Shown here piece by piece: positions 1-33,738 of a DNA stretch of 33,738 bases (positions within the stretch are counted from its first letter, which is position 1; each line of letters begins with the position of its first letter). This DNA is from Lentisphaerales bacterium. Its GTDB lineage: Bacteria; Verrucomicrobiota; Kiritimatiellia; SPBP01. The notes under the pieces are model-generated. The model was not told where the DNA came from. It did no database searches and saw only the letters and a list, made by a program, of their open reading frames with translations. Both the position numbers and the translations under genes were made by a program. The stretch spans positions 1-33,738 of the forward strand of contig SPBP01000002.1 of the NCBI GenBank assembly GCA_004525935.1, read 5' to 3'.

Positions 1-32
1 ATACTGTAGCCGGAGGGGCGTAGCGAATTGTG

Positions 33-96
33 CATGGCCAAGGAACGCGAAGCAGGAATAGCGGCGCTATTTCGATGCAGCGTGACGCTGGCCATG
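33..96. repeat. Nested inverted repeat
   Basis: CATGGCCA at 33-40 is matched exactly by TGGCCATG at 89-96. Between them lie a perfect 6-bp hairpin (AATAGC-GGC-GCTATT, 57-71) and the near-palindrome AGCGT-G-ACGCT (about 79-89). No T-tract follows, so it is not a standard terminator. Confidence 0.5.
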
Positions 97-105
97 TGCA
101 ATGCA

Positions 106-122
106 GTAGCCAAAACGGCTAC
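106..122. repeat. Short perfect hairpin
   Basis: GTAGCC (106-111) pairs with GGCTAC (117-122) across the loop AAAAC. It is one of several small hairpins in this gene-free stretch. Role unknown. Confidence 0.45.
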
Positions 123-178
123 AGGATTATTGAAACTGCTCTAGAAGGCCATATTCTTTCCGTCCAGCAATTCCCTCT

Positions 179-202
179 ACCCACAGATTCTCCGGAGGAC
201 CC
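179..202 (+). repeat. Dispersed 24-nt repeat, copy A
   Basis: The 24 nt beginning ACCCACAGATTCT match 3433-3456 at 21 of 24 positions in the same orientation. The first 13 nt are identical. Both copies sit in gene-free, hairpin-rich spacers. Confidence 0.5.
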
Positions 203-265
203 AAATGATATTCTCTCGCAAAGACGCAAAGGGCGCAAAGTTTTGGGGTTTCTGAAACCTGCCTG

Positions 266-321
266 CCCTCCGAAGCCTCGGCGAAGGAGGGACACCTGAA
301 CACTGTCCTCCGTAGGCGGAG
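266..321. repeat. Tandem GC-rich hairpins
   Basis: CCCTCC at 266-271 pairs with GGAGGG at 286-291, with an inner CCGA/TCGG pair. Fifteen bases later CTCCG (308-312) pairs with CGGAG (317-321). The palindrome GGTTTC-T-GAAACC lies just before, at 247-259. The paired CCTCCG.. hairpins look like a dispersed palindromic (REP-like) unit, not a terminator, since no T-run follows on either strand. Only one copy of the unit is present in this window. Confidence 0.5.
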
Positions 322-341
322 ACGCTGAGAAACGTGGGTTG

Positions 342-896
342 CTACTTGTTCAGGAAGTACTCGAGCCATCCCATGAGGCCGGCCTCGCCCGATGCGTCGT
401 ACCGACTGTCGTCCACACAGTTTTCCTTCGCTATGCTGACAAGCGGCGTGTAGCCGGTTTTGCCCTGGTGGACGCTTTTCTTCATGATCAGCGCAAAACT
501 CTTTTCGCCGCTGGTTGACGAGAGAACAATTATCGGAACCCCTGCGGCTTTGCCTGCCTCTTCGTACTCTTCCTTCAACCGGCTTATGGTCTCCCACCCG
601 TCCATGATGGGCATCTGGAGGTCCAGCACGATGAAGAGCGGGTCTTTCCGATGGGTCTTGCGTATGAATTCGAGCTTCTCGAGGGCTTCCTTGCCATTTG
701 ACGCTTCGTGAACAACGACGTTCTGCGCCACGCCCCTGACGTCCCGGGCAACCTTCATCCTTATGCCGCGCTCATCATCCACGATGAGCACATGATTGCT
801 GTTCGGGTCGAGATTCCGCTGAATGGTTGCCACGAGTGTCGCGTATTCGTTGCGGACCATTTCGCCTTTGGTATCTGTGGGCTTGTATTCGCTCAT
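342..896 (-). CDS. Stand-alone receiver-domain response regulator
   Basis: This 184-residue protein is a single CheY-like receiver domain. The acidic pair D40-D41 starts the fold (VLIVDDE), the phospho-acceptor is D92 in VLDLQMPIMDG, and the switch Ser/Thr is at S126-S127. A lysine that could fill the conserved Lys position is K146, although the usual Lys-Pro is missing. About 33 residues precede the domain, and no DNA-binding or enzymatic output domain follows, so it probably acts by protein contact. A strong ribosome site (GGAGGAG, six bases upstream) fixes the start. The gene lies 49 bp downstream of the histidine kinase on the same strand, so the two are very probably co-transcribed and form a phosphorelay pair. 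The signal and target are not visible from the sequence. Confidence 0.9.
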   Translation of the reverse strand: MSEYKPTDTKGEMVRNEYATLVATIQRNLDPNSNHVLIVDDERGIRMKVARDVRGVAQNVVVHEASNGKEALEKLEFIRKTHRKDPLFIVLDLQMPIMDGWETISRLKEEYEEAGKAAGVPIIVLSSTSGEKSFALIMKKSVHQGKTGYTPLVSIAKENCVDDSRYDASGEAGLMGWLEYFLNK

Positions 897-945
897 GACC
901 GTCTCCTCCGGATAACAGCATGTGTTTGCATCCCGTTTTTCCCGT

Positions 946-2205
946 TCAGAATACTACGGTGAACACTGTTCCTGCGTCCGATGTCTGGCATCGGATTCCA
1001 CCACCATTTACATTCACTATCTTCTTGGTAATGGTCAGGCCGAGGCCTGTTCCGCCTTCTTTCTTGGTCTTGAAAGGAATAAACAGGTTGTCGGCGATTT
1101 CCCGCGGCATCCCGGGCCCGTTATCTGCGACCTCGACGCTGATCCGGCCGTCGACCAGTGACGACTTCACGGTGATGGTGGCATCGGCGACGGCATGAAC
1201 AACCAATGCCTCGATGGCATTCTTGCACAGATTGAAGAACGCCATCTTGAGCTGCGCGGGATCCAACTGTCGCCTGGCAATGCGCTTGTCCCCCTCGAAC
1301 ACGACTGCGGTCACAATCGGCTGGTCCTTGGCGAATGCCCGCGCCGATGCCACGACTTCTGCGAGCACATCGTTGATATCGGCCTCGATAAAATGCGGTT
1401 CGTATATCTTGGTGAATTCGAGGTAGGTCTTCGCCAGCGCCGCGCCCTCGCCAACGGTGGAGCGGGTCAGCTCTAGGTCCCCGGAAATAGTTTCATTACT
1501 GAAGATATCCGGGGCTTGCTGCTCGATGTCCGACTTGAGGTAGCCGAGCCACGATTGGGCCGAGATAAACTTGTTTTTCAGCTCGTGGATGGCCTGGTAG
1601 GAGGTCTGCCGCAGGGTGATTACTTCCATGCCGAATGCGATGTTCGGAAGAATGAGGAATATGCCCGACAAATGATCGTATTGCTCCTGTCTGAACGTGG
1701 CCAGGTCAAATTCTTCTGGCCCGGCTTCGACCTGCACTCCGGGCAGGACATTCGAGTCGAACAGGAGCTGCAGCGCGCCTGCGTTTCGGTGCGTTGAGCC
1801 GTCGGTCGCAGATTGGTGTATTGAAGGGATGGGAATGCTGAGCAGGTACCGCGTGGCGCTGTTTGTCTGGGCGTCGATGCCGGCAAAATGCCGCTTGTCG
1901 GTCGGAGCATAGGTGTAGATGATGCGGCCGTTGCGCACGGTTGCCCCGGCGATGCTGTCGAACGGCACCCTTGCCCCGACAACCCCCGGAACATCGGAGA
2001 ACAGGAATTGGAGGTAGGGTCCTTCTTCGCCGAGAATGGAGCCGCCTGTTGCGCCGGAGATGTCTATGCATGCCTGCAGCGCGCGTTCGAGCATTTTCTC
2101 CGGCGTGCTGCCGAGGCTACACTGCACGATTTCCCGAAGGTGCTCCGCCAGTGCCTGATTGTGAAGTGGTGCGCTCATGCAACTAAGGGACGATAGCAAT
2201 TCCAT
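946..2205 (-). CDS. GAF-domain sensor histidine kinase
   Basis: This is a cytoplasmic two-component sensor kinase of 419 residues with no membrane segment. A GAF-like sensory region covers roughly residues 25-195. The phosphorylation site is H207 in the H-box HELKN. The ATPase domain has the N-box (N325/N329 in NLCKNAIEAL), the G1 box D361-NGPGM and the G2 box GGTGLGL (384-390). The H-box resembles the NtrB-like HE(I/L)KN type more than the common HELRTP type. No good ribosome site precedes the first Met at 2205 or the Met ten codons in (2178), so the start is uncertain. The receiver protein 49 bp downstream is the obvious partner. With GAF as the only sensory region, it probably senses a small intracellular ligand or redox state, but the ligand cannot be told. 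Confidence 0.9.
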   Translation of the reverse strand: MELLSSLSCMSAPLHNQALAEHLREIVQCSLGSTPEKMLERALQACIDISGATGGSILGEEGPYLQFLFSDVPGVVGARVPFDSIAGATVRNGRIIYTYAPTDKRHFAGIDAQTNSATRYLLSIPIPSIHQSATDGSTHRNAGALQLLFDSNVLPGVQVEAGPEEFDLATFRQEQYDHLSGIFLILPNIAFGMEVITLRQTSYQAIHELKNKFISAQSWLGYLKSDIEQQAPDIFSNETISGDLELTRSTVGEGAALAKTYLEFTKIYEPHFIEADINDVLAEVVASARAFAKDQPIVTAVVFEGDKRIARRQLDPAQLKMAFFNLCKNAIEALVVHAVADATITVKSSLVDGRISVEVADNGPGMPREIADNLFIPFKTKKEGGTGLGLTITKKIVNVNGGGIRCQTSDAGTVFTVVF

Positions 2206-2339
2206 GCTGCTTCATCAACCCCATTGGTCGGAATGGGCACAATGGCCGGGGTTTTGCAATTGCCACGGGCGTACGGGAGTGCTACGGTTCCTGCATACTC
2301 GGTTCCCGTTGAATGGCGCCGGCCTGATGGAGTCCACCC

Positions 2340-2963
2340 GTGGCTGATGTAAGGATCAAGTGCGCTAAGTGCGGCAAGGAAATGATGGTGTCGGAGTATG
2401 TGTCGTCCGACGCACTCGGCGATTGTTCCTGTGGCGCGAAGCTCCTCATGCCGCAGATCCCCAAGAAGAAACAGAACCCCACCACGGTGCGTTATGCGCG
2501 CGACCCGGCGACGATCGAAGCGGAAGCAAATCGTCCGCGTTTTCGCGCAAGACGTTCATCCACCCTCGTGCGGCTCGGAAGCTGGCGTATTTCGGAATAT
2601 GGCATGAGCTGGTTGATTTTCCTGCTGCTGGCCAGCGTGTTGTCTTACTTCCGCTATTCGGACGCGCTCGCCAAGACCTCGCTGGAAACCTATACGTTCT
2701 GGGGGATGGTGGCGATGGGGTTGTTTCACATGGTAGTAATAGTCGACGCCTTCTACAACGAGTTCTTCGAGGGGCTGGTTTCCCTGATGATCCCGCCCTA
2801 TTCGCTTTACTACCTGTACTTCAAGTCGGACTCGTTCGCGCTGAGGGCAATTGTTGGCGGACTTGCCGTGGCGTTCGGACTCGACATGGTCGAACTGTGT
2901 GTCGACCAGCTGTCGGGCTATGTCAAGGAAGTCAACGACTTCATCTGGTCCGGCGGCGGCTGA
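2340..2963 (+). CDS. Zinc-ribbon membrane protein, function unknown
   Basis: I do not recognise this 207-residue protein as a named family. It starts at GTG with GGAG seven bases upstream. The N-terminus carries four cysteines in a ribbon-like arrangement (C8-x2-C11 and C29-x-C31), of the type seen at the head of many PVC-group membrane proteins. A basic linker (about 40-80) follows, and then four probable membrane segments at about 89-104, 119-137, 143-161 and 167-187. The topology suggests a cytoplasmic metal-binding head on a small integral membrane domain. It is divergent from the kinase-receiver pair across 134 bp, so shared regulation is possible but unproven. No catalytic motif was seen. 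Confidence 0.75.
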   Translation: MADVRIKCAKCGKEMMVSEYVSSDALGDCSCGAKLLMPQIPKKKQNPTTVRYARDPATIEAEANRPRFRARRSSTLVRLGSWRISEYGMSWLIFLLLASVLSYFRYSDALAKTSLETYTFWGMVAMGLFHMVVIVDAFYNEFFEGLVSLMIPPYSLYYLYFKSDSFALRAIVGGLAVAFGLDMVELCVDQLSGYVKEVNDFIWSGGG

Positions 2964-3036
2964 CCGGAATTTCTGTCGGCAACCTGCTACCAGGAGAGCT
3001 TTCACAGAAGGCCGCACTTGTCCGCCTGTTATTGAG

Positions 3037-3080
3037 CCATTTGGCAGTTGCCCCTACAGGTTGTGTGTCCTGCCAAATGG
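3037..3080. repeat. 10-bp inverted repeat downstream of membrane gene
   Basis: CCATTTGGCA at 3037-3046 is the exact reverse complement of 3071-3080. An outer CACTTG/CAAGTG pair (about 3015-3020/3083-3088) extends it. It lies about 75 bp past the stop of the zinc-ribbon membrane gene and could end its transcript, but there is no T-run. Confidence 0.5.
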
Positions 3081-3098
3081 AGCAAGTGTAGGTAGCGA

Positions 3099-3125
3099 CA
3101 TATGGTGTTCGAAGAATGCCATATG
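3099..3125. repeat. 7-bp inverted repeat
   Basis: CATATGG (3099-3105) pairs with CCATATG (3119-3125) across 13 nt. It is a neighbour of the 3037-3080 hairpin. Role unknown. Confidence 0.4.
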
Positions 3126-3165
3126 GCGTTACCTCCAGCGGAAGATCATTGGTTCGGCCGAGACC

Positions 3166-3402
3166 GACAAAGCGGCTCGATTAAGCGTAACCAAGTAAGA
3201 GTGGAACTACGTGTGCGATGAAGTGTAGGGGTAACAGGAGTAGCAACTGTGGCGCAACTATTTAGCCATGAGGATCTGGACGTTTATCAGGCAGCGCTCC
3301 ACCTCGTGACTTGAAGGTCGCAGCCCATGACACTTAGTCCCTCCCTTCACCGTACACTTCATCCCATACTTACTTGGTTACGCTTAATCGACCAGCTTCG
3401 TC
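3166..3402. mobile_element. Inverted-repeat-bounded, MITE-like element
   Basis: The ends form an inverted repeat of 34 nt with 31 matches (3166-3199 against 3369-3402). Its inner 23 nt (3177-3199 and 3369-3391, beginning TCGATTAAGCG) match perfectly. After a roughly 12-nt indel a further 11 nt pair exactly (GATGAAGTGTA at 3217-3227 against 3353-3363). Inside lies a ribosome site and the first 20-odd codons of a four-helix-bundle gene. The size (about 237 bp), terminal inverted repeats and decayed cargo resemble a non-autonomous mobile unit or a relic of a 23S-rRNA-type intervening sequence. No target-site duplication was evident and no transposase is present. Confidence 0.5.
3249..3314 (+). 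pseudogene. Truncated four-helix-bundle (23S rRNA IVS-type) gene start
   Basis: From a GTG with AGGAG eight bases upstream, the frame reads 21 residues containing LFSHEDLDVYQAALHLV and then hits TGA. The F-x-x-EDLxVYQxA pattern is the N-terminal signature of the four-helix-bundle proteins encoded in 23S rRNA intervening sequences and in free-standing genomic copies (about 110-130 residues). Only the first helix survives; the rest is absent downstream. The intact translation start and the flanking inverted repeat suggest internal deletion within an element, not gradual decay of a chromosomal gene. Confidence 0.6.
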
Positions 3403-3432
3403 GTTCTTGAGCTTGGAAGAAACCCATAATCC

Positions 3433-3456
3433 ACCCACAGATTCTGCGCAAGACCC
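3433..3456 (+). repeat. Dispersed 24-nt repeat, copy B
   Basis: Matches 179-202 at 21 of 24 positions, same orientation. It lies between the inverted-repeat element and the end of coaB. Confidence 0.5.
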
Positions 3457-3476
3457 CTATATGATGGCCGCACGGG

Positions 3477-4109
3477 CTATGGCCCGCGGCTTTCGATCCA
3501 CTGAACAATCCTGCCGGCAAGTTCCTGTTTTGTCATGAGCACAGGGGCCCCGGGCTTGGCCGAGGCGGTGATGAGGGTGGCCATGTTTGTGTCGGACTCA
3601 AAACCCGAATCCGGCCGTGCCACATCATTGGCAACAATGAGGTCTAGTTTCTTTGCGACCAGTTTGCGGGATGCTTCTTCCAGCAGGTTGCCGGTCTCCG
3701 CCGCAAAGCCGACGAATATGCGTGAGCCTTTTGCCGGGGCAATGGTTCCAAGGATATCCGGCACGGGTTCGAGCTGGAGGTTCCGCGGCATGTTGTTCTT
3801 CTTCAGCTTTTCGGCAATTACCTCCGCGGGCCGCCAGTCGGCGACGGCCGCAGCCATGACAAGCGCATCGCACCATTCGAGTTCCCGGCGGACGGCATGC
3901 AACATGTCGTCGGCTGTTTCCACTGTTATCACGCGCGGGATCGCCGACAGGTCCACGGAAACCGGCCCGGCAATAAGCGCCACCTCGTGTCCTCGTTCGA
4001 TTGCCGTGAGTGCAAGGGCAAGCCCCATCTTGCCGGAGGATCGGTTTGAAATGAAACGAACGGGATCAATCGGTTCGCGGGTGGGTCCGGCTGTTATGAG
4101 TATCTTCAT
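3477..4109 (-). CDS. coaB: Stand-alone phosphopantothenoylcysteine synthetase
   Basis: CoaB joins 4'-phosphopantothenate and cysteine, using CTP in most bacteria, as the second step from pantothenate to coenzyme A. The 210 residues correspond to the C-terminal (CoaB) half of the usual bifunctional CoaBC/Dfp. Visible motifs are ITAGPTREPIDPVRFISNRS at residues 5-24 and the SSGKMG that follows, with N22 as the acyl-cytidylate-binding Asn, AAAVADWRP (86-94), and KLKK (101-104) holding the catalytic lysine. The CoaC (decarboxylase, flavin) half is not fused and not adjacent, so it should be encoded elsewhere. The start has GGTGAG upstream. The pantothenate gene panB lies at the far end of the window. 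Downstream, CGGGC-TATG-GCCCG overlaps the stop codon. Confidence 0.9.
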   Translation of the reverse strand: MKILITAGPTREPIDPVRFISNRSSGKMGLALALTAIERGHEVALIAGPVSVDLSAIPRVITVETADDMLHAVRRELEWCDALVMAAAVADWRPAEVIAEKLKKNNMPRNLQLEPVPDILGTIAPAKGSRIFVGFAAETGNLLEEASRKLVAKKLDLIVANDVARPDSGFESDTNMATLITASAKPGAPVLMTKQELAGRIVQWIESRGP

Positions 4110-4129
4110 GAGCTCACCAAAGCGGCATT

Positions 4130-4164
4130 CCGTTCGAAAGGCGGAAAAAGCGAACGGTTAACCG
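4130..4164. repeat. Hairpin and palindrome between dnaJ and coaB
   Basis: CCGTTCG (4130-4136) pairs with CGAACGG (4151-4157), and the 10-bp perfect palindrome CGGTTAACCG overlaps it at 4155-4164. It lies in the 65-bp gap downstream of dnaJ on the minus strand. It could be a weak terminator or processing site. Confidence 0.35.
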
Positions 4165-4174
4165 GACAGAGTGT

Positions 4175-5341
4175 CTATTTTTCAAGCTGGGCCTTGCGTT
4201 CGTAGAATTCATCAACTGCCGAGTTGAGTTTCGCAATAGCCGGGTAGTTGTCGGCAGTGGTATCCTGAAGCTCCTTCAGCAGCTTCTTCTGATGCGACGA
4301 GAGGTGGGACGGCACCTCTACGGTGATTTGAGCATGCAGGTCGCCTTTCCCGTAGCCGTTTACGCGCGGCATTCCCTTGTTGCGAAGTCGGAATACTTTG
4401 CCCGGTTGCGTCCCCGCCGCGATCTTGAGTTTTGCGTAACCTTCAAGGGTGGGCACTCGCACTTCGCCGCCGAGCGCCGCGGTTTCGATGGGAACGGGAA
4501 CATGGCAGAGAAGGTCGTCATCCGCTCGCTCAAACAACGAATGTGCCTTGACGTGAATTACGACGTAGAGGTCGCCCGACGGACCGCCCGAGGAACCGGA
4601 TTCGCCCTTACCGGAGAGCCGAAGGCGGGATCCTGTTTCAACGCCCTTTGGTATCTTCAATATTACTCGTCTGCGCGCCTTTGTGCGACCCTGGCCCCCG
4701 CATGTGCTGCACGGTTCCGTAATCATCTTGCCGGCCCCGCCGCAGACGGGACAGGTCTGGCGCATCTGGAATAACCCGCCCCCTGATACAACTACGCCGT
4801 GGCCATTGCACTGGCGGCAGGTCTCCTTCTTCGTACCCGGCTTGCTCCCGCTGCCGTGGCAGGTCTTGCACTCTTCAGAAATGGGCAACGTGATCTCGCG
4901 TTCGGAACCGAATGCGGATTCTTCAAAATCGATCTCGAGGTCAAACCGGAGGTCAGCGCCACGTTGTGGGCCGCCTCGCTGTCTCCCTCGGCCGCCGCCG
5001 AACAGGTTGTCGAATACGCTGCCGCCGCCGAATACACTGCTCAAGATATCTTCGATGTCCTGGGAATGGGTGAAGTCCCTGGAGAAATCGAAGCCACCTG
5101 GGCCAAATGCGGATTTGAGCCCGTCATGTCCGAACTGGTCGTATTTCTTGCGCTTGTCGGCATCGCTCAGAACTTCGTAGGCTTCGGAGACTTCTTTGAA
5201 CCGGTTTTCGGCGTCCTTGTTCCCCGGGTTGCGATCGGGATGGAACTGCATGGCAAGTTTGCGATAGACCTTTTTGATTTCGTCCGGCCCCGCGGACCTG
5301 CCGATGCCAAGGACTTCATAGTAATCACGTTTTGTTGCCAT
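4175..5341 (-). CDS. dnaJ: Chaperone DnaJ (Hsp40)
   Basis: DnaJ delivers unfolded clients to DnaK and stimulates its ATPase. The 388 residues show the full type I layout: a J domain (about 1-70) with the essential HPD at 34-36, a Gly/Phe-rich region with an FGGG stretch (about 75-125), and four zinc-binding CxxCxGxG-type motifs (CKTCHGSG, CRQCNGHG, CPVCGGAG, CSTCGGQG). The C-terminal substrate-binding and dimerisation domains then run to the end. The length is normal for the family. It begins 6 bp after the grpE stop codon on the same strand, so the two form an operon. No dnaK or hrcA lies in the window, so the partner must be encoded elsewhere. Confidence 0.98.
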   Translation of the reverse strand: MATKRDYYEVLGIGRSAGPDEIKKVYRKLAMQFHPDRNPGNKDAENRFKEVSEAYEVLSDADKRKKYDQFGHDGLKSAFGPGGFDFSRDFTHSQDIEDILSSVFGGGSVFDNLFGGGRGRQRGGPQRGADLRFDLEIDFEESAFGSEREITLPISEECKTCHGSGSKPGTKKETCRQCNGHGVVVSGGGLFQMRQTCPVCGGAGKMITEPCSTCGGQGRTKARRRVILKIPKGVETGSRLRLSGKGESGSSGGPSGDLYVVIHVKAHSLFERADDDLLCHVPVPIETAALGGEVRVPTLEGYAKLKIAAGTQPGKVFRLRNKGMPRVNGYGKGDLHAQITVEVPSHLSSHQKKLLKELQDTTADNYPAIAKLNSAVDEFYERKAQLEK

Positions 5342-5347
5342 GTGCTC

Positions 5348-5986
5348 TTACTCTTTCCCGGGTTCCCCGCGCTGCTCCTGGGGTTCCGAATCTTCCTCAG
5401 CCGTTGCATCCGGGGCATCGGTGCGGTCGTCGTCGGCCACATCCTGGTCGTCCTCGTTGGAGGATGCCACGACAACCTGTGCTGCACGGAGAAGTCTCTT
5501 GCCGGATTTGTAGCCTCGTCGTATCTCGTGGATGATTGTGCCGCCGGGTTCATCGGACGGAACATGTGAAACAGCTTCGTGCAGGTTGGGATCCTGCATG
5601 CCGGTTGCCGGCACGGGCTCGAGCCCGAATTTCGTCAGGACACATGTGAACTGGTCCGACAGCATCCGGTAACCTGCCAGAAATGTTCCGTCGGGATCAT
5701 GGTCGGCCGCGGCTCTGAGGCCGAGTTCAATATGATCGAGAACAGGCAGTAGTTCCTCGAGCAGTTCATCCTGAGCTCTGCGCGAGGTTTCCTGGCGCTC
5801 GCGCAGAACGCGTTTCCGGAAATTGTCGAAGTCGGCGCGCAGCCGGAGATAGCGGTCGTCCTGTTCCACCTTTTCCGGGGCGGCGCCAGGCGAGGGGCCG
5901 TCCTCTGCCTGAGCCTGGCTGGAAACAGGATCCTGATGGGCCTGCTCCTTGTCACCCCCGAGGGGGTCTTTCTTTCTGCGTTTCAT
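5348..5986 (-). CDS. grpE: Nucleotide exchange factor GrpE
   Basis: GrpE releases ADP from DnaK. The 212-residue protein has a polar, low-complexity N-terminus (to about 45) and then the long helix with the RLRADFDNFRKR coiled-coil segment. The C-terminal beta domain carries the family phrase GMQDPNLHEAVSHVPSDE near residues 125-145. An acidic tail rich in Asp and Glu (about 175-212) is unusually long. A GAGGA ribosome site precedes the ATG. It is the first gene of the grpE-dnaJ operon. I searched the upstream 190 bp for a CIRCE operator and saw none. Confidence 0.95.
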   Translation of the reverse strand: MKRRKKDPLGGDKEQAHQDPVSSQAQAEDGPSPGAAPEKVEQDDRYLRLRADFDNFRKRVLRERQETSRRAQDELLEELLPVLDHIELGLRAAADHDPDGTFLAGYRMLSDQFTCVLTKFGLEPVPATGMQDPNLHEAVSHVPSDEPGGTIIHEIRRGYKSGKRLLRAAQVVVASSNEDDQDVADDDRTDAPDATAEEDSEPQEQRGEPGKE

Positions 5987-6096
5987 ATCGTCCTCTATCT
6001 ACCCAGGAATGCTGCGATTGGCAAGAAACCAGCCGCCCGCGCGCGACGCCGACTGACTCGCGCAATTGTGACGGGTTCCGGATGAAATACGCGCTC

Positions 6097-6126
6097 ACGA
6101 TACGAAAACGCAAGGACTCGTGGCAA
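6097..6126 (-). promoter_or_regulatory. Possible grpE-dnaJ promoter
   Basis: On the minus strand TTGCCA is followed after 18 nt by TATCGT, about 110 bp upstream of grpE. The match is moderate and there is no supporting operator, so this is only a candidate. Confidence 0.2.
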
Positions 6127-6176
6127 GCCTATCCCGCATATTGCTTGATGCGCGTTCAGCATGGGGACCATCGGGG

Positions 6177-7625
6177 CTATTCCCGGGGCGCGACACGCAG
6201 TGTGATGAGCGTTATGTCGTCATATTGAGGCGTTGCCCCCACAAACTCGAGCAGAGCCCCGCGCACGTTCCGCGCGACATCGTCCGCCGATCCGCCTGCC
6301 TGCAATGTTGCCGCGGCGCTTTCGATGAGCCCGGCCGTCTTCCACTCGCGCTGATCCTTGTCCAAGGCCTCGGTGACGCCGTCGGTATATGCGACAAGTG
6401 TTTCGCCTTCTTCGAGGGTTGTGCTGATTTCCTGGAGTTCCTCATCGAAAACGGCCGGCTCGGCGATGCCGAGCGCCATGCCGGTCGATTCCAGGAACCG
6501 GTGACTGGTTCCATCGGCGGAGAACACTATCGGTGCAGCATGGCCAGCCCTGGCAGCTTTGAGTTCGCCGGACCTGGAATCGAAGATCATGTAAAGAACG
6601 CTGATGAAGATATCCTCGGACAGATCCTTGCTGATAATGGCATTGGCCGTTTTCAGTACTGCGGCAGGACTGGGATTGGCGGGTGCGTGACTCCTGAGAA
6701 TGGATCGGCAGATTGACATGATGAGCGCGCCGGAGATTCCCTTGCCGGAGACATCTGCTACGACAATGCCCAGCTTGTTCTCGTCGACGACTATGAAGTC
6801 ATAGTAATCGCCGCCGATCCCGCGGGCGGGCATGCAGAATGCCGCGGCATCTACCCCAGGGAGAGCAGGTACACCGGAGGGCAATAACGCGGCCTGTATC
6901 TGTCGTGCTATTGTGAGGTCGTAGTCTATCTGTCGCTTTTCATCCAGGGCAACGCTCTGTTCCATGTAGTAGATCGACACGGATGCCTGGTCGGCGAGCG
7001 ACTGCAACAGGTGCTGGTCGGTTTCCGTGAAAGGGGTATCGTCTACCCGGTTCATTACAACAAGCACGCCGCGTATCTGATCCTGGAATCGCATTGGGAC
7101 CAGAAGCATCGAGTGAACGGTGAGGAACTCCTGTTCGAACCGGGGTATTCTCGAATCGAGTTCGGCGTTTATGATAAGGGTGGCGGCACCGTCGGAGAAG
7201 ACGGAGCCAACGAGCCCTTCTCCCGCCCGAGTGGTCTGCTCGGCGGCCATCTTTGCAGCAGCGCGTAGCTTGCTTTCGGCATCATTGATATCGGATGTCA
7301 GGCCGCCTATGATCGGGGGAAACGCGCCGGATACGGCTCTGGCCCGAAGTGTTTCACCGTCAGGCTCTACGAGGTACAGGGCGCCTGCCCCGGCCCGGGT
7401 GGTCCGCTGGGCATAGAACAGGACTCTCTCGAGCAGTGCGTCCTGGTCGATCTGGTCCCCTTCGGCGAATACATCGCCAACGTCATGTACGAAGCTGAAG
7501 GCGATATCCTTTTCGCGAAGGAGCGTGTCGCGATCGATCCGCAGTTGGCGCTGCCGTCTGAGCAGCAGGATTATGCCCAGAATGCTTGCCACGAAGAGTA
7601 GCCATGGAACAAGAGAGGAGTTCAT
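6177..7625 (-). CDS. Membrane-anchored GAF-PP2C serine phosphatase (RsbU/SpoIIE type)
   Basis: A 482-residue phosphatase that would dephosphorylate a STAS-domain anti-sigma antagonist in a partner-switching cascade. One N-terminal membrane segment (about 7-23) is followed by a basic stretch. A GAF domain covers about 60-225, and a SpoIIE-type PP2C domain runs from about 240 to the end. The PP2C metal-binding motifs are present: GGDYYDF, VVADVSGKGISGAL, LVAYTDGVTEA and the terminal YDDITLITL. The gene starts 15 bp after the STAS gene, so substrate and enzyme are probably made together. The Spo0A-like or anti-sigma kinase partner (RsbW type) is not nearby. The GAF domain is the probable input. 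Confidence 0.92.
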   Translation of the reverse strand: MNSSLVPWLLFVASILGIILLLRRQRQLRIDRDTLLREKDIAFSFVHDVGDVFAEGDQIDQDALLERVLFYAQRTTRAGAGALYLVEPDGETLRARAVSGAFPPIIGGLTSDINDAESKLRAAAKMAAEQTTRAGEGLVGSVFSDGAATLIINAELDSRIPRFEQEFLTVHSMLLVPMRFQDQIRGVLVVMNRVDDTPFTETDQHLLQSLADQASVSIYYMEQSVALDEKRQIDYDLTIARQIQAALLPSGVPALPGVDAAAFCMPARGIGGDYYDFIVVDENKLGIVVADVSGKGISGALIMSICRSILRSHAPANPSPAAVLKTANAIISKDLSEDIFISVLYMIFDSRSGELKAARAGHAAPIVFSADGTSHRFLESTGMALGIAEPAVFDEELQEISTTLEEGETLVAYTDGVTEALDKDQREWKTAGLIESAAATLQAGGSADDVARNVRGALLEFVGATPQYDDITLITLRVAPRE

Positions 7626-7640
7626 GATATGGCCCGGGAA

Positions 7641-8183
7641 TCACCTGGTGTCATCGTGACGAGTTTCTTTCCTGAGGAAAGCAAGTACATCTTTGAACCG
7701 ATCGTGATTATCGGGTGAGACGTCGGCAAGTGCCTCGTGCGCTGAGAGAACGGTATCGGCCGCGACGTCCTTGCTTTCCTCTCCGATATTGAGCGCGGAG
7801 AGGCTCACCACCTGCGAAATTCGCTGAATAAGCTCGGGCTCTAATTCGCCGTGCCGGTCGTTCTCTATGAGCCGGTCCAGGCCGAGGGTGTGAAGAAGCT
7901 CGTAAATCGCGTCGTCCACATTTACCATGACAACGCGGCCCCCGCCCATCGTCTTCAACTTCGATACGAACCCGGCGAGTACGCCCATGAAGGTGCTGTC
8001 CATTCCCCGGCATTCTCCCATGTCGAAGGTGAACAATCTGTACCCCTTCCCCGCCATGTTCGTGAGGAATCGCTTGAGGGCCGAGCTTGTGCGGATGGAG
8101 CCTTTGCCTTTAAGACGGACAAACGCACACGATTCGCACGTGGCAACCAGCAGAGCATCTCCCTGTCCGCCGGATGTCCCCAT
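7641..8183 (-). CDS. STAS-domain anti-sigma factor antagonist
   Basis: A 180-residue protein whose first 110 residues fit a STAS (SpoIIAA/RsbV) domain. It carries FDMGECRGMDSTFMGVLAGF, in which S63-T64 occupy the DSS position normally phosphorylated by an anti-sigma kinase; the usual second Ser is replaced by Thr. A helical, acidic C-terminal extension of about 70 residues is not part of the core domain and has no family I recognise. A G-rich ribosome site (GGGGGA) lies seven bases upstream. It is the first gene of a two-gene operon with the PP2C phosphatase and is divergent from the glycosyltransferase operon. Confidence 0.88.
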   Translation of the reverse strand: MGTSGGQGDALLVATCESCAFVRLKGKGSIRTSSALKRFLTNMAGKGYRLFTFDMGECRGMDSTFMGVLAGFVSKLKTMGGGRVVMVNVDDAIYELLHTLGLDRLIENDRHGELEPELIQRISQVVSLSALNIGEESKDVAADTVLSAHEALADVSPDNHDRFKDVLAFLRKETRHDDTR

Positions 8184-8231
8184 TGATCAATCCCCCAAGA
8201 AGCCTGTCGCGGACCGTAGCACTGGCTTTGT

Positions 8232-8272
8232 GGGATGGTCAAGAATCATTCTTGTCGTTGGCGTGCCATCCC
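8232..8272. promoter_or_regulatory. Palindromes in divergent promoter region
   Basis: In the 148-bp gap between the STAS gene and the glycosyltransferase operon, GGGATGG (8232-8238) and CCATCCC (8266-8272) form an inverted repeat. It encloses the near-perfect palindrome AAGAAT-C-ATTCTT (8241-8253). The position suits an operator controlling one or both directions, but a regulator is not identified. Confidence 0.4.
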
Positions 8273-8331
8273 GTAGAATCCAGTTCGGTCCCTTGGTGTG
8301 GACCCGCTGATGTGCGAAAGGCGTATTATAG

Positions 8332-9441
8332 ATGAGAGTGTGTATCGACATGCAGGCGGCGGTGACGCAGCGCGCGGGCATCGGGCGGTATGCTACAGAA
8401 CTCGTGCCCCGGCTTGCGGTACAGGCGGCCGATTCGTTAAGCCTCTTCTACTTCGATTTTCTTCGGCAGGCCGCCGCGCCCCATGCGCCGAACGCGGAGA
8501 TTCGAACTGCCCGATGGTGCCCGGGCCGCGTTGTGGAGAAGGCCTGGCTGATGTTCGGGTGGCCCCCGTTCAATTTCTTTTCGGGCCAGGCAGATGTGTT
8601 TCATTTCCCGAATTTCCTGCTGCCGCCGCTCTCCCGGGGCCGATCGGTGGTAACGATTCACGATACCGCGTTCCTCCGCATGCCCGAGACTGTTGAAACA
8701 CGGAATCTTCATTTCCTGCGCACGCGGATCGCGGAGACAATTCGCCGGGCTGACGCAATTATCGCCGTCTCGGATTTCACCGCCTCGGAAATCAAGGAAC
8801 TTCTACATGCGGACCCGGCCAAGGTGCACGCTATCCATTCGGGGATCTCGCCGGACTTCCGCGCGCCACCGGATGATGTGATCGCAACGGTCTCGCGCCG
8901 GCGTGGACTCGACCGGCCATACATCCTGACGGTGGGCACGCTGGAACCCAGGAAGAATATTCCTTTCCTGATCGATGTTTTCGAGAAGATGCCCGACTTC
9001 GACGGGCTGCTGGTTATAGCCGGATCGCCGGGCTGGAAGTACGGCCCGATTCTTGATCGGATCAAGACCTCAACACGAGCAACGGACATTCGCCACGTGG
9101 AACACCTCTCGGACGATGAATTGAGGGCTGTCTATGCAGGCGCGGACCTGTTCATGTTCCCATCTCTTTACGAGGGCTTCGGGTTCCCCCCGCTCGAAGC
9201 GATGGCATGCGGAACGCCGGTGCTTGCGTCGGCCGGCGGTGCATTGCGCGAGGTGCTCGGCGATGGGGCGGTCATCATGGAAGAGTATGATGCGGAATCC
9301 TGGGCTGCCCGTGCCGTGGGGGCGTTGCGCAATGCTGAACTCGCGGAAGCGGGGCGGCGCCTGGTCTCGCGTTATACATGGGAAGAGACGGCACGCAAGA
9401 CGTGGCAGGTATATGAAACCGTTGCGAAACTCGGGGGGTGA
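8332..9441 (+). CDS. GT4-family glycosyltransferase (first of pair)
   Basis: A retaining GT-B glycosyltransferase of 369 residues that moves a sugar from an activated donor to an acceptor, probably in polysaccharide or glycolipid synthesis. The N-terminal half starts MRVCIDMQAAVTQRAGIGRY, with the glycine-rich acceptor-side loop. The C-terminal half has GTLEPRKN and the donor-binding EX7E motif within EGFGFPPLE, followed by AMACGTPVLAS. No signal peptide or membrane segment is present, so it should act on the cytoplasmic face. The stop codon directly abuts the ATG of the next glycosyltransferase, and the two are related in sequence. Donor and acceptor sugars cannot be told. Confidence 0.9.
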   Translation: MRVCIDMQAAVTQRAGIGRYATELVPRLAVQAADSLSLFYFDFLRQAAAPHAPNAEIRTARWCPGRVVEKAWLMFGWPPFNFFSGQADVFHFPNFLLPPLSRGRSVVTIHDTAFLRMPETVETRNLHFLRTRIAETIRRADAIIAVSDFTASEIKELLHADPAKVHAIHSGISPDFRAPPDDVIATVSRRRGLDRPYILTVGTLEPRKNIPFLIDVFEKMPDFDGLLVIAGSPGWKYGPILDRIKTSTRATDIRHVEHLSDDELRAVYAGADLFMFPSLYEGFGFPPLEAMACGTPVLASAGGALREVLGDGAVIMEEYDAESWAARAVGALRNAELAEAGRRLVSRYTWEETARKTWQVYETVAKLGG

Positions 9442-10617
9442 ATGAGAATCGCGATCGATGCCAGGTGGATATTCGAGCACGCGTCGGGGATCGGCGTTCA
9501 TACTCGAGAACTGCTCAAGGGTCTGTCTGCCGTGGACGTGGAGAATGAATATATGCTCTTGTTCGACTCGCCTGAGCGCCTCAGGCCGACGATGGCTGCC
9601 ATCGCGAGTGCCGGGAACGGCCGCTTCACGGCACGGCTGTTTCCTCACGGGGTCTTCTCAATATCCAGCCAGTTCCTGCTGCCCCGGCTGCTGAGGGAGG
9701 AACGCGTTGATGTTTTCCATTCCCCGAACTACATGATTCCTTTTGCAGCGTTCCCGAGATCTCGCGGAGGTAGGCCGAAGTGCGTGGTAACAATCCACGA
9801 TGTCATTCCGTTGAAATTCAGGGATCATGCGCCGAGGTCCCGGAAGTCGCGATTGTTCCCGTTGTTCCGAAGAGTGATGCTGGAGGTGGGACGGCGGGCG
9901 GACCTGATCATTGCCGTGAGTGAATGCACGCGGCGTGATATCGTCGAACAACTCCGCATCCCGTCCGACCAGGTTAACAGGATCATGGTCATTTACAACG
10001 GGGTGTCGGGCGAATTCCGACCGCGCACCCACCCGGCAAGGCAGACGGAGCGAAGGACGGTTCTGTATGTGGGGCGGGCGGATCCGTACAAGAATTGCGT
10101 TCGACTTGTGGAAGCATTTGCGCTCGCGGCGAAGCAAAGCGATTTCCCTGTTGATCTGTTGATGGTCGGGGGTGCGGATCCACGCTATCCGGAGGCGCGC
10201 CTTGCGGCCCTGAGGCTCGGCATTAATAATCGTGTCCGGTGGACGGCCCTGAATGGCCGCGACCTTGTTGAGGCCTATCGGGACGCAGATGTTCTTGTTC
10301 TGCCCTCCCTTTATGAGGGGTTCGGGCTGCCGGTTGCCGAGGCGATGGCGTGTGGAACGCCGGTTATCTGCGGTGACCGAGGCGCGTTGCCTGAGGTGGC
10401 CGGGGATGCGGCCATCCAGATTGACCCGACAGATACAGAAGGGCTGGCTACCGGCATCATGAGGGTGCTGACGGATCGCGCGCTTGCAGCGGGGTTAGTC
10501 GAGAAGGGGCTGAAGCAGAGCGCGCGTTTCACCTGGCAACACGCGGCTAAACAGACAGCGCAAGTCTATCGCGCTTCCATGGTCGCGACGGAAGAATTGC
10601 AGAAGAGTCATGACTGA
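9442..10617 (+). CDS. GT4-family glycosyltransferase (second of pair)
   Basis: A second GT-B retaining glycosyltransferase (391 residues), similar to its upstream neighbour and probably an old tandem duplicate. It begins MRIAIDARWIFEHASGIGVH and has VLYVGRADPYKN at the start of the donor domain. EGFGLPVAE supplies the EX7E motif, followed by AMACGTPVICG. Its start codon follows the upstream stop codon with no gap, indicating translational coupling. The last eight bases overlap the start of the phospholipase-D-like gene. It is cytoplasmic, with no membrane segment. The pair may add successive sugars to one glycan. Confidence 0.9.
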   Translation: MRIAIDARWIFEHASGIGVHTRELLKGLSAVDVENEYMLLFDSPERLRPTMAAIASAGNGRFTARLFPHGVFSISSQFLLPRLLREERVDVFHSPNYMIPFAAFPRSRGGRPKCVVTIHDVIPLKFRDHAPRSRKSRLFPLFRRVMLEVGRRADLIIAVSECTRRDIVEQLRIPSDQVNRIMVIYNGVSGEFRPRTHPARQTERRTVLYVGRADPYKNCVRLVEAFALAAKQSDFPVDLLMVGGADPRYPEARLAALRLGINNRVRWTALNGRDLVEAYRDADVLVLPSLYEGFGLPVAEAMACGTPVICGDRGALPEVAGDAAIQIDPTDTEGLATGIMRVLTDRALAAGLVEKGLKQSARFTWQHAAKQTAQVYRASMVATEELQKSHD

Positions 10618-11161
10618 TGTTCAATTCCTCAGGGACCGGGAGCTGTACGAGAGGGTGCTCTTGTCGGAAGTGCCGCGCGCGGAAAGGTTTCTCTGGCTGG
10701 GAACGTCGGACTTGAAGGACCTCCATGTCGATAAGGGGTCACGCATGGTTCCGTTCCTCGAAGTGATCTCGGACCTGGTCGAGAGGGGGGTGCAGATTCG
10801 CCTTCTTCATGCGAAGGAACCGGGCCCGGCCTTTCGTGAGGACTTTGATAGGTATCCCCGCCTGCTCGGCGGCATCGAACGCGTGTTGTGTCCACGGGTG
10901 CATTTCAAATTGATCGTGGTGGATGGGGTGTTTGCATACACGGGGAGTGCGAACCTGACAGGCGCAGGGATCGGCGCGAAGAGTGATGACCGGCGCAACT
11001 TCGAGAATGGTATTGTCACGACGGATCCGGAATTGATCGGGCAGATCATGGATCAGTTCGATTCAATATGGATGGGAACGCGATGCGAGGGATGTAAGCG
11101 CAAGGAGTATTGCGCTGACTGCCGGTTGCTCCTGGAGACGGATGGGCCGGACCCCGGCTGA
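10610..11161 (+). CDS. PLD-like protein with C-terminal cysteine cluster
   Basis: A 183-residue protein with one phospholipase-D (HKD) motif: H98-x-K100-x4-D105 in VHFKLIVVDG, followed by YTGSANLTGAG. A single HKD per chain normally means a dimer builds the active site, as in PLD-type nucleases (Nuc/BfiI). The C-terminus carries C159-x2-C162-x5-C168-x2-C171, which could bind zinc or an iron-sulfur cluster; this is unusual for a short PLD. The start overlaps the upstream glycosyltransferase by eight bases, tying it to that operon. The function is not predictable: a nuclease, a phosphodiesterase or a phosphatidyl-transfer role in glycan or lipid modification are all possible. It has no signal peptide or membrane segment. 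Confidence 0.8.
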   Translation: MTDVQFLRDRELYERVLLSEVPRAERFLWLGTSDLKDLHVDKGSRMVPFLEVISDLVERGVQIRLLHAKEPGPAFREDFDRYPRLLGGIERVLCPRVHFKLIVVDGVFAYTGSANLTGAGIGAKSDDRRNFENGIVTTDPELIGQIMDQFDSIWMGTRCEGCKRKEYCADCRLLLETDGPDPG

Positions 11162-11175
11162 GCTGCACCGGGTCT

Positions 11176-11208
11176 GATTTCGACCGGCTCGCCGGAATCG
11201 GCCCTTTT
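11176..11208 (+). terminator. Possible terminator of the glycosyltransferase/PLD operon
   Basis: GATT....CCGGC-TC-GCCGG..AATC can fold as an interrupted stem (11176-11199), followed by GGCCCTTTT. The tight inner loop and short T-run make this a moderate candidate. Confidence 0.35.
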
Positions 11209-11337
11209 GCCTGCGTTCTCGGCACATCTTTTGCACGAACCGGTCTGCAACGTCTATATGCCGGGCTGATCTGGCGGCAATTGCGGGGCTCCGGGGGGGG
11301 CGGCCGAGGTTCCTCCCCTTTTTGAGCTACAGAAGGG

Positions 11338-11366
11338 TTGACACGGCGTGTGCGCCATCGTATGTT
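11338..11366 (+). promoter_or_regulatory. Sigma-70-type promoter for rplU-rpmA
   Basis: A perfect -35 TTGACA (11338-11343), a 17-nt spacer and TATGTT (11361-11366) stand about 26 bp upstream of the rplU start. This is one of the best promoter matches in the window and supports ATG 11393, not an upstream GTG within the promoter, as the rplU start. Confidence 0.7.
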
Positions 11367-11392
11367 ACGCCCCTTGTTTCGGAACAAATGCC

Positions 11393-11713
11393 ATGGAACC
11401 ATATGCCATAGTTGAGACCGGCGGGAAACAGTACCTGGTAAAACAGGGCGATTCTCTGCAGGTTGAACGCCTCAGCGCCGAAGTCGGTGCCAAGGTGGCG
11501 CTGGACTCCGTGTTGGCGGTGTCGGACGGCAAGGAATTGCAGGTAGGCACCCCGATGGTCAAGGGCGCGAAGGTGGCGGTTGAAGTGGTCGAGCACGTTC
11601 GTGGCCCGAAAGTTGTATCTTTCGTCAAGCGGCGAAGAAAAGGATCCCAGCGCAAGGTTGGACATCGCCAGGAATTGACGGTTTTGAAGGTGGCAGACGT
11701 CAGTAAGGCCTGA
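11393..11713 (+). CDS. rplU: 50S ribosomal protein L21
   Basis: L21 binds 23S rRNA in the large subunit near L20. The 106 residues begin [20 protein letters not shown], the family N-terminus with two extra residues after Met. They end with the basic [14 protein letters not shown] block that contacts rRNA. An upstream in-frame GTG at 11348 lies inside the promoter and is not used in my reading. It is followed by rpmA after 22 bp, the near-universal arrangement. Confidence 0.97.
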
Positions 11714-11735
11714 CGACGATTTCGCGGAGGCTGCA

Positions 11736-11987
11736 ATGGCACACAAAAAGAGTTCAGGCGCCGCAAAGAACGGGCGAGACAGTCATTCGAAGAGATTGGG
11801 GGCCAAGGCCGCGGACGGCCAGACGATATCCGCAGGAAGTATTCTGGTTCGTCAGCGCGGAACAAGGATCAGGCCCGGCCTGAATGTGCGGCGCGGTTCC
11901 GATGACACGCTGTTTTCCGTCGTCTCCGGTACGGTGCGCTTTGATCGCGCCACACGGCGGGTCAGTGTTGCCCCATCCTCTGCTTAG
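11736..11987 (+). CDS. rpmA: 50S ribosomal protein L27
   Basis: L27 reaches toward the peptidyl transferase centre with its N-terminus. The 83-residue protein starts [20 protein letters not shown] with the family N-terminal tail; there is no cleavable Firmicute-type leader. It continues with [16 protein letters not shown]. The later [15 protein letters not shown] is a little divergent from the common VGMGKDHTLFA form. The ribosome site CGGAGG precedes the ATG. It sits between rplU and obg, the standard order. Confidence 0.97.
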
Positions 11988-11998
11988 TTTCCTTCTTT

Positions 11999-12031
11999 CG
12001 GCAGGTCCGATTATACAGAGTGAGTCTGCCG
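11999..12031. repeat. 6-bp inverted repeat in rpmA-obg gap
   Basis: CGGCAG (11999-12004) pairs with CTGCCG (12026-12031), enclosing TTATACAGAG. It might be a weak attenuator between the ribosomal genes and obg. No T-run follows. Confidence 0.3.
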
Positions 12032-12071
12032 GTACCGTCAGTTTCAACATGCAAGGTGTTCATTCTTCCCC

Positions 12072-13091
12072 GTGAAATCCAGACAATTCGTAGACAGGGT
12101 CACAGTTCAAGCCCAGGCCGGTCCGGGCGGTAACGGTTGCGTGAGTTTCCGCCGCGAGAAATTCATACCGAGGGGCGGACCCGACGGCGGAGACGGCGGC
12201 ACCGGCGGCAGCATTGTTTTCGAAGCAGACCGGAACGCGGACTCTCTTGTTTCCCTCTTCTATGCACCACATCTGCGCGCCGGCAGGGGCCAACACGGCA
12301 AAGGCCAGAAACTGCACGGCAGGAACGGGAAAGACCTGGTGTTCAAGGTGCCGTGTGGCACGCTCGTGCAGGACACGGCTACAGGAGAGATCCTGGCAGA
12401 CCTGGTTAAGGAGGGCGCCTCCGTGATCGCGGCCACGGGAGGAAAAGGCGGGCTCGGGAACTGTCACTGGCTGACTTCGCAGCACCGGGCGCCCCGCGAA
12501 CACACTGATGGTGAACCGGGCGAGGAGAAGAGACTGCGCCTGGAACTGAAGGTGGCCGTGCAGGTAGGCATGGTGGGGTTCCCGAACGCAGGCAAGTCTT
12601 CGTTGCTGGCGGCAATCAGCCATGCCCACCCGAAGGTGGCGTCGTATCCGTTTACTACACTGCATCCTATTGTGGGTACTATCGTCTTTGACGATTACTC
12701 CTCGCTTCACATTGCAGACATTCCGGGACTGATCGAAGGCGCGCATGATGGTGCCGGCCTGGGGCATTCGTTCCTCCGGCATATTGAGCGAGCTTCGGCG
12801 CTGTTGTATGTGATTGATATGGCGGGGGTCGACAATCGCAAGCCGTGGGACGATTATGAGACGCTGAGAAACGAGCTGAAACTTCACGACCCGCAATTGC
12901 TTCTGAGGCCATGTGCAATTGCGGCTAATAAGATGGACCTGCCGGAGGCAAAGAAGAACCTGCCGGAGTTCCGCACGAAAACCGGAACCCGCCCGATTCC
13001 CGTGGTCGCCCTGACCTGCGAAGGCATGGACAGGCTGAAGAAGATCCTGCAACGCCTTGCGAGTGGCCCGCGCCGACGACAGAAGAAGTGA
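12072..13091 (+). CDS. obg: GTPase Obg/CgtA
   Basis: Obg is an essential GTPase that works in 50S maturation and growth control. The 339 residues have the glycine-rich Obg fold (about 1-160; GPGGNGCVSFRREKFIPRGG then repeated Gly-Gly turns) and a G domain. The latter has the P-loop GFPNAGKSS, switch I YPFTTLHPIVG, DIPGLIEGAHDGAGLG as G3, and NKMD as G4. There is no OCT or other C-terminal domain, only a short basic tail. The start is GTG, since no in-frame ATG lies upstream and the Obg fold begins immediately. It follows rpmA by 84 bp and is probably in the same transcript. Confidence 0.96.
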   Translation: MKSRQFVDRVTVQAQAGPGGNGCVSFRREKFIPRGGPDGGDGGTGGSIVFEADRNADSLVSLFYAPHLRAGRGQHGKGQKLHGRNGKDLVFKVPCGTLVQDTATGEILADLVKEGASVIAATGGKGGLGNCHWLTSQHRAPREHTDGEPGEEKRLRLELKVAVQVGMVGFPNAGKSSLLAAISHAHPKVASYPFTTLHPIVGTIVFDDYSSLHIADIPGLIEGAHDGAGLGHSFLRHIERASALLYVIDMAGVDNRKPWDDYETLRNELKLHDPQLLLRPCAIAANKMDLPEAKKNLPEFRTKTGTRPIPVVALTCEGMDRLKKILQRLASGPRRRQKK

Positions 13092-13365
13092 CTTCCTGTA
13101 CGAGCACGCATCGATGCCGGGGAACGAATATGCGGACACTCCGGGAGAGAAGGCGGCACTGCTGATTGCTGAATTTGGCATCAGGTCTGCTCTCGCGGGC
13201 AGACCTGCCTGACCGATGGCATTACAACTTGTTCCGCGCTGCCGCCAGCCCGCTTATTGCTTGTTCTTCGTGCGTCCGGGCAGCCGGCATGCCTTTGCAC
13301 TCGACAGGCGGGAACAGGGCCCATAGCATTCTCCGATGCCGCCCTTCGAGCCGGCATACGAAGTC
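13092..13365. other. Spacer without recognisable gene
   Basis: About 270 bp between obg and the LptF/G-type gene. Two small frames (13114-13212, 32 codons; 13216-13326, 36 codons) have no ribosome site or family likeness. An upstream in-frame ATG for the next gene lies at 13336, but the family N-terminus begins at 13366. No promoter of good quality was seen. Confidence 0.5.
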
Positions 13366-14505
13366 ATGAAATTGATCGACAAACATCTACTGCGCGAATA
13401 TCTCGTGCCGCTCTGCTTCTGCCTGATCGGGTTCAGCATGCTGTACGTGGTGAGCGGCCTCTTCAACGATGCGGGAGATTTCTTCAAGGCCGGAGTCCGG
13501 CCGGGCGCCCTGCTCCGTTTCTACGGCTACTACATCCTGGCCTATGCGGATAGAAGCAATATTGCGTTCCCGGTAATGGTCATGCCGGTTTGCCTGCTGG
13601 TGGCGGCACTCTATAGTCTTACCCGCCTGACCCGACAGAACGAGTTAACCGCTATGCGCGCGAGCGGAATCAGTTCGCTGCGATTGATGTGCCCCTTCGT
13701 GGCGGTGGCAGTGGCGTTCGGATGCCTGGCGGCGATCATCCAGGAAGTGGCAGCACCATACGCAACGAGGCGCGTTGACGATTTCAGGCGAGAAGAGGTG
13801 GGTAAGGCGCCTAACATGGTCCGGGTAATTGAAAGTTTCAAGTATCGTAACCCGGCCGCGTGCAGAACATGGCGTATAGCGCGGATGGACCTGGATAACC
13901 CGCGGGAGTTGACGGGGGTCCAGGTGACTGTGGAACGCTCTGCCCGGGGAGGGATCTCGCGCCTGGTGAGGATCACGGCAGACAAGGCAGAGTGGCGAGA
14001 TGGCCGCTGGTTCTTCCAGAATGTCCGGGAACAGCGGTTCGATAAAGACGATCAGCCCGACGGGCCGGCGTCAGTCCTGGCAGAGGGGTCGCTGGAAATG
14101 GCGGCATTGACTGAATCGCCGGAAGACTTTGTTTTTGTGGCCGATAGAACTAATCTTGAAAAGTACGCTTCTTCTGTCACAATATTGCGCTGCCTCGAAA
14201 GATACGGCGGGGGCACAGGCCCCGACGTCGTGAGGGCAAAAGTTGATGCGCATTTGAGGCTGGCGATGCCCTGGGTGTGTGTCGTGGCGGTGTTGCTTGG
14301 AATTCCTGCCGGCGCCCGCGGCGGGCGGCAGGGAGTGCTTGCAGGGGTGGTTCTGGCCCTGGCGCTGTTTCTTGCTTTTTACGCAGGCATATATGCGTGT
14401 GCGTTCCTCGGGAAAACGGGGGTGCTCGCGCCCTGGTTCAGCGCGTGGGTGTCAAATGTCGTCTTCTTTGTTGTTGGCGCGGTCCTTGTCTTGAGAATGA
14501 GTTAG
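13366..14505 (+). CDS. LptF/LptG-family permease (YjgP/YjgQ)
   Basis: This family forms the membrane part of the LptB2FG ABC transporter that lifts lipopolysaccharide out of the inner membrane. The 379-residue protein starts MKLIDKHLLREYLVPL, the classic family opening. Hydrophobic segments lie near 13-35, 55-80 and 100-125, a periplasmic beta-jellyroll region near 130-290, and three membrane segments in the last 90 residues. An earlier in-frame ATG at 13336 would add ten residues unlike the family, so I prefer 13366; neither has a strong ribosome site. I cannot tell LptF from LptG, and only one such gene is here. It follows obg by 274 bp. Confidence 0.87.
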   Translation: MKLIDKHLLREYLVPLCFCLIGFSMLYVVSGLFNDAGDFFKAGVRPGALLRFYGYYILAYADRSNIAFPVMVMPVCLLVAALYSLTRLTRQNELTAMRASGISSLRLMCPFVAVAVAFGCLAAIIQEVAAPYATRRVDDFRREEVGKAPNMVRVIESFKYRNPAACRTWRIARMDLDNPRELTGVQVTVERSARGGISRLVRITADKAEWRDGRWFFQNVREQRFDKDDQPDGPASVLAEGSLEMAALTESPEDFVFVADRTNLEKYASSVTILRCLERYGGGTGPDVVRAKVDAHLRLAMPWVCVVAVLLGIPAGARGGRQGVLAGVVLALALFLAFYAGIYACAFLGKTGVLAPWFSAWVSNVVFFVVGAVLVLRMS

Positions 14506-14509
14506 TCCG

Positions 14510-14531
14510 AATCCGCGCGGGGTCGCGGATT
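14510..14531. terminator. Strong hairpin after LptF/G-type gene
   Basis: AATCCGCG (14510-14517) pairs perfectly with CGCGGATT (14524-14531) over a six-base loop, five bases after the stop codon and 24 bp before pilT. There is no U-run, so it may act as an mRNA-end or processing structure between the two genes. Confidence 0.45.
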
Positions 14532-14555
14532 GTACGCAGATGAAAGGGTTAATCA

Positions 14556-15647
14556 ATGTCCATAATACATGATCTGTTGGAAAAAGCGGTCTCGGTGGGT
14601 GCATCGGACGTCCATATCAAGCCGGACCAGGAACCACACTACCGCGTGAGCGGTCACCTTGTTGAGAGCGGGTTCGAAATCCTGACGACGAAACAGCTCG
14701 AGGAAATTGTCCTCGATATTCTTCCTCCGCATCTGACTGAAATGTACAAGGCCGAACACGAAGCTGACTTCTCGCATGTGGAAGAGGATGTTGGCCGGTT
14801 TCGTGTGAACATTTTCATGGCCCAGCATATCCCGACGCTCGCGATGCGACACGTTAAGACCGATGTCCCAAGCTTGTCGGAACTGGGCCTGCCGCCGGTT
14901 CTCGAGAAGCTCGCACTGGTGCCGAGGGGTATCATTCTTCTCTCCGGCACAACTGGATCGGGCAAATCAACGACGCTGGCGGCAATCATTCAGCGGATTA
15001 ACCAGAACTTGCGCCGCCGCATTATAACGATTGAAGACCCGGTCGAGTACATCTTCCCAGACCAGCAGAGCCTTATTACCCAGAGGGAGATCGGGCTTGA
15101 TACGCTGTCGTTCAACGCCGCGCTGAAACGGGTCATGAGGCAGGATCCTGACGTGATTATGGTCGGTGAAATGCGCGATCATATCAGCTTCATGGCCGCA
15201 CTGGCCGCCTCGGAGACGGGGCATCTGGTCCTTTCCACGCTGCATTCGGGCACAGCCGATAAGTCGATCTACCGTATTCTGGACCTGTTCCCGGCAAGCG
15301 AGCGAGACCAGATGCGTATGTCGCTTGCAGCCAACCTTCATGCGATCATCTGCCAGCGGCTTATTCCAACAATTCGCGGGGGCGTAGTGCCGGCTTGTGA
15401 GATTCTTATAAACACTCCTACGGTCCGCAAGCTGTTGAACAAGAATCAACTGGATATCATCAGCGCTGCCATTGAGACCGGTGGTGAGGACGACATGCAG
15501 AACTTCAACAAGAGCGTTTATGACCTGATCAAGGCGGGCCTGATTTCGGAGAGTGAGGGCATGCGCCACGCCAGCAACCCCGAAGCCCTGAGAATGAATC
15601 TCCAGGGCATATTCCTCGACGAAGGCAGGCGCATTCTCGCAACATAA
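14556..15647 (+). CDS. pilT: Type IV pilus retraction-type ATPase PilT/PilU
   Basis: A hexameric secretion-type ATPase that powers pilus retraction. The 363 residues begin with the family N-domain (ASDVHIKPDQEPHYRVSGHL). Walker A is GTTGSGKST (131-139), the Asp box follows (ITIEDPVEYIF), Walker B is VIMVGEMRD (200-208), and the His box is ETGHLVLSTLHSG (220-232). Near the C-terminus the AIRNLIRE-type signature of classic PilT is not obvious, so PilU or a PilT-like paralogue is possible. No pilin, pilB or pilC is adjacent. It precedes the fabG-fabF-acp set in the same direction with a 56-bp gap. Confidence 0.9.
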   Translation: MSIIHDLLEKAVSVGASDVHIKPDQEPHYRVSGHLVESGFEILTTKQLEEIVLDILPPHLTEMYKAEHEADFSHVEEDVGRFRVNIFMAQHIPTLAMRHVKTDVPSLSELGLPPVLEKLALVPRGIILLSGTTGSGKSTTLAAIIQRINQNLRRRIITIEDPVEYIFPDQQSLITQREIGLDTLSFNAALKRVMRQDPDVIMVGEMRDHISFMAALAASETGHLVLSTLHSGTADKSIYRILDLFPASERDQMRMSLAANLHAIICQRLIPTIRGGVVPACEILINTPTVRKLLNKNQLDIISAAIETGGEDDMQNFNKSVYDLIKAGLISESEGMRHASNPEALRMNLQGIFLDEGRRILAT

Positions 15648-15703
15648 GGCTGGCACGCGGACCGTCGATCCGTTGCACGTCGTGGTCCTGGGGTATTGTC
15701 TTG

Positions 15704-16444
15704 ATGTATGCGCTCAGCGGGAAAGTGGTGCTGGTTACCGGGTCCACCCGCGGTATCGGGCGCGCGATTGCCGCGCGCCTGCTGGAAGCCGGGGCAACGG
15801 TGGGAATTCACGGGCGCGATATGGCAACGGTCCGTGGCGTTTGCGCGGAGCTTGCATCCGATCCATCTCGTACTATAGCGGTTGCGGGCGACTTCTCAGA
15901 TCCCTCCCGTGCTGCTGCTGCTGTTCGCGAGGTCACAGAGGTGACAGGAAAGCTGGATGGCCTCGTGAATAATGCGGGCGGTGGTAAGGCAGTGGCATTC
16001 CGCGGAATGGAACTTGAGAAGTGGCGGCAGACGTTTGCAGTGAACCTGGAGGCTGCGGTTCTTGCGTGTCGGGAGGCATACCTGGTGATGCGCCGACAGG
16101 AGGGTGGCAGCATGGTGAATGTGGCCTCGATTGCAGCGCATGGCCCCGGGAAATGGATGGGCGCGGATTACGCGGCAAGCAAGGCGGGACTGGTGAGCGT
16201 TACGCGGAGCCTGGCCCAGGAGGCCGCACAATTCGGGATTCGCGTGAACGCAGTGTCGCCGGGGTTGATCGAAACGGATATGACCGCGGTGCTGGGCGAT
16301 GCGCAGAAGAAGTCGCTCCATATTCCCATGAACCGGTTGGGGCGACCCGATGAGGTGGCGGAGGTGGTCGTGTTTCTTCTTTCGTCAGAATCATCATATA
16401 TGACAGGTCAGGTGTTGCACGTGGATGGTGGGATGTTGATGTGA
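15704..16444 (+). CDS. fabG: SDR oxidoreductase, 3-oxoacyl-ACP reductase type
   Basis: FabG-type enzymes use NADPH to reduce 3-oxoacyl-ACP to 3-hydroxyacyl-ACP. The 246 residues carry the cofactor motif TGSTRGIG (12-19), NNAG (89-92) and the catalytic set N114, S142, Y156 and K160 (YAASK). The terminal GQVLHVDGGMLM is also typical. The ATG at 15704 was chosen over the in-frame TTG directly before it. It sits 10 bp upstream of fabF and in one operon with an acyl carrier protein, which argues for a reductase acting on ACP-bound intermediates, although SDR specificity cannot be read from sequence. It may be a second, specialised set, not the main fatty-acid one. Confidence 0.85.
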   Translation: MYALSGKVVLVTGSTRGIGRAIAARLLEAGATVGIHGRDMATVRGVCAELASDPSRTIAVAGDFSDPSRAAAAVREVTEVTGKLDGLVNNAGGGKAVAFRGMELEKWRQTFAVNLEAAVLACREAYLVMRRQEGGSMVNVASIAAHGPGKWMGADYAASKAGLVSVTRSLAQEAAQFGIRVNAVSPGLIETDMTAVLGDAQKKSLHIPMNRLGRPDEVAEVVVFLLSSESSYMTGQVLHVDGGMLM

Positions 16445-16454
16445 GCGGGGAATA

Positions 16455-17705
16455 ATGAACGCTAAACGACAGGTTGTGGTTACAGGGATGGGGCTTATAA
16501 CGCCGCTCGGACTCGACGAGCAGACTTTCTGGCAGAATATGCTGGCCGGACGCTCCGCGATTCGTCGCATCAGCGCGTTTGATGTTGCAGAACTTTACAA
16601 GGCCAAGAACGGAGCGGAGGTGGACAGCGAACAGCTCGCGGCGGCGTTGGAGGCGGCGAAGATCAGGGCGTCGGACAGAACGGTCGACATGGGCCTGCTG
16701 GCAGCATCGGCGGCGCTAGCCTCGGCAGGCCTGCTCGATGCGGAGGGACGCTGCACAGAGAAAGGGGTGGCTACGATTATCGGTAGCGGCGGCGGCCCGA
16801 TCCTGACAGTGGAAGAAGGGTATCGCCGCTTCGCAGAACTGGGGGACCGCGGGATGCGGCCTACGTCGATTATCCGTGGCATGCTGAATGTAATCTGCTC
16901 GCATTTGTCGATGCGATACCGGCTGACGGGTCCGAATTATATGGTGGTTTCCGCATGTACATCGTCTACGAACGCGATGGGTATTGCCTTTCGAATGATC
17001 CGTGACGGCTATGCGGACAGGGCTTTGTGCGGAGGGACGGAATCGTTCTTTGCCTCCTTAGTGTACCGATGCTGGGATAAGCTCGGAGTGATGTCAACCA
17101 ACCCGGATCCGGCAGCGGCAAGTAGGCCATTCGACACGAACCGCGATGGGTTTGTGCTGGGGGAAGGGGCCGGAATGCTGGTGCTGGAGTCGCTGGAACA
17201 AGCAAAGGCACGCGGGGCTGTAATTCGCGGCGAAATCGCCGGCTATGGAGAATCGTCGGACGCGGAACATATGACGCGGCCGAGTGTTGAGGGACAGGTC
17301 CGGGCAATGCGCGCGGCACTCGAATCGGCAGAAACCTCGGCGGATGAAATCGGGTTCGTGAATGCACACGGAACGGCGACGAAGACAAATGATGAATGTG
17401 AAAGCAAGTCGGTGCGCGAGGTACTCGGAGGCTCGGCGGATCGGGTGCCGGTGGCATCGAACAAATCTTTCTTCGGCCACATGCTGGGGGCGTCCGGCGC
17501 TGTTGAGACAGCAGCAGCTCTGCTTGGCCTGGAATGTGGCCGAGTGCCGCCGAATCTGAATCTTGTCAATCCAGACCCGCTGTGTAATCTTAACCTGGTG
17601 GGCAAGGATGCGATCGACGTCAATGCGTCCGTTGTCATGAAGAACAGTTTCGGATTTGGCGGCAACAACGCTGTGCTCATTCTCAGGAAGGCGCCGGTTG
17701 GCTGA
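16455..17705 (+). CDS. fabF: Beta-ketoacyl-ACP synthase II
   Basis: KAS II condenses malonyl-ACP with acyl-ACP. The 416-residue protein has the thiolase-fold Cys-His-His triad: C168 in VSACTSSTNA, H305 in NAHGTATKTND and H342 in SFFGHMLGASG. GFGGNNAVLIL near the end is also family-typical. The segment between 44 and 100 (AELYKAKNGAEVDSEQLAAA) is less usual, and the phrase replacing the common DAYHIT is DAEHMTRP. Ribosome site GGGGA is close to the ATG. fabG is 10 bp upstream and acp 48 bp downstream. This three-gene order also occurs in specialised lipid or aryl-polyene-like clusters, but no ketosynthase chain-length partner or thioesterase is seen here. Confidence 0.93.
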   Translation: MNAKRQVVVTGMGLITPLGLDEQTFWQNMLAGRSAIRRISAFDVAELYKAKNGAEVDSEQLAAALEAAKIRASDRTVDMGLLAASAALASAGLLDAEGRCTEKGVATIIGSGGGPILTVEEGYRRFAELGDRGMRPTSIIRGMLNVICSHLSMRYRLTGPNYMVVSACTSSTNAMGIAFRMIRDGYADRALCGGTESFFASLVYRCWDKLGVMSTNPDPAAASRPFDTNRDGFVLGEGAGMLVLESLEQAKARGAVIRGEIAGYGESSDAEHMTRPSVEGQVRAMRAALESAETSADEIGFVNAHGTATKTNDECESKSVREVLGGSADRVPVASNKSFFGHMLGASGAVETAAALLGLECGRVPPNLNLVNPDPLCNLNLVGKDAIDVNASVVMKNSFGFGGNNAVLILRKAPVG

Positions 17706-17753
17706 CCTGCGCCATTCGATGGATCCCATTGCGGGAGGAAGGAATTCAACGAG

Positions 17754-17999
17754 ATGACAAGACCGGAAATCGGCGAGAAACTCCGCCAGGTGATGAAGGA
17801 ATCGGTACGTAAGGAGCTGGACTGGCAGAATGTGACGGAGAACTCCCGGATTGCAGAACTCGGTTTCGATTCACTGTCGATCCTGGACCTTGTCTATGAC
17901 GTGCAGCAGGCGTTCGCCATAGACTTCGACGCGGAAGAGCTTGTCGGGGTCAGGACGGTGGATGACCTGGTGTCGTTCCTGGAAGCGCGCCTGCAATAA
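17754..17999 (+). CDS. acpP: Acyl carrier protein
   Basis: An 81-residue acyl carrier protein with the phosphopantetheine-attachment site GFDSLS (Ser40). The surrounding four-helix pattern fits: the first helix is EIGEKLRQVMKESV, and the fourth ends DDLVSFLEARL. A GGAGGAAGGA stretch about a dozen bases upstream supports the ATG. It is somewhat less acidic than the housekeeping ACP, consistent with a specialised role beside fabG and fabF. It is the last gene of that plus-strand operon, and convergent uppP follows. Confidence 0.9.
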   Translation: MTRPEIGEKLRQVMKESVRKELDWQNVTENSRIAELGFDSLSILDLVYDVQQAFAIDFDAEELVGVRTVDDLVSFLEARLQ

Positions 18000-18045
18000 C
18001 CCCCGCACCCACCCGCGCACGCGGATGAACCGGGCGGGAACTGCG

Positions 18046-19014
18046 TCAGATCAGAATCAGCACGGCTGCTCCGAGTATGACGCGGTATATCCCGAACGGC
18101 CACATCCCATGCCCCGTGAGCCATTTGACGAAGCCGCGTACGGATAATGCGGCGACTGCACCGCTTATGATGAGGCCGACGAGAACAACCCCCGGGCCCG
18201 CGAACTCGAGAAGCTGGGGCCCGCTTCGGACCGCTTCATAGAGCGTGGCAGACCCGAGCGTGGGCAGCGCAAGAAGGAAGCTGAACTTTGCGGAGGTGAC
18301 AATGTTCAGCCCGGCAAGAAGACCGGCGACGATTGTTACCATGCTGCGTGACATGCCGGGCCACATGGCAAGGCACTGCGCGACCCCGATGATCGCTGCT
18401 TGCCGCCATGTGACTGAATCCAATCCCGTTGACGGTGCCGTGGCACGACGTGTGCATGATCGCTCGGCAATGATCATGACAATGCCGCCGATGATGAGGG
18501 CGGCAGCAACGGGAATGGGCCCAAACAGATGCCGCTTAATGGCGCCATGCAACAGGAGCCCGGTAACGGCGGCAGGAAGAAAGGCAACGGCGAGCAGGCC
18601 GGCAAGCCGGAGCCCGGCTTTGTTCTGGCCAAGCAGCCCGAGGCCTATCTGCGCAACCCGTTTGCGATACAGGCCGAGCACCGCGAGGACTGCGCCGAGC
18701 TGTATTACTATCTCGTAGGCATCGACGGCAGGCGACTTTATGACTTCGCGGCCAAGCCAGCTGCGGTCACGGCCAAATACGGTGAGCTTCATCAGGTGTC
18801 CGACAAGGATCATGTGCCCGGTGGAAGATATGGGGAGGTATTCGGTGAGGCCTTCAACCACGGCGAGCGTTGCGGCTTCACGCATGTGGATCGCAGCAAC
18901 CGGGGTGACATGTGCCTCGGCCTCCGCGGCGGCACTGCAGAAAGACCCGGCAAGCGCAACAGCCACGAGGGCCGCGCACAGTAGCGGTCTGCGCTTGCGC
19001 GTTCCGAATTGCAT
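18046..19014 (-). CDS. uppP: Undecaprenyl-diphosphatase UppP (BacA)
   Basis: UppP removes the terminal phosphate of undecaprenyl pyrophosphate, recycling the lipid carrier for peptidoglycan and O-antigen. The 322-residue protein has EGLTEYLPISSTGH at about 54-67, GMSRSMVTI (the GxSRS motif) near 223-230, and about eight membrane segments, ending with a short hydrophobic tail. The N-terminus before the family core is extended by about 43 residues and looks like a signal sequence (basic QFGTRKRRP then a hydrophobic stretch to about 30). I chose ATG 19014, 7 bp after the ppdK stop; a longer frame from 19065 would overlap ppdK. It lies just downstream of ppdK in one unit. Alternative starts nearer the core cannot be excluded. 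Confidence 0.9.
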   Translation of the reverse strand: MQFGTRKRRPLLCAALVAVALAGSFCSAAAEAEAHVTPVAAIHMREAATLAVVEGLTEYLPISSTGHMILVGHLMKLTVFGRDRSWLGREVIKSPAVDAYEIVIQLGAVLAVLGLYRKRVAQIGLGLLGQNKAGLRLAGLLAVAFLPAAVTGLLLHGAIKRHLFGPIPVAAALIIGGIVMIIAERSCTRRATAPSTGLDSVTWRQAAIIGVAQCLAMWPGMSRSMVTIVAGLLAGLNIVTSAKFSFLLALPTLGSATLYEAVRSGPQLLEFAGPGVVLVGLIISGAVAALSVRGFVKWLTGHGMWPFGIYRVILGAAVLILI

Positions 19015-19021
19015 GAGGGCG

Positions 19022-21748
19022 CTACGAAGCCTGTATGGCCGCCTGTGCGGCCGCAATCCGCGCAATGGGTACGCGGAAGGGACTGCAACTGACGTAGTTC
19101 AGCCCCAGTTTGAAGCAGAATTCAACGGATGCTGGATCCCCGCCCTGTTCCCCACATATTCCGACCTTGAGGCCTTTGCGGATCGCGCGTCCCTTGCGTA
19201 CCGCCATTTCCACAAGCTGCCCGATGCCGTCCTGATCAATAGTCTGGAACGGATCGGCCGCGAGAATACGACGGTCAAGATATTCCCCGAGGAAGCCGCC
19301 AATATCATCACGGCTGAACCCGAACCCCATCTGGGTGAGGTCGTTGGTGCCGAACGAGAAGAACTCTGCCTCTTCGGCCATGCGGTCGGCAAGCAGGCAG
19401 GCTCGCGGGATTTCAATCATCGTGCCAAACATATGCGGGACCGCTTTGAGCTTCATGCGGGTACAGATATCTGCGTGGACCCGCTTGCACAGTTGCTTCT
19501 GGTCCACGAGTTCCCTGCTATCACAGGTCACGGGAATCATTATTTCCGGATGGCATTTCGCACCGGATTTGACCAGTTCGGCCGCCGCCTCGAGAATGGC
19601 ACGGACCTGCATTTCAGTCACTTCGGGATACGTGACCCCGAGCCGAACTCCACGATGCCCCATCATGGGGTTGCTCTCGTGTAGCTCGTTTCCACGCGTC
19701 TGGATGTCTTTGACAGTGATTCCAAGCGCCTTCGCGAGCTCTTTCTGCTTTGCGGGATTCTGAGGAACGAACTCGTGCAGCGGCGGGTCGAGTAGCCTTA
19801 TGGTAACCGGCATTCCGCCCATCGCGGCCATTGTCGCTTTCATATCGCGTTTGACATAGACGAACAACTGGTCCAGCGCTTTGCGTCGTTCTTGTTCGGT
19901 GGCGCTGAGGATCATCTTGCGTAACAGGAACAGGGGCTTTTCGCTGCCTTTGCCGTAGAACATGTGCTCAGTTCTGAAGAGCCCTATTCCTTCCGCCCCG
20001 AAAGCGCGCGCGGCTCGTGCATCAGCAGGCGTATCGGCATTTGCACGCACCCCGAGTGTGCGGAACTTGTCCACAATCTTCATGAACCGCTGGAATCGGG
20101 GGTTTTCCGTTGCATCAATCATCTTGAGCTGGCCCTTGTAAACCAGGCCACGGGTCCCGTTCAGGGTGACGAAGTCGCCTTCGCGTAATGTTTGTCCGCC
20201 AGCCGTTGCCCGGCGCTGTTTTGCGTCGACGTGCATGTCGCCGGCGCCAACTATACAGCACTTGCCCCACCCGCGGGCAACGAGCGCGGCATGACTTGTC
20301 ATGCCGCCGCGTGCGGTCAGAATGCCCTCTGCAGCGCGCATACCCTCGACATCCTCTGGATTGGTCTCTTCACGAACGAGTATGACGCACTTGCCGGCTT
20401 TCGCCCACTTCACGGCATCAGCGGCCGTGAACACAAGCTGACCGACCGCGCCTCCGGGGCCGGCGGGTAACCCTTTTGTGATCGGGCTGGCCTTCTTCTC
20501 GGCGGCAGGATCGACAATCGGATGAAGCAACTCGTCAAGTTGTGCGGGCTTGACGCGCATTACCGCCATCTTTTCGGTAATGAGTTTTTCGCGCAGCATG
20601 TCCATGGCCACGTTGAGAGCGGCTGTGCCGGTTCGCTTGCCAACGCGCGTTTGCAGCAGGAATAGTTTGCCGTCCTGAATAGTGAATTCAATGTCCTGCA
20701 TGTCGCGGTAATGCCGCTCGAGCTTCTTCTGAATGCCGTCCAGTTCCCTGTAGCTCTTCGGCATCGCTTTTTCAAGCGAGACAAGATGCCGGTTTTGATC
20801 GCCCTTTGTGGATTCATTGAGCGGCGACGGAGTGCGCGTGCCGGCAACGACGTCTTCGCCCTGTGCGTTGGCAAGCCACTCGCCATAGAATTTTCGTTCG
20901 CCCGTAGCGGGGTTACGCGTGAAGGCAACGCCTGTGGCAGATGTGTCGCCCATGTTTCCGAAGACCATGGCCTGTACGTTTGTTGCTGTGCCCCAGTCGT
21001 GGGGAATTGATTCAATATTGCGATAAGCAATGGCTCTGCGTCCGTTCCAGCTCTTGAAGACAGCGCTTATGCCGCCCCATAATTGCCGCATGGCATCGTC
21101 CGGGAACGATTTGCCCAAGACCTTCTTTACGCGCGTGCGATATTCACGGCAGAGGTACTTGAGGTCGGCGACAGTGAGGTCTGTATCGTTCTTGTAGCCT
21201 TTCTTCTTCTTGAGGCTGCCCATGATGTGTTCGAGCTGCGCGCGAATTCCTTCGCCCTCCTTGGGTTCAATTCCCTCGGCCTTTTCCATGACGACATCGG
21301 AATACATGGTGATGAGCCGGCGATATGCATCGTAAACGAATCGTTCGTTGCCGGTCTTTGCGACGAGCGCGGGCAGTGTCTTCGAGCAGAGCCCGATGTT
21401 CAAAACGGTTTCCATCATGCCGGGCATGGACTGGCGGGCGCCGGACCGACAGGAGAGAAGCAGCGGGTTGCGGGTGTCGCCGAATTTCATGCCCATCTCG
21501 CGCTCTACCCGTTTCAACGCTTTCTCGACTGCGGCTTTGAGGGATTTCGGGTATTTCATGCCGCTTGCAAAGTATTCGTTGCAACATCCGGTGGTGATGG
21601 TGAAACCGGACGGCACTGGAATGCCGAGCTTGCTCATCTCGGCCAGATTGGCGCCTTTGCCGCCAAGCAGGTTCTTCATGCCGGCATTACCTTCGCCTTT
21701 GCCGCCACCAAACGAGTACACGTATTTCCGGGTCTTTGCTCCAGCCAT
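19022..21748 (-). CDS. ppdK: Pyruvate, phosphate dikinase
   Basis: PPDK interconverts pyruvate + ATP + phosphate with phosphoenolpyruvate + AMP + pyrophosphate. The 908 residues follow the family plan. An ATP-grasp N-terminal region opens with YVYSFGGGKGEGNAGMKNLLG, and a phospho-histidine domain has the catalytic His in GGMTSHAALVARGWG (about residue 460). A PEP/pyruvate TIM barrel holds GICGEQGGDP, with the catalytic Cys near residue 840. The start was set at ATG 21748 because AGGAG stands upstream of it; a longer frame from 21802 adds 18 residues with no family match. Transcription probably begins at the strong promoter 21830-21857, and uppP follows by 7 bp. PPDK here may replace pyruvate kinase or serve gluconeogenesis. 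Confidence 0.97.
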   Translation of the reverse strand: MAGAKTRKYVYSFGGGKGEGNAGMKNLLGGKGANLAEMSKLGIPVPSGFTITTGCCNEYFASGMKYPKSLKAAVEKALKRVEREMGMKFGDTRNPLLLSCRSGARQSMPGMMETVLNIGLCSKTLPALVAKTGNERFVYDAYRRLITMYSDVVMEKAEGIEPKEGEGIRAQLEHIMGSLKKKKGYKNDTDLTVADLKYLCREYRTRVKKVLGKSFPDDAMRQLWGGISAVFKSWNGRRAIAYRNIESIPHDWGTATNVQAMVFGNMGDTSATGVAFTRNPATGERKFYGEWLANAQGEDVVAGTRTPSPLNESTKGDQNRHLVSLEKAMPKSYRELDGIQKKLERHYRDMQDIEFTIQDGKLFLLQTRVGKRTGTAALNVAMDMLREKLITEKMAVMRVKPAQLDELLHPIVDPAAEKKASPITKGLPAGPGGAVGQLVFTAADAVKWAKAGKCVILVREETNPEDVEGMRAAEGILTARGGMTSHAALVARGWGKCCIVGAGDMHVDAKQRRATAGGQTLREGDFVTLNGTRGLVYKGQLKMIDATENPRFQRFMKIVDKFRTLGVRANADTPADARAARAFGAEGIGLFRTEHMFYGKGSEKPLFLLRKMILSATEQERRKALDQLFVYVKRDMKATMAAMGGMPVTIRLLDPPLHEFVPQNPAKQKELAKALGITVKDIQTRGNELHESNPMMGHRGVRLGVTYPEVTEMQVRAILEAAAELVKSGAKCHPEIMIPVTCDSRELVDQKQLCKRVHADICTRMKLKAVPHMFGTMIEIPRACLLADRMAEEAEFFSFGTNDLTQMGFGFSRDDIGGFLGEYLDRRILAADPFQTIDQDGIGQLVEMAVRKGRAIRKGLKVGICGEQGGDPASVEFCFKLGLNYVSCSPFRVPIARIAAAQAAIQAS

Positions 21749-21783
21749 TGTTACACACTCCTGTTTCCTTGTTGCAGATGTGA

Positions 21784-21810
21784 CCCCCAAGAGATACCGC
21801 ACAAAGGGGG
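21784..21810 (-). repeat. Leader hairpin of ppdK
   Basis: On the transcribed (minus) strand CCCCC pairs with GGGGG across a 17-nt loop, about 40-65 nt upstream of the ppdK start and inside the predicted leader. It could tune translation; evidence is only the pairing. Confidence 0.3.
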
Positions 21811-21829
21811 ATTCCGTACGCAGAAGCAG

Positions 21830-21857
21830 ACTCTAGCAAACGGCGTGCGGCTGTCAA
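21830..21857 (-). promoter_or_regulatory. Sigma-70-type promoter for ppdK
   Basis: On the minus strand a perfect -35 TTGACA is followed after 16 nt by TAGAGT, about 80 bp upstream of the ppdK start. It is in the 147-bp gap behind the outer-membrane protein gene. Confidence 0.6.
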
Positions 21858-21895
21858 GCCGGACCGATAGCGGCAATGGATGTTTGCCCGCGCCG

Positions 21896-23080
21896 TTACC
21901 ACTCGGCGTCGAGCGAGAAGAGCAGGTGCCCTTCACTCGGAAAGCTGTATTCGTCCACCGTTACGTTGCTGCCTGCGATGGCCCCGGCAATATCGAACCG
22001 GATGGTCTCCGCGCCCAGCGATAGGCCAAGACACCACGCCGGCGGCCCGCCTTCGAGATTCATGAGCATTCCGAACCTTGCCGATATTCCACCCGTGAGC
22101 TGGCAGGCTAGTCCACCGCCAAGCTGGCGGGATTTGTATCCGCCTATCATTGTCTCGTTCGCGGTGAGATCCAGATCTGCTGCGGCGGACCACTTGTCGC
22201 TTATCGTATAGGCAACGCCTGCGCGCGCCTGCATGTCGGCACTCAATTCCTGGCCAGAGTTCGCCGTGGCGAACGATGGCGAATTGATGTTGCGCAATAC
22301 AAGACCGGCTGCAAGTTTTTCGGTCTCGTCAATGTACTGAACGCCAAGGTCCATCCCGAATCCAGTGTCGGTGTTGTCGCCATTCAACAGGTGATCCTCA
22401 ACGTCCTCAAAGTCTGCGGTTACCGTCTCGGCAATATTATAGGTGGCGGCTGGTATGAGCTTGAGAGCGCCACCGACGTTTATTCGACCTGCCTCCAGCG
22501 GGAAAGTGTGCCCGTACGCGAACGGGATTTCGGCGAGAACGAGGCCGCGTGCATACAAGGCGGAATCATTATAGGCAAACGAATTAGGGTCCGTGAGCGG
22601 ATCGGTGGAATTGATGTGGATTGCGTCGATCGCGGTGTAAACCGCCATTTCGCCACCGCCGAATACGCCGGTCCCGAACTTGCCGATCTTCAGGCCGAAG
22701 GTGGCGCCGGGCATGAACATAAGGCCGTCATCCGCCTGTATTGTTACAATTTCGCCGATGATGTTGAGTGCGTCCTGGCTGGCGGGGTTGCCAATGGCGG
22801 TGTTCCAGTCGTATCCCATCAGGTTGTTGATGTGGCCGGCGATGCCTGTGTCTCGGACGCCGATACCAAACACTACTGATACTGCGGTATTGCCGGGTTC
22901 CTCCGCGAGTGCTGCAGGGTTGTAGTATGACGCGAGCGCGTTTTCCGGGCGAGCAACGCCGGCGCCACCCATGGACAACGCTCTGGGACCGATCATCCGG
23001 AATTCGAGTGCACTCGCGGGCATTGCTACGGACAACACCAGCGCCGCCGTTGTCGCCATCAACCTGCCTATATTCCTCAT
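21896..23080 (-). CDS. Outer-membrane beta-barrel protein (TraF-like/PorV-like)
   Basis: A 394-residue secreted protein with a clear signal peptide (about 1-25, cleaved after ASA). The mature N-terminus, GPRALSMGGAGVARPENALA then SYYNPAALA, is typical of the FadL/PorV-like and 'TraF_2' outer-membrane families. The rest is alternating beta-strand-like sequence with glycine turns and ends in a C-terminal Trp (DAEW), the usual barrel-insertion signal. ATG 23080 was chosen for the G-rich ribosome site six bases upstream; an in-frame TTG lies two codons earlier. It is divergent from tkt with its own promoter at 23152-23180. Despite the TraF-type family label, no conjugation genes are near, and a transport or surface-anchoring role is only a guess. 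Confidence 0.85.
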   Translation of the reverse strand: MRNIGRLMATTAALVLSVAMPASALEFRMIGPRALSMGGAGVARPENALASYYNPAALAEEPGNTAVSVVFGIGVRDTGIAGHINNLMGYDWNTAIGNPASQDALNIIGEIVTIQADDGLMFMPGATFGLKIGKFGTGVFGGGEMAVYTAIDAIHINSTDPLTDPNSFAYNDSALYARGLVLAEIPFAYGHTFPLEAGRINVGGALKLIPAATYNIAETVTADFEDVEDHLLNGDNTDTGFGMDLGVQYIDETEKLAAGLVLRNINSPSFATANSGQELSADMQARAGVAYTISDKWSAAADLDLTANETMIGGYKSRQLGGGLACQLTGGISARFGMLMNLEGGPPAWCLGLSLGAETIRFDIAGAIAGSNVTVDEYSFPSEGHLLFSLDAEW

Positions 23081-23151
23081 TATCAACCCCCCTGTGTGCT
23101 TTTTGCGCGGCCGGCCCGCCGCATTATGCCCGGTGGAAAACCTATCGGATG

Positions 23152-23180
23152 AATCTAGTGCGTCGCCGTCTGTCTGGCAA
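23152..23180 (-). promoter_or_regulatory. Sigma-70-type promoter for outer-membrane protein gene
   Basis: On the minus strand TTGCCA is followed by a 17-nt spacer and TAGATT, leaving a leader of about 65 nt before ATG 23080. Confidence 0.5.
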
Positions 23181-23198
23181 GAATAAAGCGGCCCCTCC

Positions 23199-23215
23199 GG
23201 CCTGTATACAAGGCC
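23199..23215. promoter_or_regulatory. Palindrome between divergent promoters
   Basis: GGCCT-GTATACA-AGGCC forms an inverted repeat, and the TGTATACA within it is itself an 8-bp palindrome. It lies between the tkt and outer-membrane-protein promoters, where an operator could act on both. Confidence 0.35.
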
Positions 23216-23234
23216 CCTTCCGGAGGATCGAGGC

Positions 23235-23263
23235 TGGACATCTCGGGCACATTAAAGTATACG
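23235..23263 (+). promoter_or_regulatory. Sigma-70-type promoter for tkt-murA
   Basis: TGGACA (five of six to consensus) is followed after 17 nt by TATACG, with the tkt start 47 bp beyond the -10 element. Confidence 0.5.
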
Positions 23264-23309
23264 GTAGAGCTCTGGTTTGGACTACAGTCTCAGCGGGGGA
23301 GAACTAGCT

Positions 23310-25289
23310 ATGGACACTCTTACACGTGCAGCAAATACAATTCGGGGCTTGGCAATGGACCAGGTGCAGGCCGCCAATTCTGGACATCCCGGCATGCCTA
23401 TGGGCGCAGCGGACTACACCGCCTGCCTGTTCCTGAATCATCTCAAGTATTCTCCAGACGATATGAACTGGCCGGACAGGGATCGGTTCGTGCTGTCGGC
23501 AGGACACGGATCCGCCCTGCTCTACAGCGTTCTGCACCTGATCGGCGTGGATCTGCCGGTCGAAGAGCTGAAAGCGTTCCGGCAATTTGGGAGCCTGACG
23601 CCCGGCCACCCGGAACATGGGCATACGCCCGGCGTGGAGACTACGACGGGGCCGCTCGGCAACGGCTGCGCGAACGCCGTGGGCATGGCACTTGCCGAAC
23701 GGATGCTTGCTGCCCGGTTCAACACGGAAGATTTCTCCCCGGTTGATCACTATACCTACTTGCTCTGCAGTGACGGCGACCTGATGGAAGGGATCAGCCA
23801 TGAGGCGTTTTCGCTTGCCGGCCACCTGGGGCTGAACAGGCTGATTGCGATTTATGATTCCAATCGTATCACGATTGAGGGCTCGACAGATCTTGCCTAC
23901 AGCGATGATGTGCGGAGTCGGTTCAAAGGCTATCACTGGAATGTGAAAGAGATTGATGGTCACGACTGCTCGCAGATTCAGAAGGCCTTGGCGGCGGCAA
24001 AGCGATCGAAGAAGCCAACGTTGATAATCGCGAATACTCACATCGCCCAGGGCTCACCTAATCTCCATGACTCCTCGAAGGCACATGGCGAGCCGCTTGG
24101 CGAAGATGAGGTCCGCGCAACACGACGGAACCTGGGCCTCCCCGAAGCCCTCTCTTTCCATGTTCCGGATGATGTTCGGGAACTCTTCGCCCTGCGCAGG
24201 GCGAAGATGGGGCGGGCGGCGAAGCGATGGCATGCGGGCCTGCGGAAATACCGGGCGCAATATCCGGAGAAGGCCGCAGAATGGGACCGGTACATGGCAG
24301 GTAGCCTGCCTGAGAACCTTCAGGAGCTTCTCCCGTCATTCGATAAGCCGATTGCTACCCGTGCGGCATCGGGCAAGATGATCCAGTCACTTGCAAAGGC
24401 AATACCATGGCTGGTGGGGGGCTCAGCAGACCTTGCGCCAAGTAACAAGACGCGGATGACAGAAGAGGCTTCCGTTTCGTCCGAGAATTATGGCGGCCGG
24501 AATCTGCACTTCGGAATCCGTGAACACGCCATGGCGGGCATTATGAACGGGATGGCTTTGCATGGTGGGTTCCGGGTCTTCGGCGCAACGTTCCTCGTGT
24601 TTCTGGATTACTGCAGGCCTGCGGTGCGCCTGGGCGCGTTGATGGGCCTTCCGATAACGTATGTCTTTACCCACGACAGTTTCTACGTGGGCGAAGATGG
24701 CCCAACGCACCAGCCAATAGAGCAGCTGGCGAGTCTTCGCTGTATGCCGAACGTGACTGTTATTCGCCCTGCGGATGCGACGGAAACTGTCGCGGCGTGG
24801 GTTGCCGCGTTGAAAAATACCTCGGGGCCGACGGCTCTGTTGCTGACGAGACAGAACTTGCCTGTGCTGGACCGAAGCATATATCCTCCGGCTGCCATGC
24901 TCGAAAAGGGGGCTTATACTCTGTGGCAGAATGACCCCGATCCCCAAGTGGTTCTTCTCGCGAGTGGTTCGGAGGTCCCCCTTGCGCTGGAAGCCGCGCA
25001 GCAGCTCGCGGCCGAGCATAAGGTGCGCGTAGTCAGCATGCCGTCCTGGGAACTATTCGAAAAACAGGACGTATCGTACCGCAATGAAGTGATACCGTCC
25101 GAAACGGTCAGAATCGCAATAGAGGCGGGCTGCTCGTTCGGATGGGAGCGATACGTGGGTGCGACTGGGCGAGTGATCGGCATTACGCACTATGGCGCTT
25201 CGGGCCCGGCGGATCGGCTTGCTACAGAATTCGGGTTTACGGTTGAGCAGGTGGTTTCTGCTATACGGAGTGCCATCGCCGCCGGCTAG
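23310..25289 (+). CDS. tkt: Transketolase
   Basis: Transketolase moves two-carbon units between sugar phosphates in the pentose phosphate pathway, using thiamine diphosphate. The 659 residues match the standard length. The motifs are GHPGMPMG with H26, GHG at 65-67, and the cofactor-binding segment CSDGDLMEGISHE with its partner NRLIAIYDSN at 153-185. HFGIREHAMAGIMNG with the catalytic Glu follows, then a C-terminal domain. ATG 23310 was preferred over a TTG 11 codons upstream because GGGGGAG stands eight bases before it. It is divergent from the outer-membrane protein gene and followed after 57 bp by murA; a stable hairpin lies in that gap. Confidence 0.97.
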   Translation: MDTLTRAANTIRGLAMDQVQAANSGHPGMPMGAADYTACLFLNHLKYSPDDMNWPDRDRFVLSAGHGSALLYSVLHLIGVDLPVEELKAFRQFGSLTPGHPEHGHTPGVETTTGPLGNGCANAVGMALAERMLAARFNTEDFSPVDHYTYLLCSDGDLMEGISHEAFSLAGHLGLNRLIAIYDSNRITIEGSTDLAYSDDVRSRFKGYHWNVKEIDGHDCSQIQKALAAAKRSKKPTLIIANTHIAQGSPNLHDSSKAHGEPLGEDEVRATRRNLGLPEALSFHVPDDVRELFALRRAKMGRAAKRWHAGLRKYRAQYPEKAAEWDRYMAGSLPENLQELLPSFDKPIATRAASGKMIQSLAKAIPWLVGGSADLAPSNKTRMTEEASVSSENYGGRNLHFGIREHAMAGIMNGMALHGGFRVFGATFLVFLDYCRPAVRLGALMGLPITYVFTHDSFYVGEDGPTHQPIEQLASLRCMPNVTVIRPADATETVAAWVAALKNTSGPTALLLTRQNLPVLDRSIYPPAAMLEKGAYTLWQNDPDPQVVLLASGSEVPLALEAAQQLAAEHKVRVVSMPSWELFEKQDVSYRNEVIPSETVRIAIEAGCSFGWERYVGATGRVIGITHYGASGPADRLATEFGFTVEQVVSAIRSAIAAG

Positions 25290-25320
25290 CAGCTTGTCGG
25301 ACTTCGTCCTCCAAGCTGCT
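25288..25320 (+). terminator. Nested hairpin between tkt and murA
   Basis: AGCAGCTTG (25288-25296, overlapping the tkt stop codon) pairs perfectly with CAAGCTGCT (25312-25320), and an inner GGAC-TTC-GTCC pair sits inside a TC/TC internal loop. No U-run follows, and murA begins 26 bp later. It may be an RNA processing or attenuation signal adjusting murA relative to tkt. Confidence 0.5.
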
Positions 25321-25346
25321 GGATAGACATCGAACAGGATCGGATA

Positions 25347-26621
25347 ATGGCCAGGTTTGTCATCAAGGGCGGGAAAAGGCTCAGCGGCAGCCACAGGACC
25401 CCGGGCAATAAGAATGCCGTCCTTCCCATGCTTGCCGCCAGCGTGCTTACCGACGAACAGGTTGTTCTTCGGAACATCCCCCTGATTGACGACGTGCGCA
25501 CTATGCTGGAACTCCTGGAGGACCTCGGCGTGCGCGTGGAACTGCGCGGACATACAGTAACGCTCTGCGCGGCGGGGATTCGCAAACGTCGGCTGAATCC
25601 GGACCTCTGCCGCAAGGTCCGATCTTCGATCCTGTTTGCGGGGCCGATGGCAGCGAGACACGGCCGTGTGAACCTTGCACCGCCCGGCGGCGATGTTATC
25701 GGGCGCCGCCGGCTTGACTCCCATTTTGAAAGCCTGGCAAAGCTGGGCATCTCGGTCGAGTGCGGGAATACCTACCTTTTCCGTAGACGTCGCTTGCGTG
25801 GCGCTCGAATCCTTCTGGACGAGGCAAGTGTTACGGCAACCGAGAATACGATCATGGCGGCCGTTCTGGCCCGGGGCAAGTCAACTCTGTTTAACGCGGC
25901 GTGTGAGCCTCATGTCCAGGAGTTGTGTGTCATGCTCAACCGCATGGGCGCCCGGATTGAGGGGGTCGGTACGAACTACCTTAAAATCCGCGGTGTCGAT
26001 CAGCTACATGGTGTCTCGCACCGCGTGTCCTCGGACTATATTGAAACTGCGAGTTTTCTGGCAGCTGCCGCTTTGACCGGCGGCCGCCTGCAGATCAGCG
26101 ACGTGCTTACAGAACAGTTCGACGTGGTTTCACGACCGTTTCGGAAGCTGGGCCTGAAATGGAAACTCGCCGGACGCACATTGCACCTGCCGGCCAACCA
26201 GACACTGCGTGTGGAGAACGATTTCGATGCGGCGATTCCGAAGATTGAAGATGGGCCGTGGCCGAATTTCCCGTCGGACCTGATGAGTGTCGCGATTGTT
26301 CTGGCCACGCGTGCCACGGGGGCGATGCTTTTCTTTGAAAAGATGTTCGAAAGCCGCATGTATTTCGTGGATCGTCTGATCGATATGGGAGCCAGGATTG
26401 TCCAGTGCGATCCACATCGGGTGATTGTTACCGGCCCGGCAAGATTGAAAGGCTTTCACATGTCGAGCCCGGATATCCGCGACGGAATGGCTCTGCTGCT
26501 GGCGGCGCTTTGCGCCGACGGCGAAAGTGTGATTGATAACGTGCAGGTGATTGATCGCGGCTACGAGAATGTCGATCGCGAACTGCGCAGGCTCGGCGCT
26601 GATATAGTCAGAATCCGATAA
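25347..26621 (+). CDS. murA: UDP-GlcNAc enolpyruvyl transferase MurA (Asp variant)
   Basis: MurA transfers enolpyruvate from PEP to UDP-N-acetylglucosamine, the first committed step of peptidoglycan synthesis. The 424 residues have the inside-out alpha/beta-barrel repeats, with K22-N23 in TPGNKNAVLP, the barrel loop PPGGDVIG (112-119) and FPSDLMS (the general-base Asp) about two-thirds along. The loop residue that is Cys115 in E. coli is D116 here. Asp at this position is known from mycobacterial and chlamydial MurA and gives fosfomycin insensitivity. GxVRxS-type arginine residues are retained. The gene is 57 bp from tkt and convergent with the Spy-like gene across a strong hairpin. Overall similarity fits MurA better than EPSP synthase. 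Confidence 0.95.
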   Translation: MARFVIKGGKRLSGSHRTPGNKNAVLPMLAASVLTDEQVVLRNIPLIDDVRTMLELLEDLGVRVELRGHTVTLCAAGIRKRRLNPDLCRKVRSSILFAGPMAARHGRVNLAPPGGDVIGRRRLDSHFESLAKLGISVECGNTYLFRRRRLRGARILLDEASVTATENTIMAAVLARGKSTLFNAACEPHVQELCVMLNRMGARIEGVGTNYLKIRGVDQLHGVSHRVSSDYIETASFLAAAALTGGRLQISDVLTEQFDVVSRPFRKLGLKWKLAGRTLHLPANQTLRVENDFDAAIPKIEDGPWPNFPSDLMSVAIVLATRATGAMLFFEKMFESRMYFVDRLIDMGARIVQCDPHRVIVTGPARLKGFHMSSPDIRDGMALLLAALCADGESVIDNVQVIDRGYENVDRELRRLGADIVRIR

Positions 26622-26638
26622 GCTGTCGGTAAAGTATC

Positions 26639-26667
26639 GGGCCGACGGACATGTCGTCCGCCGGCCC
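26639..26667. terminator. Hairpin between convergent murA and Spy-like genes
   Basis: GGGCCG-a-CGGAC at 26639-26650 pairs with GTCCG-c-CGGCCC (26656-26667) across a five-base loop with one mismatch. It stands 18 bp after the murA stop and 28 bp from the end of the opposing gene, where a two-way terminator is expected. U-runs are weak. Confidence 0.6.
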
Positions 26668-26695
26668 GCTTGATCAGCTTGCTTCAGTGCGTACC

Positions 26696-27271
26696 CTATT
26701 CGGCAGCCTCGGGATCGGGTTCGCTCTCGTTCTGCCGCTGTGCGCGGCGTTCCTGCCTCCGCCTTATCATTTCTTCGCGATCCGCCGGTCCTTCGCCACC
26801 AGCCATGCCGGGATCCCGGTTTGCCCTCTCGCGTTGCCGCAGCGCCTTTATCTTCGCCATCTGCTCGGGAGTCAGGGTCTTCTTCACAAGAAGAAGGCGT
26901 TCCATCTGCAGTTTGGCAAGCTCAGTCCTCAGGTCGCCGAGCTCCTCAATAATGTCCAGCATTTCCTTCTCATCGACGTCCTCGGCCATTAGTGCCTGGG
27001 CCTGCTTGAGCGAGGCTAGTTTCATGTCGGCATCAAGTTTGATCTGTTTGACCTGCAGGTCATACATCTTCGTCCGAAGTGCGTCGATTTGTGCCTGTTC
27101 CAGGCCCAGTTTCTCCGCCACCTTCGGGTTCGTCAAAAGCTGCTCCATGATCTGGCCCTGCATTTCCATATTGCCGCGCCGTCCAGGCGCCGGGCCTCCC
27201 TGGCCTATTGCCGCCGCAGTCGAGCCGATAATTATCGCCACCGCCAAAGCCATGCTTGCTGCTTTTCTCAT
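26696..27271 (-). CDS. Periplasmic Spy/CpxP-like protein
   Basis: A 191-residue secreted protein. The signal peptide runs MRKAASMALAVAIIIGSTAAA (about 1-22). The mature part is a long charged helical region, with LEQAQIDALRTKMYDLQ near 60 and LTPEQMAKIKALR near 140. The paired L-x-x-x-Q elements are the hallmark of the Spy/CpxP/heavy-metal-resistor fold, a periplasmic chaperone or stress sensor. The C-terminus is a mostly Arg/Glu-rich tail. ATG 27271 has GGGGGG seven bases upstream; a longer frame to 27310 adds 13 residues before the signal peptide and is less likely. It lies 119 bp downstream of the M24 peptidase gene, and a sensor kinase pair (CpxA/R type) is not near. Confidence 0.75.
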   Translation of the reverse strand: MRKAASMALAVAIIIGSTAAAIGQGGPAPGRRGNMEMQGQIMEQLLTNPKVAEKLGLEQAQIDALRTKMYDLQVKQIKLDADMKLASLKQAQALMAEDVDEKEMLDIIEELGDLRTELAKLQMERLLLVKKTLTPEQMAKIKALRQRERANRDPGMAGGEGPADREEMIRRRQERRAQRQNESEPDPEAAE

Positions 27272-27390
27272 GATGCCCCCCTTTTGCGTGATGTTGCCCG
27301 GCCGGCTCATCCGGCTGGCTTACATACAACGCCTGGCTTCGCCCGGATATTGCATTATTGTTGCGCTACAGTTGGGCCCAGCCGGATTTG

Positions 27391-28518
27391 TCACAGTTCC
27401 AGGGCTGTTTCGCATCGTGCGAGGTGTCGCCAGCCGGTGTCGGTTACTGCGACGGTATCTTCCATGCGAATACCGCCTGTGTCAGGATAGTAGAGGCCGG
27501 GCTCAATGGTGATCACGTTTCCTTTTCTGAGCCGGGCAGGCGTAGCTGCAACCAGGGGCGCCTCATGTATCTCAAGACCCACTCCGTGCCCGGTGCTGTG
27601 AATGAAACCTGACGGGCCTTTTTTGCCGTGGGAGGTCGTGTATCCGCGGTGTTCTAATTCTCTTACGGCCGCATTGTGTACGGTCGCCGCGGTTACGCCC
27701 GCTCTTACGGCCTTCAGCGCGGCCCGCTGGGCCGCACACACGGCCCGATACTGCCCCATAAGCTCTTGTGGTACTGCCCCTCTTACAACGGTGCGCGTCA
27801 GGTCGCCCCAGTAGCCGTGCTGCATATTCTGCGGGAAAATGTCCATCACTATCGGCTCGCCTGCCCGGAGAGGGCCTGAGCCTTCCCAGTGCGGATCCGC
27901 TGTATTCCTGCCGCAGCCTACTATTGTTCCTTTCCCGGTGCAGTGATGGTCCAACAAAACGCGCAATATCAAAGATCGCACCCGTTCCGATGTCAGAATC
28001 GACCGCCCGATCCGGAGTATGCCACGTGAGTCCGGCCTGCTTTTGCCGATCAGCTCGCGGGCTGCGCGCATAGCAGCTACGGCGGCATGCTGTGACTGCC
28101 TGATTTTAGCGATTTCGGCCTCTGTTTTGACCTGACGCTGAGGCACAAGCGGCGTTGCCGCCACTTTTACGCGAATCCCCTTCTTTTCCACCGCTCTCAC
28201 TATGCCGACAGGACACAGGCCGCTCACCTCGATCGTGCGGACCCCCATCTGCGCCGCCACCGCGCCGGCCCATTCAGAAACCCGGCGGATTCGCGCTTTC
28301 GAAATGCCAAGCGCCTCCGGTGTAGTGACTTCTGTGCCCCGCGCTGCTTCACGTGCCGCTCGCACAACTTCCATTGAACACACGACCAGCACTTTCTTTC
28401 GTCCATGAACGAGCAAAACTACCGGATCCGGTGTCCGAAATCCGCAGAGGTACTGTATGTCGGCGCAACTATCCGCGGTCCCGACGAACATCTTGGCCAA
28501 CTCAAGTTTTCTTTTCAT
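27391..28518 (-). CDS. M24-family metallopeptidase (Xaa-Pro aminopeptidase type)
   Basis: A 375-residue protein of the creatinase/aminopeptidase P family, which removes N-terminal residues next to proline. The N-terminal domain covers about 1-125 and the pita-bread catalytic domain follows. The five metal ligands are visible: D226 in IVMDIFP, D239 in YWGDLTR, H311 in STGHGVGLEIHE, E339 in TIEPGLYYP and E353 in RMEDTV. Helper residues H210 and H318 are also present. A GGGGA lies very close (one base) to the ATG, so a Met ten codons in is an alternative start. It is divergent from dnaA across a 363-bp spacer. Substrate specificity (proline, creatine or other) cannot be told. Confidence 0.9.
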   Translation of the reverse strand: MKRKLELAKMFVGTADSCADIQYLCGFRTPDPVVLLVHGRKKVLVVCSMEVVRAAREAARGTEVTTPEALGISKARIRRVSEWAGAVAAQMGVRTIEVSGLCPVGIVRAVEKKGIRVKVAATPLVPQRQVKTEAEIAKIRQSQHAAVAAMRAARELIGKSRPDSRGILRIGRSILTSERVRSLILRVLLDHHCTGKGTIVGCGRNTADPHWEGSGPLRAGEPIVMDIFPQNMQHGYWGDLTRTVVRGAVPQELMGQYRAVCAAQRAALKAVRAGVTAATVHNAAVRELEHRGYTTSHGKKGPSGFIHSTGHGVGLEIHEAPLVAATPARLRKGNVITIEPGLYYPDTGGIRMEDTVAVTDTGWRHLARCETALEL

Positions 28519-28881
28519 GTCCCCTTCTCATCCGCTGCACAAGAGAAGTCTCCTCGTCTTTCTCGTTATTGCAACATTTTCCTCCGCAGGAAATTCATAC
28601 GACACTCGCGCGACAAAAAAGAGAGTCTTTTCACTTGAGACTCAAGCACTGCTCCAGTAGTCTTCATCCGTTTGTTGCGAATGTTTTTTCTTCGCACGAC
28701 ACGTGATGCGGTGGTTATAGCCCGATACTTTGTTTTCGTCAACCTGATCTGGGAGCCTGCAAGTTGTCGTAAGCCGTCCGAACTGGTTCTTCCTGTTGTA
28801 TCTGCGTCGTAATGCGTTGGTCTGCGGGAACGCTCGGACAATTCTTGCCCGGTTCATGATCGCGCGTGGTGGGGTTCTTTT
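28519..28881. other. Gene-free divergent region upstream of dnaA
   Basis: This 363-bp gap separates the M24 peptidase (minus) from dnaA (plus). It is richer in A/T than the flanks and holds several perfect short hairpins: CTTCTC/GAGAAG (28524-28548), TTTCCT-CCGC-AGGAAA (28578-28593) and TGCGAA/TTCGCA (28676-28696). GTCGTAA recurs at 28766 and 28806. No close match to the DnaA box TTATCCACA and no full promoter was seen. Control of dnaA and/or replication functions are plausible but unproven. Confidence 0.55.
28634..28646. promoter_or_regulatory. Operator-like palindrome upstream of dnaA
   Basis: CTTGAG-A-CTCAAG is a perfect 6+1+6 palindrome within a wider GAGTCT/AGACTC repeat (28623-28643). 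It lies midway between the divergent genes and might bind a regulator. Confidence 0.35.
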
Positions 28882-30234
28882 GTGACAACTCACAATGCAA
28901 GCAGCCTGTGGGAAAAGGCCGAGCATTCCCTGAAAGAAGTTCTTCACCCAGATGTTTTCGAGCGCTGGATCGCGGTCATCCGTCCCGAATCCCTTGAGAA
29001 CAACACGCTCACTCTTCTGGTCGACAATGATTTCTATCAAACGTGGCTTGAAGAGCATTATCTGCCGCTTATTCACGATGCCGTCACGAGCGTCTGCGGC
29101 AGCAAGCTGAATATCGTTCTTGTTGCCCGCAAAGCCCAAGATGTGCAACCGGCGGCGCCCCAGAAAAAACCGTCATTGCGCGAGCGACTGACGCGGCGGC
29201 CGCGCGATCTTTCCTCGCCGTTAAACGAGAAATTTTCCTTCGACGCGTTTGTTGTCGGGCCCTGCAACAGCTTTGCCCATGCCGCTTCCCTGGCAGTATC
29301 GCAGGCGCCCGGGCGCGCTTATAACCCTCTCTTCATCTATGGCGGCGTCGGCCTCGGGAAGACGCACCTGATGCAGGCTATTGGCCTGTATGTTCAACAG
29401 AATTCCCGCGCCACCGTTCGCTATATGTCGTCCGAAACTTTTACAAACGAGTACATCGAAGCGTTGCAGACGCGCAGTCTCATCCAGTTCCGGAAAAAAT
29501 ATCGCGGCGTGGATCTCCTTCTCATCGACGACATTCATTTCCTCGCAGGCAAAGAACGGTTGCAGGAAGAATTCTTTCATACGTTCAACGCGCTGTTCGA
29601 CGGACACAGTCAGATCGTCATGACAAGTGATCGTCCGGCGAGCGAGATCGTGGGCCTCGAGAAGCGACTCGTTTCTCGCTTTGAGTGGGGGTTGGTCACA
29701 GAGCTTGAGCCGCCTGATCTTGAAACGCGATTGGCTATTCTTCGGAATAAGCTTGCTCAGAGCAACGTCGCGATTGATGACAGGGCAATCCTCTTTATTG
29801 CCGAGCGAGTCAAGTCGAACATCCGGCGGCTTGAAGGTGCGCTGGTCCGCGTTTTGTCGTATGCATCGCTAACCGGCCGTGAGATCAGCCCTGACTCGCT
29901 TGAACACCTGCTGAGAGATACACTTGACGAGGAGCTCGTTGGACTACTGGACTTCACATCTATTCAGAAGGCCGTTGCGTCACACTACGACTTGCGCTTG
30001 GCTGACCTTACGAGTAAGCGCCGACCCCAGGCCATCGCTGTTCCGCGTCAAGTGGCGATGTATCTATGCCGCGAGCTTACCTCCGCGTCATTACCCGAAA
30101 TCGGCAATGCTTTCTGTAAAACGCACGCCACCGTCCTTTATGCGTGCCGCAGTATCAGCAATAAGATGGCCTCCGACGACGATCTTTCGCGTAATGTGAA
30201 GCACATTGCGAAAAGTCTCGGTAAACAGTTGTGA
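28882..30234 (+). CDS. dnaA: Chromosomal replication initiator DnaA
   Basis: DnaA melts the origin and loads the helicase. The 450-residue protein has domain I (about 1-80), a short linker, the AAA+ core and domain IV (360-450). The core has Walker A GGVGLGKTH at 154-162, Walker B LLLIDDIHF at 212-220 and the RRLEGALVR sensor region. Domain IV is atypical. The loop that in most bacteria reads GGRDHTTV is FCKTHATV here (411-418), one residue shorter, with His and one Thr kept but the Asp and the first Thr lost. PRQVAMYLCRELT just before it is normal. The start is GTG, with a G-rich stretch upstream. dnaN follows after a 231-bp AT-rich spacer. Confidence 0.97.
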   Translation: MTTHNASSLWEKAEHSLKEVLHPDVFERWIAVIRPESLENNTLTLLVDNDFYQTWLEEHYLPLIHDAVTSVCGSKLNIVLVARKAQDVQPAAPQKKPSLRERLTRRPRDLSSPLNEKFSFDAFVVGPCNSFAHAASLAVSQAPGRAYNPLFIYGGVGLGKTHLMQAIGLYVQQNSRATVRYMSSETFTNEYIEALQTRSLIQFRKKYRGVDLLLIDDIHFLAGKERLQEEFFHTFNALFDGHSQIVMTSDRPASEIVGLEKRLVSRFEWGLVTELEPPDLETRLAILRNKLAQSNVAIDDRAILFIAERVKSNIRRLEGALVRVLSYASLTGREISPDSLEHLLRDTLDEELVGLLDFTSIQKAVASHYDLRLADLTSKRRPQAIAVPRQVAMYLCRELTSASLPEIGNAFCKTHATVLYACRSISNKMASDDDLSRNVKHIAKSLGKQL

Positions 30235-30309
30235 TATACTGTTTACAAGGTGTTAAGCAATTGATGAATACTCTCCTCCTGTTGACAACCTCCCGGTTAT
30301 CAATAGTCA

Positions 30310-30323
30310 TTAAAGATCTTTAA
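30310..30323. promoter_or_regulatory. 14-bp perfect palindrome upstream of dnaN
   Basis: TTAAAGATCTTTAA equals its own reverse complement. It lies about 60 bp upstream of the candidate dnaN promoter, a position suiting a regulator or an origin element. Confidence 0.45.
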
Positions 30324-30384
30324 ACAGGTAGAATTAGCCCGCTTGCCGCTTCTGTGAAGGGACGGGATCGCGTTATTTACAGTA

Positions 30385-30413
30385 TTAACAGCACATAATA
30401 CTGGTGGTATATA
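30385..30413 (+). promoter_or_regulatory. Candidate dnaN promoter
   Basis: TTAACA is followed after 17 nt by TATATA, about 50 bp upstream of the dnaN ATG. The TATATATACATATATAG tract makes the exact -10 element ambiguous. Confidence 0.45.
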
Positions 30414-30465
30414 TACATATATAGTACTCATATTGAAGACTGAACCTTACGGGAGAGCTCATTCT

Positions 30466-31560
30466 ATGAAACTCAAGTTTGAAAGAAGTGCCATTTTAAA
30501 CGCTCTTCAAACTGTGCAGGGAATTGTCACAGCACGAACGACCTTGCCTATTCTTTCAAACGCGCTGATTCATGCCGATAAGAAGAGTATTACCATTACG
30601 ACCACGGATCTGGAGGTAAGCGTGCGTTGTGGAATAACCGGTACCGTTCTCAAGGCCGGGGCCGCGACGGTTCCTGTTCGCAAATTAGCGAGCATCATTA
30701 AGGAACTGTCCGCGGATGAAGTCGAAATGGAAGTCGACGAGAAGAATGTTGCAACGATTCAGAGCGGATCCAGTTTATTCAAAATAATAGGACTTGGCAG
30801 TGATGAGTTTCCTGCACTACCCACATTCGATTCAAAACTTGGATATGTGCTCGCACAGAGCACATTTAAACGGATGCTGAAGAATGTTGCCTATGGCGCA
30901 TCGACCGACGAGACAAGGTATGTGTTGAATGGTGTATTTCTGAGTTTTAAGGGCGATAAACTTACAATGGTTGCCACTGACGGTAGACGACTGGCCCTTG
31001 TAGAAGAAGAAGTGGAATTTCCAAAGGAAGCAGAAGTAGATCTCATTATTCCAACAAAGGTTGTTACGGAGTTAGTGCATTCACTTGGCGATGAAGGTCA
31101 GGTGAAGATACAAACCACTGGTAGTCAGGTGGCGTTTGAATTCAGGGATATTATTATTATATCGAAGCTGATTGAAGGGACATATCCGAATTTCAGGCAG
31201 GTCATACCGGCACAGTCTGATGAACGAGTGGTCCTTGAAAGAGAATTATTGCTCACAGCACTGAGACGTGCAGCGCTGCTTGCAAGTGATAAGTCGAATT
31301 CGGTTCGCCTGGAATTTTCGAAGAATAAACTGAAAATAACGGCTATCACGCCAGAGGTCGGGGAAGCTCATGAAACCGCGGCCGTAAAGTATGATGGTAA
31401 AGATATTGCGGTGGCGTTTAATCCCGAGTATCTCATGGATCCGTTAAGGCAGCTGACAACGGATGAAGTATATCTGGAAATAACAGACGAGCTGAGCCCG
31501 GGTGTCTTGAAATGCGAGATACCCTTCCTTTATGTTCTTATGCCGATGAGGATAACGTAA
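30466..31560 (+). CDS. dnaN: DNA polymerase III beta sliding clamp
   Basis: The clamp is a dimer that encircles DNA and tethers the polymerase. The 364 residues show three clamp domains of about 120 each. They open MKLKFERSAILNALQTVQG, with TTLPILSNALI and a central DGRRLALVE, and end with the near-invariant MPMRIT. ATG 30466 was chosen because GGGAGAG stands eight bases upstream; a TTG 11 codons earlier would add an unlike leader. The gene is markedly AT-richer (about 37-45% GC in sampled stretches) than the genes outside the dnaA-dnaN locus. It is followed by tRNA-Gln; recF and gyrB are not next to it. Confidence 0.97.
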   Translation: MKLKFERSAILNALQTVQGIVTARTTLPILSNALIHADKKSITITTTDLEVSVRCGITGTVLKAGAATVPVRKLASIIKELSADEVEMEVDEKNVATIQSGSSLFKIIGLGSDEFPALPTFDSKLGYVLAQSTFKRMLKNVAYGASTDETRYVLNGVFLSFKGDKLTMVATDGRRLALVEEEVEFPKEAEVDLIIPTKVVTELVHSLGDEGQVKIQTTGSQVAFEFRDIIIISKLIEGTYPNFRQVIPAQSDERVVLERELLLTALRRAALLASDKSNSVRLEFSKNKLKITAITPEVGEAHETAAVKYDGKDIAVAFNPEYLMDPLRQLTTDEVYLEITDELSPGVLKCEIPFLYVLMPMRIT

Positions 31561-31609
31561 GCAACTGCTGGTGACATCAATTCTTTCGTATGACTTCAGA
31601 GGACATCGC

Positions 31610-31683
31610 TGCCGGATGGTGTAATGGTAGCACAACAGATTCTGGATCTGTTTGTCTAGGTTCGAATCCTAGTCTGGCAACCA
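31610..31683 (+). tRNA. tRNA-Gln(CTG)
   Basis: The 74-nt sequence folds as a cloverleaf. The acceptor stem is TGCCGGA/TCTGGCA with one G-T pair, the D arm is GTG..CAC, and the anticodon stem is ACAGA/TCTGT around the loop TTCTGGA, giving anticodon CTG (Gln, codon CAG). The T arm CTAGG-TTCGAAT-CCTAG follows, with an encoded CCA. It lies 49 bp after dnaN. A TTG tRNA for CAA is not in the window. Confidence 0.93.
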
Positions 31684-31694
31684 ATTCCACATTG

Positions 31695-31727
31695 TGACAC
31701 GCGGTGTCAGTTGGTGACAGTGCTGTC
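31695..31727. repeat. Two adjacent small inverted repeats
   Basis: TGACAC-GCG-GTGTCA (31695-31709) is a perfect inverted repeat, and GACAG-TG-CTGTC (31716-31727) follows at once. Both derive from a TGACA(C/G) unit and lie just before the DnaA box. They may be binding sites or a transcript end after the tRNA. Confidence 0.4.
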
Positions 31728-31731
31728 TTCT

Positions 31732-31740
31732 TGTGGATAA
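31732..31740 (-). promoter_or_regulatory. Perfect DnaA-box sequence
   Basis: TGTGGATAA, i.e. TTATCCACA on the minus strand, is the exact E. coli consensus box. It is a single site between tRNA-Gln and the methyltransferase gene. A 9-mer can occur by chance, but the location close to dnaN and the flanking repeats increase interest. Confidence 0.4.
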
Positions 31741-31783
31741 CGGGAATTATTCTGCGGCCGCCAGAGCCCTGGCAAACAGCGTT

Positions 31784-32800
31784 CTACTGAATCTCACCCG
31801 CGCGAACTGCGGTAATGAAATCCATACCGAACTCGTCCTCCCCGAGAAGCACCGCTCTTGCCATTTTGAAACCGAGCGACTCCGTATCGAGGGCGCCAAG
31901 CACCTGCGCACTAATCTGCAGTGGGTCGACAATGCCACCGTCGGCGCCGGCTTCTATCGCGAGATAAGCAAAAACCTGGTTCAGCAACTTCCGAGCAGGC
32001 ATGCCGAACGAAATGTTGCTGAGGCCGGCAGCTATGTGAATGTCCGGCCCGAAAGCCTGGCGGATCGCGGAAACAGCCTCGAGAAATGAGGTGCCGTTGC
32101 TCTGATCCGTTGATATCGGGAAGACAAGGGGGTCAACATGAATTGCGCTGTCCTTGAAACCCGCGGACCTCAGCGTCGGGATGAGCCCGTTCAGGTTGGC
32201 AAGACGCCCCTCTGTTGTACACGGCAAGTCTGTTTCTCCCGCGGCGCTTGCAACAACGGCCGCGTTGAACTCGCGCGCGATGTCGATAGCGGCGGTACGT
32301 TCGAGTGACACAGAGTTGAGCATCGGGGCGCTACGATCCGAATCCGCTGCTGCGAGCCCGGCGCGAAGCAACTCCGTATTAGAGGAGTCGATACACACCG
32401 GCAGCGCTGACGCCTGCTGCGCTGCTTCAACAATCCAGCGGAGACCTCGCTCCTTCGTCTCGGCATCGGTACCGTACTCGTCGACATTGATGTCGAGGTA
32501 TGTTGCCCCGGCCTCCTGCTGTCGGAGCGCAAGAAACCGGATATATTCTGCGGCAGCCAGCTTGCCGCCGTCGTCGCCGAACAGCCCCTGCCACAGTGCG
32601 ACGGCGCAGTGCTTTACGCGCGCCGCCTGCCAGTCTGCGGTGTCATAAAAGTGGGCGGGGATCGGCAACACCTGTGCCCCTTTGGCGGTCTCGTAGACAA
32701 TGGCGAAGCTTCCGTCCGACTGCTCGCGGACAAAAACCCCTCCGACCTTGTAAATTCTTGTACAGTGAATGTTCTCGCCGATACAGATGAACTGCTTCAC
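31784..32800 (-). CDS. Methyltetrahydrofolate:corrinoid methyltransferase-like protein
   Basis: A 338-residue pterin-binding TIM-barrel protein of the MeTr/dihydropteroate-synthase superfamily. It shows GENIHCTR at the start, LDINVDEYGTD (pterin-contacting Asp/Asn), VCIDSSN, NSVSLE and GLSNISFGMP, the last being characteristic of methyltetrahydrofolate-dependent methyltransferases (MetH middle domain, AcsE, MtvA). Between the GENIH motif and the barrel it has an extra block of about 60-70 residues not seen in minimal MeTr enzymes. GTG 32800 was chosen because AAGGA stands seven bases upstream. No corrinoid protein or partner subunit is adjacent. Dihydropteroate synthase for folate is a less likely reading. 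A promoter candidate lies at 32848-32876. Confidence 0.85.
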   Translation of the reverse strand: MKQFICIGENIHCTRIYKVGGVFVREQSDGSFAIVYETAKGAQVLPIPAHFYDTADWQAARVKHCAVALWQGLFGDDGGKLAAAEYIRFLALRQQEAGATYLDINVDEYGTDAETKERGLRWIVEAAQQASALPVCIDSSNTELLRAGLAAADSDRSAPMLNSVSLERTAAIDIAREFNAAVVASAAGETDLPCTTEGRLANLNGLIPTLRSAGFKDSAIHVDPLVFPISTDQSNGTSFLEAVSAIRQAFGPDIHIAAGLSNISFGMPARKLLNQVFAYLAIEAGADGGIVDPLQISAQVLGALDTESLGFKMARAVLLGEDEFGMDFITAVRAGEIQ

Positions 32801-32847
32801 GATGGTGTCCTTTCGTGTTTCTCGGGTCCCGGTTAGTGAGTGGGCGC

Positions 32848-32876
32848 ATAATGACAAAAGGATGCGCGCGGTTCAA
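32848..32876 (-). promoter_or_regulatory. Candidate promoter for the methyltransferase-like gene
   Basis: On the minus strand TTGAAC is followed by a 17-nt spacer and CATTAT, leaving a leader of about 45 nt before GTG 32800. Confidence 0.4.
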
Positions 32877-32915
32877 GGCTTTCGGTGAAGACAGACATAA
32901 TGCCGCGTGCGCAAA

Positions 32916-32944
32916 TTGACAGGCCGGGCATGATTGGCTATCTT
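32916..32944 (+). promoter_or_regulatory. Sigma-70-type promoter for tRNA-Met
   Basis: A perfect TTGACA (32916-32921), a 17-nt spacer and TATCTT (32939-32944) lie 45 bp upstream of the tRNA. Confidence 0.65.
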
Positions 32945-32989
32945 CATGTGGAACGTGTGGTCCGGTTTCAGCAGCAATTGAGAAGAGAC

Positions 32990-33066
32990 GGCGGCGTAGC
33001 TCAGTTGGTTAGAGCAGTGGAATCATAATCCACGAGTCCGGGGTTCGAGTCCCTGCGCCGCTACCA
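32990..33066 (+). tRNA. tRNA-Met(CAT), elongator type (Ile2 not excluded)
   Basis: A 77-nt cloverleaf with acceptor stem GGCGGCG/CGCCGCT (a G-T at the first pair). The anticodon stem GTGGA/TCCAC surrounds loop ATCATAA (anticodon CAT), and the T arm is CGGGG-TTCGAGT-CCCTG with encoded CCA. Elongator Met and the lysidine-modified Ile2 tRNA share CAT and are hard to tell apart from sequence. The initiator tRNA is disfavoured, as three G-C pairs are not seen at the base of the anticodon stem. It converges with panB, whose end is 14 bp away. Confidence 0.92.
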
Positions 33067-33080
33067 AATGGCTATTGCTG

Positions 33081-33738
33081 CTATTGAAACGAATGCTCGG
33101 CTGACGGGAATGAGCCCTGCTCGACGTCCTGCTTGAAATTCAGCAATGCATCCTTTGCAAGCTTTCCGAGCGCGGCATATTGTTTGACGAACTTGAGCTT
33201 TGGGGCCGCGGCGCCGTGAAGGCCGAGCACGTCATGGAGCACGAGTATCTGGCCATCGCAATGCGGGCCGGCACCAATCCCGATGGTGGGAACGCTGACG
33301 GCAGCCGTAATTTCTCGGGCGAGTTCTGAAGGAATACACTCGAGCACGATTGCAAACACCCCGGCAGCATCCAACGATGCTGCGTCTGCCAGAAGTTGTT
33401 TGGCTTCCGCAGGTTTCCGCCCTTGTATCTTGTATCCACCCATTGCCAGAAGGCTCTGTGGCGTCAACCCGATATGACCGAGTACCGGGATGCCATTCTG
33501 AGTGAGAGCTGAGATAGTCCTGGATCGAACCTTGCCACCCTCCACCTTGACGGCGTCGGCCCCGGCTTCTTTGATGAAGCGCCCAGCGTTCTCGAGAGCT
33601 GTGCTGATGGACGAATGATAGGACATGAACGGCATATCGGCGACAACGAGCGCATTGCCGACACCGCGCGCAACGGCGGAGGTATGATGCAGCATTTCCT
33701 CCATGGTAACAGGCAGGGTGGTTTCATAGCCCAGCACG
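33081..33738 (-). CDS. panB: Ketopantoate hydroxymethyltransferase, partial
   Basis: PanB adds a hydroxymethyl group from methylene-THF to alpha-ketoisovalerate, the first step toward pantothenate. About 219 residues are present, continuing beyond the right edge; the family is about 260-280 residues, so only roughly the first 45 are missing. They begin at the equivalent of the VLGYETTLPVTMEEMLHHT segment and include VADMPFMSYH, KVEGG, GHIGLTPQS, VLECIPSELA and IGIGAGPHCDGQILVLHD, with the metal- and substrate-binding residues of the barrel. It shares the pantothenate/CoA route with coaB at 3477-4109 but is not its neighbour. The apparent GTG at the edge is internal, not the real start. Confidence 0.95.
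   Translation of the reverse strand, partial: VLGYETTLPVTMEEMLHHTSAVARGVGNALVVADMPFMSYHSSISTALENAGRFIKEAGADAVKVEGGKVRSRTISALTQNGIPVLGHIGLTPQSLLAMGGYKIQGRKPAEAKQLLADAASLDAAGVFAIVLECIPSELAREITAAVSVPTIGIGAGPHCDGQILVLHDVLGLHGAAAPKLKFVKQYAALGKLAKDALLNFKQDVEQGSFPSAEHSFQ

Follow-up and report, generated by a model that had tools for sequence, protein, structure and literature searches.

A remnant of a probable transposase-less mobile element with ISL3-type terminal repeats and a four-helix-bundle gene set between inverted arrays

Mobile insertion cassettes (MICs), which include those built on IS231 ends, and MITEs are the closest described counterparts of the locus analysed here. With ISL3 MITEs and MICs it shares ISL3-type terminal inverted repeats (TIRs), 8-bp target duplications, the lack of a transposase, a passenger gene in the long form and short deleted forms. 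It differs in its passenger, a four-helix-bundle (4HB) protein whose gene lies within inverted tandem arrays and is under purifying selection; we found no such cargo in the open-access papers searched, an absence that is weak evidence. The 23S rRNA intervening sequences (IVSs) encoding S23p/IVP, suspected selfish elements known for example from Coxiella burnetii (PMC4990558), likewise carry a 4HB ORF enclosed by inverted repeats that form a long stem when folded. That paper treats two ideas on S23/IVP as hypotheses, a remnant of transposition or a mobile element with a mobility-serving ORF, and quotes a report that Xcc0516 forms a pentameric ring. Avd of diversity-generating retroelements (DGRs) belongs to the same 4HB superfamily, and our 4HB query matched annotated Avd genes. 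Finally, intergenic arrays of 7-nt units have been described as the cyanobacterial heptanucleotide STRR and the Nostoc and Xanthomonas heptamer repeats (PMC4692102) and as the TAACTGA repeats of Beggiatoaceae (PMC4679880). Genes for 4HB, S23 or IVP proteins come up in neither publication, and the arrays are likened here by description.

The preliminary description of the window, that is, of the whole 33,738-nucleotide stretch analysed, reported an inverted repeat pairing at 31 of 34 positions (3166-3199/3369-3402), with 23 exact pairs at 3177-3199/3369-3391 and 11 more at 3217-3227/3353-3363, around a ribosome site, a GTG and a 21-residue frame with a family signature that ends in a stop. Every number was reproduced, and the ribosome site and the frame, which carries the 23S_rRNA_IVP signature, were confirmed by reading. 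Extended without gaps, the arms (3161-3234/3334-3407) reach 77% complementarity, and none of 200 shuffles folded as stably as the RNA of 3150-3420 (z = -7.4). The 34-nt repeats had been taken for the ends of the element; they are in fact inner arrays, and the true terminus is a 24-nt ISL3-type repeat further to the right (Table 1). The left-arm array also occurs in other families of the class.

Table 1. Features of the element remnant and of a neighbouring terminal repeat, in window coordinates
Feature	Position	Strand	Details	Basis
Remnant element	3136..3456	+	left-truncated, internally deleted, transposase-less; ISL3-type right end	borders from sharing with C178, C275, C489
Left arm	3165..3234	+	degenerate units of about 12 nt (CGACAAAGCGGCT CGATTAAGCGTAA CCAAGTAAGAGT .. 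GCGATGAAGTGT)	
Ribosome-binding site	3236..3240	+	AGGAG, 8 nt upstream of GTG	direct reading
4HB gene start	3249..3314	+	21 codons, GTG at 3249; translation MAQLFSHEDLDVYQAALHLVT, then stop	
4HB gene end	3314..3337	+	last seven codons and stop (KVAAHDT, TAG)	C-terminus matches L216, L212, L213
Right arm	3334..3407	+	inverted array of the left arm's units of about 12 nt	pairing analysis
Right TIR, type 1	3433..3456	+	ACCCACAGATTCTGCGCAAGACCC, 1 mismatch to consensus	junction with unique flank
Second type-1 TIR	179..202	+	ACCCACAGATTCTCCGGAGGACCC, outer end of a further element that the contig start truncates	

The right side of the remnant is common to C178 and C275 and its left side to C489, and the flanks differ beyond the borders. 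The left sides of the window copy and C489 agree only to position 3136, where a different palindrome begins, and C489 reaches a type-1 TIR about 100 nt beyond that border, which shows the window copy to be truncated on its left. A systematic scan found no left TIR and no target duplication for it, and a DNA search with the left flank returned short repeat matches only. To the left of the element, at 3010-3145, stand further palindromic repeats (CCATTTGGCAG.. and GGTAACGCCATATGG..) that mark the left breakpoint; the latter has a copy in C486 (L098), listed together with C471 (L097) for such repeats. The second type-1 TIR, near the start of the window, has about 40 nt of subterminal sequence in common with C489, and a long palindrome (window 1-202) accompanies its outer end.

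The remnant is flanked by protein genes, one ending at 2963 and DFP at 3477-4109, and no rRNA match was found in the window. The likeness to 23S IVSs lies in the cargo, which is of S23p/IVP type (PF05635), but the element is not itself such a sequence: it lies outside a 23S gene, has arrays and ISL3-type TIRs as its ends and in full form encodes two 4HB domains. No reverse transcriptase was seen beside it, and the neighbouring genes examined are unrelated.

Related copies reveal the full arrangement, in which an ISL3-type TIR is followed by an array of about 12-nt units, a two-domain 4HB gene, an inverted array and a second TIR. This order is seen in the intact L216 and L222 and in the mutated L181. 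L216 has type-1 TIRs at both ends and a 250-aa two-domain 4HB gene that matches PF05635 in two stretches (E = 1.3e-24). Its stop codon lies within the first unit of the inverted array, and the 4HB stop codon of the window copy likewise sits within the first right-array unit. L216 has no clean 8-bp duplication; L181 combines TIRs matching at 24 of 24 positions and the 8-bp duplication AGAGTTGT (element strand) with a mutated 4HB gene. The complete cargo is accordingly a two-domain protein of about 250 residues and not the gene of about 120 codons that had been expected. The Pfam match, together with the nearest solved chain, 2gsc (Xcc0516), settles the 4HB fold.

Compared with the two-domain genes L216 and L212, and with C178, the 21-codon frame of the window is the start of domain 1 (VAQLF) fused to domain 2 (HEDLDVYQAAL). 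The same join is present in C178, another copy of this element, whose cargo is longer (59 codons; PF05635 E = 3.4e-4) and whose right half is 96% identical. The window copy afterwards lost almost all of the remaining domain, C178 the second half of it through the shared GGTCGC, and the stop after its 21 codons was created by deletion. Its cargo had been described as cut back to the first helix; the first 21 codons are indeed there, but so are the last seven, which are out of frame with the GTG start, so that the reading frame is broken. Distinct deletions occur in the window copy, C178, L067, L077, L135 and L157. Another Kiritimatiellae genome holds two parallel deletion forms, L135 and L157, together with L137, its gene-less form.

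Among closely related intact 4HB genes, dN/dS was 0.04-0.19 where it could be estimated (pairwise NG86), with 0.12 for the close pair L216/L217. By these comparisons, intact genes are under purifying selection at dN/dS of about 0.1, and the 4HB protein therefore does something. A PADLOC search for a defence role gave no match. Within a single element the arms are more alike than arms taken from different elements (32.5 versus 18.9, permutation p = 5e-5), which suggests either that pairing is selected for or that sequence is converted from one arm to the other. Identical 4HB genes were noted in two genera of one family (L226 and L227), which could be recent transfer, or binning error or shared-sample contamination.

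The source genome (G000; 2.99 Mb in 497 contigs, 90.7% complete) is an assembly that breaks at repeats. By BLAST, a 271-bp stretch of the window has about a dozen more places in it, many at contig ends, as expected because the repeat is unresolved. A pattern derived from the arm gave 24 matches, against 0 for the reversed control. Other places in this genome are gene-less hairpins built of window-type units, and at several of its arrays no type-1 or type-2 TIR was seen. Among 56 relatives the element was present in four, all from other families of the class: G031 and G053 have full-length 4HB genes and G038 a third deletion form. In G038, of the same genus, the insertion site of L216 is found without the element. 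Of the copies sought in the genome and its relatives, those with truncated cargo were recovered in both and those with full-length cargo in relatives. In a single further genome, G338, dozens of array matches represent an expansion of the element family. Short solo hairpins of window-type units with conserved outer sequence (..ATCTGAGACACTT ... AAGTGTGCAATCATTGTCTCA) occur in G053 (L071, L073, L075). Three remnants of a different 4HB element were also noted in the contigs C491 (L043), C295 (L044) and C109 (L047); the left end TGGAGTTTGCGGCGATG is present in two of them and the right end GGGTTGCGGGCGTAGCCCGCGTT in all three, and these ends are hairpin-like, without an ISL3 TIR.

The 24-nt sequence ACCCACAGATTCTGCGGAAGACCC stands right of the array in the window, C178, C275, L067 and others, after which the flanks are unrelated. 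Its 20-nt core has 12 copies in the source genome and the reversed control has none. In a scan of GTDB-species contigs the type-1 TIR turned up in over 113 stretches, most of them from PVC bacteria and others from Proteobacteria, a 'delta proteobacterium' and Acidobacteria. Target-site duplications had been proposed as a check, and perfect 8-bp duplications surround 9 of 15 TIR-bounded copies with aligned TIRs (L103, L127, L135, L137, L138, L157, L167, L181 and L222), while none of 240 cross pairs reached 8/8. The gene-bearing L222 lies between TIRs of a second type (GGCGCTTCCGGGTTTGTGGG) and has the duplication ATGTCTCA. The array module was found with at least three TIR types, and TIR and array are separable, since 7 of 13 complete type-1 elements have no array. 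Gene-less 12-mer arrays inside elements with the third TIR type (GGTTCTGTCAA) were observed at L340, L341 and L078; by direct reading, L340 has the 8-bp TCGAAGCC on both sides.

Both TIR types 1 and 2 are identical in kind to those of real ISL3 insertion sequences. Between two type-1 TIRs, L121 encodes a 432-residue DDE_Tnp_ISL3 transposase (PF01610, E = 2.8e-74); L141 is a second ISL3 transposase with a type-1 TIR; in L114 (Pontiellaceae) an ISL3 transposase starts about 70 nt inside a perfect type-1 TIR; and the type-2 TIR bounds the ISL3 gene L244 in G343, of the same class. Complete gene-bearing copies hold the 4HB gene alone, with no transposase. A cognate transposase in the genome is to be expected as long as such a family is active, although it is not a strict part of the definition. 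The 497-contig, 90.7%-complete source assembly yielded no PF01610 gene; among 17 relatives tested, nine have one, with matching TIRs shown only for L244.

We consider the window feature likely to be a defunct copy of a mobile element that has no transposase. The order of parts, the TIRs, the 8-bp duplications, the presence and absence in relatives, the independent deletions and the selection are read from the sequences themselves; because the TIR types are shared with real ISL3 insertion sequences, we infer movement in trans, with an ISL3-family transposase as the most likely mover. In a full form of about 1.0-1.1 kb (TIR, short spacer, array, two-domain 4HB gene, stop-containing inverted array, spacer, TIR), such a DDE transposase would recognise the TIRs and carry out excision and insertion, as ISL3 biology suggests. 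The 4HB protein, if it behaves like the Xcc0516 ring, may bind the array, or the hairpin that it forms, in DNA or RNA form and could help the element to persist or spread. Three losses would have produced the window copy: one between the domains, another internal one, and that of the left end at the palindrome near 3136. The earlier idea of a miniature, non-autonomous mobile unit derived from a full element is borne out by the full and deleted copies (C178, L067, L135, L157, L181, L216, L222), the TIRs and the 8-bp duplications; it does not stand for a class without standard description, as the general kind, MITE or mobile insertion cassette, is already described.

A plain decayed 4HB gene in a region palindromic by chance would account for the broken reading frame of the window copy, but it can hardly be correct: the ends are conserved, copies recur in the genome, and relatives show like architecture with target duplications. 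The multi-copy conserved ends refute it. That the feature is a structured RNA or REP-like regulatory hairpin, its short ORF incidental, is improbable. The very stable fold and the numerous gene-less array hairpins would suit such a hairpin, but Rfam gave no match in the window besides two tRNAs, gene-bearing forms are conserved under purifying selection, and TIRs and duplications are present.

A further possibility, which we regard as rather unlikely, is that the 4HB gene and its inverted arrays are the core mobile unit, moving by a mechanism of its own in which the 4HB protein acts on the arrays, that ISL3-type TIRs are secondary in one branch, and that 23S IVSs are members inserted in rRNA. 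Its support comes from lone 4HB genes elsewhere. We compared 28 canonical single-domain 4HB loci of the class and 22 two-domain loci with 87 control ORFs from both. Inverted similarity of the flanks exceeded the control 95th percentile in 89% of single-domain loci (p = 9e-15; mostly with a 7/14-nt period) and in 77% of two-domain loci (p = 5e-8; mostly 12-13 nt). A consensus-like 4HB query that is not a database record, used only to find plasmid genes, led to lone 4HB genes in plasmids of Cyanobacteriota, Bacteroidota and Gemmatimonadota; all ten tested were flanked by inverted 7-8-nt arrays, unlike the DGR Avd gene tested, on a Vibrio plasmid (L308). In Nostocales, plasmids of Trichormus and Scytonema have the element and those of Nostoc linckia and others lack it. 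L300/L314 against L309 gives a clean filled and empty site, with an insertion of about 420 bp running from array through 4HB gene to array, GTAAT duplicated and no ISL3-type TIR seen. The occurrence of the array module with several TIR types also favours this explanation. However, junctions at other compared sites are untidy: in L303/L311-L313, L298/L317, L306/L318 and L316/L319 the arrays coincide with the differing stretch and a clean duplication is absent, and L315/L320 gives a hint of a duplication of about 5 bp with a mismatch. For the sites in Riemerella and Nostoc edaphicum, no relative with an empty site was present among the genomes compared. Moreover, the TIRs and 8-bp duplications of the window family fit a DDE transposase acting in trans, and we know of no catalytic residues or nuclease in the 4HB fold, which counts against the unit as its own mover.

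We tentatively suggest, at less than even confidence, that lone 4HB genes with inverted 7- to 13-nt arrays are minimal mobile elements found across phyla. The 4HB ring and the array would be their working parts, 23S IVSs would be those inserted into rRNA genes, and relics of them would survive as many of the orphan heptamer arrays; the window branch would have acquired ISL3-type ends. The role of the S23/IVP 4HB protein has been open since 23S rRNA IVSs were described, and the array architecture renders the question testable, with gene and inverted arrays, empty sites and ends-only deletion derivatives as concrete, clonable substrates. An origin is also suggested for scattered short tandem repeat arrays, and the window family offers a clear example of ISL3-type ends carrying a conserved gene that is not a transposase. 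The loci with lone 4HB genes between inverted arrays are L268-L297 in the class and L298-L307 on plasmids of the three other phyla. Some 4HB units (L299, L304, L306, L316) stand between nrdB and nrdA, cas6 and cas4, or cas10 and cmr3, that is, within operon-like runs.
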